From an uncultured Parvularculaceae bacterium (GTDB lineage: Bacteria; Pseudomonadota; Alphaproteobacteria; Caulobacterales; Parvularculaceae), in contig CAJXLJ010000001.1 in assembly GCA_913055785.1 (NCBI GenBank), positions 124,001 to 188,000 of the forward strand: a stretch of DNA of 64,000 nt. Direction: 5' to 3'. Shown piece after piece: positions 1-64,000 of the stretch (the stretch's first letter is position 1; the number at the start of each line of letters is the position of its first letter). The notes beneath the pieces are model-generated. The model did no database searches, was not told where the DNA came from, and was given only the letters and a program-made list of their open reading frames with translations. Made by a program: the position numbers and the translations under genes.

Positions 1-158
1 GTGGTCACGAGCATGCCGGATGCGAATGACGTAACCGCATCGCGATGCCGGTCCGCCCAGCTAGCATTAAGTACAACAGCAATCACGCCTGCACTCGCAA
101 CCATGGCTGAGATAATGCTGGCGATGATCGCCGGCTCGGAAATATTTAAAGCTTCCAC
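1..158 (-). CDS. ZIP-family metal permease, N-terminal fragment
   Basis: About 52 residues are visible before the left edge. They are hydrophobic and end in a segment (D-A-V-T-S-F-A-S-G-M-L) that resembles the start of ZIP zinc/iron permeases, inner-membrane importers of divalent metals. I chose the GTG at 158 because a G-rich stretch sits just upstream and the frame is closed by a stop at about position 218. The gene lies downstream of a histidine-rich TonB receptor on the same strand, which supports zinc as substrate. A terminator-like hairpin separates the two, so this gene may depend on read-through or its own promoter. Family assignment rests on a short stretch and is tentative. Confidence 0.6.
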   Translation of the reverse strand, partial: MEALNISEPAIIASIISAMVASAGVIAVVLNASWADRHRDAVTSFASGMLVT

Positions 159-238
159 GATCGCCCCCGCAAGCAGACCACTGCGGAAACGCCTACAGAT
201 CCGCGACGAGCCAACACTTGATCAACACAAACACAATA

Positions 239-261
239 GGGCGGCGCCAATGACGCCGCCC
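239..261 (-). terminator. Probable intrinsic terminator after the TonB receptor gene
   Basis: On the minus strand an 8-bp GC stem (GGGCGGCG / CGCCGCCC) with a 7-nt loop starts just beyond the receptor stop codon. It is followed by a T-rich stretch (TATTGTGTTTGTGTT). The T run is interrupted, so termination may be partial, leaving some read-through into the ZIP gene. Confidence 0.6.
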
Positions 262-268
262 GTTAGCT

Positions 269-2416
269 TTAGAACTCCCCGCGCAGCGTTACTTTGAAAT
301 TGCGGCCCGGCAGAGGCGCAATGTCCTTCAACGCAGATGTGTGGAGCCGCGCCTCTTCGTTGGTGACGTTGTCAGCGCGGAGCTGGACCGACAATCCGCT
401 ATTTGCTTCAAATGGCCGGAGCGTCGCGCCGAAATTGACGAGCGTGTAGCCCTCAGTCGGCAACTCATAGGCGGCCGTTCTGTCCTGATCCGCCGCGATT
501 TCGACCTCGCCCATGAAATCGACGATCGGCGATCTCGCATCCAACCTAAGAATGGACCGCAGCGGCGGAATGCGCGGCGCATCTCCGCCGCCGTCCTTGA
601 AGTTGGCCCGCACATAATCGACCTGGGCGCGGCCGGTTACGTCGAACTGCCCGACCGAGAATAGGTCAGCGTTTAGTTCCGCTTCAAAGCCTTTGAAGAC
701 CGCATCATGCGCGACGAATTCAAACACCGGCAATTCATCGACTTCATCTCCGTTCGGAATGAGCGCGATGTAATCCTTGTAGTCGGTGTAAAAACCGTCC
801 ACATGCACGGAAAAACGGCCCAAGTCGATGTGGAATGTCGCTTCGACGCCGCGCGCGACTTCTTCATTCAGGGTTGGGTCGCCGAGTTCGTACTGGCTGG
901 TCGCCAGATGCGCGCCGTCCGAAAACAGCTCTTCAGCCGCCGGTGCTCGCTCGGTCCGCAACGCGTTAATCCCGATGAAGAGGTTTTCGGTTGGTTCGAC
1001 GCCAATACCTGCCGAAACGCTGAAATTATCGAACGTTCGCTCAAGACCGATCGATTCCGCTTTCGTGCTCGAATGTTCATATCTGCCCGCCGCCTGGAAG
1101 TGCCAGATACCGTTTTCATATTCGCGAACGGTGAAAACGCCGAACTGATTGGTGACGTTCGGCGGTGTGAACGCTTCCTCGCCAATTGCTTCAAAATCGC
1201 GGTGTTTGAACTGGAACCCGAAAGCGCCGCGGAAGTCGCCCATATCCTGTTCGACCAGTTCAAGCCGGCCTTCATAACCTTCATTATTGAAGGTCGTGCC
1301 GATTTCATCGCCTTCGAGCTCCTGATGCTGGTAGTCAGCATAACCAAATCGCATCTTGACGGTTTTGAAAATAAAGAAGTCCTGATTGACCTCCCCCATG
1401 AGGTCGAAGCGCTGTTGCTTGAGCTTGATCAGAACGCTTTCTTCTTCATGGTCGTGATCTTCCTCATGGTCTTCATCTTCGTGATCGTCGTCCTCGTGCC
1501 CCTCCTCTTCGTGATGATGATGGTGCCCCGGCACGCCGTAGAGCGAACGCAAGGTGCTGCCGGAGACGCCTAAAAACCCGTTATCAAACACCAGCGAGGC
1601 GCCGACGGCGCCGCCCTTGGTCTGTAATGACGTATTCGGCACGAAGCCAAAAGCCTCTTCTTCCTCCTCGTGCTCGTGTTCATCCTCGTCGTGATCTTCG
1701 TCGTCTTCCTCATGTTCGTGCTCTTCTTCTTCCATCGCCCGGAACAGTTCGGATTCCGCAAAGCCCGGAATGTCGTAGTCCGCCGTGTCGCGATAAAAGC
1801 CGTCGCCATGAATCACCAGATTGGCGCCGCCGACCTTGCCGGCGTCGATGTCGAAACCGCCCGCCGCTTCGATAGAATCGTTAACCGACCCGTATGTCGA
1901 ACGTACGGCCCCGTCGATCCCCCCTTCGGGGACGCTGTCGGGTATGCGCCCGTCAAACACGTTGACGACGCCGCCGGCAGCGGAACTGCCGTAAAACAGG
2001 GTCGCCGGCCCGCGCACGATTTCGACGCGTTGAGCCGTCGCCGGCTCAACCGCCACGGCATGGTCGTCGCTTACCGAAGAAGCGTCGATAGCCCCGATGC
2101 CAGCGTCTAGCACGCTGATGCGATCGCCGCGCTGACCGCGAATGACCGGACGGCTCGCACCCGGTCCGAAAAATGTCGACGAGATGCCCGGCTCCCGGCG
2201 AAGGAGTTCGCCAAGTGAAGATTCGCTCATGGTGGCGAGCTCGTCTTCGGTCAACACCGACGCGGCGATAATCGATTTATGTTCGGGGTGTGTAATCGGC
2301 GAACCCGTAACGATGAGTTCGTCGTCTGATTTCACCTCTGTCTCCTGCGCCAATGAGACGCCCGGCGCCGTTACGGCCAATGCCGCAGCGCCTGATAACC
2401 ATATTTTCCTGTTCAT
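269..2416 (-). CDS. TonB-dependent outer-membrane receptor, probable zinc receptor (ZnuD-like)
   Basis: A 715-residue outer-membrane receptor that would import a metal ion with energy from TonB-ExbB-ExbD. Residues 1-24 are a Sec signal peptide. A plug domain follows at about 34-155 (VTGSPI near 36, then VEIVRGPATLFYGSSAAGG around 131-149). The rest is a beta barrel ending in F, as usual for barrel proteins. Two tracts made almost only of His, Asp and Glu occur at about 229-254 and 298-327, where extracellular loops are expected. Such tracts are known from ZnuD zinc receptors. Neighbours are a small membrane protein upstream and a ZIP permease downstream. Zinc is the best guess; nickel or cobalt are not excluded. 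Confidence 0.85.
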   Translation of the reverse strand: MNRKIWLSGAAALAVTAPGVSLAQETEVKSDDELIVTGSPITHPEHKSIIAASVLTEDELATMSESSLGELLRREPGISSTFFGPGASRPVIRGQRGDRISVLDAGIGAIDASSVSDDHAVAVEPATAQRVEIVRGPATLFYGSSAAGGVVNVFDGRIPDSVPEGGIDGAVRSTYGSVNDSIEAAGGFDIDAGKVGGANLVIHGDGFYRDTADYDIPGFAESELFRAMEEEEHEHEEDDEDHDEDEHEHEEEEEAFGFVPNTSLQTKGGAVGASLVFDNGFLGVSGSTLRSLYGVPGHHHHHEEEGHEDDDHEDEDHEEDHDHEEESVLIKLKQQRFDLMGEVNQDFFIFKTVKMRFGYADYQHQELEGDEIGTTFNNEGYEGRLELVEQDMGDFRGAFGFQFKHRDFEAIGEEAFTPPNVTNQFGVFTVREYENGIWHFQAAGRYEHSSTKAESIGLERTFDNFSVSAGIGVEPTENLFIGINALRTERAPAAEELFSDGAHLATSQYELGDPTLNEEVARGVEATFHIDLGRFSVHVDGFYTDYKDYIALIPNGDEVDELPVFEFVAHDAVFKGFEAELNADLFSVGQFDVTGRAQVDYVRANFKDGGGDAPRIPPLRSILRLDARSPIVDFMGEVEIAADQDRTAAYELPTEGYTLVNFGATLRPFEANSGLSVQLRADNVTNEEARLHTSALKDIAPLPGRNFKVTLRGEF

Positions 2417-2507
2417 GACTCTTCATTTCCCTTGCCTTCACCGACGGCATTGCGCAAAAGCGCGCCGCTTCGGCGTCAATCAAACCAACTGTTCGAGTTC
2501 GGATTGA

Positions 2508-2819
2508 TTAAAGGCAGGGAGGACCGCGAGGACGGGCGGCGCGAACAACAAGCCGAGCGCGTTCCGTCTGGGCGATCTGTGCGCCAACACGCCAGACCGC
2601 GACAATAGCGATGAAGCCAAACGCCGCTGTCTCAATAACCTTATGTCCACCCGGCGCTGCGAGCGAGAGCACGCAGGCCTTGCCGTTATGGTCATGAGGG
2701 CCGTCGCCATATTGAGCGGCGTGCGCAGCGACGAGAATGTTGGACAGGGCGAATGCAACTGCCGCGGCGACAAGAACCGCCGCAAAACGCGATCTCCAGT
2801 TGTCCATCCGGAATGACAT
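2508..2819 (-). CDS. Small membrane protein, DUF2946-like
   Basis: A 103-residue protein with a hydrophobic signal or anchor segment at about 11-33, a short His/Cys motif (H42, H44, C49) and a second hydrophobic segment at about 62-80. Small proteins of this build are often found beside metal-responsive TonB receptor genes. It is probably transcribed with the receptor gene 91 bases downstream. I chose the ATG at 2819 because GGGG lies six bases upstream; an in-frame ATG at 2807 is possible. The 117-base gap before it (2820-2936) should hold the operon promoter, but I see no convincing Zur palindrome there. The molecular function is unknown. Confidence 0.55.
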   Translation of the reverse strand: MSFRMDNWRSRFAAVLVAAAVAFALSNILVAAHAAQYGDGPHDHNGKACVLSLAAPGGHKVIETAAFGFIAIVAVWRVGAQIAQTERARLVVRAARPRGPPCL

Positions 2820-2936
2820 CAGATCCCCTGCTGCCTTATCCCCTGCAAGTCGTGTTACAGTCTCACAATTTCAAGGGTATGTCCATGAACGTTAATCGCG
2901 GGTTATCGATGCGCGTCGTCGCTTCGCCGCAGGCGC

Positions 2937-3473
2937 TTATGCTTTGATCCGCTCCTCGTAGATCGCCTCAAGGCGCACGATTTTCGACCAGAACGGGCCC
3001 GGATCCGCCTGCGAAAGCTTCGCAGCCAGGATATCGAGGTGGGTGTGCCAGCCGCCTGAAACGCCGATCAAATCCTTGCGAGTCGCCAGCTTTTTATGGG
3101 TCAGGGTAAAGACAACCTTGCCGCCCTGCTCTTCGAGTTCGAAGACCACCTCACTCACTTCGCCGTTACTTTCCGGCCATGTAAACCGGATGAGGCGCGG
3201 CGGATCGGCTTCCAGCACCTCGCCGACGAACTTCGTTTCACCGCAATAATCCTTGTACTTTTCAGGCGGCGCGTCATCGGGCGTCGTCAGCGTTGAATTG
3301 TCAAAGAACAGTTCCGCCTTGCCGCCCTCGCGCAATTCCGTTTCGCCGGCGGCGAGCCAGAGCCTGCGTTTGTCTTCCTCTGTAATCCAGGCCCAGATAC
3401 GTTCGATCGGCCCTGGCAGGACGCGCCGGAAACGAACGGTGTTCTCATCGATCTGTTCGCCATACTCGCTCAT
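2937..3473 (-). CDS. SRPBCC-domain protein (AHSA1-like)
   Basis: A 178-residue protein of the START/Bet v1 (SRPBCC) fold, AHSA1 subgroup. The typical opening (R-x-L-x-G-P-I-E-R-I-W-x-W-I-T near 15-29) and closing region (G-G-W-H near 140) are visible. These proteins bind small hydrophobic ligands or act as chaperone cofactors, and the substrate here is unknown. Its start overlaps the stop of the upstream ArsR regulator by 4 bp, so the two are translationally coupled. ArsR-SRPBCC pairs are common in proteobacteria and usually respond to an unidentified organic ligand. I chose the ATG at 3473 for this overlap. Confidence 0.85.
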   Translation of the reverse strand: MSEYGEQIDENTVRFRRVLPGPIERIWAWITEEDKRRLWLAAGETELREGGKAELFFDNSTLTTPDDAPPEKYKDYCGETKFVGEVLEADPPRLIRFTWPESNGEVSEVVFELEEQGGKVVFTLTHKKLATRKDLIGVSGGWHTHLDILAAKLSQADPGPFWSKIVRLEAIYEERIKA

Positions 3474-3811
3474 CGCTTCTTTCCTTTCTTCTGTTCGTCC
3501 TCCGCGGCCAACAGCCGTTCGAGCGTGTCGAGACGGCTGCTCCAGGCGGCGCGCTGCTTGTCGATCCATGACGACGCCGCATCGAGCGGTTTCGGGTTGT
3601 AAGAGAGGATGTGCTCGCGCCCCTCTCGCCGGCGCCGCACGAGATTGGCGCGTTCAAGAATCTTGATGTGCTTCGAGACGGCGTTGAGCGACATGTCGAA
3701 CGGCGCCGCGAGCGCCGTCACCCGCGCCTCGCCTTTGGCGAGCTTCTGCAGGATCGCCCGCCGTGTCGGATCGGCGAGCGCCGTCATCGTGTGATCGAGC
3801 GCATGCTGCAT
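3470..3811 (-). CDS. ArsR-family transcriptional regulator
   Basis: A 113-residue winged-helix repressor. The segment A-L-A-D-P-T-R-R-A-I-L at about residues 11-21 is the family hallmark. A recognition helix (N-A-V-S-K-H-I-K-I-L) and a beta-wing rich in Arg follow. No Cys metal site is visible, so it is likely a ligand- or partner-responsive member, as expected from the overlapping SRPBCC gene. A TTG at 3823 would add four residues, but it lies inside the operator-like dyad. I prefer the ATG at 3811, which has AAGG upstream. Probably autoregulated through that dyad. Confidence 0.88.
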   Translation of the reverse strand: MQHALDHTMTALADPTRRAILQKLAKGEARVTALAAPFDMSLNAVSKHIKILERANLVRRRREGREHILSYNPKPLDAASSWIDKQRAAWSSRLDTLERLLAAEDEQKKGKKR

Positions 3812-3846
3812 ATATTTACTCAACCTTTTAGTTGAATATTACTCAA
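3812..3846. promoter_or_regulatory. Operator-like dyad and direct repeat in front of the ArsR gene
   Basis: A perfect inverted repeat TCAAC-N6-GTTGA occupies 3820-3835. Read on the minus strand, the element TTGAGTAA-(T/A)-AT occurs twice, on each side of the dyad. The region is AT-rich and touches the start codon of the ArsR gene, the usual place for an autoregulatory operator. That the ArsR protein binds here is inference. Confidence 0.55.
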
Positions 3847-3878
3847 TGTCTCAGCCGCGTCAAGAGGGATAGTGAATT

Positions 3879-4082
3879 TCAGGTTTCCTCGGGGCTCTCT
3901 GCAACGCCGTCGCTGTCATCCTCGCCTGCAGGGATGGCGTAACGACCGGAAAGCCAGCGATGGAGGTCGACATCGGCGCAGCGCTTTGAGCAGAACGGCG
4001 CGTAGTCTTTGACCAGCGGCGCTTCGCATATGGGACAGACAGCCGCCGCCTGATCGCCCCTGGCGTTGTCATTGCTCGGCAA
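3879..4082 (-). CDS. yacG: YacG zinc-finger protein, DNA gyrase inhibitor
   Basis: A 67-residue protein with the YacG Cys4 zinc site: C16-P-I-C19 and C31-S-K-R-C35, followed by D-L-H-R-W-L. YacG proteins bind GyrB and inhibit gyrase. The start is inferred: a TTG at 4082 gives a normal length and a 14-bp overlap with the stop of the upstream RNase gene, whereas earlier starts add an unlikely Arg-rich leader. The C-terminal tail is acidic. Its position behind maf and RNase E/G is the conserved alphaproteobacterial arrangement. Confidence 0.85.
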   Translation of the reverse strand: MPSNDNARGDQAAAVCPICEAPLVKDYAPFCSKRCADVDLHRWLSGRYAIPAGEDDSDGVAESPEET

Positions 4083-5247
4083 GTTCAAAGCCCCTCTCCT
4101 CCAGCGCCTCATCCGCAATCCAGTCGAAGCGCGCACCGTAACGCTCGTTGAGCCGCTGCGTCCACAGGCCATGCGCGTTTATATAGGCGTACAGCGAAGA
4201 ACCTGTCTCCAACCGAAGACGTATTTGCGGGTGCGCCCGCAAACGGTGCTCCAAGGCGCGCATTGCCGATTTCGCCGCCCAGTCCAGCGTGAAGCGACGC
4301 CCCGATACAGGAGCGAACGGCGCGGGCTCGGTAAACCGCTCCAGCAGCGACTGGGCGTTATGAGGCGCGGTGAAAGCGTATAGCCCCGACTTGGAAAATC
4401 CGAACGCCCCGGCGCCTTCGATACGCGCCATCGCCTTTCTCAGCTGTTCGTTAAAACGCTTTCGCGCCGCATCGCCGCTGATCGTGGGAAAATCGATCAC
4501 TATTTGACCGCCGATATTCCGCAGACGGATCTGGCGCGCGGTTTCGTCAGCGGCCGCAAAGGCGATTTTCTCACGCAACCTTTGCGGCGAAGCCGCACTC
4601 AAGCCGCCCGTATCGACATCGATGGCGGTCAAGGCCTGAGCCTCATCGATCACCACACGCCCGCCTCCCGGCAAAGCGACGACGCGTTCAAACGCCTCGT
4701 CAAGCGCGCTTTCAGCGCCATAGGTTTCAAACAGCGCCGCAGGACTCGTTTCATGACGGATCGCCAGCGTGACTGCAGCCGCTTTCAACGCCGAGACGGC
4801 TGCGCCATCATCGACGACAATCTCATCAGCGCCTTCGCCGATTGAACGCGCCGCTTCAATCGCAGCATCCTCGACAGGACCGAGCCTGCCCGGCGTTTCG
4901 CAATCAAGCGTTTGATCTTCGAGAAATTTCAGCGCGGCGCCCTTGCCCTGACGCGGCGGCGATTTAACGGCGACGCCAATCAACGCGCCGTCAATAACGA
5001 GCGCTTCGTTCTTGTTATTCAGCGCCAGGTAGGCGTCGCGCCCGTCGCCGATGTCGACGAATGCGGCGGCAAGCCCCTTGTTGATGGATTTGACCCTTCC
5101 GGCGAACCGCCGCCCTGTACGCGGTTCGTTGTCGTCGGCTTCATCGCCCCGGGCCGGCCCGAACCAGAAGCGGACAACCTCTTCACCTTCGGTCAGCGCG
5201 GCTCTCGTCGCCGCCGCGCCGCACTCGATGATGAGCGTTCTCTTCAT
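4069..5247 (-). CDS. Ribonuclease E/G family protein, short form
   Basis: A 392-residue member of the RNase E/G family, shorter than RNase G of about 490 residues. An S1-like RNA-binding region lies at about 47-100 (G-R-V-K-S-I-N-K-G-L-A-A-A-F-V-D-I-G). The metal-binding catalytic region keeps D210 and D212 (A-I-D-V-D-T-G) and D252 (I-V-I-D-F). The residue that is Asn in E. coli RNase E (N305) is Asp here. No CPxC zinc-link is present, so tetramer formation as in RNase E is doubtful. It overlaps maf upstream and yacG downstream. Whether it is an active nuclease cannot be judged from sequence alone. Confidence 0.85.
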   Translation of the reverse strand: MKRTLIIECGAAATRAALTEGEEVVRFWFGPARGDEADDNEPRTGRRFAGRVKSINKGLAAAFVDIGDGRDAYLALNNKNEALVIDGALIGVAVKSPPRQGKGAALKFLEDQTLDCETPGRLGPVEDAAIEAARSIGEGADEIVVDDGAAVSALKAAAVTLAIRHETSPAALFETYGAESALDEAFERVVALPGGGRVVIDEAQALTAIDVDTGGLSAASPQRLREKIAFAAADETARQIRLRNIGGQIVIDFPTISGDAARKRFNEQLRKAMARIEGAGAFGFSKSGLYAFTAPHNAQSLLERFTEPAPFAPVSGRRFTLDWAAKSAMRALEHRLRAHPQIRLRLETGSSLYAYINAHGLWTQRLNERYGARFDWIADEALEERGFELAEQ

Positions 5248-5825
5248 CGGGCGACAAGGCCCACGCCCGCAAGAAGATTGGCGGTCTCGTAGAGCGGCAG
5301 GCCGACAACGTTCGAATAGGATCCGGCAAGCGAAATAATATGCTTTTCAAAGCGGCCCTGAATGCCGTAGCCGCCGGCCTTGCCGTCCCATTCCCGGCTG
5401 GCGACATATTCCTCGATATCCCTTTCGGTCAGGCGGCGCACCTTGACGCGCGTCTCGACGACCCGCTCGGAAACCGTCCCATCCGGTTTTGCGAGCGCAA
5501 CACCTGAAAAGACGCGATGCGCCCGGCCGGACAGAAGCGCAAGGCACGCGCGGGCTGACGCTTCGTCTTCCGCTTTCGGCAAAATGCGCCGCCCGCAGCC
5601 GACCACGGTATCCGAACCGAGGACGAACGCGTCCGGATGCGACGCGGCGATTTTTCCGGCCTTTTCACGCGCAAGCCGCAAGGCGTGATCGCGCGGGAGC
5701 TCGCCCTTGTATGGCGTTTCGTCAATGTCGGCGGGAATGATCTCGTCGGGCGCAACCCCAATCTGTTCGAGCAGCGCTTTGCGGCGCGGGCTGGCGCTGG
5801 CGAGAATGAGACGCGGCGCCGTCAT
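5244..5825 (-). CDS. maf: Maf-like nucleoside triphosphate pyrophosphatase
   Basis: A 193-residue Maf protein. These enzymes hydrolyse non-canonical or modified dNTP/NTPs to the monophosphate. The N-terminal motif S-A-S-P-R-R (10-15) and the catalytic Asp in G-S-D-T-V-V (D72) are present, as is A-G-G-Y-G-I-Q-G near 150-157. Length matches the family. The stop overlaps the RNase E/G start by 4 bp, so the two are coupled. Distinguishing the dTTP/UTP type from the m7GTP type needs closer comparison. Confidence 0.93.
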   Translation of the reverse strand: MTAPRLILASASPRRKALLEQIGVAPDEIIPADIDETPYKGELPRDHALRLAREKAGKIAASHPDAFVLGSDTVVGCGRRILPKAEDEASARACLALLSGRAHRVFSGVALAKPDGTVSERVVETRVKVRRLTERDIEEYVASREWDGKAGGYGIQGRFEKHIISLAGSYSNVVGLPLYETANLLAGVGLVAR

Positions 5826-5837
5826 CAGCGACCCGGA

Positions 5838-6056
5838 TTATTTGAAGCGATAGGTGATGCGGCCCTTGGTGAGGTCGTATGGCGTCATTTCGACAAGCAC
5901 TTTGTCGCCTGCGAGCACGCGAATGCGGTTCTTGCGCATTTTGCCAGCCGTGTGCGCAATGATCTCGTGATCGTTCTCCAGCTTTACGCGGAACGTCGCA
6001 TTAGGCAGCAATTCCTCAACCGTGCCTTCGAATTCAAGTAGTTCTTCTTTCGCCAT
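5838..6056 (-). CDS. infA: Translation initiation factor IF-1
   Basis: A 72-residue OB-fold protein that binds the ribosomal A site during initiation. It opens [11 protein letters not shown] and ends KGRITYRFK, both family signatures. I chose the ATG at 6056 over the TTG one codon upstream because it gives the standard length. It lies 12 bases before maf in the housekeeping operon. Confidence 0.97.
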
Positions 6057-6137
6057 CAAGTCCTCAATCTACGATTTGCGCCGGAATCGGGCCCCTCCGC
6101 CGACGCGGCGGGAAAATGGGTCCGAACGCGCTCAAAA

Positions 6138-6560
6138 TCAAGGCTTTTCCTGTAATTCCGGAAATCGGGCCTTAAGCCGGGCCGAAAGCGCGTCGCGCAC
6201 GCGCCGATAGGCCTCCAGAAGCGCGTCCCTGTCGCCCCGCTCTTCGGAAGGGTTCTCAATGTCCCAGAACTCAATCGAGTCACGGGGAAGAAAGCGCCGC
6301 GCCTCGGCCGCCGCTTCCGGAGTCAGCGCAATCAGCAGATCGACCTTGCCCAGATCGACATCGGTGAGGGTTTTGGGCTCATGCCCTCCCATCGAGACCC
6401 CGAGTTCGCCCATGACCAGTTCCACAAACGGATCGAGCCCGCCCTCATAGACGCCGGCGGAGTCAACGCGGATATCCCCGCCGCGAAGTCGCAACAACGC
6501 CGCCGCCATCGGCGAGCGAACCGAGTTCATATTGCAGGCGAAGAGGACCGATTGCGTCAT
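6138..6560 (-). CDS. Low-molecular-weight protein-tyrosine-phosphatase / arsenate-reductase-like protein
   Basis: A 140-residue protein of the low-molecular-weight phosphatase fold. The P-loop is C9-N-M-N-S-V-R15-S, the C-x5-R signature that forms the phospho-cysteine. Members next to UPF0262 and infA are a standing feature of alphaproteobacterial genomes, and their substrate is unknown. The start at 6560 (MTQSVLFAC) puts the catalytic Cys at the normal distance from the N-terminus; longer starts would run into the UPF0262 gene. Arsenate reduction is possible, but nothing else nearby concerns arsenic. Confidence 0.8.
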   Translation of the reverse strand: MTQSVLFACNMNSVRSPMAAALLRLRGGDIRVDSAGVYEGGLDPFVELVMGELGVSMGGHEPKTLTDVDLGKVDLLIALTPEAAAEARRFLPRDSIEFWDIENPSEERGDRDALLEAYRRVRDALSARLKARFPELQEKP

Positions 6561-6574
6561 GAACAGTTTCTTTC

Positions 6575-7063
6575 TCACCGCATGTGAAAGCTGCAAATCA
6601 GGGTGAACAGCCGCCGCGCCGTATTCTCGTCGAGCCCGATTTTGTCCTGCAATCGCTCGCGCAGGATTTCAGAGCCTTCATTGTGCATCGCCCGGCGGGC
6701 CATATCGATGGTTTCGATCTGAGCCGGGGCGGCGTTGCGGATCGCATCGTAATAACTTTCGCAAAGCATGAAATAGTCGCGGATGATTTTCCGGAACGGC
6801 GTCATCGACAGGTGCATCTGACCCAGCGCCGCACCGCCCTTCCGGCGCACGTCGAATACGAGACGGCGCTCCACATTGGAAAGATAAAGCTCAAACGGAC
6901 CGTTTTCGGCGCCAACCGGCCGGAAATAGTTTTCCTCAAGCAGATCGTAAATCGCGACTTTGCGCTCATGCTCGATATCGGCGGTTGCGGGCGCAAGCGA
7001 GCGCTCGTCAAGATCGATCTTGACGATGTGGAAGTCGCCGCTTTCGCCGTCATTTTCGGCCAT
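6575..7063 (-). CDS. UPF0262 family protein
   Basis: A 162-residue alphaproteobacterial protein of unknown function, recognised from its length, its place upstream of the phosphatase and infA, and the pattern D-L-L-E-E-N-Y-F-x-P near 43-52. A GGAGG lies four bases before the ATG at 7063, which decides the start over a GTG six codons upstream. No signal peptide or membrane segment is seen. In many relatives hisD lies directly upstream; here about 3.5 kb of other genes intervene. Confidence 0.85.
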   Translation of the reverse strand: MAENDGESGDFHIVKIDLDERSLAPATADIEHERKVAIYDLLEENYFRPVGAENGPFELYLSNVERRLVFDVRRKGGAALGQMHLSMTPFRKIIRDYFMLCESYYDAIRNAAPAQIETIDMARRAMHNEGSEILRERLQDKIGLDENTARRLFTLICSFHMR

Positions 7064-7180
7064 GCCGCCTCCGAATCGCACATGTTCTTGTAGCCGCGCA
7101 ATCTCCCGCCGTCACGGGGCTGAGGCGGTCATTCGAATCGTCTAACTGTGCCCGTTGTCCAGTAAGCCGCGAGCGCGCCC

Positions 7181-8125
7181 ATGAAGACTTTAATCCCCGC
7201 CGCTATCATCGCCTTATCCGCCGCAGCGCCTGCGACGGCTGAAGAGACGGCGCCGATCCCCGATCTGGCGCGCGCCCTCCTTGAAGCGGCCGCCGACAGC
7301 GGCGATGTGAACGAGGTCGAGGCGGTCGCCAGGGCAACGAAAGCAGTCTTCCCGGATTACACAGCGGGTATAGACGCCGCGACGGCGGCTTATGTCGCCG
7401 CCTTAACGCCGCCTGAAGCGCCCGAAGAACCGCAAACGCCGGACGCCCCCGCGCCGAAAACGGCAGGCGGCTATTTCGCCATCAAACCCTGGGATGGGAA
7501 AATCCAGGCGGGCGCATCATACGCATCGGGCAATTCCGACAATGCTTCATTCGGCCTCAAGCTCGATGCGGCGCGCATCGCCGGCCCCTGGACGCACAAC
7601 TTCAAGGCGTTCGCCGATATAGCCGAGACGAATGGCGACGCTAATCAACGCCGATGGGGGCTCGCCTACAAGCTCGATTATAATTTCGGCGATCGCACCT
7701 ACTCATATGGGCGCATCTCTTATGAGAATGACGACTTCTCCGGCTTCGACTACAGGCTCTTCGCGGGCGCCGGTCTCGGCCATTATTTCCACCAGTCCGA
7801 AGCCTTTACGCTCAAAGCCGAAGGCGGCCCCGGTTATCGCTACTCGCCGATCGCCATGAGCGACGAAGTCGAGAAACAGTTCGCCGCCTACGGGTCCGTT
7901 GAGATCGACTGGGCGATCCGCGACGGCGTCGCTTTCGAACAGGATTTCAATGTCACCTGGACCGAACCGACAACCAGCTACCAATCGATCACCGCTGTGA
8001 CCACACAGCTCACGGACTCGATCTCCATGGGGCTTTCCTTTGAATACCGCTACGAGACAAACCCGCCCGCGGGCCGCGTCAACGCTGACGAGGTCGCCCG
8101 CGCCACACTGGTGTACGGATTCTGA
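7181..8125 (+). CDS. DUF481 / YdiY-like outer-membrane protein
   Basis: A 314-residue secreted protein. Residues 1-20 are a signal peptide ending A-T-A. A short helical region and a Pro-rich linker (about 84-103) precede a beta-rich C-terminal part. The pattern there (W-D-G-K-I-Q-A-G-A-S-Y-A-S-G-N-S-D) is the DUF481 entry motif, and the protein ends Y-G-F as barrel proteins do. DUF481 proteins are thought to be small outer-membrane barrels; their role is not established. It is divergent from the UPF0262 gene across a 117-base gap that probably holds both promoters. Confidence 0.85.
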   Translation: MKTLIPAAIIALSAAAPATAEETAPIPDLARALLEAAADSGDVNEVEAVARATKAVFPDYTAGIDAATAAYVAALTPPEAPEEPQTPDAPAPKTAGGYFAIKPWDGKIQAGASYASGNSDNASFGLKLDAARIAGPWTHNFKAFADIAETNGDANQRRWGLAYKLDYNFGDRTYSYGRISYENDDFSGFDYRLFAGAGLGHYFHQSEAFTLKAEGGPGYRYSPIAMSDEVEKQFAAYGSVEIDWAIRDGVAFEQDFNVTWTEPTTSYQSITAVTTQLTDSISMGLSFEYRYETNPPAGRVNADEVARATLVYGF

Positions 8126-8167
8126 CGGGCGTTGAGCCCAAAGCCCTGCTGTCGTAAGACGCTGGGC

Positions 8168-9094
8168 ATGTCTCAAATTGTCGTCGCCGCTCTTTATCAG
8201 TTTACTGCGTTGCCCGATTACGCCGGTTATCGGGCGGGCATTCTTGAAACGGCGATGAAGTCTCAGGTCTTCGGGACCATCCTCCTCGCCCGCGAAGGGG
8301 TGAACGGCACCATCGCCGGACCGCGCGAGGGCGTTGATGCGGTGCTCGCCGCCTTGCGCGCCCTGCCCGGATGCGCCGAACTCGACTGGAAGGAATCCTA
8401 TACGGACGAGAACCCCTTTCACCGGATGAAAGTCCGCCTGAAGAAAGAGATCGTCACCATGGGGGTCGAGAATATCGATCCCGCGCGCAGTCATGAGCGC
8501 TATGTAGAGCCCCATGACTGGAACAGGGTGATTTCCGATCCCGATACGCTCGTGATCGACACGCGCAACGACTACGAAGTTTCAATCGGCGCCTTTAAGG
8601 GCGCGATCAATCCGCACACGGCGTCCTTCCGGGAGTTTCCCGAATGGTTTCGCAAATTCCGAGAAGAGAACGACATCAAGAAAGTCGCCATGTACTGCAC
8701 TGGCGGCATCCGCTGTGAGAAATCGACAGCCTTCCTGCGGGCGGAAGGCATAGAAGATGTCGTGCACCTGAAAGGCGGCATCCTCAAGTATCTTGAAACG
8801 GTGCCTGAGCAGGAAAGCCTCTGGCGGGGGGAATGTTTCGTGTTCGATCAGCGCGTGTCTGTCGGTCACGATCTTGCGCCGGGTTCTTACGACCAGTGCC
8901 GCGCCTGCCGCCGGCCGATCACAGAAAAAGACAAAGCCTCGCCGCATTTTGTCGAAGGGGTTTCCTGCCCCACCTGCTACGGCGAATATTCCGAGACGCA
9001 AAAGCGCGCCTTCGCCGAACGCCAGAAACAGGTGGAACTCGCCGACGCCCGGGGAGAACGGCATATCGGCGTGAAGCAGAAGAACGAGGCGTGA
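8168..9094 (+). CDS. trhO: tRNA uridine(34) hydroxylase, rhodanese-related (TrhO/YceA)
   Basis: A 308-residue protein of the TrhO family, which hydroxylates U34 of some tRNAs on the way to 5-methoxyuridine. An N-terminal acylphosphatase-like region (1-95) is followed by a rhodanese domain (about 122-213) with the active-site loop C177-T-G-G-I-R-C183. A C-terminal extension carries two CxxC pairs (C244/C247 and C267/C270), probably zinc-binding. I start at the ATG at 8168 (MSQIVV), which matches the family N-terminus. The stop overlaps the GTG of the GST-like gene (GTGA). Confidence 0.92.
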
Positions 9095-9732
9095 CAGACA
9101 CCCCCATTCTCTATTCCTTCCGGCGGTGCCCCTATGCAATGCGCGCCCGGATGGCGATTGTCGCGAGCGGCGTCAAAGTCGCCTTGCGGGAAATACTCCT
9201 GCGCGACAAACCGCAGGAAATGCTGGGCGCCTCGCCGAAAGGAACCGTGCCGGTTTTAATCGACGGCGAAAGCGTGATCGACGAAAGCCTCGCCGTCATG
9301 CGCTGGGCGCTAAAACAAAATGACCCTGAAGGCTGGCTGGAAAATGACGCCGGCGGCCTGATCGAAGAATGCGACGGCCCGTTCAAGCATCATCTTGACC
9401 GTTATAAATATGCGGCGCGCTACGAAGACACCGATCCGGTACAACATCGCGAATTGGCGATGGCCTTCGTCAACAAACTCGAAGCGCGACTTGAGGGACG
9501 TTCATATTTGTGCGGGGACCAGCGCCGTCTCGCCGACATCGCGACCTTTCCCTTCATCCGCCAGTTCCGCATCGCCGATGAAAACTGGTTCGACGCGGCG
9601 CCAATTCCAAATGTCCAGCGCTGGCTGAAAGGACTGACAGCCTCGCCGCTCTTTCAATCGGTGATGGAGAAATATCCGCTATGGAAGGAAACGGGAGCGG
9701 AGTTTCGGTTAGCTGGCGCAGGCAAGTCTTAG
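9091..9732 (+). CDS. Glutathione S-transferase-like protein
   Basis: A 213-residue protein. The N-terminal part is thioredoxin-like (L-Y-S-F-R-R-C13-P-Y-A-M-R-A-R), with the cis-Pro segment G-T-V-P-V-L and the E-S motif (D-E-S-L-A-V-M) of GST N-domains. The C-terminal part is helical. The Cys at the head of helix 1 suggests an omega- or glutaredoxin-like member acting in thiol reduction rather than conjugation. The start codon is the GTG that overlaps the trhO stop, so the pair is co-translated. The substrate is unknown. Confidence 0.82.
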
Positions 9733-9773
9733 GTCGGAGAACACAAACTCTAGCCACCATCTACCGAAGCAAT

Positions 9774-10415
9774 TTATCCTGCCGCGGACAACGACGCCAA
9801 ATACTGTTTGTAAGCGCTGTTCCCGCGCGCATGCCCGGCTTTGATCATGGCGATGACATGAGCGCCTGCATAAAGCGCCAGCCCGCCCAAGCCGGTTGCA
9901 ATAAACGTCATGGCAAGCACCTCGAAGCCATCATTGTTCGGGTCAGCCGATACGGAGCGAAAGACAAAAAACCCGAGCAATGCAACCGCCGCCAAAAGCA
10001 TCAGCATCGGAAACATTGATTTCGCAGCCGCGCCGTCATTTTCGACATGTTGGTCAGTATTGTGATTATAGGCGTGGATGTACCGCCCGGCAGAGTTTGA
10101 CCCTGTATGCAGGCTCAACAAGGTGAGCTTGTGCCCTTCCCGGCAAGGAACGAGATAATTCACCAGCTCAATTGAATGCTCTTTTCCGGCATCGTCTTTT
10201 AAAAACAAACTCTGAAAGCGAGTGGTTTTCGTTTCTATGGAGCCTCTGACGGGCGAAGATGCGCCAGTCCCGCCGACATTCATCCCATGACCGCCGCTGA
10301 TCGTACCTGACGTTTCCGTCTCCGACCGGGTTTTAACACCCATTACCTCACCGGTAATAGCGTGAATGGAGTAACTTGTGAAAAGCGTTTTGCCCTGCGC
10401 CACCTGTTCGAACAT
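9774..10415 (-). CDS. Conserved-looking membrane protein of unknown function
   Basis: I do not recognise a named family. The 213-residue protein has no signal peptide. A Ser/Thr/Gly-rich stretch (about 31-66) is followed by a compact segment with F-L-K-D-D-x-G-K-E-H and P-C-R-E-G-H (70-95). Two membrane helices lie at about 134-153 and 165-190. The layout of a soluble N-terminal domain, a helical hairpin and a short polar tail suggests a membrane-anchored cytoplasmic sensor or binding domain. It lies alone on the minus strand between the GST gene and hisD. Confidence 0.6.
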   Translation of the reverse strand: MFEQVAQGKTLFTSYSIHAITGEVMGVKTRSETETSGTISGGHGMNVGGTGASSPVRGSIETKTTRFQSLFLKDDAGKEHSIELVNYLVPCREGHKLTLLSLHTGSNSAGRYIHAYNHNTDQHVENDGAAAKSMFPMLMLLAAVALLGFFVFRSVSADPNNDGFEVLAMTFIATGLGGLALYAGAHVIAMIKAGHARGNSAYKQYLASLSAAG

Positions 10416-10502
10416 GCGTTCCTCGCAACATATCCCTGAACATCAGTACGCAACAATCAGGACCATAGTTGAGCGGCGCGGATTTGACAATATTCAAGGA
10501 AG

Positions 10503-10538
10503 ACATGCTCAATTCGCTGAAAATTCAGCAAAGCATGT
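10503..10538. repeat. Nested inverted repeat downstream of hisD
   Basis: Two perfect inverted repeats are nested: ACATGCT (10503-10509) with AGCATGT (10532-10538), and inside them GCTGAA-AA-TTCAGC (10516-10529). The surroundings are AT-rich compared with the genes. No T run follows in either direction, so it is not a classic terminator. It could be an mRNA 3' stabiliser or a protein-binding site for the 9774-10415 gene, whose start lies 88 bases away. Confidence 0.5.
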
Positions 10539-10582
10539 TGGCAAACCAAAATCCTAAAACACCGCTTACCTTGTCCAGACGG

Positions 10583-11878
10583 TTAAGTTTTTTCGCAACG
10601 TATACGGATCGACATAGCGTGACTCGGCAGTCCTTCCGCATCTGCCAACCGCGCGGCGGCGGGGCCGATTCTTTGAAGTCCCTTTTCATCGCAGCCTATA
10701 ATCGAGGTGCGCTTCATGAAGTCGAGCACCGAAAGCCCTGAAGCATAACGCGCAGCGCGCGCGGTCGGCAAAACGTGGTCAGGCCCCGCCACATAATCGC
10801 CGATAGCTTCCGGTGCGTAACGTCCGAGAAAAACCGCGCCGGCGTGGCGCACCTTAGCGAGCAATACTTCTGGATCAGCGACGGCGAGTTCCAGATGTTC
10901 CGGCGCGATCCGGTCGACAAGCGCCGGCGCCTCGTCGAGCGCGTTGACGATGATAATCGCCGAATTGCTTTTCCACGCTGCTTCGGCGATCTCCCGCCGC
11001 GGGTTCGCCGCCAACTGTTCGCCGACCGCTTCAGCCACTTTTTCCGCGAAGGCGGCGTCATCGGTGATGAGCACGCTTTGCGAGGACGGATCGTGCTCGG
11101 CCTGACTTAACAGGTCCGCAGCAATCCATTGCGGGTCGTTCTTTCCGTCAGCGACGACGAGAATTTCCGACGGCCCCGCAATCGAGTCGATCCCCACTTG
11201 CCCGAAGACCTGGCGCTTGGCTTCCGCTACATAGGCGTTGCCCGGTCCGGCGATCACATCGACCGGCGCGATCTGACCGGCGCCATACGCCAAGGCCGCC
11301 ACCGCCTGCGCCCCGCCGATGCGATAGATTTCATCAACGCCCGCGCGTCTCGCCGCCGCCAGCACCAGCGGGTTCATGTCTCCATTCGGTGATGGCGTTG
11401 TCATGGCGAGGCGCTTGACGCCCGCGACCTTCGCCGGGATCGCATTCATGAGGACGCTCGAGGGATAGGCGGCGCGGCCGCCCGGCACATAGAGACCAGC
11501 CGCATCGACCGGCGTCCAGCGCCAGCCGAGGGTCACGCCCTGATCGTCCGTATAACGCAGATCCTGCGGCGTCTGCTTTTCGTGATAGGCGCGGATGCGC
11601 GCAGCGGCGAAATCCAGCGTTTCGAGATCGGCCTTGTCGCAGGCGGCTTCCGCCTCATCGATTTCTCGCGGGCCGATGCGCAGATTTTCGCCGGTCAGCT
11701 CAAATCGGTCGAACTCGCGGGTGAACCGTTGAAGCGCAGCAAACCCATCCGCCCTCACCGCCTCGATCACGCCACGCACCGACGCGCTCACATCGCGGCC
11801 GCCATCGCGGTCTTTCGCAACGAACGCGTCAAACGCCGCCGCAAAGCCGGCGTCGCTGGTGTCCAGACGTATAGCCAT
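10583..11878 (-). CDS. hisD: Histidinol dehydrogenase
   Basis: A 431-residue NAD- and zinc-dependent enzyme that oxidises L-histidinol to L-histidine, the last two steps of histidine synthesis. Family segments are clear: Y-V-P-G-G-R-A-A-Y-P-S-S-V, the G-P-S-E-I-L-V-V-A-D stretch, and A-P-E-H-L-E-L with the catalytic Glu-His pair. The ATG at 11878 lies seven bases after the DUF2948 gene. It follows murA and DUF2948, a conserved alphaproteobacterial order; hisG is about 5 kb away rather than in the same operon. Confidence 0.96.
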   Translation of the reverse strand: MAIRLDTSDAGFAAAFDAFVAKDRDGGRDVSASVRGVIEAVRADGFAALQRFTREFDRFELTGENLRIGPREIDEAEAACDKADLETLDFAAARIRAYHEKQTPQDLRYTDDQGVTLGWRWTPVDAAGLYVPGGRAAYPSSVLMNAIPAKVAGVKRLAMTTPSPNGDMNPLVLAAARRAGVDEIYRIGGAQAVAALAYGAGQIAPVDVIAGPGNAYVAEAKRQVFGQVGIDSIAGPSEILVVADGKNDPQWIAADLLSQAEHDPSSQSVLITDDAAFAEKVAEAVGEQLAANPRREIAEAAWKSNSAIIIVNALDEAPALVDRIAPEHLELAVADPEVLLAKVRHAGAVFLGRYAPEAIGDYVAGPDHVLPTARAARYASGLSVLDFMKRTSIIGCDEKGLQRIGPAAARLADAEGLPSHAMSIRIRCEKT

Positions 11879-11885
11879 GTTGAAG

Positions 11886-12338
11886 TTACTTTTCGTGTTT
11901 CGGTTTCGCGCGGGTCCGCCAAGGCTCGGATATATCCGACATATAGGCGTTGACGCTCTCGACTTCGAGACGGATGACGCCGCCCCCGGCGAAATCGAAG
12001 ATAATCTCGCCCGCCCCATCGTCGCCCGGCTCGAAGCGAAGGGCGAGAAGTTCGACTACCGCATCTTTGGCGTCGGTGCGCAAATGCTGGAACCGGGCGG
12101 ATTTTACATCGTCGAAATGGAGCCCGGCGCGCACCCGGGCGAACGGCCCGGCGTGGCGCTCGCCGGCGCATTCCCACAGGAAGCGGTTGGCGACAATGGC
12201 GAAACGGCGTTCTTCAGGGATAAAGGCGAAATCGCCGAGCTTGGCGACCGCATCCTGCAGACAGGCCGAGATGACGCCGAGGTCCTCCGCATCGCCGGCC
12301 ATCAGGCGCAGGGGCTTGTAATCTCTCAGCGACGTCAC
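11886..12338 (-). CDS. DUF2948 family protein
   Basis: A 150-residue protein of unknown function, typically found between murA and hisD in alphaproteobacteria. It is soluble with alternating charged and aromatic segments, for example F-A-F-I-P-E-E-R-R-F and R-L-E-V-E-S-V-N-A-Y-M-S-D near the end. No catalytic motif is evident. It lies 15 bases after murA and 7 bases before hisD, so it is very likely co-transcribed with both. Confidence 0.85.
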   Translation of the reverse strand: MTSLRDYKPLRLMAGDAEDLGVISACLQDAVAKLGDFAFIPEERRFAIVANRFLWECAGERHAGPFARVRAGLHFDDVKSARFQHLRTDAKDAVVELLALRFEPGDDGAGEIIFDFAGGGVIRLEVESVNAYMSDISEPWRTRAKPKHEK

Positions 12339-12353
12339 GGGGGCGGTCTCCTG

Positions 12354-13613
12354 TCAGTCCTTCACGCGCTCAATCAGCGCGCCGCAATTCTGGAGCTTTT
12401 CTTCCAGCCGTTCAAAGCCCCGGTCAAGATGGTAGACTCGATTGACCATGGTCTGGCCTTCCGCAGCGAGCCCGGCGATCACCAGCGACATCGAGGCGCG
12501 CAGATCCGTCGCCATCACCGGCGCGCCCTTGAGACGCCTTACGCCGCGAACGGTCGCGGTCTGTCCGTCAACGGAGATTTTGGCGCCCATACGCGCTAGT
12601 TCCGGCGCATGCATGAACCGGTTTTCGAAAATCGTTTCCTTGATGGTTGATGTGCCGTCAGCGGTCGCCATCAGCGCCATGAATTGCGCCTGGAGATCGG
12701 TCGGAAAACCGGGAAACGGCTGGGTGACGATGTCGACCGCGCGGCAGCGTTCCTGATGATGGCGGACGCGGAAGCCGGCGCCGTTGGTCTCGATCTCCAG
12801 TCCCGCCTCTTCGAGGACTTTCAGGGCCGCGCCGAGAAGGTGCGCGTCGGCGCCGGTGAGCGTCAGTTCGCCGCCGGTCGCGCCCACCGCCATCACATAG
12901 GCGCCGGTCTCGATCCGGTCGGGCAGTACGCGATGTTCCGCGCTATGGAGCTTCTCGACGCCTTCAACCATGATTGTCGATGTGCCGGCGCCCGCAACTT
13001 GCGCGCCCATGGCATTGAGGCAGGTCGCAAGATCGACGATCTCCGGTTCGCGCGCAGCGTTTTCAATGACTGTCGTCCCTTTCGCGAGCGCGGCGGCGAG
13101 CATGGTGTGTTCCGTCGCGCCAACCGACACAAACGGAAGGGATACTTTCGCTCCTTTAAGGCCGTCAGGCGCAGCGGCGATGACGTAGCCTGCGTCGAGG
13201 TCGATCTCGGCGCCAAGCGCCGACAGCGCTTTTAAATGCAGATCCACCGGACGGGCGCCGATGGCGCACCCGCCGGGAAGAGAGACCTTGGCCTTGCCTT
13301 CGCGCGCGAGCAGCGGACCCAGCACATTGAAGCTCGCCCGCATTTTCCGAACGAGATCGTAAGGCGCTTCGGTCGAGACAATGTCTTTCGCGTGGAGAGT
13401 CAGCGTCGAACCATCGAAAGTCGACCGGGCGCCGTGTTGGTCGAGCAGGCGCATCAGCATCTCGACATCCGCAAGTCGCGGCACATTCGTTAAGGTCAGC
13501 GTCTCATCGGTCAACAGCGAGGCGGCCATCACCTTGAGCGCGGAGTTTTTCGCGCCGCTGATCGGGATCTCGCCGTAAAGGGGCCGGCCGCCGATAATCG
13601 CTAGCTTGTCCAT
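12354..13613 (-). CDS. murA: UDP-N-acetylglucosamine 1-carboxyvinyltransferase
   Basis: A 419-residue cytoplasmic enzyme that transfers enolpyruvate from PEP to UDP-GlcNAc, the first committed step of peptidoglycan synthesis and the fosfomycin target. K22 and N23 in G-A-K-N-S-A-L match the substrate-binding pair. C116 in P-G-G-C-A-I-G is the residue alkylated by fosfomycin, so the sensitive form is present. The length is standard. It starts directly after the stop of a 58-residue Arg/Lys-rich protein and heads the DUF2948-hisD operon. Confidence 0.97.
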
Positions 13614-13790
13614 TCAGTCTTCTTTCCTGTCGCCGGCTCGCGCTTTCCGCCGCCTCAGATTTTCCCGCAACGCCTCGGCGAGGCGCGCCTCGCGTTCGGC
13701 GCTCTTCGCCTTCGCCGGACCGCCGGGCTTTTTCGCGGCGGCGTCTGGGCGTTCCTGCGGCGGTTTGCGATCTTCGACGTCTTCAGGCAT
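13614..13790 (-). CDS. Small basic protein upstream of murA
   Basis: A 58-residue, highly charged protein. The C-terminal half (R-E-A-R-L-A-E-A-L-R-E-N-L-R-R-R-K-A) is a strongly helical, basic segment that recurs in short alphaproteobacterial proteins encoded beside murA. The N-terminal half is Pro/Asp/Glu-rich and probably disordered. Its TGA abuts the murA ATG, which supports a real translated gene. RNA or ribosome contact is conceivable from its charge, but there is no direct evidence. Confidence 0.65.
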   Translation of the reverse strand: MPEDVEDRKPPQERPDAAAKKPGGPAKAKSAEREARLAEALRENLRRRKARAGDRKED

Positions 13791-13889
13791 GGCGGCGGAC
13801 CATAAGCGCGCCGCCAGAAGGGTCAAGCGGTAGGCGGCAGGTGTTGAATAACGGTTTCCTTGAGCGCGGCATTTGCTAGGAAGGCCCTC

Positions 13890-14333
13890 ATGAACGAACC
13901 TCAAGCCATCGGCGGAAACCTGACCGGCGCGCGCAATTTCGACAGCGCGGCGATGATGACCCGCAACGCCGCAGCGGGCGATATTGATGTGCTGGGGCAT
14001 GTCAACAATGCGGTTTATCTGGTCTGGGCGCAGGACGTCGCCACAGCCCATTGGCGGCGCATCGCAGGGCCTGAGCTCCTTCAAAAATATCTCTGGGTCG
14101 TGCTGCGTCATGAAATCGACTATCGCGACGAGGTGCGCGAAGGCGAGACCGTGGAAATCCGAACCTGGCTCGGCGAAGCCGACGGCGCGCGTTACGAGCG
14201 CCACGTGGACATCAGAAAACCCGGCGCCGCCAGACCCGCGGCGAAAGTTTTGACGGTCTGGTGCCTGATTGACGCCGAGACGCGAAAGCCTCGCCGCGTC
14301 GGCGACGACATTTTCAAACCGTTTGGAGTCTGA
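13890..14333 (+). CDS. Acyl-CoA thioesterase, hotdog fold (4HBT type)
   Basis: A 147-residue single-domain hotdog protein. The motif D33-V-L-G-H37-V-N-N-A-V-Y-L matches the 4-hydroxybenzoyl-CoA thioesterase family, where the Asp polarises the thioester or activates water. R-H-E-I-D-Y near 72-77 is another family strand. Substrate specificity cannot be read from sequence. It is divergent from the murA operon; the 99-base gap should hold both promoters. The ATG at 13890 was chosen because the extra leader of a longer start is Ala/Arg-rich and atypical. Confidence 0.85.
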   Translation: MNEPQAIGGNLTGARNFDSAAMMTRNAAAGDIDVLGHVNNAVYLVWAQDVATAHWRRIAGPELLQKYLWVVLRHEIDYRDEVREGETVEIRTWLGEADGARYERHVDIRKPGAARPAAKVLTVWCLIDAETRKPRRVGDDIFKPFGV

Positions 14334-14343
14334 CAGGACGTAT

Positions 14344-16212
14344 TTACTGCGGCGCCCGAAGCTGCTGGCTCATCGCCCGGGCGGCGGGTGACGACGCGTC
14401 CCAGACCGGCGCCGTATCCCATGGCTTGGACGGATCGTAGGACGGCCCCCAATGATGATAGTTGGCGTTAATCGCACCCGGTAGCGCTTCCTTCATCCGT
14501 TGCGCCTGATCTCGAATGATCGCGGCCGTATGTTCCCCGGCCATAAACGCCCTGGCGAAATCCATCACGCCAGCGGTTTTCTTCAGCGTACCGTCTATGT
14601 TGTCGTGGCTGCCGCCTTCATACTGACCAATGAAACGGGCGCCGTAACTTTCAGCGATCGCCTGATGTTGAAGCGCGCGCTGAACCACATAGGAATTGTT
14701 CATCGGCGCCGGCATGTCCGCAGTCAGATAGTTTTCGATACGCTGGGCGAGCGCATTTTTGTCAGCCCTGAATTCATCCTGCCAGCGCTTGATCCACGCG
14801 TCGTATCCGAGACGCACGCCGAACAGCAGATTATTCTTGTTCCACTTGAAGCCACCGTCCCAATAGCCGGTGACAGAAACCCCGTAACGGCTCATGGGCT
14901 GGGTATCAGCGCCGCAGCGATACGTCTTTGCGCCCTCAAGCGCCCCTTTGGTCTGGTCCGGCCAGACAGTTTGCGAATTGATCACCACCGTCCAGGCCTG
15001 CCCTTCCCGTCCGGCCTCTTTAAGGGCCTTCCCAAAAGCGCAGGCGAGACGCGCGGAAAAATACCCGTAGGGTCCCTGCATCGGCTGGCCCGGCGGATAA
15101 ACGCCGGTTTTCGTCGTAAAGCCGCCCTTCATGCCCCAGAAATATATCCCGTTCAGGAAGTGCGTGCCCCAGGTTTCGTTGCCAAGTTCAAGATAGAACT
15201 GTCGGTTTTCTGGATAATTGGACGCTTCTAGCGCAGAGACCAGCCGGCGGGCGAGACGATCCCATTCAGTCGAGGCAAGCGTCCGGTCAAACGCCTGTTC
15301 GAAAACGGCGAGCTGCGCCTCCTGACGCACCTTCCATTGCGGCTTGCCGTCCGCCGCCGGGAGCGCGCTGGCGGCGACCGCCGCTTCGCGGAGATCGTTC
15401 GGTAGACCAATCATTGCAGGCACATTGAGCCACAACGAGACGCCGGCCTTGGCCGCCAGATCAAACTGAGCTTCAACGGGCGGGCCGTTCTCCCAGCTAC
15501 TTGCTTCGGCGGGCATCATTTCGTCCGACGAAGTGATGAGAGAGCCGTTCACCCTGTTCCAGTCGAGCGGGCGCAGGATCTTGTAGCGCGATACAAGATC
15601 AACGAAATCAGGCGAAAAGTTTTCTCCCGCCTGAAACGCCGCTTCATCCTCAAGGCGGTAGAAGGCGACATCGGAATAGTCGAGAGAGCGTGACTCTACC
15701 CAAGCTAGAGGGCGATCGCCGGTGAAAGTTTCGACAATGCGGTTCCGCCCATCACTTTGAAGGCGACCATGCGTGCCGCCAAGCGTAAGTTTCGCCGTCC
15801 CTTTCCAGCTAAGCACCCACTGGCCATGATAATGAGACGCTGCGTTTTCATCACCGTCGCCACGCACGATGCCAAGTTTGTAACCCGCCCATTTGTCTTC
15901 CGAGGGCTCTCCGAAGTAGCGGGCGCGATTAAGATACGCGTTTTCGTGACTCCAGTATGTTGCAAAATTGGGATTTAAGACCCAGATCGATTTTCCGTCA
16001 TCGACATTCGGCTCCGCCCGCAAACTTGCGGGGGCGGGCGTTTCAACTGGAGACGGCGGCGGCGAAATGGGCGCAGTTACGGTCGTAGCCCCGGCGCCAA
16101 CCTCGGTGCAGGCGGCCAGACATAACTGCATCAGTGTGGAAAAGAGTATCCCCATACCCGTATTATAACGCCAAATTCCTGACTTTTTAATACTGTCGCC
16201 AACACACGGCAT
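14344..16212 (-). CDS. Glycoside-hydrolase-like lipoprotein
   Basis: A 622-residue putative lipoprotein. The lipobox L-A-A-C35 follows a basic n-region (K-K-S-G-I-W-R) and a hydrophobic segment if translation starts at 16212. A start at 16155 leaves a signal without positive charge, so I prefer the longer form. A Pro-rich linker follows the Cys. Further on, Y-L-E-L-G-N-E-T-W-G resembles the strand-4 Asn-Glu of clan A glycosidases, where Glu is the acid/base. N-N-S-Y and Y-E-G-G-S-H may belong to the same site. A TIM-barrel glycosidase on the cell envelope is likely; family and substrate are not known to me. Confidence 0.65.
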   Translation of the reverse strand: MPCVGDSIKKSGIWRYNTGMGILFSTLMQLCLAACTEVGAGATTVTAPISPPPSPVETPAPASLRAEPNVDDGKSIWVLNPNFATYWSHENAYLNRARYFGEPSEDKWAGYKLGIVRGDGDENAASHYHGQWVLSWKGTAKLTLGGTHGRLQSDGRNRIVETFTGDRPLAWVESRSLDYSDVAFYRLEDEAAFQAGENFSPDFVDLVSRYKILRPLDWNRVNGSLITSSDEMMPAEASSWENGPPVEAQFDLAAKAGVSLWLNVPAMIGLPNDLREAAVAASALPAADGKPQWKVRQEAQLAVFEQAFDRTLASTEWDRLARRLVSALEASNYPENRQFYLELGNETWGTHFLNGIYFWGMKGGFTTKTGVYPPGQPMQGPYGYFSARLACAFGKALKEAGREGQAWTVVINSQTVWPDQTKGALEGAKTYRCGADTQPMSRYGVSVTGYWDGGFKWNKNNLLFGVRLGYDAWIKRWQDEFRADKNALAQRIENYLTADMPAPMNNSYVVQRALQHQAIAESYGARFIGQYEGGSHDNIDGTLKKTAGVMDFARAFMAGEHTAAIIRDQAQRMKEALPGAINANYHHWGPSYDPSKPWDTAPVWDASSPAARAMSQQLRAPQ

Positions 16213-16430
16213 AACACATCAACCTGAAAACACTGAACATTTGAAATGTGAAGGATTATTCACTGGTCGCCGAAGCGCGCCGCTTATGCTTGCGGCGGCG
16301 GATGTTAACCATATGAATGTGACAGTTTCTTAGGTAGGGCGGCCCAAAACGCCCCCCAGAGGCGTGAGCCAAACAGGCCGCAGCAAGAGCCGGCGCCTGA
16401 AACTACCGTTGAAGAGACCTCAGGCGAGCG

Positions 16431-16505
16431 TGGTGCCGCAGGAGAGAATTGAACTCTCGGCCTCACCCTTACCAAGGGTGCGCTCTACCACTGAGCTACT
16501 GCGGC
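16431..16505 (-). tRNA. tRNA-Thr (GGT anticodon)
   Basis: A full cloverleaf reads on the minus strand. The acceptor stem is GCCGCAG / CTGCGGC, the D arm is AGCTCAGTGGTAGAGC, the anticodon stem-loop is CACCC-TTGGTAA-GGGTG with anticodon GGT, and the T arm is CGAGAGTTCAATTCTCTC. The 3' CCA is encoded (16431-16433). It reads threonine codons ACC and ACU. Confidence 0.96.
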
Positions 16506-16587
16506 GGCCCGTGAAGAAAGCGGCTTCTAACGGGGGCGTCGGGCTTTTGCAAGCGTCCGGCCGTGCTGGATAAAGCCGCCCCCAGGC

Positions 16588-17475
16588 TCACGCCATCATC
16601 TTTTCGATCGGCAAAACGAGGATGGCGCTGGCGCCGAGCGCCTTGAGATCCTCAAGCGTATCCCAGAACACGCTCTCCCGGCACACGGCGTGAACCGCCA
16701 CCTTGTCCGGCGCGCCGGCGAGGTCGAGGACGGTCGGCGCGTCAGCGCCCGGCAACCGCTCCGTAATAGCGGGAACAGCGCTCCGCGGCGCGTTCATCAT
16801 GACATATTTGGCGTCGCGAGAAGTCATGACGCCCCTGATGCGCTTCAACAGCGCATCGAAGACAGCCTGCCGCGCCGCCGAAAACGGGTTGGCGTTACGT
16901 ATAAGAACAGCTTCCGACTCGAAGACAGTCGCGACGGGCTTGAGGCCGTTTGCGTCAAGCGTCGCTCCGGTGGAGACAATATCGCAGATGGCGTCCGCAA
17001 TCGTAAGACGGGGCGCAACCTCCACCGACCCTTTCATCATGACGACCCGCGCCGAGACCCCTTCTCTTTCGAGCCATTTTTTCGTCAGACCAGGATAAGA
17101 CGTGGCGATCCGTTTTCCTTCCAGCATCCCTGCGCCGTTGAACGCCCAGTCCTTGGGCGCCGCGAGCATCAGGCGGCAACGCGCAAAGCCCAGCGTCATC
17201 ACCTCTTCCGCCGGCGCCTCTCGCGGCTGAGTAATCAAGTCTTCTTCGAAGACGTTCTGTCCGACAATGCCGATATCGCAAGCGTCGTCGGCGACAAACT
17301 CGGCAATATCGTCATCGCGCAGAAGCAGTACATCGATCGGCATTTCCTGGACGCGGCCGTAAAGCTTGTCCTTGCCGCGAGAGATTTTCAGCCCGCAATT
17401 CTTTAAAAGCTCCATGCATCCGTCCGACAGGCGTCCGGATTTCTGGATCGCAATGCGCAGTCTTTCTTCACTCAT
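16588..17475 (-). CDS. hisG: ATP phosphoribosyltransferase, long form
   Basis: A 295-residue enzyme joining ATP and PRPP, the first step of histidine synthesis. It opens R-I-A-I-Q-K-S-G-R-L and carries C-D-I-G-I-V-G-Q-N near 90. The length and the C-terminal domain (about 225-295) match the long, histidine-feedback-regulated form that needs no HisZ. I start at the ATG at 17475; the in-frame leader up to 17583 is Gly/Ala/Pro-rich and unlike the family. A short palindrome at 17564-17573 and a TrpR-type regulator gene lie upstream. Confidence 0.95.
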   Translation of the reverse strand: MSEERLRIAIQKSGRLSDGCMELLKNCGLKISRGKDKLYGRVQEMPIDVLLLRDDDIAEFVADDACDIGIVGQNVFEEDLITQPREAPAEEVMTLGFARCRLMLAAPKDWAFNGAGMLEGKRIATSYPGLTKKWLEREGVSARVVMMKGSVEVAPRLTIADAICDIVSTGATLDANGLKPVATVFESEAVLIRNANPFSAARQAVFDALLKRIRGVMTSRDAKYVMMNAPRSAVPAITERLPGADAPTVLDLAGAPDKVAVHAVCRESVFWDTLEDLKALGASAILVLPIEKMMA

Positions 17476-17563
17476 CGCCGACTTCCCTGATGCTGGAGCA
17501 GCGCCAGGGTTTCCCGGGGCCTGAGCCCCCCCTCCGGCGCTTCTGGCTTCTGATTTCATCATT

Positions 17564-17573
17564 GTATTAATAC
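17564..17573. promoter_or_regulatory. Palindrome GTATTAATAC upstream of hisG
   Basis: A perfect 10-bp palindrome about 90 bases upstream of the hisG start codon. It shares TTAATAC with the larger palindrome in front of the TrpR/YerC-type gene (18023-18040). A shared operator for that regulator is inference from sequence likeness and position. Confidence 0.4.
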
Positions 17574-17632
17574 GTTGGAACATTCAATTGAACCTTGCCC
17601 GGATGTCGTTTTGCATCGGTCATCGGAGGAGT

Positions 17633-17947
17633 TCACGCGTGAAGGCGATCGAGCACCAGGCGATAGCCCTGATGGGCCTCCTCGCGCAGAAACCGGGCGA
17701 CGCGCCCGATCGTCGTGGTCGACGCGCCGGTCTCGGCCGCGATCTCGCGGTAAGAGCGCCCGCCGGCGTCAAGCATTCGCGCGATGCGCCAACGCTCGGC
17801 GAAGGCTTCCAGCTCGGCCGGTGTCGCAAGGTCGCGCAGAAACCGCGCCGCCTCGGCGCCGGATTTCAGTTTGGCGAACGCATCGAACAACGCCTTTTCC
17901 TCATTGACGCGGCTGGCGTCCAGACTTCTGCGGCCGGGTCCGCGCAT
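17633..17947 (-). CDS. TrpR/YerC-family DNA-binding protein
   Basis: A 104-residue protein of the Trp-repressor superfamily, YerC/YecD branch. The segment F-L-R-D-L-A-T-P-A-E-L-E-A-F-A-E-R-W (36-53) and the helix-turn-helix (R-E-I-A-A-E-T-G-A-S-T-T-T-I-G-R-V, about 67-83) are diagnostic. TrpR binds tryptophan, and some YerC-type proteins have been proposed as histidine-pathway regulators. It sits directly upstream of hisG on the same strand, with palindromes in front of both genes. A role in histidine control is therefore plausible but unproven. Confidence 0.8.
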   Translation of the reverse strand: MRGPGRRSLDASRVNEEKALFDAFAKLKSGAEAARFLRDLATPAELEAFAERWRIARMLDAGGRSYREIAAETGASTTTIGRVARFLREEAHQGYRLVLDRLHA

Positions 17948-18022
17948 AATCGCCTCCGCTCTTGCCTATCGAGGCTGCATCACAGCCTGACGCGCATTTC
18001 ACTACGTCCCTGTTGTTATGGC

Positions 18023-18040
18023 GTGTTAATACATTAACAC
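18023..18040. promoter_or_regulatory. Perfect palindrome upstream of the TrpR/YerC-type gene
   Basis: GTGTTAAT-AC-ATTAACAC is a perfect 8-bp inverted repeat around two bases. It lies 76 bases upstream of the regulator start codon, a good position for autoregulation. A related shorter palindrome precedes hisG. Confidence 0.55.
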
Positions 18041-18151
18041 AGTGGCCGTCAAGCGGGGCGTCCGGAAAGATTGAAAAATCCCGACAGTCCCGGCCCTCCG
18101 AATGGCTGGCGACATGCAGGCGAAAACCCTTAAAATCCCGGCCGGACCGGC

Positions 18152-18180
18152 TTGCGCGGGTTCGGCCTTTCCTCTATAGA
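18152..18180 (+). promoter_or_regulatory. Candidate sigma-70 promoter for rplY-pth
   Basis: TTGCGC (18152-18157) and TATAGA (18175-18180) are separated by 17 bases. Each is a fair match to the -35 and -10 consensus. The start codon of rplY is 85 bases downstream of the -10. Confidence 0.45.
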
Positions 18181-18264
18181 CCGCCGCTCATTCTGGAATT
18201 TATGGCCGCCGCGAGGGCTTGAAGCCCGCCGTTGCGGCTGTTTTGCATTGAGGATGCGAGCCCC

Positions 18265-18937
18265 ATGGCCGAAGCAGACGTTTTCCATTGCGAACCCCGC
18301 GAACAAACAGGTACGGGCGGCGCCCGCGCCAATCGCCGCAAAGGCTGGGTGCCTGGCGTGCTTTACGGCGGTCGCCATCCAGCTCAAGAGCAACGAGATC
18401 ATGAAGGCCTACCTCAACGGCCGCCTGCGTCCGCAGCTCGCAAAGATCGACGTGCCGGGTGAGGAAGGCCAACAGCCCGTGATCCCGCGCGCCGTGCAAA
18501 TTCATCCGGTCAAAGGCACGCCCATCCATGTCGACTTCATGCGTGTCGATGAAAAGACCCGGATCGACGTTGAGGTGCCGGTTCGCTTCATCAATGACGA
18601 AGAATCGCCAGGCCTCAAGCGCGGCGGCGTGTTGAACGTCGTGCGCCACACGATCGATGTTTACGCCCCGGCGACCGCAATCCCCGAGCACTTCGAATTC
18701 GACCTCACCGGTCTCGATATCGGCGATGCGCTGCACGTCTCCGCTGTAAAAATGCCCGAAGGCGTAACCCCGGTTACGACCGATCGCGACTTCACCATCG
18801 CCACCATTGCGGCGCCGTCTGCCGTACGCTCCGAAGAAGACGAAGCTGCGGGCGAAGAAGGCGCGGAAGCGGCTGAAGCCGCCGGTGATGAGGCCGAAGA
18901 AGGCAAAGGCGACGAAGACGGCGGCAAGGAAGACTAA
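18265..18937 (+). pseudogene. rplY: 50S ribosomal protein L25 (Ctc form), frameshifted
   Basis: L25 binds 5S rRNA. The reading starts normally (M-A-E-A-D-V-F at 18265) and runs through G-W-V-P-G-V-L-Y-G-G, a family hallmark, to about 18370. The rest of the protein (A-I-Q-L-K-S-N-E-I, then R-A-V-Q-I-H-P-V and the TL5/CTC C-terminal domain with an acidic tail) continues one frame over to 18937. The usual four to five residues between Y-G-G and V-A-I are also missing. This fits loss of about 14 nt, a length of the form 3n+2. Reading frames on both sides look intact, so the lesion is recent or a sequence error. L25 is dispensable in several bacteria. An internal ATG at 18401 could give a truncated C-terminal product. 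Confidence 0.8.
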
Positions 18938-18984
18938 GCGCCGCCTTTTTCCGTTATCCGGGGCAACCGCCAACGGAGCCGGTC

Positions 18985-19692
18985 ATGATAATACTCGTCG
19001 GCCTCGGCAATCCCGGGGAGAAATACGAGGGGCACCGGCACAATGTCGGCTTCATGGCCGTCGATGCGATCGCCGACGCTCATGGTTTCGGGCCGCCTCG
19101 CTCCAAATTTCAGGCGGAAATACGCGAAGGCTTCCTGAACGGTCCCGGGGCGCGCGAAAAAGCGCTCACCTTAAAACCCCAGACATATATGAACGAATCC
19201 GGTCAGGCGGTGCGCGCCGCCGCGGATTTTTACAAGCTGGAGCCGAAAGATGTGGTCGTCTTCTATGACGAGCTGGATCTCGCACCCGGCAAGGTCAGAG
19301 TGAAAACAGGCGGCGGCGCGGCGGGCCATAACGGCATCCGTTCGATCGACGCCCATCTCGGTAACGACTTCCGCCGCGTCAGGATCGGCATCGGGCATCC
19401 CGGCGACAAGGCGAAAGTGACGGGTCATGTACTCGGCAACTTCGCAAAGGCCGACCACGACTGGCTCGATCCCCTGCTCTGCGCCATCGCCCGATCGGCG
19501 CCGTTCCTGACAAGCGACGACCAGCGGTTTGCGACCGATGTCGCGCAGGCTCTTGCGCCCAACCGCAAAGAAGCGGCGCCCGCGCCGGAAGAAACCGCGC
19601 CTTCGATTTCGACGAAAAAATCAGCAGACGAAGGAGCCAAGACCGGCCCCTTCGCCGCGCTCGGCAAACTCTTCAAGAACAAGAACGACTGA
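18985..19692 (+). CDS. pth: Peptidyl-tRNA hydrolase
   Basis: A 235-residue enzyme that frees tRNA from drop-off peptidyl-tRNA. The catalytic set is intact: N9, H19 (in H-R-H-N-V-G-F), N70 (T-Y-M-N-E-S-G), D95 (F-Y-D-E-L-D-L) and N116 (G-H-N-G-I-R-S). It is about 40 residues longer than E. coli Pth because of a Pro/Ala/Lys-rich C-terminal tail, common in alphaproteobacteria. It follows rplY by 47 bases, the usual pairing. Confidence 0.96.
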
Positions 19693-19794
19693 TCGCCGCC
19701 TTTTGAAACCTTACTCCAGGGCGTAAATCGCTAGTCATCGCGAACGTTGCGCTTCTTCAGGTACACATCGCCCGCCTCGACCGGCAACCGCCAA

Positions 19795-20928
19795 CTATTC
19801 CGGCGGGTCAAGCACTCCCGCGATAAACGGAAGAATGATCGCTGACATCCGATCGGGAACGTGGATACGGTGATCCCCCTGGTAAACGTCCAGGCGGTGC
19901 GGAATCCGATATTCCGTTAGCCGGTTCGAAAATTTGGCTGTCGCAACCGGAATATGCATGAACTGATCGGAAACGCCGTACTCAATACCGAACGCGCGCA
20001 ACTTCTTCAGGGCATTCCCGTGCATGCTGATCCGATGCAGCGGTAACCGCTCCCTCAGCGCGGCATAGGCTTCCTGATCCAGCACCACCTCGCCGCGAAC
20101 GGTCGAGAACGGAAAACTTGTGTAAAGCGGCGGTTTATCCGGAGCCGGATTGAACGAAGTGAGGAAAGACAACGCCGCCGGCGCCCAGAAATCTCCGTCA
20201 TTCAAGGCCGCTAGAATCTGTTCCTGTGTTTTTAACGCCGACACGCGCCGCCAGACCTCATTTCCGAAATTGATATCCTCGCTCAAATCCAGCATGGCGG
20301 GAGAAATCGCGTAGGCGGCTGAGAACACGCCGGGCTGTTCCATCGCCAGATGTATGGCGCCGTATCCGCCCATTGAATGACCGATGACGGCGCGGCCTCC
20401 GGCGCGCGCGATCGTGCGATAACGCTTGTCGATGGCCTTGATCAGGTCATCGACAATGTAATCTTCCCAATTGCCGGATACGGACGAGTTTCGATAAAAC
20501 CCGCCGCCATACATGTTCCCTGCATCCGGCATCACAGCGATCAATTCGGGAATCTCCCCCGCGGCGATCAATTCATCGAGTCTTTCCGGCACGTTGACAA
20601 AATCGATCCCCCATGAGCGCCCGGAGTCAAAGATACCATGCAGAATATAGATGACGGGATAGTTGCGCCGGGATTGACTGTTATAGCTTGGCGGCAGGTA
20701 GATCGTTACGGATTGCCGGGTTGGCGTTTCCAGCAGGTTTCCCTTGAGAGAAGGCGCCGCGATTTCAAGACTGATCACCTCGCCTTTCGCCAGCGCCTGC
20801 TCCGTTTGCGCTTGCGCGCTTGACAGGAATGGCGGAAACGCGAGCAACATCAGGAACGCTGCGCACGCGAATTGAAGAGCGAAACTGCGCAGCATCATCG
20901 AATACGTCACATTATGAATTCGTATCAT
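19795..20928 (-). CDS. Secreted alpha/beta-hydrolase, esterase family (EstA/feruloyl-esterase-like)
   Basis: A 377-residue exported esterase. A signal peptide spans about 1-39 and ends A-Q-A. The alpha/beta fold is seen in Y-P-V-I-Y-I-L-H-G and the nucleophile elbow G-H-S-M-G-G-Y-G-A. A late D-V-Y-Q-G-D-H segment probably holds the catalytic His. The closest known types are esterase D, feruloyl esterase and trehalose mycolyltransferase-like proteins, so substrate remains open. The start is uncertain: the ATG at 20928 is preferred, with ATGs at 20898 and 20895 giving a shorter signal. It may be a type II secretion substrate, which is a guess. Confidence 0.75.
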   Translation of the reverse strand: MIRIHNVTYSMMLRSFALQFACAAFLMLLAFPPFLSSAQAQTEQALAKGEVISLEIAAPSLKGNLLETPTRQSVTIYLPPSYNSQSRRNYPVIYILHGIFDSGRSWGIDFVNVPERLDELIAAGEIPELIAVMPDAGNMYGGGFYRNSSVSGNWEDYIVDDLIKAIDKRYRTIARAGGRAVIGHSMGGYGAIHLAMEQPGVFSAAYAISPAMLDLSEDINFGNEVWRRVSALKTQEQILAALNDGDFWAPAALSFLTSFNPAPDKPPLYTSFPFSTVRGEVVLDQEAYAALRERLPLHRISMHGNALKKLRAFGIEYGVSDQFMHIPVATAKFSNRLTEYRIPHRLDVYQGDHRIHVPDRMSAIILPFIAGVLDPPE

Positions 20929-21190
20929 GTTATCGCTTTCAACCCCCTTTATTCTCATTGTCGTTCGCACTTTAATCCTGACGGACAGGGGCCGTATAGC
21001 GCAGGATCTTGCGTCCGGTCCGGCGAAAGGGGCGGCCTGTCGCGCCGGGATTGGCCTCAGAGCCGCCATTGGCGGAACTGGGCGTCTCAGCCCCTCACCC
21101 GACATTGCTCGAGGCGTCCTCAAATCGCCTGTTTACCGCTGGATCATTCTGGGTTAGGCCGCCTCTTCATTTTCAAGGACGGAAGATTCC

Positions 21191-22288
21191 ATGGGCTTCA
21201 AATGCGGCATTGTGGGCCTGCCGAATGTCGGCAAGTCGACGCTTTTCAACGCGCTGACCAAGACGGCGGCGGCGCAGGCGGCGAATTATCCCTTCTGCAC
21301 CATCGAACCGAATGTCGGCGATGTCGCCGTACCGGAACCGCGCCTTAAAAAGCTCGCCGAAATCGCCGGTTCGAAAGAGATCATCCCCGCCCGCATGCAG
21401 TTCGTCGATATCGCCGGCCTCGTCAAAGGCGCCTCGAAAGGCGAAGGCCTCGGCAACCAGTTCCTCGCCAATATCCGCGAGGTCGATGCTGTCGCCTATG
21501 TGCTTCGCTGTTTTGATGACGACGACATCACCCATGTCGCAGGCAAGATCGACCCGATCGCCGATTTCGAAGTGGTCGAGACCGAGCTGATGCTCGCCGA
21601 CATGGAAAGCCTCGAAAAGCGCCGCGCGAATCTCGAGAAAAAAGCCAAGGGACAGGACAAGGAAGCCAAGGCGGCGCTTGTCCTTGTCAACAAGGCTCTG
21701 GAGGTCCTGCGTGAAGGCCGTCCCGCCCGGACGGTCGAGATCGACCATGAAGACAAGAAGGCGTGGCTCGGTCTGCAATTGCTGACGTCAAAGCCCGTCC
21801 TGTTTGTCGCCAATGTGGATGAGAACGCAGCAGCAGACGGCAACGCCTACTCACGCGATGTCGAAAACCGCGCCGGCGAGGAAGCGGCGGCGGCTGTCGT
21901 CATATCCGCCAAGATCGAATCCGAACTCGCGCAACTCGACGACGCCGAACAGGCTGAATACCTCGAAACCCTGGGGCTCGCCGAACCGGGCCTCAATCGC
22001 CTTATCCGCACCGGCTATGACTTGTTAGGCCTGCAAACCTATTTCACCGCCGGCCCGAAGGAAGCGCGCGCATGGACGATCCGCCGCGGCGCGACCGCGC
22101 CGCAGGCGGCTGGCGTCATCCACACCGATTTCGAGGACGGCTTCATCCGCGCCGAGACGATTTCGTTTGACGACTATGTATCGCTTAACGGCGAACAGGG
22201 CGCAAAGGAAGCCGGCAAGATGCGCCTTGAAGGCCGCGACTATATCGTCCGCGACGGCGACGTGATGCATTTCAGGTTCAACAAGTAA
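21191..22288 (+). CDS. ychF: Redox-regulated ATPase YchF (OLA1 family)
   Basis: A 365-residue P-loop protein. G9-L-P-N-V-G-K-S-T17 is the Walker A motif and [16 protein letters not shown] is the switch II region. The changed G4 motif of this family lets it prefer ATP to GTP. A coiled-coil insert lies at about 125-185 and a TGS domain fills the last 85 residues. It associates with ribosomes and responds to oxidative stress. The gap before it (20929-21190) shows no promoter I would defend. Confidence 0.96.
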
Positions 22289-22384
22289 ATCCAAATCGCG
22301 AGGAAATAGCCGGCTGGACCAATTTCAGAAGCATTTCCGTCAGTCATTGGAATGCATACGCCCCGGTGTTTTCTCTGACCATGC

Positions 22385-23137
22385 CTAGCGCTTGAAGCCT
22401 ACCGCCATCCAGTCCCAGGGCGGCGCCGATTTGAGGTTTCGGGGCGCATTGTCGAGCATTTCGCTCCAGGGATAGGAGACCCGGGACAGCGCGATATCGC
22501 TCAGGCTGCAGCGTTCGAGCAGTTCGCTCAGTTCGTCAGCCATATAGTGCTTGGTCTTGACGCCGCCGACCCGGACGACGCCTTCGGGCAAGGATGCGAT
22601 TTCTTCCCTGATCCAGCCTTTCACGTCTCGGAGCGCGAGATCGCGCGCAACGCCGTCCTTGATCTGGCAATTGAATGCAACCTGATAGACCCGAAGCGCC
22701 GATTCAAATGACGGCGCAATGAACACTGCAGCGCCGCCTTTTTTTACGTTTCGAATGACGTTCCGCGCAATCCGTTCACGTAGTTTGGCGTCATCAGCGA
22801 TCAACACATTGGCGCAGAAGGCCACATCGCAAGGGTAGCGTTTCGCACGCGCGGCGCCGAGATCGGCCCATTCGTAGGAGATGTTGGCGGCGCGCGTAAG
22901 GTCACGGGCCCTTGCAAGCAGGTCTTTTGAGAAATCCAGCCCCAGCACCGCTCCGAAATACGGCGCTACCGCTCGGGTCACCGCCCCGGCGCCGCAGCCG
23001 AAATCCACCGCCTGCTTTTTCTTGCCGCCGAGACGGCTCGCGGTTTTCAGGATAACGCCGTCGAGGTCGCAATCGCTGATTTCGAGAACGTCCGTCGAAA
23101 AATTCTTCGCCAGCGCGTCCCAGTATTTCTGCTTCAT
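22385..23137 (-). CDS. Class I SAM-dependent methyltransferase
   Basis: A 250-residue Rossmann-fold methyltransferase. The SAM-binding motif V-D-F-G-C-G-A-G-A-V is near 44-53, with the acidic residue of motif II in V-L-G-L-D-F-S at about 65-71. The N-terminus (Y-W-D-A-L-A-K-N-F) is typical of small-molecule methyltransferases. Its start overlaps the stop of the MTA phosphorylase gene by 4 bp (ATGA). The coupling to a gene that recycles a SAM by-product is suggestive, but the substrate is unknown. Confidence 0.8.
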   Translation of the reverse strand: MKQKYWDALAKNFSTDVLEISDCDLDGVILKTASRLGGKKKQAVDFGCGAGAVTRAVAPYFGAVLGLDFSKDLLARARDLTRAANISYEWADLGAARAKRYPCDVAFCANVLIADDAKLRERIARNVIRNVKKGGAAVFIAPSFESALRVYQVAFNCQIKDGVARDLALRDVKGWIREEIASLPEGVVRVGGVKTKHYMADELSELLERCSLSDIALSRVSYPWSEMLDNAPRNLKSAPPWDWMAVGFKR

Positions 23138-24030
23138 GAGTCCATTCTATGTTTCGCCAGAAACCGCCCGGCGATAGCATCGAGTTTCTCTGTCATCGCC
23201 GGATCGCATGCATCAGGCGCAGTGATGACCGCCATGTCGAGCACCGTATCGATCCCTGACGGCGACGGTTCCCGCTCAACGCCGAGACGCGCGGCGACAT
23301 CGGCGACAAGGCGTTTGGCGTTCTCGGTATTCGCGTGCATCGTCGCCAGAATGTCACCTACCTCAACCGGTTTTTCACCGACACGCCAGCAATCATAGTC
23401 CGTCACCATCGCGACGGTTGCGTAAGGAAGTTCAGCCTCGCGGGCGAGCTTGGCTTCCGGCATGTTGGTCATGCCGATCACGTCGCAATCCCACGACTGG
23501 TAAAGCTCGGATTCCGCACGGGATGAAAATTGCGGGCCGTCCATGGCGACATAAACGCCGCCGCGCTGATGCTGAATGTTCAGCGCCTTGCATGAGGCTT
23601 CGAGCGCGTCGCCGAGCGTCGGACATACGGGCTCAGCCATTGAAACATGCGCGACGAACCCGGGTCCGAAGAAGCTTTTCTCTCTTGCCGTTGTCCGGTC
23701 AATGAACTGGTCCACCAGAACGAAAGTTCCGGGCGACAGTTCCTCGCGAAACGATCCGCATGCGGAAACCGAAATAATGTCGGTAACCCCGACGCGCTTC
23801 ATGGCGTCAATGTTGGCGCGATAGTTGATGTGTGAAGGCGGCAGCCTGTGCCCCGCCCCGTGCCGCGCAAGAAAAATGGCTTCAACGCCGGCAAGCTTGC
23901 CGCAGATGAGCGCATCCGACGGCGGCCCCCAGGGCGTTTCCACCTCGACATGTTCGGCGCCTTCGAGCGCATCCATAGCGTAAAGGCCCGACCCGCCGAT
24001 GATGCCGAGAACGCGTTTTGATCGAGACAT
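23134..24030 (-). CDS. mtnP: S-methyl-5'-thioadenosine phosphorylase
   Basis: A 298-residue enzyme of the purine-nucleoside-phosphorylase family that splits methylthioadenosine to adenine and methylthioribose-1-phosphate, returning polyamine and SAM waste to methionine. G-I-I-G-G-S-G-L-Y at 9-17 forms the phosphate site. R-H-G-A-G-H-R-L-P-P-S-H-I-N-Y and M-T-N-M-P-E-A-K-L-A-R-E-A are family signatures. The family also contains 6-oxopurine phosphorylases; the N-M-P-E-A region favours MTAP. No other mtn genes are in the window. Confidence 0.92.
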   Translation of the reverse strand: MSRSKRVLGIIGGSGLYAMDALEGAEHVEVETPWGPPSDALICGKLAGVEAIFLARHGAGHRLPPSHINYRANIDAMKRVGVTDIISVSACGSFREELSPGTFVLVDQFIDRTTAREKSFFGPGFVAHVSMAEPVCPTLGDALEASCKALNIQHQRGGVYVAMDGPQFSSRAESELYQSWDCDVIGMTNMPEAKLAREAELPYATVAMVTDYDCWRVGEKPVEVGDILATMHANTENAKRLVADVAARLGVEREPSPSGIDTVLDMAVITAPDACDPAMTEKLDAIAGRFLAKHRMDS

Positions 24031-24052
24031 GTTCCGTCCTCGCTGTTTCCAT

Positions 24053-24532
24053 TCACCAGAGGTCTAACACAGGCCGGTTGGTCATCAGCCATAATATAGC
24101 CAGTACGGCGAAGAAAGCCGGAAACCCAAAGGCGAACCAGAGGCGGTATAGCCTGTGATATTCATCAGGCAGGGGGCCGTTTGCTTTCGCCGCCGCCTCG
24201 ACGAGCGTTTTCATGCGCACTTGCATCCACACCACCGGCAGCCAGAATGCGCCCGTCAGGACATAGAGAAGCAGCGACAGGACCAGCCACCCTTCGCTGA
24301 GCCGCCATCCGATCAACGACGCCAGGAGAAGGCCGGTAATCGGCTGCACGACAACCGCCGAGGCGGTGAAGAGATAATCGGCGATGACGACAACGCGCGC
24401 CGTATGCGCGATAAGCCGTGCGTCCTTTGTGCGGTGGGCCATCACCATGAAAAAAGCGATCCCGACGCCGGTCCCGAGCAATACCGCCGCGCCGATGATG
24501 TGCAGCCAGCGCAAAAAAGGCAACCAGTCCAC
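24053..24532 (-). CDS. DUF2269-family membrane protein
   Basis: A 159-residue protein with four membrane helices, opening W-L-P-F-L-R-W-L-H-I-I-G-A-A-V-L-L-G-T-G, the DUF2269 hallmark. A short conserved Y-H-R-L-Y-R-L-W-F-A-F-G-F-P segment precedes the last helix. The start is a GTG whose first base is the last base of the upstream TAG (1-base overlap), so the two genes are coupled. Proteins of this kind are often encoded with NAD-binding SDR-DoxX fusions. The function is unknown. Confidence 0.8.
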   Translation of the reverse strand: MDWLPFLRWLHIIGAAVLLGTGVGIAFFMVMAHRTKDARLIAHTARVVVIADYLFTASAVVVQPITGLLLASLIGWRLSEGWLVLSLLLYVLTGAFWLPVVWMQVRMKTLVEAAAKANGPLPDEYHRLYRLWFAFGFPAFFAVLAILWLMTNRPVLDLW

Positions 24533-25839
24533 TAGCGCTCTCCCGACAGCATTGCGGCGGCTAAAGCCAGGACCATGACAGGTGGAATTTTGACCAACGG
24601 CCCCAGCGGATCGCCCCACAATGACGGCGTCAGCCATGTTCCCAGAACGAGATAAGCGGCTGACAGCAACACCATGCCGAAAGCCGCGCCTCTCGCCAAA
24701 GGGCGCAACAGGATTGCGGCGCCGAGCGCCATATCGAGTACAGCCCCGCCAATCACCATCAGACGCGAGAGCCGATCGCCCACAACCGCCGACAGATTTG
24801 CAATGGCGGCGTCGAGACGCCAGAGCCCGATCAGACCGGAAGAAATGAAAAAGATACTGAGGGTCAGGATCAGAACCGGCAAAAGCAGTTGAACCCGGGC
24901 ATAAAGCCGCTCCTGCGACGCAGCAGGCATGGAAGCGAGAATACTTTCAAGAGGTTTGACCCGCCGTCCGGTCGCTGAGGCCCAGGGCGCCGGATCGCCG
25001 ATTACATCCTTCTCGAGAACTTTAAGCGCCGTCGTGCGCAGCGCTGGCCTCCATCCGAACCATCCTGCGAGATCGCCCAAACGCGCCGCAAGAGAGCCGA
25101 AGAACCCTGGAACAGTGAACTGCGCGCGCGCCGGCGCAAAACCGAGCCAGCGCCGGTGCTGCGCTACGATTTCGGCGAGGCGAAAGGCTTCTTCGCTGAC
25201 AAGATCGTAGTCGCGCCGCGCGTGAGCCCCGCCTTCAAGACAATCCGCAACCGCCTCGCCGATCTCTACAGCCGATACGACCTGCAGGCGCGCATCCGGC
25301 AGCGCCAGCGGCTGCAGCCACGGGATCGCGGCCAACATGCGTATCAGCGCCGTGCCGCCATAAGCCGTACGGACGATAACCAGACCGGGCTTCAGGATCG
25401 TCCAGTTTAAGCCGCTGCCGCGGAGGAAGGCGTCGGCGCGGGCTTTCGAGCGCATGAACTCGGTCGATGCCCCCTCCTCTGCGCCGGGCGCAGAGATTTG
25501 CACAAAACCGCTCACGCCCGCCTTCTCGCACGCGCTAATCAGAGCGCGAATGGCCGTGTCCTGAACGGCGGCGACATGGTCGCGAAGTCCGTCCTGCAGG
25601 GCGCCGGAAGCGTTCACCACCGCATCGAACCCGGCGACGAGATCGCGCCATTCGTCAGCGGACTCGAGCCGGGCGATATCCGCCTCGATTGCAGGAACGC
25701 CCGGCAGCAGCCTCGCCGCCTTCCGTTTCGACCGGACCAGCCCGGTGACTTCATGACCGCGCTCGCGCAAGGCATGCGCAACCTCAGTCCCAATAAGCCC
25801 GTATGCGCCAAGAACCAGAACGCGTTTTTGCTTCGTCAT
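24532..25839 (-). CDS. SDR/NmrA-like NAD(P)-binding protein fused to a DoxX-like membrane domain
   Basis: A 435-residue two-part protein. The N-terminal domain (about 1-290) is an extended or atypical SDR with the nucleotide motif G11-A-Y-G-L-I-G17 and a long substrate region. The canonical Tyr-x3-Lys is not obvious. The C-terminal domain (about 322-432) has four membrane helices of DoxX/DUF4149-like character. Such fusions may link a cytosolic redox or quinone-binding domain to the inner membrane. It is coupled to the DUF2269 gene downstream. The exact reaction is unknown. Confidence 0.78.
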   Translation of the reverse strand: MTKQKRVLVLGAYGLIGTEVAHALRERGHEVTGLVRSKRKAARLLPGVPAIEADIARLESADEWRDLVAGFDAVVNASGALQDGLRDHVAAVQDTAIRALISACEKAGVSGFVQISAPGAEEGASTEFMRSKARADAFLRGSGLNWTILKPGLVIVRTAYGGTALIRMLAAIPWLQPLALPDARLQVVSAVEIGEAVADCLEGGAHARRDYDLVSEEAFRLAEIVAQHRRWLGFAPARAQFTVPGFFGSLAARLGDLAGWFGWRPALRTTALKVLEKDVIGDPAPWASATGRRVKPLESILASMPAASQERLYARVQLLLPVLILTLSIFFISSGLIGLWRLDAAIANLSAVVGDRLSRLMVIGGAVLDMALGAAILLRPLARGAAFGMVLLSAAYLVLGTWLTPSLWGDPLGPLVKIPPVMVLALAAAMLSGER

Positions 25840-25851
25840 GAACGACCCGCC

Positions 25852-25887
25852 AAAAGAAAACCGGCGCCACAGTTTATGCGGCGCCGG
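25852..25887 (-). terminator. Intrinsic terminator of the petABC operon
   Basis: On the minus strand an 8-bp perfect GC stem (CCGGCGCC / GGCGCCGG) with an 11-nt loop is followed by TTTTCTTTT. It starts 27 bases after the petC stop codon. It is the clearest terminator in this part of the window. Confidence 0.88.
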
Positions 25888-25913
25888 CTCAAATCCAAAA
25901 CGTCAGCCCTGAC

Positions 25914-26840
25914 CTAGTGATCGACCTTCGACCAGACCTTGCGATAGGACCAGTAAAGAATAGCGGCGAGAATGAAGAGATAGATCATCGACATGACGCC
26001 GAGCGATTTGCGCGCTTCCATCTTGGGCTCAGCCGCCCACATCAGGAATTCCGTCACGTCGCGCGCATATTGCTCAACCGTTTGCGGGCTGTCGTCGCCA
26101 TATTCGATCATACCGTCCGAGAGCGGCGGCGCCATGGCGAGAACTCCCCCAACCGGCACTTCGATGCCTTCGCGCGGGTGACCGTGCTCATCGATGAATT
26201 CCGGCTTGAGGTTCTGCGAGAGATCGCCGTGGAAATAAGGATTATAGTGTTGCGTCGGCGCGATATTGATCGTTGACGGCGCTTCTTCGAAGCCCACAAG
26301 CAACGAATAGATGTAATCCGCACCGCCGTGACGCGCCTTGGTGATCAATGACAGATCCGGCGGCAACGCGTTGTTGTTCGCGGCGCGCGCCATCTGCTCG
26401 TTCGCGTAGGGCCCTGGAATGCGGTCCGAGGGCAGCGCCTCACGATCAAACATGTCACCGGAATCATCGGGACCGTCGACAACCTTGTATTTGTAATTCG
26501 CAGCGATCGCCTTGACGATCGGATTGTCATTCGGGTTAGAGCAATCGATATTGTCAGGAACGCCTGCCGGGCAGCTTTCCAGGTAGAAAGGCCCGCCCTT
26601 CTGGCCAAGATTGCGAAACGCCACCAGCTCGAGCCCGTGGCAGTTGGCGCAAACCGCTTCGTAAACCTGAAAACCGCGCTGCAGCGCATCCTTGTCATAG
26701 GTCCCGAACGGCCCGGAAAAATGCCAGTGCTGGTGTTCAGGATGCTTCGCCGTTCCGCCAGAAGCCTCGGCGGAGGCGGCGCCGGCGATTAAAGCGGCGG
26801 CGGCGAAAGCAAGCGTGCGGGCGATGGCGATGAATTTCAT
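25914..26840 (-). CDS. petC: Cytochrome c1 of the bc1 complex
   Basis: A 308-residue membrane-anchored c-type cytochrome that passes electrons from the Rieske protein to soluble cytochrome c. A signal peptide spans 1-24. Haem is bound by C64-A-N-C67-H68, and the Met ligand is likely in V-L-A-M-A-P-P-L-S. A single C-terminal helix (about 281-300) anchors it in the membrane. It is a separate gene here, not fused to cytochrome b as in some Rhizobiales. Maturation needs the Ccm system, which is not in the window. Confidence 0.96.
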   Translation of the reverse strand: MKFIAIARTLAFAAAALIAGAASAEASGGTAKHPEHQHWHFSGPFGTYDKDALQRGFQVYEAVCANCHGLELVAFRNLGQKGGPFYLESCPAGVPDNIDCSNPNDNPIVKAIAANYKYKVVDGPDDSGDMFDREALPSDRIPGPYANEQMARAANNNALPPDLSLITKARHGGADYIYSLLVGFEEAPSTINIAPTQHYNPYFHGDLSQNLKPEFIDEHGHPREGIEVPVGGVLAMAPPLSDGMIEYGDDSPQTVEQYARDVTEFLMWAAEPKMEARKSLGVMSMIYLFILAAILYWSYRKVWSKVDH

Positions 26841-26851
26841 GTCTCGTCCCC

Positions 26852-28138
26852 TTACTCGGCCGGCGCCGGTTGAGCGCCCGCGGACGCATCGGCTTTGTTT
26901 TTAAGCACAGACTCGGCGATCGACTTCGGCAGCGGCTTCGGCGTTTCGAGAAGGCCAAGCAGCGGCAGGATGATCAGGAAGAAAGCGAAATAGTAGGCCG
27001 TCGCGATCTGCGCGAACAAGACGTAATTCCCTTCCGCCGGTTTGCCGCCAAGATAGCCGAGCGCGATACAGGCGATTACAAACAGGATGAACCACATGCG
27101 CGCGATAGGACGATAGCGCATGGAGCGGACTTTCGAGGTGTCGAGCCAGGGCAGTACGAACAGCACCAGGATCGACGAGAACATCGTGATGACGCCGCCG
27201 AGCTTCGCCGGAATAAAGAAAATATCGAACGTGATGGCGCGCAGCATGGCGTAGAATGGCAACAGGTACCATTCCGGCACGATCGACGGCGGCGTCACAA
27301 GCGGGTTCGCTTCGATATAGTTGTCGGCGTGACCGAGCGCATTCGGATTGAAGAAGACAAATGCAGCAAAAAGAATAAGGAACACGACAATCGCAAACCC
27401 ATCCTTGACTGTGTAATAGGGATGGAACGGCACCGTGTCTTTCTTGACATCCTTGATCTCGACGCCGGACGGGTTGTTGTTGCCCGGAATATGGAAGGCC
27501 CATATGTGAAGGCCTACGACACCGAAGATCGCAAACGGCAGCAGGTAATGCAGCGAGAAGAAGCGGTTCAAAGTCGGATTGTCGACCGAAAAGCCGCCCC
27601 ATAGCAGCGTCCGGATATCATCGCCAATCAGCGGGATTGCGCCGAACAAATTAGTGATCACCGTGGCGCCCCAGAAGGACATTTGACCCCACACAAGCAC
27701 ATATCCGAAAAACGCCGTCGCCATCATCAACAGGAAGATGACAACGCCGAGAATCCACGGCATCTCCCGCGGCTCCTTATAGGACCCGTAATAAAGCCCC
27801 CGGAACATGTGGATGTAGACGGCGAGGAAGAACATCGAAGCGCCGTTCGAGTGCACATAGCGGATCAACCAGCCGTAGTTCACATCGCGCATGATGTGTT
27901 CGACGCTATCGAACGCCATCGACGTATGCGGCGTGTAGTGCATCGCGAGAATGATGCCAGTGATGATCTGGATAACCAGACATACCGCAAGGATACCGCC
28001 GAAGGTCCACCAGTAGTTCAGGTTCTTCGGCGTCGGGAAATCGACGAAGCTGTCATAGCCCATGCGGATGATCGGCAGGCGCTTGTCCAGCCATTTTTCA
28101 ATGCCTGTGCCGGGCTTATAGGTCGACGGATGGCTCAT
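26852..28138 (-). CDS. petB: Cytochrome b of the bc1 complex
   Basis: A 428-residue eight-helix membrane protein carrying the two b haems and the Qo and Qi quinone sites. The Qo motif P-E-W-Y is present ([10 protein letters not shown]), as is the haem-His region A-M-H-Y-T-P-H and a later F-H-I-P-G-N-N-N-P. Length matches alphaproteobacterial cytochrome b with a short C-terminal extension. It lies 14 bases after petA and 11 bases before petC. Confidence 0.97.
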
Positions 28139-28152
28139 GGGATCGCTCTCTC

Positions 28153-28731
28153 CTAGCCGATCTTCACGACGGTGTCTGATACGAATTCATAAGGCGGCAC
28201 TTCGAGATTTTCCGGCGCCGGTCCTTTGCGGATACGCCCGGCGAGGTCGTAGTGCGAGCCATGGCACGGGCAGAACCAGCCATTATACTCGCCGCGGTTC
28301 TCGCCCTGCGTCGTGCCGAGCGGAATGCAGCCAAGATGGGTGCAAACGCCGACAAGGATCATGTAATTCGGATTGATGCGGCGGTTTTCATCGCTCGCAT
28401 CGGCCTTGCCCGAAATATTGTCGTTACGCGCGTCATCGTCTTTCAAAGAGGCGAGCGGCGTCTCTTCGGCCTCGCGGATCTCTTCCTCGGTCCGATGCCG
28501 GATGAAGACCGGCTTGCCCTGCCACATCACCTTGATCGCCTGGCCCGCCGCCACGGCCGAGAGATCGACTTCCTTGGTCGAGAGCGCCAGCACGGAAGCG
28601 TCGGGGTTCATCTGGTCAACCAGCGGCCAGAGCACCGCGCCGGCTCCTGCCACGGCCGTCGCCGCCCCGAAGATATGGATGAAGTCGCGGCGGGTCGGTT
28701 CGCCGTCCTCTTTCATGTCTGTCGTCGTCAT
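28153..28731 (-). CDS. petA: Rieske iron-sulfur subunit of the bc1 complex
   Basis: A 192-residue protein that carries the mobile [2Fe-2S] cluster. Ligands are C130 and H132 (C-T-H-L-G-C) and C154 and H157 (C-P-C-H-G-S-H). C135 and C156 form the conserved disulfide. T-R-R-D-F-I at 13-18 before a hydrophobic helix is a Tat export signal that stays as anchor. An acidic insert at about 81-118 is normal for alphaproteobacteria. I start at the ATG at 28731, which puts the Tat motif at the usual place. First gene of petABC. Confidence 0.95.
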
Positions 28732-28887
28732 GGGTATCGTCGCCCCTGAAATTTCAGCGCCCGCGGAGAAGAGAATCGCCGCGGTGTTTTGCATGTCTTA
28801 TGTACAAAGTCTAGGCGGCGGGGCGCTGCGGCCTAGTGTCCCAAGAGGGCGGCAGACTTGGGTAAAAATCCATGCGAAAACAGCCCC

Positions 28888-29343
28888 ATGCGCCTTGCTC
28901 TTTACCAGCCTGACATCCCGCAGAATGTCGGCGCGGCGATCCGCGCGGCTGCCTGCTTCGGAGCCGGTCTCGACATCATCGAGCCCTGCGGCTTTCCCCT
29001 TGATTCGCGCGAGGTTCGCCGGGTCGCCATGGATTACGGCGCCCTCAGCCAGCTGGTCGCCCATCGCAGCTGGACAGCGTACATCGGAGCCGGAACGCAA
29101 GGACGGCTCGTCCTGATGACGACGAAGGCGAGAACGGCGCTCTGGGATTTCGGGTTCGAGCCCGGCGACACGATTTTGATGGGCCGGGAAAGCGCCGGCG
29201 CGCCGGACGAGGTTCACAACGCCGCTGACGCCCGCCTTATGATCCCCTTGGCGCCCGGAGCGCGTTCGCTCAATGTCGCGACAGCCGCAGCGGTGGCCCT
29301 CGCCGAAGCGCGAAGGCAGTTGGGGTGGATTGCGCAAACTTGA
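28888..29343 (+). CDS. trmL: tRNA (cytidine/uridine-2'-O)-methyltransferase TrmL
   Basis: A 151-residue SPOUT methyltransferase that 2'-O-methylates wobble position 34 of tRNA-Leu. It opens M-R-L-A-L-Y-Q-P-D-I-P-Q-N-V-G-A-A-I-R-A, and the knot motifs appear in L-M-G-R-E-S-A-G-A-P and I-P-L-A-P-G-A-R-S-L-N-V-A-T-A-A-A-V. The ATG at 28888 gives the family length. It is divergent from petABC across about 156 bases. Confidence 0.93.
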   Translation: MRLALYQPDIPQNVGAAIRAAACFGAGLDIIEPCGFPLDSREVRRVAMDYGALSQLVAHRSWTAYIGAGTQGRLVLMTTKARTALWDFGFEPGDTILMGRESAGAPDEVHNAADARLMIPLAPGARSLNVATAAAVALAEARRQLGWIAQT

Positions 29344-29407
29344 CCACGGTCAAAGACGCGGGCGCAATCTGGGATAATGCGCCGGCGCAGCGACAGCGGA
29401 GCAGCAG

Positions 29408-30283
29408 ATGTCAGACATTGAGGACAAGAAACAAACCGCCAGCAAATGGTTCGAGAACCTGCGTGATGATATCTGCGCCTCCTTTGAACGTCTCGAGGAA
29501 GAAGCAGGGCCGCTTTACGCCGATATGGCCCCCGGCAGGTTCGAACTGACGCCCTGGACACGAGGCGACGGAACTGAGGACCAGGGCGGCGGCGTGATGG
29601 GCATGCTCAACGGCCGCGTCTTTGAAAAGGCGGGCGTTCATACATCAACTGTCTATGGCGAGTTTTCCGAAGAATTTCGCAAACAGATTCCGGGTGCGGA
29701 AGATGACCCGCGCTTCTGGGCCTCCGGCATTTCCCTGATCGCCCATACGCGTAACCCGCATGCGCCCGCTGCGCATATGAATACGCGCATGATTGTCACC
29801 ACAAAATGGTGGTTCGGCGGGGGCGGCGATTTGAATCCTATGCACCCGACCTATCGCCATGAAACGCACGAGGACACGCAGGCCTTTCATGCGGCGATGA
29901 AAACCGCCTGCGACGCCCATGACGCAGACTACTTCCCGAAGTTCAAACAGTGGTGCGACGAGTATTTCTTCCTGCCCCACCGAAACGAGCCGCGGGGCGT
30001 CGGCGGCGTATTCTACGACCGCCACAATACCGGCGACTGGGAGAAGGATTTCGCCTTCACGCAGGAGGTAGGAGGCGCCTTCCGCGACATCTATCCAAAA
30101 CTCGTCGCCAAACGCATGGACCAGCCATGGACCGGCGAAGACCGCGAAAAGCAGCTCATCCAGCGCGGGCGTTACGCCGAGTTCAATCTCCTTTATGATC
30201 GCGGCACGACATTCGGCCTCAAAACCGGCGGCAATGTGAAGTCGATCCTGTCGTCCCTGCCCCCTGAAGCCAAATGGCCATGA
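29408..30283 (+). CDS. hemF: Oxygen-dependent coproporphyrinogen III oxidase
   Basis: A 291-residue cytoplasmic enzyme that decarboxylates two propionates of coproporphyrinogen III with O2 in haem synthesis. Family signatures are clear: [15 protein letters not shown] near 115-129, [11 protein letters not shown], and [15 protein letters not shown] near the end. It implies aerobic haem synthesis, fitting the adjacent bc1 complex. Length is standard. Confidence 0.97.
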
Positions 30284-30340
30284 GCTTTTGACAGAGCGCA
30301 AGTCTAGCTGCGATACTCTATGCCTTACCGGGAGGGGCGA

Positions 30341-31093
30341 ATGACCAAAAAGCCATTCAATCGACGCATGTTCGTTATCGCCGGCGCAGCGGCTGCCGCA
30401 ACAGGTTGCCAGACAACACAGCAGCAACGCGACATTCTCGACGCCGTGCTCAGTCAGGGCGGCGGCGCGGGCGGCGCCGGACTTACCGAAGCGGACGCGG
30501 CGGCGGGCATTCGCGCCGCGCTGAGTAACGGCATCACGAGCGCCGTCTCCACCGTCGGACGCCGCGGCGGTTATCTCAACGATTCAATTATTCGCATCCC
30601 CCTGCCCGGCTTTTTGCAGCGCACGCAGTCGACGCTGTCGAAAATCGGCATGTCAGGAATGCTCGACGAGCTCGAAACCCAGCTCAATCGCGGCGCCGAG
30701 GCCGCCGCGCCGGTGGCCAAAGGTATTTTTCTCGACGCGATCCGCGGCCTGACCATTCAGGACGCCATCGGCATTGTGCGCGGGCCTTCGAACGCCGCGA
30801 CGCAATATCTCCAGCGAACCACCACGCCGCGCCTGACAGGCCTTTTCCGCCCGGTAATGGTCAACGCGCTCGAAAAAGCCGGCGCAATCCGCACATGGGA
30901 CAATCTCGTCGCGAGGCTCAGCAATATTCCGCTCGCCCCGCAATATGGCGAAGACGCCAAGAACGATCTCATCGATCATGGCGTCGACAAGGGCCTCGAC
31001 GGGCTGTTCTATTATATCGGCAAGGAAGAAGCGGCGATCCGCGCCAACCCCGCCAAGCGCACGTCGGAGATTTTGCGGAAAGTTTTCGGGTAA
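30341..31093 (+). CDS. DUF4197 family lipoprotein
   Basis: A 250-residue exported protein of unknown function. GGAGGGG directly precedes the ATG at 30341, which decides the start. The N-terminus has R-R-M-F-V-I-A-G followed by an Ala-rich segment and A-T-G-C23, so it may be a Tat-exported lipoprotein. The DUF4197 region covers most of the rest (L-N-D-x-x-I-R-I-P-L-P, then G-V-D-K-G-L-D-G-L-F-Y-Y-I-G-x-E-E near the end). Confidence 0.85.
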   Translation: MTKKPFNRRMFVIAGAAAAATGCQTTQQQRDILDAVLSQGGGAGGAGLTEADAAAGIRAALSNGITSAVSTVGRRGGYLNDSIIRIPLPGFLQRTQSTLSKIGMSGMLDELETQLNRGAEAAAPVAKGIFLDAIRGLTIQDAIGIVRGPSNAATQYLQRTTTPRLTGLFRPVMVNALEKAGAIRTWDNLVARLSNIPLAPQYGEDAKNDLIDHGVDKGLDGLFYYIGKEEAAIRANPAKRTSEILRKVFG

Positions 31094-31106
31094 GCCGACC
31101 TTTCTA

Positions 31107-31133
31107 TCATGCCCGGAATAAACCCGGGCATGA
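31107..31133. terminator. Hairpin between convergent genes
   Basis: A perfect 10-bp stem (TCATGCCCGG / CCGGGCATGA) around a 7-base loop lies between the DUF4197 gene and the convergent metallo-beta-lactamase gene. There is no T run on the plus strand and only a weak one on the minus strand. It may be a bidirectional terminator or a copy of a dispersed CCCGGGCATG-type repeat. Confidence 0.5.
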
Positions 31134-31145
31134 CAGGAAAAGCTT

Positions 31146-32045
31146 TTAATCCAGATATTCCGGCGGTTGCGGCAGCTCGCTCACATGCTCCTGCGCATGC
31201 TGTATGACGACAAGCGCGTTCTTTTCCGCAGCAATGGCTTCAAAACGATCCATGGAAGCGAGCGTATCATCCGCGTTGGTGTTGAAACTCGGAACAATAC
31301 GTTTCTCGCGCGACTCGATCAGGTGATAAAGATCGCCTGAAAGCATCACTGGCCCGGCGTTCCGTAAATTGAGCAGCAGCGCCGTATGACCGGGCGTGTG
31401 GCCCGGCATTTCCAGAATGATGACCGAGCCGTCGCCGAAGACGTCGTAATCACCGTCAAACTCCAGCGTCTCCGCCGCCTCTAGCGCGGAAACAAAGCTG
31501 AATTGCTGCGGATCGTTGCGAATATCGTCCCGAAACATGTGAGCGCGTTCATCGCGATCGACCAGGAATGTCGAGCCGACGAACATCGAGCCGTTGCCCG
31601 CATGATCGAAATGGGAATGGGAAAGCGAGAAATATTCAATATCGTCAAGCCCCAGACCAAGAGCCTCAAGCTGCCCTTTGACCGTCTTTTCCATGGTCAG
31701 GTGAAATACGCCGTTCGTGACGCCGCCTTCCTGCTCATGAATGGCGTCGGGAAGCCCCGCGTCCCACATGAGATCGCCATCCGGATGCCGGATCAGGAAA
31801 CAGGATACGGCGACTTTATGTTCTCGCCCGTCATATTCGCCATTGCTCGAAAAAACGCCGAGGTCGGAAATGTCGATTTCGCCGCAATTGAACGTGTAGA
31901 GTTTGACATGAGGACCGGTTGAAGCCGGCGCCGCTTCGCCGGCGGCGCTCACAGCCTGGGATTCATCCTTTTTCGCCGCCTCTTTCGAACACGCCGCCAC
32001 GCCAAGCGCGCCGATCAGCGCAACAAACAATAAGGTGTTTTTCAT
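31146..32045 (-). CDS. Metallo-beta-lactamase-fold lipoprotein (N-acyl-homoserine-lactonase-like)
   Basis: A 299-residue exported hydrolase. The signal ends in the lipobox V-A-A-C19, and an Ala/Glu-rich linker follows. The MBL metal site is present: S-H-S-H-F-D-H-A-G, a later G-H-T-P-G-H and G-D-L-Y. The overall layout resembles AiiA-type lactonases, but members act on many esters and lactones. The ATG at 32045 is chosen because GAGGGG lies at good spacing. An envelope-anchored lactonase would act on signals or lactones entering the periplasm; no LuxI/LuxR pair is in the window. Confidence 0.78.
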   Translation of the reverse strand: MKNTLLFVALIGALGVAACSKEAAKKDESQAVSAAGEAAPASTGPHVKLYTFNCGEIDISDLGVFSSNGEYDGREHKVAVSCFLIRHPDGDLMWDAGLPDAIHEQEGGVTNGVFHLTMEKTVKGQLEALGLGLDDIEYFSLSHSHFDHAGNGSMFVGSTFLVDRDERAHMFRDDIRNDPQQFSFVSALEAAETLEFDGDYDVFGDGSVIILEMPGHTPGHTALLLNLRNAGPVMLSGDLYHLIESREKRIVPSFNTNADDTLASMDRFEAIAAEKNALVVIQHAQEHVSELPQPPEYLD

Positions 32046-32114
32046 CGCCATTCCCCTCAGCAAACTTGCCTAATCTAACCCGGTTCGGCGAGACCGCAAA
32101 TCCGCAAGCCAGAA

Positions 32115-32561
32115 CTAGCCGGCCCGCCGGACGGCAAGTTCAAGCGCTTCCAGAAAACGCGAGCGGTCCTTTTTGGAAAACGCTGGCCCGGCGCCGGAGA
32201 TCGCGCCGGTCTCGCGCAATTCACGGGAAAGGTCGCGCATCGCCATCCCCATGCCGATATTGTCATCGGTGAAGGGTTTGCCCGTCGCCCCTAGCGCCTG
32301 CGCCCCGCGTTTCAGACAACGCTCCGCTAGCGGAATATCGCTTGTAATGACAATATCGCCCTCGCTCGCCCTTTCCGCGATCCAGTCATCGGCGACGTCC
32401 GGCCCTTCGGGCACAATGACTCGGCGCACATCGATACCGGCAGGCAAGCGCATGCGCGAATTCGAAACGAAATGCACCGTTAGTCCATGACGGTCGGCGA
32501 CCCGCACGACTTCATCTTTCACCGGACAGGCGTCCGCATCCACGTAAATGTTCGTCGCCAT
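32115..32561 (-). CDS. YaiI/YqxD family protein (DUF188, PIN-like)
   Basis: A 148-residue protein of the UPF0178 family. It opens I-Y-V-D-A-D-A-C-P-V-K and has I-V-I-T-S-D-I-P-L-A near 70-79. Both are acid-rich corners of a PIN-like nuclease fold. Activity has not been shown for the family as far as I know. It is divergent from glpK, with 67 bases between the starts. Confidence 0.9.
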   Translation of the reverse strand: MATNIYVDADACPVKDEVVRVADRHGLTVHFVSNSRMRLPAGIDVRRVIVPEGPDVADDWIAERASEGDIVITSDIPLAERCLKRGAQALGATGKPFTDDNIGMGMAMRDLSRELRETGAISGAGPAFSKKDRSRFLEALELAVRRAG

Positions 32562-32628
32562 TCTCTCCGCCGGGAAACTGCGATAAGGTCTTTTGAAGAC
32601 GCGTTATCAGATTTGAAGGCCGGAAACC

Positions 32629-34119
32629 ATGAGCGAATTTGAAAGCCCTTACATTCTCGCCATCGATCAGGGGACGACATCGAGCCGCGCCATCGTGTTC
32701 GATCATGGAGGCCGTATCGTTTCCGTCGCACAGAAAGAATTCGCGCAGCATTATCCGAAAGACGGCTGGGTCGAACACGATCCTGAAGAAATCTGGAAGA
32801 CAACGCTCGAAACCGCGCGCCAGACATTCAAGGAAGCGGAAAAAACCGGCGGTGAGATCGCCGCCATCGGCATCACCAATCAGCGCGAAACAACAATTGT
32901 CTGGGACCGCGTTACCGGCGCGCCTGTCTACAATGCAATAGTCTGGCAGGACAGGCGCACAAGCGGGGTATGTCGCAAGATGCGCGAAGACGGACTTGAG
33001 GCGCATGTCGCCGCGCGAACCGGTCTCGTACTCGATCCCTATTTCTCGGCGACCAAACTCGCCTGGATACTCGATCATGTAGAGGGCGCACGGGGGAAAG
33101 CCGAAAAAGGCGAGCTGGCATTCGGCACTGTCGACAGTTTTCTGATTTCGCGCCTCACCGCCGGGCGCGTTCACGCCACCGACGCCACCAATGCGAGCCG
33201 CACCAGCCTTTACAATATCCATGACAATCAGTGGGACGACGCTCTGCTTGAACATTTCCACTGTCCGCGCCCTTGCCTCCCTGAGGTTCTGGATTGCGCG
33301 GCGGCCTATGGCGAAACCGATCCGGAAATTTTCGGCCGCCCGGTCCCGATCTGCGGCGTGGCGGGCGATCAGCAGGCCGCCGCTTTCGGGCAGGCCTGTT
33401 TCGATGTCGGCGACATCAAAAGCACCTACGGCACCGGCTGTTTCGTCCTCGTTCATACAGGGAACGAAGCCCTCGCCTCGAAAAACAAGCTGCTCTCAAC
33501 TGTCGCCTATCGCCTCAATGGCGAGACCCGTTACGCGCTTGAAGGGTCGATCTTCATTGCCGGCGCCGCCGTGCAGTGGCTGCGTGACGAACTCGGAATC
33601 ATCAAGAACGCCGCCGAGACGGCGGAACTCGCTGAAAGCATTGAGACCAATAACGGCGTTTACCTCGTCCCCGCATTCACGGGTCTTGGCGCGCCGCATT
33701 GGGCGCCGGATGCGCGCGGGATCATCACCGGGCTCACCCGCGGCGCCGGCCGGGCGGAACTCGCCCGCGCCGCGCTCGAAGCGGTCGTCTACCAGACAGC
33801 AGACCTCATGGACGCCATCGCCAGGGATGGCGTCAGGCCGAAAACATTGCGTGTTGATGGCGGCATGGTCGCCAATGACTGGCTGATGCAGTTTCTCGCC
33901 GATATTCTGGCCGTTCCGGTCGAGCGTCCGAAAGTCCTTGAAACGACGGCGCTTGGCGCCGCTTATCTCGCCGGCCTCGGCGCCGGACTATATCAGGATA
34001 CTGAGGAAATTGCGGAACGCTGGCGCCTTGACGCAAGATTTCAGCCTGCAATGGAAGCGAGCGTTCGCAATCGTAATCTCGAAGGCTGGCGGAAGGCGCT
34101 GGCTCAGGCGCTTGAGTAA
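32629..34119 (+). CDS. glpK: Glycerol kinase
   Basis: A 496-residue FGGY kinase that phosphorylates glycerol to sn-glycerol-3-phosphate. The ATP-phosphate motif D-Q-G-T-T-S-S-R near 14-21, the substrate region W-Q-D-R-R and the second phosphate motif G-T-G-C-F are present. The length fits the family. No glpF, glpD or GlpR is next to it, so it stands alone here. Confidence 0.96.
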
Positions 34120-34225
34120 ACCAGCACTGACACGGACGCTCTCACCTTCCCGGGACGCCACCGCCAAGCGAACATCACAAAGGCTCCCCCAAACTCGCAC
34201 CCCAACCCGTTGCCAGGGGTCGCTG

Positions 34226-34250
34226 TGAGTGATTATTCACTCATTTCTTT
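34226..34250 (+). terminator. Candidate terminator downstream of glpK
   Basis: A perfect 7-bp stem TGAGTGA-TTAT-TCACTCA is followed by TTTCTTT. The stem is AT-rich, so it is weaker than the other terminators here, and it lies 106 bases after the glpK stop. Confidence 0.5.
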
Positions 34251-34296
34251 CGCTGCCTGAGAATCCAGTAGTTGCTTGTGGTGCATCACTAAAAAA

Positions 34297-34313
34297 TTGC
34301 TGCGTCGCAGCAA
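34297..34313. promoter_or_regulatory. PhaR-type operator in front of the phasin gene
   Basis: TTGCTGC-GTC-GCAGCAA is a perfect 7-3-7 palindrome containing CTGC-N3-GCAG. This is the site type reported for PhaR, the PHA-sensing repressor of phasin genes in Rhodobacter and Paracoccus. It lies 116 bases upstream of the phasin start. phaR itself is not in the window, so the regulator is inferred. Confidence 0.7.
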
Positions 34314-34428
34314 AATTAGGGCGCGGTTTCTAATTTCCGCACCTATCTTGCCGGGGAAACAGGGAATTCAGGGCCCGATCGGCGACGCATCGCCCGAACC
34401 GGCCCTCTTAAAGGAAAGGAGCCATGAA

Positions 34429-34818
34429 ATGGCGAAGAAAACTGTGAAGATCGACACGACTCCGGCGGAAGTCCTGCGCAAGGGCTGGCTCGCCTATCTG
34501 GGCCTTTACGGCGCCGCCTATGAGCGCGTGAAGCCGCTGACGGCGAAAGCCGGCGATGCTTTCGAAGGCCTCGTCGCAAAAGGCGAAACGGTTGAAACCG
34601 GCGCTCAGGAACTGGCTGGCGGCGTACGCGCCCGCGCCCAAGGATTTTACGGCGACGGCGTCGCCCGGGTTCGCAGCGTCATGCCGAAACTCGGCGGCGG
34701 GCGCGCTCGTGTAGATGAACTCGAAGCGGAAGTCGCAGCGCTCAACAAAAAGATCGCCTCACTGACGAAAAAGCCGGCGGCGAAGCGCAAGGCGAAAGCC
34801 CGCGCGAAAGCGGCCTAA
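34429..34818 (+). CDS. Phasin-family, polyhydroxyalkanoate-granule-associated protein
   Basis: A 129-residue protein. The N-terminal half (L-R-K-G-W-L-A-Y-L-G-L-Y-G-A-A-Y-E-R) matches the phasin / poly(hydroxyalcanoate) granule-associated family. The middle is helical (D-E-L-E-A-E-V-A-A-L-N-K-K-I), and the tail is an Ala/Lys-rich basic stretch like that of PhaF, which binds DNA. AAGGAAAGGAG precedes the ATG at 34429. A PhaR-type palindrome lies upstream and a strong terminator follows, so it is an independent transcription unit, as expected for an abundant granule coat protein. Confidence 0.82.
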   Translation: MAKKTVKIDTTPAEVLRKGWLAYLGLYGAAYERVKPLTAKAGDAFEGLVAKGETVETGAQELAGGVRARAQGFYGDGVARVRSVMPKLGGGRARVDELEAEVAALNKKIASLTKKPAAKRKAKARAKAA

Positions 34819-34842
34819 GCTTTATCATGTACGGTTGCATTG

Positions 34843-34877
34843 AAAACGGGGCGCTCTTTGGCGCTCCGTTTTCTTTT
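34843..34877 (+). terminator. Strong intrinsic terminator after the first phasin gene
   Basis: A 12-bp stem (AAAACGGGGCGC / GCGCTCCGTTTT, with one G-U pair in RNA) around a 6-base loop ends in TTTTCTTTT. It separates the phasin from phaC. Confidence 0.9.
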
Positions 34878-34985
34878 GCGCCGCAACATCGGCCTTCTTA
34901 TCCTGAAGGAGCCGTTTGCGCGCTCGTGGAAAACCGCCGATACTCCCTGAAAAAACAAAACAATACCGGCCTTCAGGGAGGCGAC

Positions 34986-36665
34986 ATGGCGAAGCAGACC
35001 GACGATCTCGGCGAACAGGCCGCCGAAACCCCGACCGCGCTCAACCCGATCATCGGCCTGCGCGCATCGGAACTCATGAAGTCCCTCGGCGTCGTGATGG
35101 CTCATGCGGCGCGGCAACCGCAGCCCTTCGCGAAGCATTTCGCCGCCTACAGCAAGGATCTTTATGAGATCGTGCGCGGCAAGTCGGAGATCGCGCCGGA
35201 TAGAAAAGACCGCCGCTTTCAGGATCCGACCTGGAAATTCAACCCGGCTTACAAACTCTCGCTGCAGTCCTGGCTCGCCATGCGCAAAGGGCTTGAAGGC
35301 TGGATCGAGGATTCAGGCGTCGATGAATCAGACCGCATTCGCGCGCGCTTCATTCTCGATCTTGTCGCCGACAGCCTCGCGCCCACCAACTCCCTTGTCG
35401 GCAATCCGGCGGCGATCAAGCGGCTTTACGAAACCGGCGGCATGTCGCTCGTGAAGGGACTGAAGAACGCCTACAACGACATCCGGCACAATGGCGGCAT
35501 GCCGAGTCAGGTGGACGGACGGCCGTTCAAGGTTGGCGAAAATCTCGCAACGACGCCGGGCGCGGTCGTTTACAAAAACGAGATGCTGGAAGTGATCCAA
35601 TACATGCCGGCGACCGAAGAGGTCTACGAAATCCCCCTTCTCATCGTCCCTCCACAGATCAACAAATTCTACGCCAACGATCTCAGCCCGGACAAAAGCG
35701 TCGTACGTTATGCGCTCTCGCAAGGCTATCAGGTCTTCGCGGTCAGCTGGCGCAATCCGCAAAAACAGCATTCTCACTGGGGGCTCGAAAACTACGTTCA
35801 GTCGCTGATCGAAGCGTCTGATGCGATCCTGAAGATAACCAAGCAGAAGAAGCTCAACGTTTCCGGCGCCTGTTCAGGCGGCATTACAACCGCCTCCTAT
35901 TTAAGCGAGCTGGCCGCGCGCGGGCGCGACATCATCAACTGCTTCACCCTGCAGGTCTGCATTCTCGATCCCCACAAGGATGACAGCGAAGTTGGCCTCT
36001 TCGTCACTGACGAGGCCATCGAGGCGGCGCGGCGGCATTCCCGCAAGAAGGGCGTTCTGTCCGGGGACGCGCTCTCGCGGTCGTTTGCGTGGCTCAGACC
36101 CAACGACCTCATCTGGAACTATGTGGTCAACAATTACCTCATGGGCGACGATCCCCCGCCATTCGACATTCTCTACTGGAACAACGACTCGACTAACCTG
36201 CCTGCGCAACTCCATTCGGATTATCTCGACATTTATGGCGACAAGCGCTTTGCCGAGCCCGGGAATGTGGAGTTCATGGGCCACATGATCGACTTGCGCG
36301 AAGTTAAACAGGACTCTTTCATGGTCGCGGCGGTCACCGATCACATCACGCCCTGGCGCGCCTGTTATCGTAATGCGCATCTCTTCGGCGGGAATGTCGA
36401 GTTCGTTCTGTCGAACAGCGGTCATATTCAGGCGCTGCTCAATCCGCCCGGTAATCCGAAGGCTCAGTATTTCGCCAATTCAAATCTGCCGGAGGACGCC
36501 GACGAATGGCTCGGCGGCGCCGAACCGCAACAGGGCTCATGGTGGCCGCGCTGGACCGACTGGCTCAGCGAGCGCTCGGGCGAAAAGAAAAACGCGCCTA
36601 AGAAACTAGGCAACAAGTCCTTCCCGCCCGGCGACGAAGCGCCCGGGAAATATGTGTTCGGCTAA
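34986..36665 (+). CDS. phaC: Class II polyhydroxyalkanoate synthase
   Basis: A 559-residue polymerase that joins (R)-3-hydroxyacyl-CoA units into polyester at the granule surface. The catalytic triad is C296 (G-A-C-S-G-G-I), D452 (T-D-H-I-T-P-W) and H480 (N-S-G-H-I-Q), at the same positions as in Pseudomonas PhaC1. The length, the N-terminus (A-L-N-P-I-I-G-L-R) and segments such as L-L-I-V-P-P-Q-I-N-K-F-Y are those of class II enzymes, which prefer C6-C14 monomers. No PhaE or PhaR subunit gene is adjacent. The ATG at 34986 has GGGAGG upstream. It heads phaC-phaZ-phasin-phaD. Confidence 0.92.
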   Translation: MAKQTDDLGEQAAETPTALNPIIGLRASELMKSLGVVMAHAARQPQPFAKHFAAYSKDLYEIVRGKSEIAPDRKDRRFQDPTWKFNPAYKLSLQSWLAMRKGLEGWIEDSGVDESDRIRARFILDLVADSLAPTNSLVGNPAAIKRLYETGGMSLVKGLKNAYNDIRHNGGMPSQVDGRPFKVGENLATTPGAVVYKNEMLEVIQYMPATEEVYEIPLLIVPPQINKFYANDLSPDKSVVRYALSQGYQVFAVSWRNPQKQHSHWGLENYVQSLIEASDAILKITKQKKLNVSGACSGGITTASYLSELAARGRDIINCFTLQVCILDPHKDDSEVGLFVTDEAIEAARRHSRKKGVLSGDALSRSFAWLRPNDLIWNYVVNNYLMGDDPPPFDILYWNNDSTNLPAQLHSDYLDIYGDKRFAEPGNVEFMGHMIDLREVKQDSFMVAAVTDHITPWRACYRNAHLFGGNVEFVLSNSGHIQALLNPPGNPKAQYFANSNLPEDADEWLGGAEPQQGSWWPRWTDWLSERSGEKKNAPKKLGNKSFPPGDEAPGKYVFG

Positions 36666-36681
36666 CAGCATTGGAAAATGT

Positions 36682-37545
36682 ATGAGTACGGATAAGCCAC
36701 ACCTGCCTGAAATCCGGTTCGAGAAAATCGGCCTGCAGGAACTGCGCACGGCCATATGGCGCGGGCAAGGGATCGTCAAAAAAACGCCGCTGCTGTTTTT
36801 CAACGGCGTCGGCGCCAATCTTGAAATCGCCCAGCCGATGGGAGAGCTCCTGCGCGACCGCGACGTCATTACGTTCGACCTCCCGGGCGTCGGCGGCTCG
36901 CCGAAACCGTTAGCGCCATACCGGCCCTGGTGGGTCGCCCATGCAGCGAAGCAAATCCTCAAACGCAACGGATACGACAAGGTCGACGTGATGGGCGTCT
37001 CCTGGGGCGGCGGCGCGGCGCAACAATTCGCCTTTCAATACCAGAAACGCGTCAATCGTCTTGTCCTCGCGGCGACCTCCCCCGGCGTCATCATGGTGCC
37101 TGGCGACATGAATGCGCTTACAAAGATGGCGCACCCCATGCGCTATACGAACCAGGACTATCTCATCAAACATTTCGAGACGCTTTATGGCGACGAGCCC
37201 GGCGGCGCGCATATGTTCGCCGAGCATATGAAGCCGCCGACCGTGCGTGGATATCTCGCTCAGCTCAGCGCCATGGCGGGGTGGACGGCGCTGCCCTTCC
37301 TGCCATTGTTGCCGCATAAAACCCTCATCCTCGCCGGCAATCAGGACAAGATCGTACCGATTGCGAACGCCCATATCCTGAACTTCATGATCCGGAACTC
37401 GGAGATTTATGTGGTGAAGGGCGGCGGGCATTTGTTTCTTCTTTCGCGCGCGCATGAAATTCTCGACGTCATGCGCGGCTTTCTCGACACGCCGGCTGAC
37501 GAAGCTGGCGGCGAAATCCCGGCCGCTGCGCAAGCGGCTTCCTGA
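36682..37545 (+). CDS. phaZ: Intracellular polyhydroxyalkanoate depolymerase
   Basis: A 287-residue alpha/beta hydrolase that mobilises stored polymer. The lipase box is G-V-S107-W-G-G, and Asp and His partners are likely in L-A-G-N-Q-D-K-I-V-P and G-G-G-H-L-F-L. The early N-G-V-G-A-N-L-E and F-D-L-P-G-V-G-G-S-P-K-P segments match the depolymerase of Pseudomonas mcl-PHA clusters. It follows phaC by 16 bases, the same order as in Pseudomonas (C1-Z). The last base of its stop is the first of the next start. Confidence 0.9.
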   Translation: MSTDKPHLPEIRFEKIGLQELRTAIWRGQGIVKKTPLLFFNGVGANLEIAQPMGELLRDRDVITFDLPGVGGSPKPLAPYRPWWVAHAAKQILKRNGYDKVDVMGVSWGGGAAQQFAFQYQKRVNRLVLAATSPGVIMVPGDMNALTKMAHPMRYTNQDYLIKHFETLYGDEPGGAHMFAEHMKPPTVRGYLAQLSAMAGWTALPFLPLLPHKTLILAGNQDKIVPIANAHILNFMIRNSEIYVVKGGGHLFLLSRAHEILDVMRGFLDTPADEAGGEIPAAAQAAS

Positions 37546-38021
37546 TGGAGACGCACTTGGCCAAGAAGAAAAAGAAATCGCCGCCCCGCACGACCGATAT
37601 CGCCCGCAAGATCTGGCTCGCCGGCATCGGCGCCTATGGCAAGGCGTTCACCGAAGCGCAGGGCTCGCTCGCCAAGATGAGCGAAGAGTCCACCCGGCTG
37701 TTTGACGACCTCGTCGCCAAGGGCGAAGAGATCGAGGAAACCGTCGAAGAGCGCGGTAAGGAAATCGCCAAACGCGTCAAGGCGCAGGACTTTTCCATTG
37801 ACGACCGCATCAAGAAAATGCGGGCGCGCCTCAATCTCCGTCAGGAACGGCGCGAAGACCGGCTCGACGCGATTGAACACCGCCTTTCGGCCATCGAACA
37901 AACGCTCGCCGCCCTCGCGGAAACCGCGAGACCCCCAACCCGCAAACGACCGGCAAGAAAGACGACGGCCAAGAAGATCCCGGCAAAAAAGAAGACGGCG
38001 ACCCGAAAACGCTCTACTTAA
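37545..38021 (+). CDS. Second phasin, PhaF/PhaI-like
   Basis: A 158-residue granule-associated protein. A basic start (A-K-K-K-K-K-S) is followed by the phasin segment I-A-R-K-I-W-L-A-G-I-G-A-Y-G-K-A-F (about 19-35). A charged coiled-coil part has a heptad-like E-H-R-L-S-A-I-E-Q-T-L-A-A-L, and the C-terminal 30 residues are Lys/Arg/Ala/Pro-rich. This is the PhaF plan: a granule-binding helix plus a histone-like tail that may help distribute granules at division. The ATG at 37545 overlaps the phaZ stop by one base; a TTG at 37557 is possible. Confidence 0.85.
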   Translation: METHLAKKKKKSPPRTTDIARKIWLAGIGAYGKAFTEAQGSLAKMSEESTRLFDDLVAKGEEIEETVEERGKEIAKRVKAQDFSIDDRIKKMRARLNLRQERREDRLDAIEHRLSAIEQTLAALAETARPPTRKRPARKTTAKKIPAKKKTATRKRST

Positions 38022-38030
38022 CGCCGCAAT

Positions 38031-38675
38031 ATGGCCGGCAAAGTCAAAACCCGAGACCGCATCCTTGAAACGGCGCTCGCCCTCTTCAACGAGGAAGGCG
38101 AAGCGCAAGTCTCGACTGTCGATATCGCCGGCGTCATGGAGATCAGCCCCGGCAATCTCTATTACCATTTCCGCGGTAAAGAAGCGATTATCGAGGCGCT
38201 GTTCGATAATTTCGAAGAGGAAATGCGCCTCGTCCTGACCGCGCCGATCAACCGGCCGCTCGCCATCGAGGACAACTGGGTGTTTGTCTATATCGTCTTC
38301 GAAGAAATCAACGACTTCCGCTTTTTCTATTACGCCCTTTCCTCGATCCTCGAGCGCTGCCCGGATTTGCGCCCGCGCATGACGCGGCTGCTCAAGCTGA
38401 AGCAGGAAACGGCGAATGCTGTCCTGAAGACGCTTGAGAAAGAAAAGCTCGTTGCATTCGGCAAGGGAGAACGCGAAGCGCTCGCCATGCGGCTTGCCGC
38501 GCACCTGACTTTCTGGCTGCAATATCGCGGTCTGACTGCGCCGTCGAATGACGAGCGGGCGCACATCAATAGCGGCGTCTATGCGACCATGATGCAGATC
38601 ACCCCTTATGTGCGCGAGAACCGCGAAACATACGCCGCCATGCTTGCCGAATACTTCTCGTCCCTGGATAAGTAG
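38031..38675 (+). CDS. phaD: TetR-family regulator, PhaD-like
   Basis: A 214-residue TetR protein. The N-terminal HTH (T-R-D-R-I-L-E-T-A-L-A-L-F-N-E-E-G and I-S-P-G-N-L-Y-Y-H-F-R-G-K-E) closely resembles PhaD of Pseudomonas, an activator of phaC and phaIF that probably senses a fatty-acid intermediate. Later aromatic pairs (F-R-F-F-Y-Y) line the ligand domain. It lies 9 bases behind the second phasin and is the last gene of the cluster. Whether it activates or represses here cannot be told. Confidence 0.85.
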   Translation: MAGKVKTRDRILETALALFNEEGEAQVSTVDIAGVMEISPGNLYYHFRGKEAIIEALFDNFEEEMRLVLTAPINRPLAIEDNWVFVYIVFEEINDFRFFYYALSSILERCPDLRPRMTRLLKLKQETANAVLKTLEKEKLVAFGKGEREALAMRLAAHLTFWLQYRGLTAPSNDERAHINSGVYATMMQITPYVRENRETYAAMLAEYFSSLDK

Positions 38676-38703
38676 AGTTACGCAAAGCGAGAGTAATTAG
38701 ATC

Positions 38704-39462
38704 GTGTGGCTGCTGGCGGCTCTATTTTTCATCACCGCGCTTTTATACGCTTCCGTCGGCTTCGGCGGCGGCTCGACCTATAACGCGCTGCTGGTCCTAC
38801 ACGGCGCAGACTATCGCCTCCTCCCGTCGATCGCCCTGATCTGCAACATGATCGTCGTCTCCGGCGGCGTCTGGCGGTTTTCCCGCGCCGGGCATCTCTC
38901 CATTAAACGACTGGCGCCGTGGATCGCGGCCTCGGTCCCCGCTGCGCTGATCGGCGGACGACTGCCCGTATCAGAAACCTTTTTCATTGGCGCGCTCGGG
39001 TTGTCGCTCCTCGCCGCCGGATCGCGGCTGATGGTTGAGGGCGCACCCAAGGCCATTGAAGAAAAACGCGACACGCCCTTATGGATCATGCTCTCCGTCG
39101 GCGCCGGGCTCGGCTTTCTTTCAGGACTTGTCGGCATTGGCGGCGGCATTTTTCTGGCGCCGATTCTTTATCTCATGCGGTGGGACAATCCCCGCACCAT
39201 AGCCGCGGCATGCAGCTTTTTCATTCTGGTGAATTCATTGTCCGGCCTTGCAGGCCAGTTGATGAAGCTCGATGACTTCGATGCGCTGTCCGATCTTGGC
39301 GCTTATTGGCCGCTTTTTCCCGCCGTGCTGATCGGCGGACAGGTCGGCTCGCGCCTCGCCAGCGGCAATCTCAGCCCGTCGCTCATCAAGCGGCTGACCG
39401 CGGTGTTGATCCTTTACGTCGCTGCAAGACTGCTGTTCCGGTGGTTCAATCTCGTCTTCTAG
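38704..39462 (+). CDS. Sulfite exporter TauE/SafE family membrane protein
   Basis: A 252-residue inner-membrane protein with about seven to eight helices. The duplicated Gly-rich motifs (V-G-F-G-G-G-S near 18-24 and G-L-V-G-I-G-G-G-I-F near 144-153) are typical of the TauE/SafE/TSUP family. Substrates in the family include sulfite, sulfoacetate and other organic anions. The start is a GTG at 38704. Its end overlaps the convergent moeA end by 4 bp. Confidence 0.88.
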   Translation: MWLLAALFFITALLYASVGFGGGSTYNALLVLHGADYRLLPSIALICNMIVVSGGVWRFSRAGHLSIKRLAPWIAASVPAALIGGRLPVSETFFIGALGLSLLAAGSRLMVEGAPKAIEEKRDTPLWIMLSVGAGLGFLSGLVGIGGGIFLAPILYLMRWDNPRTIAAACSFFILVNSLSGLAGQLMKLDDFDALSDLGAYWPLFPAVLIGGQVGSRLASGNLSPSLIKRLTAVLILYVAARLLFRWFNLVF

Positions 39463-40652
39463 CGCAGCCAGACGATTTCAACCGCATCGCCGGCGGCGCA
39501 AGCCGGCGCATCGACTTCCCGGCGGATCAAGCAATTGGCTTTTGCAAAAGGCGACAGGAGCGAACTGTCCTGACTGGCGGCGGGCGTCACCTCATAGGCC
39601 CCCGCCTTACCCGGCGTTGCTTTGGCGCGAAGATAAGACTCGCGCCCGCCATTGGCGCTTAGGCCGGTCGTAAGAATGGCGTCGCCTGAGCCCATGGCGT
39701 CGGCTTCCAGACCGGCGAGCCGTTTCACCAGCGGCTGGAGAAACAGCGCCGCCGTAACGATGGCGGAAGCGGGATTACCCGGCAGACCGATGACGCGCGC
39801 ATCCCCCAGCCGTCCGAACCATGTCGGCTTGCCGGGGCGGACAGCGACTTTTTCGAAAACGATTTCGCCGCCCTTCGCGCGGAAGACGGACTTTACATAG
39901 TCATAGTCGCCGACCGAAGCGCCACCCACGGGAACAATAATGTCGGCGCCTTTCGCCCTTTCAAAAAAATCATCGAGCGCTTGTTCGTCGTCCGGCGCGC
40001 AGCCGAGATATTCCGGCGCGCCGCCCCAGCCTTTAGTCATCGCTGTGAGCGCGTAATGATTGGAATTTACGATCTCGCCGGCGTTGAGGGCCGCCCCGGG
40101 CTCAACCAGCTCATCGCCGTTCGAGAAAAGAGCAACCCGCGGGCGGCGATGCGTCTGCGCCGCGCTGACATTCGCCGCGGCGAGGAGCGATCCGTGGATC
40201 TCATGAAAGACCGTTCCGGCATGAACGAGAACATCGCCCTTTTGAAAATCGACGCCGGCAGCACGGACATGTTTCGGCGCATCCTGCTCCGCCTTGACCG
40301 TAATCATGTCGCCGTCGCGCGTCGCCTCTTCCTGAATGACGATGTGATCGGCGCCTTCGGGCACAACCCCGCCGGTGAATATGCGCACCGCCTCGCCCTT
40401 GCCGACAACGCCGCGGAAAGGCGCGCCGGCCGGGGCCTCGCCAATCACTTTAAGGACCGCGCCTTTTTGCGCGTCACCGAAACGAACCGCATAACCGTCC
40501 ATGGCGGAAGCTGCGAAGGGCGGTTGCGTCAGGCGGGCTTTGACATCCTCGGCGGCAACCCGCCCGGGAAGCGCCGACAACGCAATCTCTTCGCCGCCCA
40601 AAGGCTCTGCACGATCCAAAATCGCGGCGATCGCTTCCTCGACGCTCAGCAT
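39459..40652 (-). CDS. moeA: Molybdopterin molybdotransferase
   Basis: A 397-residue enzyme that inserts molybdate into adenylylated molybdopterin. The sequence P-P-F-A-A-S-A-M-D-G-Y-A-V near 43-55 is the MoeA signature, and V-P-V-G-G-A-S-V-G-D-Y-D is the MoCF/MogA-like loop. Domains follow the usual MoeA N, MoCF_biosynth and MoeA C order. It is the last gene of the moa-moe operon, 12 bases after moaC. Confidence 0.95.
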   Translation of the reverse strand: MLSVEEAIAAILDRAEPLGGEEIALSALPGRVAAEDVKARLTQPPFAASAMDGYAVRFGDAQKGAVLKVIGEAPAGAPFRGVVGKGEAVRIFTGGVVPEGADHIVIQEEATRDGDMITVKAEQDAPKHVRAAGVDFQKGDVLVHAGTVFHEIHGSLLAAANVSAAQTHRRPRVALFSNGDELVEPGAALNAGEIVNSNHYALTAMTKGWGGAPEYLGCAPDDEQALDDFFERAKGADIIVPVGGASVGDYDYVKSVFRAKGGEIVFEKVAVRPGKPTWFGRLGDARVIGLPGNPASAIVTAALFLQPLVKRLAGLEADAMGSGDAILTTGLSANGGRESYLRAKATPGKAGAYEVTPAASQDSSLLSPFAKANCLIRREVDAPACAAGDAVEIVWLR

Positions 40653-40664
40653 CGCATGTCGTCC

Positions 40665-41147
40665 TTACGCTTTGCGCCTGTAGTCGCCGGATTTACCGCC
40701 TGACTTCTCAACCAGCATGACGTCCGTAATTGTCATCGACTTATCGACCGCCTTCGCCATGTCGTAAATCGTCAGACAGGCCGTCATGACAGCCGTGAGC
40801 GCTTCCATCTCAACGCCGGTTTTGCCGCTGGTTTTGACTTCAGCCGTCACAACGAATGCATGTGCACCGTCGTCCGGTTCGACAGTGACATTCAGTCCGG
40901 TAATCGGCAAAGGGTGGCATAGAGGAATGAGATCGGCGGTGCGCTTCGCGCCCAGAACGCCGGCAAGCTCGGCGACGCCGCCTATATCGCCTTTTTTGAC
41001 GCCTGCTTCACGCACGGTCTTGTATGACTCCGCCGAAAAAACAACGCGCCCTTGCGCAAGGGCGCGCCGCGCCGTGTCGGCTTTATCCGAGACGTCGACC
41101 ATACGCGGCCGCCCCTTCTCGTCGAAATGAGAAAGATCTTTTGTCAT
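40665..41147 (-). CDS. moaC: Cyclic pyranopterin monophosphate synthase
   Basis: A 160-residue hexameric enzyme that completes conversion of the MoaA product to cPMP. It begins [16 protein letters not shown] and carries [10 protein letters not shown] and V-E-M-E-A-L-T-A-V, both diagnostic. The ATG at 41147 overlaps the moaB stop by 4 bp and gives the family length. Confidence 0.96.
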
Positions 41148-41674
41148 TCTTCCATCAGCCGCGGCATCAACTCCACCAGATTGCACGGGCGATGACGGGA
41201 ATCGAGTTGATGGACAATAACCTTGTCCCAACCGTCTTTCACCGCGCCGTTGGAGCCCGGCAGCGCAAAAATAAAGGTGCCTTTCGCCACGCCGGCGCAA
41301 GCGCGCGACTGCAAGGTCGACAACCCTACCGACTGAAAGCTCACCTGATGAAAGATAACGGAGAATCCCTGGATTTCCTTTTCAAAAAGCGGCGTCACCG
41401 CTTCCGGTGTTACGTCCCGCCCGGTCAGCCCTGTACCGCCGGTCGAGACCACCACATCGACTTCCGGATCGTCGATCCAGCCGGAAACCGTTTTCTGAAT
41501 GATTGCCTTGTCGTCGGGCACAAGTTCGCGCGCTGCAAGCTGGTGTCCGGCCTCTGCAATGCGCTGCGCAAGAATATCGCCGGATGTGTCTGTCGCCCGC
41601 GTGCGGCTGTCAGTAACCGTCAACACCGCGATGCGGACAGGTTTGAATTCGAGACTCTCGTTGATGCCATGCAT
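41144..41674 (-). CDS. moaB: Molybdenum cofactor protein MoaB
   Basis: A 176-residue MoCF-fold protein that probably adenylylates molybdopterin, in place of MogA. Key loops are [11 protein letters not shown] and [12 protein letters not shown] take the ATG at 41674 because AGGA lies at good spacing; an ATG at 41704 would run 28 bases into moaE. The stop overlaps moaC. Confidence 0.94.
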
Positions 41675-41676
41675 TC

Positions 41677-42141
41677 CTAGTTTGTATCCTTTGCTCCATC
41701 CCAACGGCGCGCATCATTGTAATCGCTTTCCCTTGGTTCAATCCACGCCTCGCCGTCTTCGCGCATTTCCTTTTTCCAGAACATGGCTTCAGTCTTGAGA
41801 TAGTCCATCAGATAGTCGGCGGCCTCAAAAGCGTCCCGGCGATGCGCGGCGCCGACCGCCACCAGCACGATCGCCTCTCCGGGCGCAAGGCGCCCAACCC
41901 GGTGAATAATCAGCGGCTCGTCAATCGCCCAGCGCGCTGTCGCCTCCGTTACGATTTTGGCCATCGTTTTTTCGGTGACGCCCGGATAGTGTTCCAGCTC
42001 GAGCGCCGTTACGGCGCCGCCTTTTGAGCCACTGCGCACCTTGCCGAGAAAGCTGACGACCGCGCCGGCGGTTTCGCATGACCTTTCATAGGCCTTAAGT
42101 TCGCCGGCAGGATCGAAAGGCTCGGAAGCGACGCGAATCAT
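41677..42141 (-). CDS. moaE: Molybdopterin synthase catalytic subunit
   Basis: A 154-residue subunit that, with MoaD, turns cPMP into molybdopterin by adding two sulfurs. F-L-G-K-V-R, L-E-L-E-H-Y-P-G-V-T-E and a late F-W-K-K-E, which supplies active-site lysines, are present. The ATG at 42141 lies five bases after the moaD stop. A longer start would overlap moaD heavily. Confidence 0.95.
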   Translation of the reverse strand: MIRVASEPFDPAGELKAYERSCETAGAVVSFLGKVRSGSKGGAVTALELEHYPGVTEKTMAKIVTEATARWAIDEPLIIHRVGRLAPGEAIVLVAVGAAHRRDAFEAADYLMDYLKTEAMFWKKEMREDGEAWIEPRESDYNDARRWDGAKDTN

Positions 42142-42146
42142 CTGCC

Positions 42147-42398
42147 TCACCCGCCGCTTACCGGCGGCAAAAAAGCGATCTCGTCGCAATCCGTCACCGC
42201 TGTATCGCCTGCTACGAGCGCTTCGTTAACCGCATAGCGCACGGATTTGTCTTTCAGCGCCGCGCCGAGCGCTTCGTCTTCAGCTGCGATAGCCTCGATC
42301 AATATCGAAAGCGTCGCCACATCGCCGGTGACCGTCATATCGCGCGTCCTGCCGCCTGCGATATCGCCGAGCCTGCCGAAGAATAGCAGCCGCGCCAC
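42147..42398 (-). CDS. moaD: Molybdopterin synthase sulfur carrier subunit
   Basis: An 83-residue ubiquitin-like protein ending in V-S-G-G. The C-terminal Gly-Gly is thiocarboxylated and donates sulfur. The conserved I-A-F-L-P-P-V-S-G-G tail makes the assignment firm. It lies between moaA and moaE. Confidence 0.95.
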   Translation of the reverse strand: MARLLFFGRLGDIAGGRTRDMTVTGDVATLSILIEAIAAEDEALGAALKDKSVRYAVNEALVAGDTAVTDCDEIAFLPPVSGG

Positions 42399-42400
42399 GC

Positions 42401-43402
42401 CTAACCCCCCGTCACTGACATATGCCGGTCGAGCGCCGGCGCAGTCCCAGGTTCGGCGATTTCGAAATGATGCCGTTCGGGCTTCTTGAGCATCGCCTGA
42501 TCGAGCGCGGCGTTGAGCGCTTCATGCGGATTGTCGCCACGCAAGGCCGCGCGCAGATCGAGGCGATCCGAATGACCGAGGCACATATAGATTTGGCCCG
42601 TGCATGTGACGCGCACGCGGTTGCAGCCGGCGCAGAAATTATTCGTCAGAGGCGTAATGAACCCGATGACGCCGCCCGTCTCTGCAACGCGCATATATCG
42701 CGCCGGCCCGCCGGTGCGTTTGTCGATCCCTTCCAATGTCCAGCGGGTTTCGAGATCGCTCATCGCTTCAGACAAGGGCAGGTACTGATCGAAGCGGTCT
42801 TCCTCAATCTCGCCCAGCGGCATGATCTCGATAAGGGTCAATTCCATGCCGCGGCCATGAGCCCACTCAATCATTGACGGCAGTTCGGCGCGGTTCAAAT
42901 CCTTGAGCGCCACCGTGTTGATCTTGATCTTGAGGCCGGCTTCCTGTGCAGCCTCGATACCGGCGAGGACCTGACTCAACGCATTTCGGCGCGTCAGTTT
43001 CCGAAACTTCTCATCGTCGAGCGTGTCGAGTGAGATATTGATCCGTTCAACCCCTGCGGCTTTGAGGTCTTTCGCATGGCGCGCAAGCTGCGTCCCGTTT
43101 GTGGTGAGCGTCAGCTCATCAAGGCCGCGTCCGAGACGGCTTCCCAGCTTCCCGAACAGGGTCATCACATCCCGGCGCACGAGCGGCTCGCCGCCGGTGA
43201 TGCGGATTTTCTTTACGCCGCGTTCGATGAAAGCCCCGGCGAGGCGCTCAAGCTCCTCAAGGGTTAACACTTCGCGCTTCGGCAGGAAGCGCATCTCCTC
43301 CGCCATGCAGTAGGCGCAACGCAAGTCGCACCGGTCCGTTACCGAAAGACGCAGATATGTGATCTCACGGCCGAACGCATCGCGAAGGGAATTCAAGGAC
43401 AT
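42401..43402 (-). CDS. moaA: GTP 3',8-cyclase (radical SAM)
   Basis: A 333-residue radical-SAM enzyme that starts molybdopterin synthesis from GTP. The SAM cluster is C-D-L-R-C-A-Y-C near 24-31. The second cluster is formed by the later C-A-G-C-N-R-V-R and a following Cys (C-L-G). The C-terminal Gly-Gly needed for catalysis is present. First gene of the moaA-D-E-B-C-moeA operon, and its likely target enzyme, formate dehydrogenase, is 3 kb away. Confidence 0.96.
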
Positions 43403-43452
43403 AGGACCAGAACTTTAGCACGGGTCGAACCCGGGCGACAATCGCACGACGG

Positions 43453-45153
43453 TCAGGCGAGACCGACAATCTCGCCATTTTCATCAAGTCCGATATTGAG
43501 CGCCGCGGGGCTCCTCGGCAAGCCCGGCATGGTCATGATGTCCCCGCAGACCGCGACCACAAATCCCGCCCCGGCGGAAAGCCGCGCCTCGCGCACGGTG
43601 AGCGTATGCCCTTCCGGCGCGCCAAGCGCCGACGGGTCAGTCGAAAAGCTGTACTGGGTCTTGGCGATACAAACCGGCAGGTCGCCATAGCCGAGCTTTT
43701 CAAACTCCCGGAGCGCACGGGCGGCGACGGTCGAAAGGGAAATATTCGCCGCACCGTAAATTTTCGTCGCCACGGTATTGATCTTTTCGGCAAGCGACAT
43801 CTTGTCCGGATAAATGAAGTTGAGTTCGGGCGCGCCGCTGTCGAGTTGTTCTTTTACAGCTTCGGCGAGCGCGGCGGCGCCCTTCCCGCCTTCGGCCCAG
43901 TGTCTGGCGATCGCAATGCGCATACCCTGATCCGCACAAAGGCGCTCAACCACGGCCACCTCTTCAGGCGTATCAGCAGAAAAATGATTGAGCGCCATAA
44001 CCGGCGTAAGTCCGAATTTTTTGAGGTTCTCGATATGACGCGCGATATTCGCCGCGCCGCGCTCGACCGCGCCCGGATCCGGCGCCGCGAGGTCCTTTTT
44101 GTCAACGCCGCCCTGCATTTTGAGAGCACGCACCGTCGCGACCAGCACGACCGCATCGGGGCGCAACCCCGACTGACGGCATTTGATATCAAGAAATTTT
44201 TCCGCGCCGAGATCGGCGCCGAAACCGGCCTCTGTAACGACGACGTCGCAAAGGGATAACGCCGTCCTGGTCGCCATCACTGAATTGCAGCCATGGGCGA
44301 TATTGGCGAACGGGCCGCCGTGAATGAAAGCCGGGTTATGTTCGATGGTCTGGACCAGATTTGGCGCCAATGCGTCTTTCAGCAAGACCGCCATCGCGCC
44401 ATCGGCGCCGATATCGCGGGCGGTTACCGGGGACTTGTCATGGCGCCGGGCAACGATGATATCGCCAAGCCGGCGCTGAAGGTCAGCGAAATCAGTCGCC
44501 AGGCAGAAGATCGCCATGATTTCCGACGCGACGGTGATATCGAAGCCGCTCTCCCGGGGTACGCCGTTTGCCGGACCGCCAAGCCCGACATTGATGTTCC
44601 GCAAAGCGCGATCATTCATATCAACAACGCGCCGCCACGTAACACGTCGTGAATCAATGCCGAGTTCGTTGCCCCAGTGGAGATGATTGTCGATCATCGC
44701 CGACAGGAGATTGTGCGCCGAAGTTATGGCGTGAAAGTCGCCATTGAAATGAAGATTGATATCTTCCATCGGCAGCACCTGCGCCCGCCCGCCGCCGGCG
44801 GCGCCGCCTTTCATCCCGAAACAGGGCCCAAGCGACGGCTCGCGCAGGCACACCATGGAGTTTACGCCAATCGCATTCAGCCCATCGCACAGACCGACCG
44901 AGGTCGTAGTCTTGCCTTCGCCTGCAGGCGTCGGCGTAATCGCTGTCACCAGCACCAGTTTGCCTTTCGAGCGCTCCTTCAGCGTGTCGATATAATTGAG
45001 GGAAAGTTTCGCCTTGAAATGACCGTAAGGAACCAGCGCTTCAGCAGGAACGCCGAGCCTTTCTTCAGCGAGTTTCAGGATTGGCTGCATCTTCGCAGCA
45101 CGGGCGATATCGATGTCGGGCGCGCCTGGCGCCGGCAGATTGTCGTCGTTCAC
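43453..45153 (-). CDS. fhs: Formate-tetrahydrofolate ligase
   Basis: A 566-residue ATP-dependent ligase making 10-formyl-THF from formate and THF. The P-loop-like G-E-G-K-T-T (78-83) follows T-P-T-P-A-G. H-F-S-A-D-T near 375 and the C-terminal [10 protein letters not shown] are family marks. Translation starts at a GTG at 45153; the usual ATG is absent. The 148-base gap upstream (45154-45301) may hold a promoter. With folD and the formate dehydrogenase nearby it forms a formate branch point between energy gain and C1 assimilation. Confidence 0.95.
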
Positions 45154-45301
45154 GCATCTTACGGCCGGCGGCGGCCGCCCCTATTTGCAACGCCTCGGCG
45201 CGCGAAGCGTAAATTGACCTTGCGTCCCAATTAAATGGATTTTGGCTGCTTGTCAGTGTTTGCCACGATATAAATGTTGCTGCATCGCGGCAGGCCAGTG
45301 T

Positions 45302-46108
45302 TCAATCCAGCATGGCGACGACACCGCCCGGCGCCCGCGCGAAAAGCGCCATATTGGCCTCTCTCGCCTTCTCTAGGGCGAAACCGGTCGGACCCGAAAT
45401 CGAGGCGAGCGCTTTTACGCCCCGGCGGGCAGCCTTCTCGACAAGCTCATAAGAGCACCTGCTCGACATTAAAACGAATCCGGTCGCAACATCTGTCCCC
45501 TCCCGCGCTATCGCCCCGAGAAGCTTGTCGAGTGCATTGTGCCGCCCGACATCTTCCCGAACGAACGCGATTTCGCCATCAAGGCCAGCCCATGCGGCCG
45601 CATGGACGCTGCGCGTTCGCTGATTGATCGGCTGACGCCCGGCAAGTCGCCCCATGGCGCTCAAAATAGCCGTCTCATCGATTGATACTCGTTCTTCGGC
45701 GACCTTCGGAAGCGATGCAAAAAAAGCGTCGGCGTTCTCAAGGCCGCAAAGGCCGCATCCGGCGGCGCCTGGCAGGTTTCGCCGGCGCTGGCGCACATCA
45801 AGACGCTCAAGCAACTGGTCGCTGATCCTGATGCGCAGGTCGACACCGCGATCAACATAAGCAATGTCGAGCGCGCTTATATCCTCCGGCTTGTCGACAA
45901 CGCCTTCGGTCAGTGAAAAGCCGAGAGCGAAATCTTCGATGTCATGCGGCGTCGCCAGCATCACTGCGTAATTGCGTCGGTTATAGACAAACGCGACAGG
46001 CGTTTCTTCCGGTATGTTCCAGATTGATTGGGCGCCGTCGCTCAAGGAGCGGATATCAACGCTCCGGTCCGTCGCCGGCGGTTTGCCAATAATCTTGACC
46101 GGAAACAT
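45302..46108 (-). CDS. fdhD: Formate dehydrogenase accessory sulfurtransferase FdhD
   Basis: A 268-residue protein that passes sulfur from a desulfurase to the Mo-bis-PGD cofactor of formate dehydrogenase. The essential pair C118 and C121 is in G-C-G-L-C-G. R-E-D-V-G-R-H-N-A-L-D-K and S-S-R-C-S-Y-E are further signatures. It follows fdsA by 5 bases and takes the fdsC/fdhD position of fds operons. Confidence 0.95.
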   Translation of the reverse strand: MFPVKIIGKPPATDRSVDIRSLSDGAQSIWNIPEETPVAFVYNRRNYAVMLATPHDIEDFALGFSLTEGVVDKPEDISALDIAYVDRGVDLRIRISDQLLERLDVRQRRRNLPGAAGCGLCGLENADAFFASLPKVAEERVSIDETAILSAMGRLAGRQPINQRTRSVHAAAWAGLDGEIAFVREDVGRHNALDKLLGAIAREGTDVATGFVLMSSRCSYELVEKAARRGVKALASISGPTGFALEKAREANMALFARAPGGVVAMLD

Positions 46109-46113
46109 CGCCC

Positions 46114-48954
46114 TTATTCAGCCGGAATGGTTTCAATGCGGCGATAGCCGGGCGTTTCGGCGTCATAAGCGTTCTGCCAGTCAGACTTGTGATTGGCGGG
46201 CGCGACTTCCACCGCCGTCACCTTGTATTCCGGACAACTTGTCGCCCAGTCGGAAAGCTCCGTCGTCACCACATTGGCGCCGGATTCCGGATGATGGAAC
46301 GTCGTATAGACGACGCCCGGCGCCACGCGTTCTGAAATCCGGGCGCGCAAGCTTGTCTCGCCCTTACGGCTGCGGATCGAAACCCATTGTCCGTCGCGGA
46401 CGCCCCTCATCTCGGCGTCGGACGGATGAATTTCCAGAACATCCTCATCATGCCAGCGGCTATTCTCGGTGCGCCTTGTCTGCGCGCCGACATTGTATTG
46501 GCTCAAGATACGACCCGTCGTCAGAATAAGCGGGAATTTGCGCGTTGTTTTCTCTTCAGTCGGCACATATTCGGTCATGACGAACAGCCCTTTGCCGCGC
46601 ACGAAACCGTCCACATGCATTACCGGCGTTCCCTCCGGCGCATCGTCGTTGCACGGCCATTGGACGCTGCCCTTCTCATCAAGCATCGCGAATGAAACAT
46701 TCTTGAATGTTGGCGTCAGCGCAGCGATTTCGTCCATGATTTCCGAAGCGCGCTGATAGTTCATTGGATAGCCGAGCGCGCGGGCTAGGTCTTGCGTGAC
46801 TTCCCATTCGTCCTTGCCGGTCTTTGACTTCATCACCGGCCGCACGCGATTGATGCGGCGCTCCGCGTTGATAAAGGTGCCGTCCTTTTCAAGGAACGAT
46901 GTCCCCGGCAGGAAGACATGCGCGAAGCGCGCCGTCTCGTTAAGGAAAAGGTCCTGCACAATCAGAATATCGAGCGCCTTGAGCGCCGCCTCGACATGGT
47001 GTGTATTGGGGTCCGACTGGGCGACGTCCTCCCCTTGAATATACATGCCCCGGAACGTTCCGGCGCAGGCTTCGTCAAACATGTTCGGGATCCGGTAACC
47101 CGGCTTGTTGTCGAGAGTGACGCCCCAGGCCTTTTCAAAAACGCCGCGCACAGCATCGTCGCCCACCGGGCGATAACCGGCGAGTTCATGGGGAAACGAG
47201 CCCATGTCGCAGGAGCCCTGCACATTGTTCTGCCCGCGCATGGGGTTCACGCCGACGCCGGGCCGGCCGATATTGCCGGTCGCCATCGCGAGGTTGGCCA
47301 TGCCCATAACCATGGTCGAGCCCTGGCTGTGTTCGGTGACGCCGAGACCGTAATAGATCGCCGCGTTCTTCGCCGAAGCGTAAAGACGCGCGGCGGCGCG
47401 AATGTCGTCGGCGGGAACGCCGGAAATTTTCGACACTTCCTCCGGCGAATTCGCCGGATCGATGATGAAGTCGCGCCATTCCTTAAAGGACTCAAGGTCG
47501 CTGCGCTCCTTGATGAATGTCTCGTCCAGAAAGCCTTCGGACGCCGCCACATGGGCGAATGCATTGATCATCGCCACATTCGTGCCCGGCAACAGCGGAA
47601 GATGGTAGGCCGCTTCAATATGGGGCGTGCGCACAAGATCGATGGCGCGCGGATCGACGACAACCAATTTGGCGCCCTGGCGCAACCGCCGTTTCATCTG
47701 AGAGGCGAAAACCGGGTGAGCGTCGGTAGGATTGGAGCCGATCACAACGATAACGTCAGCTTCCATCACGGAATCGAAATTCTGCGTACCGGCGGAAGTG
47801 CCGTAAGTCTGCTTAAGTCCGTAGCCGGTGGGGGAATGACAGACCCGCGCGCAGGTGTCGACATTGTTATTCCCGAACGCCGTCCGAACCAGCTTCTGAA
47901 CCAGCCAAACTTCTTCATTCGTGCAGCGCGACGACGTGATGCCGCCGACAGATTTGGGACCGTATTTCGCTTGTGTCGCCTTGAGGCGGTCTGCTGCGAA
48001 GGAAATCGCTTCTTCCCAGCCCACCTCTCGCCAGGGATCAGTGATCTTCTCTCGAATCATCGGCGTCGTGATGCGCTCTTTATGGGTCGCGTAGCCCCAG
48101 GCGAAGCGGCCTTTAACGCAGGAATGACCGTGATTGGCCTTGCCGTCCTTCGCCGGCGTCATGCGCACGACCTGATCGCCTTTAAGTTCCGCCTTGAAGG
48201 AGCAGCCGACGCCGCAATAGGCGCAGGTCGTCAGGACCGTGCGGTTCGGCACGCCCTGCTCGATGACGGATTTTTCCTGCAATGTCGCCGTCGGGCAGGC
48301 CTGCACGCAGGCGCCGCAGGAAACGCATTCCGATTCGAAAAAACTCTCGCCCATGCTCGGGGCGACGCGGGATTTAAAGCCCCTGCCCTCAATGGTCAGG
48401 GCGAGCGTTCCCTGCACTTCGTCGCAGGCGCGCACGCAGCGCGAACAGACGATGCATTTCGACGGATCATACGCAAAGTAGGGGTTGCTCTCATCCTTGA
48501 CCGATTGCGTGTGATTGTCGCCATCATACCCATACCGCACATCGCGCAGGCCGACGACGCCGGCCATGTCCTGCAACTCGCAATCGCCATTGTCGGAACA
48601 GGTGAGACAATCAAGCGGGTGGTCGGAGATATAAAGCTCCATCACGCCGCGGCGCAGCTTGGCGAGCCGCTCTGTCTGGGTGCGAACCTTCATGCCATCT
48701 TCGACCAGGGTCGTACAGGAAGCCGGCGTTCCCTTGCGGCCGTCGATTTCGACGAGGCAAAGCCGGCAGGAGCCGAACGCCTCGGTCATATCGTTGGCGC
48801 AGAGTTTCGGAATCTGCAGACCGGCGGCGACCGCCGCCCGCATCACCGACGTTCCCCGGGGGACGGTGATGTCCTGTCCGTCGATTTCAAGCGTAACGCA
48901 TTCAGTACTGATCCGCTCAGGCGTACCGAAATCCGTTTCCTTCAGAAGAGCCAT
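46114..48954 (-). CDS. fdsA: NAD-linked formate dehydrogenase, alpha subunit
   Basis: A 946-residue Mo-bis-PGD catalytic subunit. From the N-terminus: a [2Fe-2S] site (C52, C63, C66, C80), a His-Cys3 [4Fe-4S] site (H112, C116, C119, C125), a ferredoxin-like pair (C167/170/173/177 and C210/213/216/220), then the cluster of the Mo domain (C244, C247, C251). C372 in A-R-V-C-H-S-P is the Mo ligand, so this is the cysteine, not selenocysteine, type. Cytosolic; electrons flow through FdsB and FdsG to NAD. It lies 8 bases after fdsB. Confidence 0.97.
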   Translation of the reverse strand: MALLKETDFGTPERISTECVTLEIDGQDITVPRGTSVMRAAVAAGLQIPKLCANDMTEAFGSCRLCLVEIDGRKGTPASCTTLVEDGMKVRTQTERLAKLRRGVMELYISDHPLDCLTCSDNGDCELQDMAGVVGLRDVRYGYDGDNHTQSVKDESNPYFAYDPSKCIVCSRCVRACDEVQGTLALTIEGRGFKSRVAPSMGESFFESECVSCGACVQACPTATLQEKSVIEQGVPNRTVLTTCAYCGVGCSFKAELKGDQVVRMTPAKDGKANHGHSCVKGRFAWGYATHKERITTPMIREKITDPWREVGWEEAISFAADRLKATQAKYGPKSVGGITSSRCTNEEVWLVQKLVRTAFGNNNVDTCARVCHSPTGYGLKQTYGTSAGTQNFDSVMEADVIVVIGSNPTDAHPVFASQMKRRLRQGAKLVVVDPRAIDLVRTPHIEAAYHLPLLPGTNVAMINAFAHVAASEGFLDETFIKERSDLESFKEWRDFIIDPANSPEEVSKISGVPADDIRAAARLYASAKNAAIYYGLGVTEHSQGSTMVMGMANLAMATGNIGRPGVGVNPMRGQNNVQGSCDMGSFPHELAGYRPVGDDAVRGVFEKAWGVTLDNKPGYRIPNMFDEACAGTFRGMYIQGEDVAQSDPNTHHVEAALKALDILIVQDLFLNETARFAHVFLPGTSFLEKDGTFINAERRINRVRPVMKSKTGKDEWEVTQDLARALGYPMNYQRASEIMDEIAALTPTFKNVSFAMLDEKGSVQWPCNDDAPEGTPVMHVDGFVRGKGLFVMTEYVPTEEKTTRKFPLILTTGRILSQYNVGAQTRRTENSRWHDEDVLEIHPSDAEMRGVRDGQWVSIRSRKGETSLRARISERVAPGVVYTTFHHPESGANVVTTELSDWATSCPEYKVTAVEVAPANHKSDWQNAYDAETPGYRRIETIPAE

Positions 48955-48962
48955 GCGTTTCC

Positions 48963-50513
48963 TCAGTTCCCGGCGTTCTTGCCGCCGAAGTCTTCAGGAA
49001 AATGCTTCACCGCGCTCATGACCGGCATCGGCGTCAGGCCGCCCATGGCGCAGAGCGATCCGTCCGTCATAAGATCGCACAAATCCTCCAGAAGCTGCAA
49101 GTTCTCCGGCGCGTTTTTACCGTCAATAATCTTTTCAATTGTCTCTTTTCCGCGCACCGCGCCGATCCGGCATGGGGTGCATTTCCCGCAGGATTCAATC
49201 TCGCAAAACGCCATGGCGAAGCGGGCCTGTCGCGCCATATCGACACCGTCGTTGAAGACGACAACGCCGCCATGGCCGAGCATGGCGCCGGTCTTAGCGA
49301 GCGCTTCATAGTCCATCTTCACGTCAAATCCCGCCGCCGGGATATAGGCGCCGAGCGGTCCGCCCACCTGCGCCGTACGCACGGGACGCCCAGAACGAGT
49401 TCCGCCGCCATAATTCTCGATCAGCTCGCGTAATGAAACGCCGAACGCTTTTTCAACGAGACCGCCCTGCTTGATGTCTCCCGCTAGCTGAAACGGTTGC
49501 GTCCCGCGCGAGCGGCCCATGCCGTAGTTTTTGTAATAGTCCGCGCCCTTCGCGAGAATAAGCGGCGCGGTGGCGAGGCTCAGCACATTGTTGACAACCG
49601 TCGGCTTGCCGAAGAGACCGCTGATCGCCGGGATCGGCGGCTTGGCGCGGACCTGCCCGCGCTTGCCTTCCAGACTTTCAAGCATCGAGGACTCTTCACC
49701 GCAGATATAGGCGCCCGCGCCCATGCGCAGATGAAGCTTGAAGCGAGGGCTTCCGTCCTCGCGTTTTCCGGAAAGGCCAGCCTCCTCCCATAACGCGATC
49801 GCTTTACGCAAGGTCGCAGCCGCATGTGGGTATTCAGAGCGCAGATAGATGTACCCTTCGCTTGCGCCGACAGCGAGGCTTGCGATCATCATGCCCTCGA
49901 TCAGGCTGAACGGATCGCCTTCCATCAGCATGCGGTCGGCGAAGGTTCCGCTGTCGCCTTCATCAGCATTGCAGCATATGTATTTCAAGCCGCTTTGCTG
50001 TTCGAGTACGGTTTTCCATTTGATCCCTGTCGGGAAACCGGCGCCGCCGCGACCGCGCAGGCCTGACTCGGTAATCGCCGCGACGATCTCCGCCGGCTGC
50101 ATCTTGAGCGCCTTGCCGAGTCCCTGAAGCCCGCCATGGGCCTCGTAATCCTTAAGGTCGAGCGGGTCGATAACCCCGCATCGGGCGAAGGTCAGCCGTT
50201 CCTGCTTGGCGAAATAGGGAATCTTTTCCGTCTCGCCTTGTTTCAGCGGATGGTCGCCGCCTGCAAGGAAATTTGCATCGAAAAGCCCGGCGACATCACC
50301 CGCCGCCACGGCTCCATAAGCCATTCGGCCCGCCGGGGTTTCGACTTCCACGAGCGGCTCCAGCCACAACATGCCGCGCGAACCGTTGCGAACGAGTTGG
50401 ATATCAGCTTTGCGCCTTGCCGCCTCTGCAGAAATCGCGGCGACGACATCATCGGCGCCGACCGAAAGCGCGGCGGCGTCACAAGGGACAAAGATTCTGA
50501 CCGCGCCTGTCAT
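48963..50513 (-). CDS. fdsB: NAD-linked formate dehydrogenase, beta subunit (NuoF-like)
   Basis: A 516-residue FMN- and NAD-binding subunit. A thioredoxin-like N-terminal region (1-90) is followed by the NuoF core with G-R-G-G-A-G-F-P-T-G, N-A-D-E-G-D-S-G-T-F, and G-A-G-A-Y-I-C-G-E-E-S. The [4Fe-4S] site is in E-S-C-G-K-C-T-P-C-R with a later Cys (S-L-C). The start overlaps the fdsG stop by 4 bp. It hands electrons from fdsA clusters to NAD. Confidence 0.96.
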   Translation of the reverse strand: MTGAVRIFVPCDAAALSVGADDVVAAISAEAARRKADIQLVRNGSRGMLWLEPLVEVETPAGRMAYGAVAAGDVAGLFDANFLAGGDHPLKQGETEKIPYFAKQERLTFARCGVIDPLDLKDYEAHGGLQGLGKALKMQPAEIVAAITESGLRGRGGAGFPTGIKWKTVLEQQSGLKYICCNADEGDSGTFADRMLMEGDPFSLIEGMMIASLAVGASEGYIYLRSEYPHAAATLRKAIALWEEAGLSGKREDGSPRFKLHLRMGAGAYICGEESSMLESLEGKRGQVRAKPPIPAISGLFGKPTVVNNVLSLATAPLILAKGADYYKNYGMGRSRGTQPFQLAGDIKQGGLVEKAFGVSLRELIENYGGGTRSGRPVRTAQVGGPLGAYIPAAGFDVKMDYEALAKTGAMLGHGGVVVFNDGVDMARQARFAMAFCEIESCGKCTPCRIGAVRGKETIEKIIDGKNAPENLQLLEDLCDLMTDGSLCAMGGLTPMPVMSAVKHFPEDFGGKNAGN

Positions 50514-50983
50514 GACGCATGCTCCTTTCCGGACGCATATTTTTTACAAAGCGCGTCGAACTTCACACGGTCGACACGGCCATAAAGGGTATCGTCAATC
50601 ATGACCGCGGGGCCCAGGGCGCAATTACCGAGGCAGTAAACGGCTTCAACAGCCGCATCGTCCCCCTGCTCCAATGTCGCCTCCGCATGCTTCGCCAGCT
50701 CTTCCGACCCGACCGCCTGACAGGCTTCGGCGCGGCAGATCTTGACGACGAAGCGCGGCGGCGGCGCTCGGCGATAGTCATGATAGAAACTGACGACGCC
50801 ATGAATTTCCGCCCTGGAAATATTGAGGATATGGGCGACAGCGCGCAGCGCATCATCCGTTAACCAGCCACGCGCAGCCTGCAATTCATGCAGGATTTCC
50901 AGGAGCGCGTCGGGGCGGTCGCCATGGGCGGCGCAAATCCGGCGAACTTCCTCATCATCCGTGTTATCGATCAAGACCGCCAT
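50510..50983 (-). CDS. fdsG: NAD-linked formate dehydrogenase, gamma subunit (NuoE-like)
   Basis: A 157-residue thioredoxin-fold [2Fe-2S] subunit. Ligands are C83 and C88 (C-R-A-E-A-C) and C117 and C121 (C-L-G-N-C). First gene of the fdsG-B-A-fdhD operon. It is divergent from folD over 150 bases, where both promoters should lie. No LysR-type FdsR regulator is adjacent. Confidence 0.95.
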   Translation of the reverse strand: MAVLIDNTDDEEVRRICAAHGDRPDALLEILHELQAARGWLTDDALRAVAHILNISRAEIHGVVSFYHDYRRAPPPRFVVKICRAEACQAVGSEELAKHAEATLEQGDDAAVEAVYCLGNCALGPAVMIDDTLYGRVDRVKFDALCKKYASGKEHAS

Positions 50984-51133
50984 CGCCTTTCCGGCTTTCC
51001 TCCCTGAAGCGCGCCGTCATCCAACCCTTTATAGCACTTGTCAAAATTCCATAAACCGCCGCTTCTGGCCTTCCCGCCCGGACGCCCTTATACATCCCGC
51101 AACGCACAAGATTTACGTCCTCAAGGGTAAGAG

Positions 51134-52048
51134 ATGAACGCAGCTACGATCATTGACGGCAAGGCCATCGCAGCAACCGTTACCGACCGGATTGCGGAAG
51201 CAACGAAGCGCTTCGTCGAGGAAACCGGCGCGCCGCCCTGTCTCGCAGTGGTTCTTGTCGGCAAAGATCCGGCCAGCGCCGTTTACGTCCGCAACAAGGG
51301 GCGCATGGCGGAGAAACTCGGGTTTAGATCGATCCAGAAGACGTTGCCAGCGGCGACGCCCGAAGACGACCTGATCGCACTCGTGAAAGACCTGAACGGC
51401 GATCCCTCGGTGAACGGCATCCTCGTGCAACTGCCTTTGCCGAACCACATCAATGAATCGAAAATCATCGAACTCATCGCCCCGGAAAAGGACGTTGACG
51501 GGTTTCATCCGATCAATGTCGGCCGGCTCGGCGTCGGCGATTTCGAACAGGCGCTTCTTCCATGCACTCCGGCGGGTTGTGTCGTACTCGCGAAATCGGC
51601 CCGTAACGGCGATCTATCCGGGCTCAACGCAGTCGTCATCGGCAGATCGAACATTGTCGGCAAGCCGGTCGCCCAGATGCTTTTAAAAGAAAACTGCACC
51701 GTCACCATCGCGCACAGCCGTACGCGCGAGCTCGAAACTGTCGTGCGCCGCGCCGATCTGGTGATCGCCGCCGTCGGGCGGGCTGAAATGGTGAAAGGCG
51801 GCTGGCTGAAGGAAGGCGCGACAGTCGTCGATGTGGGCATCAACCGCGTGCCTGCGCCCGAGAAAGGCGAAGGCAAAACCAAACTGGTCGGCGATGTCGA
51901 TTTTGAAAGCGCCGCCGCCGTCGCCGGGGCGATTACGCCCGTGCCGGGCGGCGTCGGACCGATGACCATCGCCATGCTGATGTCGAACACCTATATCGCC
52001 GCGTGCCGGCAACACGGCCTCACCGACCTTGAAAAGGCTGCGCGCTGA
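51134..52048 (+). CDS. folD: Methylene-THF dehydrogenase / methenyl-THF cyclohydrolase
   Basis: A 304-residue bifunctional enzyme that interconverts 10-formyl-, methenyl- and methylene-THF with NADP. The catalytic region is Y-V-R-N-K near 54-58, with V-Q-L-P-L-P and [10 protein letters not shown]. The Rossmann part carries G-R-S-N-I-V-G-K-P. Together with fhs it makes the formate-to-methylene-THF route. Its stop directly abuts the ATG of the prepilin peptidase gene. Confidence 0.97.
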
Positions 52049-52837
52049 ATGAGCGAAAGCGCCGTCGTCTGGGGAATGGTCCTTGTCGCCGGCGCGCTGA
52101 TCGGCAGCTTTTTGAATGTGGTTATCCATCGCGGCCCGGCCATGTGGGGGCTGATCGATGATAACGACGCTTCGCGAGGCTCGTTCATCCAACCGCGGTC
52201 TTATTGCCCGGCATGCCGCAAACCGATTCCCGCCTGGCGACTGATTCCAATCGTGAGCTACGCGCTGCAGCGCGGGTGTTGCGCAGAGTGCGGCGCCCGC
52301 ATCCCGGTTCGTTATCCACTGGTTGAAATCATGGGCGCTCTCGCCGCCGGCGCCGCTTTCTCACTTTTCGGCCTCACACTCGCGGCGATCTTCGCGACAC
52401 TGTTCGGCTGGTTCCTGATCGCCCTTGCCGTCATCGACTGGGAGATCGGATACCTCCCGAATTGGCTGACTTTACCGCTGGTCCCGCTCGGACTCATAGC
52501 GAACGGTTTCGGCGCGTTTGCGACATTATCTGACGCGCTTATCGGCGCAGTCGCAGGTTATCTTGTCTTTCGGTTGATCGCAGAAGCTTTCATCCGCCTG
52601 CGCGGCTATGAGGGGTTAGGTCAGGGCGATGCAAAACTGCTTGCTGCTATCGGCGCCTGGGGCGGCTGGTCTGCACTGCCGCTTGTCATCTTCGCTGCTT
52701 CGGTGCTCACGCTGATAGCGGCGCTGTTTCTTCGGCTGGCGCACAAAAACGTCACGCCGAAAACCGCGCTCGCCTTCGGACCGGGCCTTTGCGTCGCCGG
52801 TTATTGCGCGGTCATGTTCTTTCCGCAGGGCGTATGA
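52049..52837 (+). CDS. gspO: Prepilin peptidase / N-methyltransferase (GspO/PilD)
   Basis: A 262-residue inner-membrane aspartyl protease that cleaves and N-methylates type IV prepilin-like proteins. The zinc-binding cytoplasmic loop has C53/C56 and C78/C81. The active Asps are D130 (V-I-D-W) and D194 in G-Q-G-D-A-K. It would process the pseudopilins GspG-K encoded 5 kb away on the other strand. It begins right after the folD stop, so it is probably expressed with folD. Confidence 0.94.
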   Translation: MSESAVVWGMVLVAGALIGSFLNVVIHRGPAMWGLIDDNDASRGSFIQPRSYCPACRKPIPAWRLIPIVSYALQRGCCAECGARIPVRYPLVEIMGALAAGAAFSLFGLTLAAIFATLFGWFLIALAVIDWEIGYLPNWLTLPLVPLGLIANGFGAFATLSDALIGAVAGYLVFRLIAEAFIRLRGYEGLGQGDAKLLAAIGAWGGWSALPLVIFAASVLTLIAALFLRLAHKNVTPKTALAFGPGLCVAGYCAVMFFPQGV

Positions 52838-52866
52838 AAAAAGCGCGACCCTTATTAGGGCCGCGC
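52837..52866 (-). terminator. Intrinsic terminator of the 52896-53282 gene
   Basis: Minus-strand RNA would form a 9-bp stem (GCGCGGCCC / GGGTCGCGC with one G-U pair) around a 6-base loop, followed by six Us. It lies 29 bases after the stop codon. On the plus strand there is no U run. Confidence 0.85.
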
Positions 52867-52895
52867 TATCTGTCGTTCCGGAATGAAAAAACCGG

Positions 52896-53282
52896 TTACT
52901 GGTTGTCGGCGACAAGCTGATAGCCGTCCGCCCGGACCACCTTTTGAACGTCCATTTCAAAAGCGACCGGCTCGCCCCTGTAGAAAATGAGCGTGTAGGG
53001 AACGTAGCCGCCCTTTCCACCATTCGGCAGTTTGGAACGAACGCGAATATCCACCGCCCATGCTTCGAGATCGTCATAGCCGGCAATGTCAGCAATCACC
53101 GGATATGGGTCGCCCATAAACTGTACGCTGGCGCCGCGCGGATCGGCGAGCCGGCTCATGACATAGTCTTCTGCGGCTTGTTCATAGTTGGCAGGCATCG
53201 CGCCAAAATCCGCAGCGATCGCCCCTGAAATCATCGCCGCGAAAGCAGCGGCGCCGAGCAGCATTTTCTTGTATTTCTTCAT
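52896..53282 (-). CDS. Small secreted protein of unknown function
   Basis: A 128-residue exported protein. A signal peptide spans 1-24 (K-K-Y-K-K, hydrophobic core, A-I-A). The mature part has D-Y-V-M-S-R-L-A-D-P-R-G-A and ends near V-R-A-D-G-Y-Q-L-V. I do not recognise a family. AGGAG precedes the ATG at 53282, which decides the start. The gene has its own terminator, and the AT-rich 260 bases upstream (53283-53542) may hold its promoter, with TTGACT on the minus strand at 53364-53369. It stands between gspO and the gsp operon. Confidence 0.7.
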   Translation of the reverse strand: MKKYKKMLLGAAAFAAMISGAIAADFGAMPANYEQAAEDYVMSRLADPRGASVQFMGDPYPVIADIAGYDDLEAWAVDIRVRSKLPNGGKGGYVPYTLIFYRGEPVAFEMDVQKVVRADGYQLVADNQ

Positions 53283-53542
53283 TTTATGCTCCTTTCGCAC
53301 CCGTTCCTCAGGTGTCATTTTTGTGTTATGGAACTGTAATATAAATGTCATATTCGTAGCGGCAGTCAACTATAATCCGCACAATGTGCGCCCATTTTGG
53401 GCTTGATAGACATAATCAACGCGCGAGAAGTATTGCCAGCCAGCGGCCCGCATCCATTTAACCATTTGTAATTTATAGAAATATTTCGCCACCTCATCCC
53501 GAAGATGGCAGGCGTTAATAATTACAACAATTTTACGACAGA

Positions 53543-54031
53543 TTAGCCGCGGCAACCAGCGATTCCGGCCGCCGGCGTCACACTTCGCCAGCCATCCGGT
53601 TGTTCGAGAGTAATCAGACCACGATGGAGGTAGGCCCCGCCGTCAAATCCTTGGCCGAACCGGACAGAGACTGTCATCTTCACCCCGCCCTCGCTTTCAT
53701 AGGTCTGCTCTTCATAGACGCCGAAACCGGAAGCGCCGGACGCGCCGGTCAGGCTGAGCGAAACCGGCGCGCCATTGATGGCGATGTCGGCTCTCCCGCC
53801 GGCGACAAACCGCAAGACCGGCAGCGGGCGCTCGGCGTCGAGGGTCCAAAGGATCATGCCGCAATCGCCAGCAGCAATGCGAGCGTCGGCGACGCCGCTT
53901 AACAGTACGCTTGCTTCCGTGTTTTCCTGTTTCGCAGACTGAGCTTCCGCCGGCGTTTCTGACTTCGTCAGGGTAGAACAAGCGCTAGCCGACAACGCTG
54001 CTACGGCTAGGCCGCATGATCCAAGCTTCAT
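53543..54031 (-). CDS. Small lipoprotein at the end of the gsp operon
   Basis: A 162-residue putative lipoprotein with lipobox A-S-A-C18. A Ser/Thr/Glu-rich linker follows, then a beta-rich domain with three Cys (C57, C150 region and near the end) that may form a disulfide. Its start overlaps gspN by 4 bp, so it belongs to the type II secretion operon. Position, size and lipidation fit a pilotin-like role in placing the GspD secretin, but sequence likeness to known GspS/AspS is not evident to me. Confidence 0.65.
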   Translation of the reverse strand: MKLGSCGLAVAALSASACSTLTKSETPAEAQSAKQENTEASVLLSGVADARIAAGDCGMILWTLDAERPLPVLRFVAGGRADIAINGAPVSLSLTGASGASGFGVYEEQTYESEGGVKMTVSVRFGQGFDGGAYLHRGLITLEQPDGWRSVTPAAGIAGCRG

Positions 54032-54810
54032 GATCCCACTCCCTGCAAAACGCCGATCGAGCCGAGGACAAGAGCGCCGTTTGCTTCCTCAAACCCGAAA
54101 GCCTTCAGTGTGTCCCGGGTTTCGGGCGCCGCTCCTGCGACCGTCACGGTCATGTCATAGCGTAAATCCGGCTTGATCCGAATAAGAATATCAAGATTCC
54201 CGTCATCGCTGACGCCAGCGAGCGCCAGAACAAGGTCGTTATCCTCACAGCGAACAGGTCCCTGAAGCTCAACGCCGGATCGGTCGAACTGTTTTGCAGG
54301 CGCGTTCAACGCATCGGTCCAGAGCGCGCCTTCTCCCCGCCGGCAACCATTTTTTGTAAGCCGCAGTCGATCCATCGACACAACCGCGCGGCCAGAGAAT
54401 GGCGCGCCCATGAGCCGGTAACGCTTGATGACTGAAAGCTGCGCCGTGAGTTCGCTGTTGGCGACGGAAAGCCCGCCCAGGCCCGCCGTAACGTTCAGAT
54501 CGCCGTCAACCGCGCCGCCATTGAACTGCAGCTTGGCGCCGGCGGCGCCAGTGAGCAAACGCAACGGATTGATGCGGTAGTCGATATCGCCAATGTAGAT
54601 GCCCTGGGCCCCGGCGTTGCGAACAACGCCGCGCCAAATCGTGCCTTCGATTTTCTGATAGGAAACGCCGGTCCCGCCAAGCGCAAGTCCGATCATCGAC
54701 GCCGGCAGGGATGCGATCAGCGCCACTGTAAACACGGCGGTAAAAACGATCAGCAGCAAGCGCGGCCGCAGGCTTTCTTGCACGCTGTTATCTTTGCGTC
54801 TCTTCATCAC
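54028..54810 (-). CDS. gspN: Type II secretion system protein N
   Basis: A 260-residue inner-membrane protein of the GspN family, anchored by one N-terminal helix (about 18-42) with a periplasmic beta-rich part. G-T-I-W-R-G and I-D-Y-R-I-N-P-L are typical. GspN is present in some type II systems and its role is unclear. It overlaps gspM upstream and the small lipoprotein downstream by 4 bp each. Confidence 0.82.
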   Translation of the reverse strand: MMKRRKDNSVQESLRPRLLLIVFTAVFTVALIASLPASMIGLALGGTGVSYQKIEGTIWRGVVRNAGAQGIYIGDIDYRINPLRLLTGAAGAKLQFNGGAVDGDLNVTAGLGGLSVANSELTAQLSVIKRYRLMGAPFSGRAVVSMDRLRLTKNGCRRGEGALWTDALNAPAKQFDRSGVELQGPVRCEDNDLVLALAGVSDDGNLDILIRIKPDLRYDMTVTVAGAAPETRDTLKAFGFEEANGALVLGSIGVLQGVGS

Positions 54811-55280
54811 CTTGACCCAAACACGAACTGCGCACGCACAAGGCCCGGATCGCCGCCGTCACGGGCGATATCGGCAGTCACCACAGTGACAGCGTAGCGG
54901 TCTTCGAGCAGGCGCAGCCAAGTAAATAGCTGATCCGGCCCGACCACATCGACGCCCGCCTCAACCATGCCGTCAGGGCGCGGATTGACAAAGTTCAATG
55001 TAACGCCGTTGGCGCGCGCTGTTTGTATGAGTGCGTTCCTGACCGGTGTTTGCCCCTCGCCCGATGCAGACGGAACATTGCCCGCCGCCGCAGACGCAGC
55101 AGCCTCGCGAACGATTGAATATGTCGCTTCGGCGCGGGTGGCCTCGCGCGCCGCATCGCTGCGCCAACGCCCAAGCGGGCTTACGATGAGATAGTACAGG
55201 ATGGCGCAGGCGAATATCGCCGCCGCCGCCCATATGAGCAAACGCTCACGCTCTGTGCGTTCCGCCCAGAAATCGTTCAT
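54807..55280 (-). CDS. gspM: Type II secretion system protein M
   Basis: A 157-residue protein with one membrane helix (about 15-36) and a ferredoxin-like periplasmic domain. The start F-W-A-E-R-T-E-R-E-R-L-L-I is typical of GspM, which binds GspL and stabilises the inner-membrane platform. The ATG at 55280 overlaps the gspL stop by 4 bp. Confidence 0.85.
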   Translation of the reverse strand: MNDFWAERTERERLLIWAAAAIFACAILYYLIVSPLGRWRSDAAREATRAEATYSIVREAAASAAAGNVPSASGEGQTPVRNALIQTARANGVTLNFVNPRPDGMVEAGVDVVGPDQLFTWLRLLEDRYAVTVVTADIARDGGDPGLVRAQFVFGSR

Positions 55281-56458
55281 GGCAACCTCACAACCATGTC
55301 GCCCGCCCATTCATTCCCGATGCGGCGATAACCGCCGGCTTCCTGCGCGGCGATGTTTCGTTCGGCGAGCGCAACGCGCAGCGCCTCGATATTGGCGTCG
55401 CTGTCGCTCCTGACGCTGACAACCAGCTGACCGCGCGCCTGATCGAAACGCAAACGATCGATCCGCACCCCTTCTGTTTGATTGATCGCATCAGAAAAAA
55501 CCGAAGCGAGCGGAAGAAAGCTCGCGCCTCTCCTCGCAGACAGGATTTCATTCGCATAAGCGCGCAAATCCCGGCCAGCGGCTTCCGGCAAGTATGTCTC
55601 CTGGAGCTCCGCAGCGCGTTTTTCGAACGCCCCTGCAGCGCGCAGATCCTCAATGCCGCCGGCGATGAAACCGAGAAAACCGGCGGCGGCGGCGATTGCT
55701 GCGAGCGCGCCGGCCCGCCGCCAGACCTGGAAGGTCTCGCGCCAGCGCCGCACATTCTTGTACTTTCCCTGCAAAAGGTTGACTGGCTCGCCCTCATCCA
55801 ACCCTTTCAGGAAAAGCTTGATCACGCCGTCGCTGTCGAGTTCTCGAATGGTTTCGGCGGAACCGCCGGTCAGTGCGACCGTGGCGTACTGCATCTTGTA
55901 GATAGAAAGGTTCTCAAGCTTTTCTTCGCTTAGTTCCGCGGCGAGCAGTTGTTCGGCCAACCTGTTTTCGGCGGCGAATCGCCGGCCGCCAAGGACTGCG
56001 AGCGTACGGTTCCTGCCGATGAACAATGTCGTCTTTTGCTCCTCGACGGGCAGGCACAAGCAGTCCGCGGTCAGCATATCAAGTTCGATACCGGCGGCGA
56101 TAAAGGCCTCAACCCAGCCGTCGAGAATGCGGTGTTTCACGGCATAGGCGGCGCCGTCCGCCGCAACGATATGAAGGTCGCTTACCGGTTCGCCCAATTC
56201 ATCATCAAGGAGATAGTGCGCCGCCGCAGCGAGCTTTACGGCGTTTTTCGGCGGCGCCTGCATCAAGCGCATGGCGAGTTGTTCACCGGGAATAAGCGCA
56301 ATCGCCCGGTCCGCGGCAACGATCTTCTCGCCGATCGTAGCGAGTTCGTCCCGGTCGACAGCCTCTCCGCCATCGATGACGTCGCCGCCTTCGATCCGAG
56401 CCCATGTGACGGGCTCGTCGAGCGTTTGGCCGAGGATGAAAAGAAAGCGTCCGCTCAA
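55277..56458 (-). CDS. gspL: Type II secretion system protein L
   Basis: A 393-residue protein with an actin-like cytoplasmic domain (1 to about 240) that docks the ATPase GspE, one membrane helix near 248-270, and a periplasmic ferredoxin-like domain. The motif L-P-G/I-P-G-E-Q near 56-59 and the run before the helix (W-R-R-A-G-A-L-A-A-I) fit GspL. It overlaps gspK and gspM by 4 bp each. Confidence 0.85.
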   Translation of the reverse strand: MSGRFLFILGQTLDEPVTWARIEGGDVIDGGEAVDRDELATIGEKIVAADRAIALIPGEQLAMRLMQAPPKNAVKLAAAAHYLLDDELGEPVSDLHIVAADGAAYAVKHRILDGWVEAFIAAGIELDMLTADCLCLPVEEQKTTLFIGRNRTLAVLGGRRFAAENRLAEQLLAAELSEEKLENLSIYKMQYATVALTGGSAETIRELDSDGVIKLFLKGLDEGEPVNLLQGKYKNVRRWRETFQVWRRAGALAAIAAAAGFLGFIAGGIEDLRAAGAFEKRAAELQETYLPEAAGRDLRAYANEILSARRGASFLPLASVFSDAINQTEGVRIDRLRFDQARGQLVVSVRSDSDANIEALRVALAERNIAAQEAGGYRRIGNEWAGDMVVRLP

Positions 56459-57468
56459 AGCCCGCCTCCAAATGCGCGCGAAAGAAGTTGCGCTTTTCCG
56501 GCGCTATCAATCGCATAGACCATCGACACGTCGAGCGCCGCAGGGCCAAGCTCCAGCTCCGACTGTACGGCGATATAGGCTGACCTGACATCGAAACGGC
56601 CGGCGGCGGGATTGGCGCCGTCAGAAGACGGCGTGTAATAGGCGCCTAAAATGGTTTCGAAAGCTTTTGCATCCGTAAAGCCCCCGGGCGGTCTCGCATC
56701 GATGATCGCCAGCGCGTCAGCCATGCTGATCTGACCTTGCAACAGCCCGACCAGCACCGGCGCGCGGTCGGGAGTAAGGAAATTGACGTTCACCTTGGAA
56801 GGCGCCGCTTCAGGCTGCACGCATAAGTATGGCTGCAATGTATTGAAAATCTCTCTGGTAACGCCGTTCATCGCGCGCAATTCGCTGAGATCCGCCAGTA
56901 GCGTCTGGCCGGTCCGATAAGGCGCAGGCAGCCCGGCGTAAAAACCGTCCTCGGCGCCGCCGGGCTGGACGCCGTTGTCCGTATCGAGCCAGTCGGTTAT
57001 CGCTGAAACGATATTCAACGCTTCGCCAGCACTGAGACCCGCGCTCTGCGCAAGCGCCAGAAACTCGGCTTTGGCGGCTGGTGCGGAATTGTAGTCGCCG
57101 TTGTTTCCCGTCACCAGTGAATTGACGTTAAAGCAGGCTGTCCGGTCGACGAAATAGACGCGCCCGGCGCCCTCTTCCAGAGGCAGCGGATGCATGGTCG
57201 AAAAGAGCTGGTTATCCGGCGTAATGCGTATGTCTTTCTTGTCATAAACCGCCTCTATCGCGGCGGCGGCCAGCGCTTCAACGCCGAATGCGCGCCAGAG
57301 GAGTTCCTGCCTTGCATTCACATTGAGGCTGCGATGAGCGGCGAGCGTCGTCACTTGCGCCAGCGAGAGCACAATAAAGGAAAGCGTTGCAACGAGGATC
57401 AGTACGATGATCAGCGCCGCGCCCTTTTGTCTCGCCAGTTCGGCTTTTATTTCACGCGCCACGCTCAC
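56455..57468 (-). CDS. gspK: Type II secretion minor pseudopilin K
   Basis: A 337-residue minor pseudopilin that caps the pseudopilus tip with GspI and GspJ. The prepilin site is Q-K-G16 before A-A-L-I-I-V-L-I-L. The +5 Glu is absent, as normal for GspK. A large periplasmic helical domain and a disulfide-type Cys pair follow. Overlaps gspJ and gspL by 4 bp. Confidence 0.9.
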   Translation of the reverse strand: MSVAREIKAELARQKGAALIIVLILVATLSFIVLSLAQVTTLAAHRSLNVNARQELLWRAFGVEALAAAAIEAVYDKKDIRITPDNQLFSTMHPLPLEEGAGRVYFVDRTACFNVNSLVTGNNGDYNSAPAAKAEFLALAQSAGLSAGEALNIVSAITDWLDTDNGVQPGGAEDGFYAGLPAPYRTGQTLLADLSELRAMNGVTREIFNTLQPYLCVQPEAAPSKVNVNFLTPDRAPVLVGLLQGQISMADALAIIDARPPGGFTDAKAFETILGAYYTPSSDGANPAAGRFDVRSAYIAVQSELELGPAALDVSMVYAIDSAGKAQLLSRAFGGGL

Positions 57469-58124
57469 GATCCTCGCGCCTCCGCGCCGATCCAGAAAAG
57501 CTGTCGCAAGACGCCGTAGCGCTCCGTCTCCATGGTGATCTCGACTGCTTTCGGCGGCGGCGCAAGGCGATTATCCGATAGCGGCCATAGATCGACCAGA
57601 TCGAGACCGCGAGAATTCTCCCCCCGCACAAAGGCGACCTTTAATGACTCCAGCCCGGAAAGCAGCGTATGATCCGTTCTTTTCTGTTCCTTGGCGTCGT
57701 CGAGATAGGGCCGCGTGCGGCGGATCAGCTTGTCGCCTTTATAAATATATTCCACATACTGAAGCGTGGAACGCGGCGCATCCATTCCGGGATTGACCCA
57801 GCCTCGGCGCACAAAAGCCAGAAGGCGCGTTTCGCCCTCCCGCGCCAGTTTCGTATCGGCGAATTCACCGCCCTGCATAGCCGGACCGGCGGTAACGCCG
57901 TACGCATCCCGCACCGGACGAATAGCGATCTGAGCGAGATCATCCTTAATGATCGAGCGGGCGATCTCCACCCCAGCAAGACGGTCATTTGCGACTTCAA
58001 GCTGATCGCGGGCGTCAACGCTGAGACGCAGGACGTAAACGGCGGCGGATGCAATGGTCGCGAAAATCAGAAGCGACACCAGTAGCTCCGGCGCCGAGAA
58101 CCCGCGTTGAGCTTGCCTCGTCAT
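57465..58124 (-). CDS. gspJ: Type II secretion minor pseudopilin J
   Basis: A 219-residue minor pseudopilin. Cleavage is expected after G8 (A-Q-R-G) before F-S-A-P-E, with Glu at +5. The usual T-L at +2/+3 is replaced by S-A. The hydrophobic N-helix is followed by the GspJ beta domain. It overlaps gspI and gspK by 4 bp. Confidence 0.9.
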   Translation of the reverse strand: MTRQAQRGFSAPELLVSLLIFATIASAAVYVLRLSVDARDQLEVANDRLAGVEIARSIIKDDLAQIAIRPVRDAYGVTAGPAMQGGEFADTKLAREGETRLLAFVRRGWVNPGMDAPRSTLQYVEYIYKGDKLIRRTRPYLDDAKEQKRTDHTLLSGLESLKVAFVRGENSRGLDLVDLWPLSDNRLAPPPKAVEITMETERYGVLRQLFWIGAEARGS

Positions 58125-58501
58125 GAACGGCCTCTTTTGAGCGTCGTCGCCCGCGCAAGCACTTGTTCGCCGTCTTTCCGGCCAACCTGAATATCGATCC
58201 GCAAGACGCCTTCAACGCCTGTTGAAGCCACACTACGCGTCACCAGCCAGTCATGACCGCCAAGCGCCTGTTCTTCGATCTCCGCGCCTATTCTCAAAGG
58301 TCGCGTTGTTATAAGCGCCTCAACCATGGCGTTGTCGGCGGCGATACGCGCGAGCAGCTTTTCTTCCGACGCGGCCGCGAAGCGCGCGCTTTGTCCGGTC
58401 ATCACAAGCACCCCGCCGGCGACAAGGCCGAGGATCGCCAGCGCGACCAGCACTTCAATCAGCGTCATACCGCGCTGGGACAGAGGATTGCGCGTCGTCA
58501 C
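58121..58501 (-). CDS. gspI: Type II secretion minor pseudopilin I
   Basis: A 126-residue minor pseudopilin with prepilin site Q-R-G11 before M-T-L-I-E, Glu at +5. Length is standard for GspI. Its start base is shared with the last base of gspH. Confidence 0.92.
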   Translation of the reverse strand: MTTRNPLSQRGMTLIEVLVALAILGLVAGGVLVMTGQSARFAAASEEKLLARIAADNAMVEALITTRPLRIGAEIEEQALGGHDWLVTRSVASTGVEGVLRIDIQVGRKDGEQVLARATTLKRGRS

Positions 58502-59025
58502 TACTTCATGACCTCGATTTCGCCTTCAGAGCTGAGCGACACGGCGACTGCATTAACGCCGCCGATCAAGACCGAAAACGGCGTTGAGGTCCCGAGAGGG
58601 TCGATCAGGACATGATGCGTGTCATCTTCTTCCTCTGCCGCATAGGCAGCGTTGAGAAAGCGCTCATTTTCGTGTGAACGACCGGCAGACCCGAGATCGA
58701 TCTCAACCGGAACGCTGAACCGGCCGCCCGCAAGACTTTGGCGACCCGTCTGCTCCCAGGCGCCGCCACGCCGCCGCAAGAAAGCATATCCGGATTGATC
58801 GATTTCCAGCCTTAAGGGCGCGCCGGTGAGAACCGCCGTTTCAATCGCCAGTTTGAGGCGCGCCGCGAGCTGTTCGGCCTCTTCCTGCGCCGCGCTTCGC
58901 TGCGGCGGCGCATTCAGGGCGACCACGGTTGCGACCAACGCCAGGACAGCGATCGCCACCAGCATCTCGACGAGCGTGAGCCCCCGTTGGCCCGCATGCG
59001 TTATTATTGATTGTCTTCGTTCCAA
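58501..59025 (-). CDS. gspH: Type II secretion minor pseudopilin H
   Basis: A 174-residue minor pseudopilin with prepilin site Q-R-G15 before L-T-L-V-E. It overlaps the end of gspG by 22 bases, so its ribosome-binding site lies inside gspG. GspH joins the tip complex to the GspG fibre. Confidence 0.9.
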   Translation of the reverse strand: MERRQSIITHAGQRGLTLVEMLVAIAVLALVATVVALNAPPQRSAAQEEAEQLAARLKLAIETAVLTGAPLRLEIDQSGYAFLRRRGGAWEQTGRQSLAGGRFSVPVEIDLGSAGRSHENERFLNAAYAAEEEDDTHHVLIDPLGTSTPFSVLIGGVNAVAVSLSSEGEIEVMK

Positions 59026-59471
59026 TTACCGATATCCGCGTTAAGTCCCTCGCCGCCGGGCTTGCCGTCGGCGCCGTAGGAATAAATGTCGACAACGCCA
59101 TGCTCGCCCGGATAGCGATATTGGTAGGGCGCATCCCAGGGATCGAGCGGCGCCCCGCCGCGTAAATACCCGCCCGGACGAAATTGCGCGGCCCGCGGCG
59201 AACCCGACGGCGCCGTTGTCAAGGCGTCAAGTCCCTCCTCCGTCGACGGATAAGTCATCATATCGAGCCGATACTGGTCGAGCGCACTTTCAATAACATT
59301 GATATCGATCTTCGCCTTGCGCACTGCCGCCCTGTCGCGTTCAGGAAGCACGTTGACGACGACAATCGCCGAAATGAAAGCGAGGATCGCAAGCACAACC
59401 AGCAGCTCGACAAGCGTCACGCCTCGCTGAGGCATGCGTTTCTTGATGAAATGCGAATGCGAATAAGACAT
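59004..59471 (-). CDS. gspG: Type II secretion major pseudopilin G
   Basis: A 155-residue major pseudopilin. Cleavage after G17 (P-Q-R-G) before V-T-L-V-E leaves Val, not Phe or Met, at +1. The family segment K-A-K-I-D-I-N-V-I-E-S-A-L-D-Q-Y-R-L-D and the calcium-site region near the end (S-Y-G-A-D-G-K-P-G-G-E-G) are clear. AAGGAG precedes the ATG at 59471, which decides the start over an ATG at 59489 that overlaps gspF. Confidence 0.95.
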   Translation of the reverse strand: MSYSHSHFIKKRMPQRGVTLVELLVVLAILAFISAIVVVNVLPERDRAAVRKAKIDINVIESALDQYRLDMMTYPSTEEGLDALTTAPSGSPRAAQFRPGGYLRGGAPLDPWDAPYQYRYPGEHGVVDIYSYGADGKPGGEGLNADIGNWNEDNQ

Positions 59472-59485
59472 GTGAAACTCCTTGT

Positions 59486-60700
59486 TCATCCGGCGGCCAG
59501 CGAATTGAGGCGCAGGATCGGTAACAGAATGGACACAACAATAAGCGCGATCACCCCGCCCATCCCGACAATGATGGCCGGCTCCAAAAGCCGCAGCGCG
59601 AGATTGGACGCTGCATCGAATTCGTCTTCGAGCTGCAGCGCCGTCTTGTCCAGCATGTCAGGCATGACGCCGGCGCGCTCGCCCGCAGCGATCATTGGCG
59701 CCATCATCGGCGGCAGAATGTTCGTACGTTTCAACGCAGCGGAAAGCGCCGCCCCTTCCCGCACGGAATTCGTCGCGGCGTTGAGATGCTCGCGCATATA
59801 AACATTGCCGACCGTGCGCGTCGCGCTCTCAAGGCTGTCGAGGAGCGGTGCGCCGCCAGCAAAGAGCGTCGAGAGAGTTCGCGCAAATCGCGCGGCGTCG
59901 AGGCCTCGCAGCAATTTGCCGATCACGGGCGCACCCAGCAACCGGCGATCGAACTCGCGCCTGAACGCCGGCATGCGTAATCCCTGCCAGAAAGCGAGAC
60001 CGGCGATCGCGAGCAAAAGCAACAACCACAAGCCGTAATTGCTCAAGAAGCCGGAAACCGACATGACGGCCTGCGTAATCACCGGCAGGTCGGCGTTGAA
60101 AGTATTGAACTGATCGACGATTTTCGGAACCACTTGCGTCATCAACGCCGTCACGACGCCGCCGGCGATCACCGTCAGCGCCGCCGGGTAGATAAGCGCG
60201 CCAAGCGCCTTGCCGCGCATGGAGCGGTTTTTTTCCAGCATGGTCGCAAGCCGGTCGAGCACGCCGCCAAGATCGCCCGCGGTTTCGCCGGCGGAGATGA
60301 CCGCGCGATAGAGTTCAGGGAACGAACGCGGCTGTTCGGCAAGCGCGTCCGCAAAGCGCCAGCCTTCCATGACCCTTTCCCGCGCTGCGAGAAACCGGGC
60401 GCGAACATGCGGCTTTTCCGCCTGCAGCGCCACAACGCTCAATGCTTCTTCAAGCGGCGTCGCAGCGCCAAGCAGCGCCGCAAGTTGGCGTGTTGCATTG
60501 GTGAGGTCGCCTGAAGACATCCTCTTCAGCGACTTGCCGCCTTGATCCGCCGCCCCCGCCTCTTTCGGCGAGGAAATCCGGGTCGGCGTCAACAACAGAC
60601 GACGCAGTTCCTGTCGCGCCATGCGCGCCGTATCCGCTGTGATGACGCCGCGCTTCGAGCGGCCGCTGGCGTCGAGCGCTTCATATTCAAAGGAGGGCAT
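59486..60700 (-). CDS. gspF: Type II secretion inner-membrane platform protein F
   Basis: A 404-residue polytopic protein with two repeated GspF domains (about 70-195 and 273-395) and three membrane helices. It opens F-E-Y-E-A-L-D-A-S-G-R. G-E-T-A-G-D-L-G and G-E-R-A-G-V-M-P are the paired signature loops. It overlaps gspE by 14 bases. Confidence 0.95.
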   Translation of the reverse strand: MPSFEYEALDASGRSKRGVITADTARMARQELRRLLLTPTRISSPKEAGAADQGGKSLKRMSSGDLTNATRQLAALLGAATPLEEALSVVALQAEKPHVRARFLAARERVMEGWRFADALAEQPRSFPELYRAVISAGETAGDLGGVLDRLATMLEKNRSMRGKALGALIYPAALTVIAGGVVTALMTQVVPKIVDQFNTFNADLPVITQAVMSVSGFLSNYGLWLLLLLAIAGLAFWQGLRMPAFRREFDRRLLGAPVIGKLLRGLDAARFARTLSTLFAGGAPLLDSLESATRTVGNVYMREHLNAATNSVREGAALSAALKRTNILPPMMAPMIAAGERAGVMPDMLDKTALQLEDEFDAASNLALRLLEPAIIVGMGGVIALIVVSILLPILRLNSLAAG

Positions 60701-62192
60701 CGTCGTCCTCCTTCTGTCTAACGACGCGCAACACTTCCTCGATCGACGTCAATCCGCTGCGCACATGACGGAAACCGCAAGCGGCGAGCGTGTCGGTATT
60801 CTTGAACGCATGCGCGGCCAGCGTGCGCTCTCCCGCATCATCGTGGATCAGCCCTTTCAGCCTGTCGTCCACGGCGATAAACTCATAAACCCCGATCCGT
60901 CCTTCATAGCCGGTCTGTCCGCAGCGCCCGCAGCCTTTGGGGTGATGAATAATCACCGCTTCATCTTCAGCTGCACCGATTATTTTCTTCTCGGCGGCCG
61001 TCGCTTCAGCAGGCTCCTTACAGCTCGGACACAACCGGCGCACCAGCCGCTGCGCCAGAACGCCAGCCAGCGTCGACGAGAGCAGGAAGGGCTCGACGCC
61101 CATGTCGCGCAGGCGCGTCACGGCGCCGACTGCCGAATTGGTGTGCACGGTTGACAACACAAGGTGCCCGGTCAGCGCCGCCTGAATGGCGATCTGCGCT
61201 GTTTCGACATCGCGGATCTCGCCGACCATCACGATATCCGGATCCTGGCGGAGGATCGCGCGCAAGCCGGTGGCGAAAGTCATGCCGACCTTCGGGTTGA
61301 TCTGGGTCTGGCCGACGCCGTCAATCGCATATTCAACCGGGTCTTCGACGGTCAGAATGTTGGTGGACGGCTCGTTCAGCAAATTAAGGGCGCCGTAAAG
61401 CGTCGTCGTCTTGCCTGAACCTGTAGGGCCCGTAACGAGAACGATGCCGTTCGGCCGCTTCAGCACCTGCTGGAAGCGGTGCAGCGTATCAGGCGGCATG
61501 CCGAGCGAATCGAGATCCAGCCGCGCCTCATCCTTGTCGAGAAGACGCATCACGATGCGCTCGCCGAAGCGCGACGGCAGCGTCGACACGCGCACATCGA
61601 CCGTCTTGGCGCCAAGCGCCAGCGAGATCCGGCCATCCTGCGGCACGCGTTTTTCGGCGATGTCGAGCCGCGCCATGACTTTGACCCTCGACGTGAGGAC
61701 CGGCGTCATCCGGGATGGCAGCGACAGGATCTCGCGCAACACGCCATCCACCCGCAATCGCACGGACAGCGCCGTTTCATAGGGTTCGATATGAATATCC
61801 GATGCCTTGAGCTTCACCGCCTCAGCGATCATCGCGTTGATAAGCTTGATAATCGGCGCATCATCCTGCGCGTCGAGAAGGTCGGCCGTTTTCGGCAAGC
61901 CTTCGGCGAGGGATGCAAGGTCAGTGTCGCTTTCTCCTTGCATGAAAGCGTCTGCATCGATGCCCGCTACGGCGTAGATTTCCGAAAGCCGCCGCTCGAA
62001 CGCTTCCGCCGGCATTTCATCGACAGTGATCGGCGCGTCAACAACGCGGCGCGCCTCAACCAAGGCCCATGGATCCGGCGCGCCGCGCGCACCGATAACT
62101 ACGGGTCGAGCCATTGGCTCCAGCACCAGAAGACCGTGTTCCTTGGCGAAAGCGTAGGTCAGTCGAGGCGTTATGGCGCCCGGTTCACTCAT
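60687..62192 (-). CDS. gspE: Type II secretion ATPase E
   Basis: A 501-residue hexameric ATPase that drives pseudopilus assembly. Walker A is G255-P-T-G-S-G-K-T262. The Asp box, G-E-I-R-D (Walker B region) and T-G-H-L-V-L-S-T-V-H-T-N (His box) follow. The zinc-binding C388/C391 and C421/C424 pairs are intact. The start overlaps the gspD stop by 8 bases. Confidence 0.96.
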   Translation of the reverse strand: MSEPGAITPRLTYAFAKEHGLLVLEPMARPVVIGARGAPDPWALVEARRVVDAPITVDEMPAEAFERRLSEIYAVAGIDADAFMQGESDTDLASLAEGLPKTADLLDAQDDAPIIKLINAMIAEAVKLKASDIHIEPYETALSVRLRVDGVLREILSLPSRMTPVLTSRVKVMARLDIAEKRVPQDGRISLALGAKTVDVRVSTLPSRFGERIVMRLLDKDEARLDLDSLGMPPDTLHRFQQVLKRPNGIVLVTGPTGSGKTTTLYGALNLLNEPSTNILTVEDPVEYAIDGVGQTQINPKVGMTFATGLRAILRQDPDIVMVGEIRDVETAQIAIQAALTGHLVLSTVHTNSAVGAVTRLRDMGVEPFLLSSTLAGVLAQRLVRRLCPSCKEPAEATAAEKKIIGAAEDEAVIIHHPKGCGRCGQTGYEGRIGVYEFIAVDDRLKGLIHDDAGERTLAAHAFKNTDTLAACGFRHVRSGLTSIEEVLRVVRQKEDDDALL

Positions 62193-64000
62193 TCGCTCCG
62201 TCGCCTTCCACGGCCCCCGAGCCGGTGACCTGATCGATCAGGCGTTCCATATCGGAAACCGGCCGGCCCGATGACAGCATTTCACGCGCCCGAATGTAGT
62301 CCATTTTTTTGCGCGTCGCCGCCGAAGCGGTGTCACGGTCGCGCAAAATAGTCGGGCGAATAAAAACCATCAAGTTACGCCGCTCGCGGCTGCGCCCTGT
62401 TGATTTGAAAAGATTGCCGACGCCGGGAATATCTCCGAGCAGCGGCACCTTTTCAGCTCGCTCGCTGTTCATTTCATCGATCAGTCCGCCGATCACCAGA
62501 ATTTCGCCGTCATCAACCAGCGCGGTCGTCGTGATTTCACGTTTGTTCGTGATAAGGTCCGTCGAGTCTTCAATGATCTGGCTGTTGATGCTTGAAGTTT
62601 CCTGCCGGATTTCAAGCGTAACCGTGCCGCCTTCATTGATCTGTGGCGTTACTTCGAGAATGACGCCGACCTGCTCGCGGGAAACCGTACGGAAAGCGTT
62701 CGAAAAATTGTCGCCTATCGCTTCGCCTGTAGTAATCGGAATTTCCTGACCTGCGGAAAGCATCGCCGGCTGGTTATCAAGCGTCACGACAGAGGGCGTT
62801 GAGAGAACATGAGACGTCTGGTCCGTCTTGATCGCCGTTAGAATACCACCGAAAATATTACCGTTATCAAATTCAATCCCGCCGCCGAGCCCGAGCCCCT
62901 GAAAGCCCAGCAGCGACTGCAGGGCGAGGGTCGCCAGCTGAGACTGCAATCCTTCCGTTGTCGAATTAGTGACGACGCCATTCGCGTCAGTAATCGTCGT
63001 TTCCGTTGTCTCAAAAGCCCCGCTATATTTCGAATAATTCAACAAAGCGGCGCCGGCGGCAGGTAGAATATTAGGCGCTGCAGAGAAATTCGTCGCCGAA
63101 AACGGGACTTTTTCTCCGGTAAAGAAATACTGCACGCCAAGCTCGCGGGCCGTATTGTCGGAGATCTCGACAATGATCGCCTCCACAAGCACTTGCGCGC
63201 GGCGAACATCAAGCTGGGCGATCACATTCTTCAACGTCCGCTGAATATCGGCGTCGCCATTGATGATGATCGAATTCGTCGGTTTGTGAAAAGCAATCGT
63301 AGCGCGCTTGCGCACCGCTCCGGATCCATCGGCCTGCGCGTCAGCAACTTCGCGCAGCAGCCCCGCGATTTCTTCCGCATCGGAATGGCTGAGGGAAACA
63401 ACCGACAAATCCGATTTCGTCTCGCCGATGCGGTCAAGTTCCGCGATGACCGAAGTAAGACGGTTGAGCACCTGCGGCTCCGCGCGGATGAGCACGCTGT
63501 TTGAAGCCTCAACCGGCACCACGCTCACGCGCCCGGGCCTGCCCCCTTCTTCAGAAATTTCCTGAGCCAGCCCGGACAACACCTGCGCCACCTCCGCGGC
63601 TGACGCATGCTCCAACGTAACCGTGCGAAAAATTGAGGTGTCGCGATCGATCTCAGTCAGCACAGAGGTAAGACGGGTAACATTTTCCGCCGTGTCCACG
63701 AGAATGATGGCGTTGCCGCTGCGCACCGGTGCGGCAACGCCGCGTTCGCCGATTATCTGGGCGAGATTGGCGGCCGCTTCCCGGGCGTCGATGTGGCGCA
63801 GACGGACAATCTGGGTGACGATGTCGCCGCTTTTTCCGTCGCCGACCGGACCAGCCGTACGGGCGCCCTCCTGAGCCGGAACGATACGGTAATTATTGCC
63901 GCGGATCGGCGCGGCGGTAAATCCGATTGTTCTCAGAGACGTCTGGAACAACTCCCATGCCTCATCGGCGCAAACCTCGGCGGCGCCCGATTTGATCGTC
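62185..64000 (-). CDS. gspD: Type II secretion secretin D, 5' end outside window
   Basis: At least 604 residues of the outer-membrane secretin are visible, and the frame stays open to the right edge (T-I-K-S-G-A-A-E-V at the border). The N-terminal N0/N1-N3 repeats are seen as L-R-H-I-D-A-R-E-A-A-N-L-A and related segments. The secretin core has V-P-L-L-G-D-I-P-G-V-G-N-L-F and the S-domain lies at the end. A TTG at 63951 could be mistaken for a start, but coding clearly continues beyond it. Confidence 0.95.
   Translation of the reverse strand, partial: TIKSGAAEVCADEAWELFQTSLRTIGFTAAPIRGNNYRIVPAQEGARTAGPVGDGKSGDIVTQIVRLRHIDAREAAANLAQIIGERGVAAPVRSGNAIILVDTAENVTRLTSVLTEIDRDTSIFRTVTLEHASAAEVAQVLSGLAQEISEEGGRPGRVSVVPVEASNSVLIRAEPQVLNRLTSVIAELDRIGETKSDLSVVSLSHSDAEEIAGLLREVADAQADGSGAVRKRATIAFHKPTNSIIINGDADIQRTLKNVIAQLDVRRAQVLVEAIIVEISDNTARELGVQYFFTGEKVPFSATNFSAAPNILPAAGAALLNYSKYSGAFETTETTITDANGVVTNSTTEGLQSQLATLALQSLLGFQGLGLGGGIEFDNGNIFGGILTAIKTDQTSHVLSTPSVVTLDNQPAMLSAGQEIPITTGEAIGDNFSNAFRTVSREQVGVILEVTPQINEGGTVTLEIRQETSSINSQIIEDSTDLITNKREITTTALVDDGEILVIGGLIDEMNSERAEKVPLLGDIPGVGNLFKSTGRSRERRNLMVFIRPTILRDRDTASAATRKKMDYIRAREMLSSGRPVSDMERLIDQVTGSGAVEGDGANE

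Follow-up and report, generated by a model that had tools for sequence, protein, structure and literature searches.

The pha locus examined here, which lies within a window of 64,000 nucleotides (the whole stretch of DNA that was analysed), is probably an alphaproteobacterial class II-type locus standing beside a class I/PHB system, with a phasin gene that would be placed under activation by PhaD and repression by PhaR. The host is a marine, Marinicaulis/Hyphococcus-like alphaproteobacterium with a genome of 3.26 Mb in 85 contigs, and the nearest named loci are 82% identical in PhaC. The cluster, flanked by glpK and a TauE-type gene, consists of five genes:

34429-34818, + strand: first phasin of 129 aa with a Lys/Ala-rich tail (NCBIfam phasin-related domain at E 1.4e-7, under the curated cut-off)
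34986-36665, + strand: PhaC, class II-type PHA synthase, 559 aa (TIGR01839, 736 bits; tree; triad)
36682-37545, + strand: PhaZ, mcl-type intracellular PHA depolymerase, 287 aa (TIGR02240, 197 bits, cut-off 250.6)
37545-38021, + strand: PhaF-like phasin, 158 aa (Pfam Phasin PF05597, 46 bits, above the cut-off)
38031-38675, + strand: PhaD-like TetR-family regulator, 214 aa (PF13972 and PF00440)

The original prediction of a phasin/phaC/phaZ/PhaF-like phasin/PhaD-like TetR cluster was thereby confirmed, with all five genes on the plus strand. The model scores of PhaC, PhaZ and the first phasin all fall below the curated cut-offs, and a Pfam search with the first phasin returned no match. PhaZ shares 40-43% identity with Pseudomonas PhaZ. 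In Pseudomonas, the genes are ordered phaC1-Z-C2-D, with phaF and phaI lying opposite; the claim that the locus follows this order did not hold, the two not being collinear in that the phasin gene comes first here and phaC2 is absent. Searching the remainder of the genome for phaR and for a class I phaC, as had been proposed, recovered both: a second, class I-type phaC located on another contig (39% identity), and phaR (TIGR01848, 159.6 bits against a cut-off of 109.45). The genome further encodes MaoC-type hydratases, which makes an (R)-hydratase route of PHA precursor supply possible; a search for FAS1-dehydratase-type proteins (PF13452) yielded nothing useful.

Class II PHA synthases are usually regarded as a Pseudomonas feature. 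PhaC of the window scored 736 bits with the class II model against 520 bits with the class I model, a class II score that does not pass the curated TIGR01839 cut-off of 855.4. Among 398 sampled genomes, that cut-off was passed solely by one Pseudomonas-like family (f45), and all alphaproteobacterial members fell below it; we therefore refer to the latter as class II-type and treat them as a separate subclade. The predicted class II triad, C296/D452/H480, was borne out by its invariance in an alignment of 16 class II sequences of mixed alphaproteobacterial and Pseudomonas origin. In a PhaC tree of 82 rows with class I enzymes as the outgroup, the class II enzymes, that of the window included, made up one side with 100% support, in agreement with the class originally assigned. 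A grouping of PhaC with class I enzymes, or a genome devoid of phaR, would have spoken against the original interpretation; neither was found.

Of the class II rows, 52 of alphaproteobacterial origin, that of the window among them, clustered together (98%) and were separated from every Pseudomonas row (100%). Another three alphaproteobacterial sequences, belonging to families f13 and f16, branched weakly with Pseudomonas (83%). The PhaZ and PhaD trees likewise split the alphaproteobacterial from the Pseudomonas proteins with 100% support each, such that all three of the trees originally called for place the window protein outside Pseudomonas. The PhaC clade is common to Parvularculaceae, Robiginitomaculaceae, Hyphomonadaceae, Aquidulcibacter-type bacteria, Caulobacteraceae, Kordiimonas and Sphingomonadales; a class II-type PhaC was present in five of the five families of the order (200 genomes sampled), and PhaC identity declines with kinship (about 80, 78, 72, 66, 59 and 56%). 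Two arrangements of the cluster were recognized. In arrangement A, found in Parvularculaceae, most Robiginitomaculaceae-type genomes, Kordiimonas and Tepidicaulis, the genes run phasin-C-Z-F-D on a single strand, with an orthologue of the first phasin in the same place; in arrangement B, found in Hyphomonadaceae, Aquidulcibacter-type bacteria and Caulobacteraceae, the phasin gene is followed by a divergent phaD and then by phaC-phaZ. The GC content of the cluster (59.0%) is close to that of the window (59.7%).

These observations bear on the proposal that a Pseudomonas mcl-PHA cluster was recently transferred and captured by PhaR control of the host. The class II PhaC, PhaZ, PhaD and the PhaD operator described below do resemble their Pseudomonas counterparts, and the distribution of the cluster is patchy within the genus. 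However, PhaC, PhaZ and PhaD belong to alphaproteobacterial groups of their own (98-100%), the cluster occurs in at least five families of the order as well as in Kordiimonas, Tepidicaulis and sphingomonads, identity follows kinship, base composition is native and the gene order is unlike that of Pseudomonas. On the trees and the GC content we rejected recent transfer, which is now hardly credible. Because the alphaproteobacterial clade is separate, widely shared and of native base composition, the locus is taken to be an old alphaproteobacterial class II lineage rather than a recent import, and the sequence comparisons indicate that it is largely vertically inherited, with frequent and patchy loss.

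The regulatory elements recognized around the phasin and phaC genes are as follows:

34296-34314, no strand: predicted PhaR-type operator 1, ATTGCTGCGTCGCAGCAAA, core TGCRNYGCA with AT-rich arms
34315-34334, no strand: predicted PhaD-type operator, ATTAGG-N8-TCTAAT
34344-34349, + strand: predicted -10 element TATCTT of the phasin promoter (CCTATCT invariant in 10 aligned loci)
34842-34873, + strand: intrinsic terminator after the phasin gene (fold -26.6 kcal/mol, z -4.95)
34876-34886, no strand: predicted PhaR-type operator 2, TTGCGCCGCAA, upstream of phaC
34915-34944, + strand: predicted phaC promoter TTTGCG-N18-GATACT (TTTGC and ATACT invariant in 10 aligned loci)

The CTGC-N3-GCAG site predicted ahead of the phasin gene was found at 34300-34310 within a perfect 17-bp palindrome, TTGCTGCGTCGCAGCAA (34297-34313). 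Taken alone, this core is not significant (three occurrences in the window against 1.4 expected), and the short palindrome was rejected as evidence of PhaR control on its own, its 8-base core being common. The extended form TTGCTGC-N3-GCAGCA, however, has a single exact match in the 3.26-Mb genome. Within the palindrome lies the PhaR sequence published for R. sphaeroides, CTGCNNNGCAG, i.e. CTGCN3GCAG, and the palindrome agrees with the PhaR motif of S. meliloti, AT-rich arms included (PMC12542648). TGC-RNY-GCA with T-rich and A-rich arms is conserved in position in 10 of 10 loci from two sister genera (Parvularculaceae g1/g4) and is missing in a third genus and in the sister family; from this pattern, the PhaR operator looks like an added element of the locus. 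Genome-wide, the pattern WNWNNTGCRNYGCANNWNW matched 19 sites, operator 1 among them, against three for a reversed control pattern. Part of these matches fall inside genes; others lie in the phaR/phaAB gap, in the promoter of a Phasin_2 gene and upstream of bdhA-like, gltA, glnA and amtB genes, names which were assigned by reading the translations. Phasins and a gltA site are also among the PhaR targets of S. meliloti (PMC12542648). Operator 2 lies between the phasin terminator and the conserved phaC promoter, and its TGC-N3-GCA is invariant in 10 of 10 loci of the same two genera. The terminator that had been ascribed to the phasin gene also stands, its hairpin stem being kept in the 10 aligned loci. 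Both operator 2 and the PhaD-type operator had been missed by the original prediction.

Read on the minus strand, the palindrome at operator 1 forms a 7-pair hairpin followed by TTTTTT and could pass for a terminator, and since the short core is not rare it might equally be a chance palindrome. Neither explains why TGC-RNY-GCA and the AT-rich arms are kept in 10 of 10 loci while the perfect hairpin is not, nor the presence of the same motif at phaR/phaAB and the Phasin_2 gene of the same genome; moreover, there is no minus-strand gene ending at the palindrome. A terminator or chance origin is thus very improbable, and we retain the palindrome as a candidate PhaR site.

Alignment of the phasin promoters revealed a second conserved block, TTAGR-N8-YCTAA, followed 10 bases on by the -10 element. 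A position weight matrix (PWM) built from Pseudomonas PphaC1 sites only gave the window site a score of 25.3, the maximum in 20 shuffles being 8.7, and it found strong sites upstream of the phasin gene in most alphaproteobacterial loci of both arrangements; the match was weak in the phasin promoter of locus L042, and in arrangement B loci the matrix mostly found no clear PhaD site directly upstream of phaC. In 79 kb of pha promoter DNA the exact motif was counted 34 times, compared with three times in 1.48 Mb elsewhere, a 211-fold enrichment. In Pseudomonas, the element recurs ahead of phaC1 in the loci sampled and close to phaI in the one locus examined there. The 10-bp distance from CTAA to the -10 element at the phasin gene is that separating CTAA from CATACT in most of the Pseudomonas PphaC1 sequences listed. 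According to reviews, P. putida PhaD binds and activates the phaC1 and phaI promoters (PMC9049629, PMC7204398). The regulator encoded in the pha cluster belongs to the TetR family and is orthologous to Pseudomonas PhaD, with which it shares 33-37% identity and a nearly identical recognition helix, ISPGNLYYHF (SPGNLYYHF in common). The PhaD footprint in P. putida reportedly comprises two 6-bp half-sites 8 bp apart, which fits ATTAGG-N8-TCTAAT.

A PhaD motif with at most one mismatch was also present in the promoter of an acyl-CoA dehydrogenase gene in nine of 10 genus members with phaD (the exception being G010) and in none of seven without it. The association (Fisher 0.0004) reduces to one to four independent pairs and is then not significant; with so few independent events, this site was rejected as statistical proof of PhaD targeting. 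A third perfect copy of the PhaD motif (C28) is situated near another TetR gene.

That operator and promoter spacing are common to Alphaproteobacteria and Pseudomonas is among the reasons to consider that the class II module was exchanged long ago between the Pseudomonas lineage and an alphaproteobacterium, which may have been the donor. Class II matches were broad in Alphaproteobacteria and, among the other sampled Pseudomonadota, were confined to the Pseudomonas-like family f45; against this, the three f13/f16 sequences branch, if weakly, with Pseudomonas. Such an exchange is a serious possibility that stops a little short of being probable. It concerns the deep history of the module and does not exclude the explanation preferred here, with which it is compatible.

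Two control systems, one alphaproteobacterial and one pseudomonad in type, had been proposed to act on the locus, and this is strongly supported by the footprints of cross-species sequence conservation. With the last base of the PhaR palindrome at 34313 and the first of the PhaD dyad at 34315, on the same promoter, dual control would be closer than was proposed. In six Aquidulcibacter-type loci the two sites even share bases, as AATGCTGC-RNY-GCAGCATTTAGTATGCGCTTTCTAA, with four different centres that are all RNY. Adjacent and overlapping sites suggest that PhaR and PhaD compete at the phasin promoter. Under the preferred explanation, PhaD, encoded at the end of the cluster, would bind 34315-34334, covering the -35 region of the phasin promoter, and activate this promoter upon a fatty-acid signal. 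PhaR, the putative polymer-sensing repressor of the host PHB system, would bind 34296-34314 and 34876-34886 and, when polymer is absent, repress both promoters, at the phasin gene probably by excluding PhaD. Forming polymer would then titrate PhaR, allowing PhaD to act and expression to rise. The sequence establishes the genes and operators, their conservation and spacing and the presence of phaR; we infer protein binding and the sign of each regulator, the repressor role of PhaR and the activator role of PhaD being carried over from other species.

The polymer made by the locus may be considered in the light of four known specificity or activity positions, E130, S325, S477 and Q481 (PMC6403647, PMC3815930). 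In the alphaproteobacterial clade the E130 position is Asp and the S325 position mostly Cys, the latter being Ser in all sampled Pseudomonas enzymes, and D129 and C325 of the window PhaC accordingly differ from Pseudomonas PhaC1; the S477 and Q481 positions are mostly Pseudomonas-like. We infer polymer type from such comparisons: a medium-chain product, polymerised from C6-C14 3-hydroxyacyl-CoA, may be suggested by class II kinship only, and a mixed short/medium-chain product is plausible given Asp and Cys at the E130 and S325 positions. It has also to be weighed whether the main product of the synthase is a short-chain or mixed polymer rich in PHB and the locus serves the PHB granule instead of an mcl-PHA granule of its own. 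Changes at the E130 and S325 positions shift Pseudomonas PhaC1 towards short-chain monomers (PMC6403647, PMC3815930), although the papers on specificity positions that were examined did not confirm an effect of Cys at 325, and control by PhaR would fit a shared granule. In addition, four relatives keep phasin-phaF-phaD and lack phaC and phaZ. Two of these are complete genomes with only a class I-type PhaC, so that the phasin portion seems able to serve PHB granules, and both operators are retained in all three of the relatives with readable promoters. The Pseudomonas-like S477 and Q481 positions argue the other way, and this reading of synthase and locus appears possible but rather doubtful.

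Returning to the locus as a class II-type system beside the PHB system, we tentatively advance a narrower scenario, whose chances we regard as slightly less than even. The composite PhaR-PhaD operator, with repressor and activator competing, may have been assembled separately in Parvularculaceae and in Aquidulcibacter-type bacteria, so that the phasin would need both precursor and polymer signals; some relatives would have lost the synthase and depolymerase and kept the phasin/PhaD part as a PHB granule accessory.

Compared to the Pseudomonas mcl-PHA locus (phaC1-phaZ-phaC2-phaD / phaF-phaI), the locus studied here is alike in its class II synthase, PhaZ family, PhaF-type phasin, PhaD TetR regulator and operator, the latter at an equal distance from the -10 element. 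It differs in having one synthase, the phasin gene first and all genes on a single strand, in carrying the PhaD operator on the phasin promoter rather than on that of phaC1, and in its added PhaR sites, its Cys325 and a PhaC only about 47-54% identical. With the PhaR/AniA regulon of S. meliloti, R. sphaeroides and P. denitrificans it shares phaR and, at the promoters of phasin, phaR/phaAB and gltA genes, the palindrome TGCRNYGCA flanked by AT-rich arms; here, in contrast, a class II locus carries PhaR sites as well, including one beside a PhaD operator. No description of an alphaproteobacterial class II clade or of a PhaR/PhaD tandem was found in the openly accessible literature that was searched.

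In this analysis, class II PhaC proteins make up a wide clade within Alphaproteobacteria, accompanied by a conserved PhaD-type operator, a candidate operator sequence common to two bacterial classes, and the clade may offer new enzymes, with a natural Cys325, for mixed polymers. The tandem PhaR/PhaD site would allow a direct test of how polymer-level and precursor-linked signals are integrated at one promoter, and the locus may illustrate how a storage pathway is wired into the existing controls of its host.

Four species of the window's genus retain phasin, phaF and phaD in loci from which phaC and phaZ are absent, and PhaR-type and PhaD-type sites were both predicted in all three of these four reduced loci with readable promoters. 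The synthase/depolymerase pair has likely been lost in these species.

Reduced phasin-phaF-phaD loci
L257, 5837-7567
L258, 7029-8760
L259, 1-1560
L260, 2670-4444

Codon 325 of the window's phaC (34986-36662) encodes Cys, a residue shared by almost every class II-type PhaC from alphaproteobacteria, whereas all sampled Pseudomonas PhaC1/PhaC2 carry Ser. A Hyphomonas-like pha cluster was also seen on two MAG contigs labelled Acidobacteria (L138 and L139), probably mis-binned. Adjacent to the window's pha cluster lies a run of molybdenum cofactor genes, named by eye.

39459-43402, minus strand: moeA, moaC, moaB/mog-type, moaE, moaD, moaA

Elsewhere in the genome (G000), a predicted PhaD-type operator precedes a gene encoding an acyl-CoA dehydrogenase of 594 aa; across the genus, this site tracks phaD (9/10 with phaD versus 0/7 without). 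A third perfect copy of the PhaD-type motif may be the neighbouring TetR-family regulator's own site, or chance.

Motifs in G000
C11:53229-53246 (L210, 6230): PhaD-type operator, ~70-90 bp upstream of the acyl-CoA dehydrogenase gene
C28:23756-23773 (L199): PhaD-type, close to another TetR-family gene
C44:4818, C8:19547, C60:6305 and 6452, C1:120727: PhaR-type, upstream of gltA-, glnA-, amtB- and bdhA-like genes

The positions of these PhaR-type motifs suggest that PhaR couples carbon and nitrogen metabolism to polymer status in this organism.
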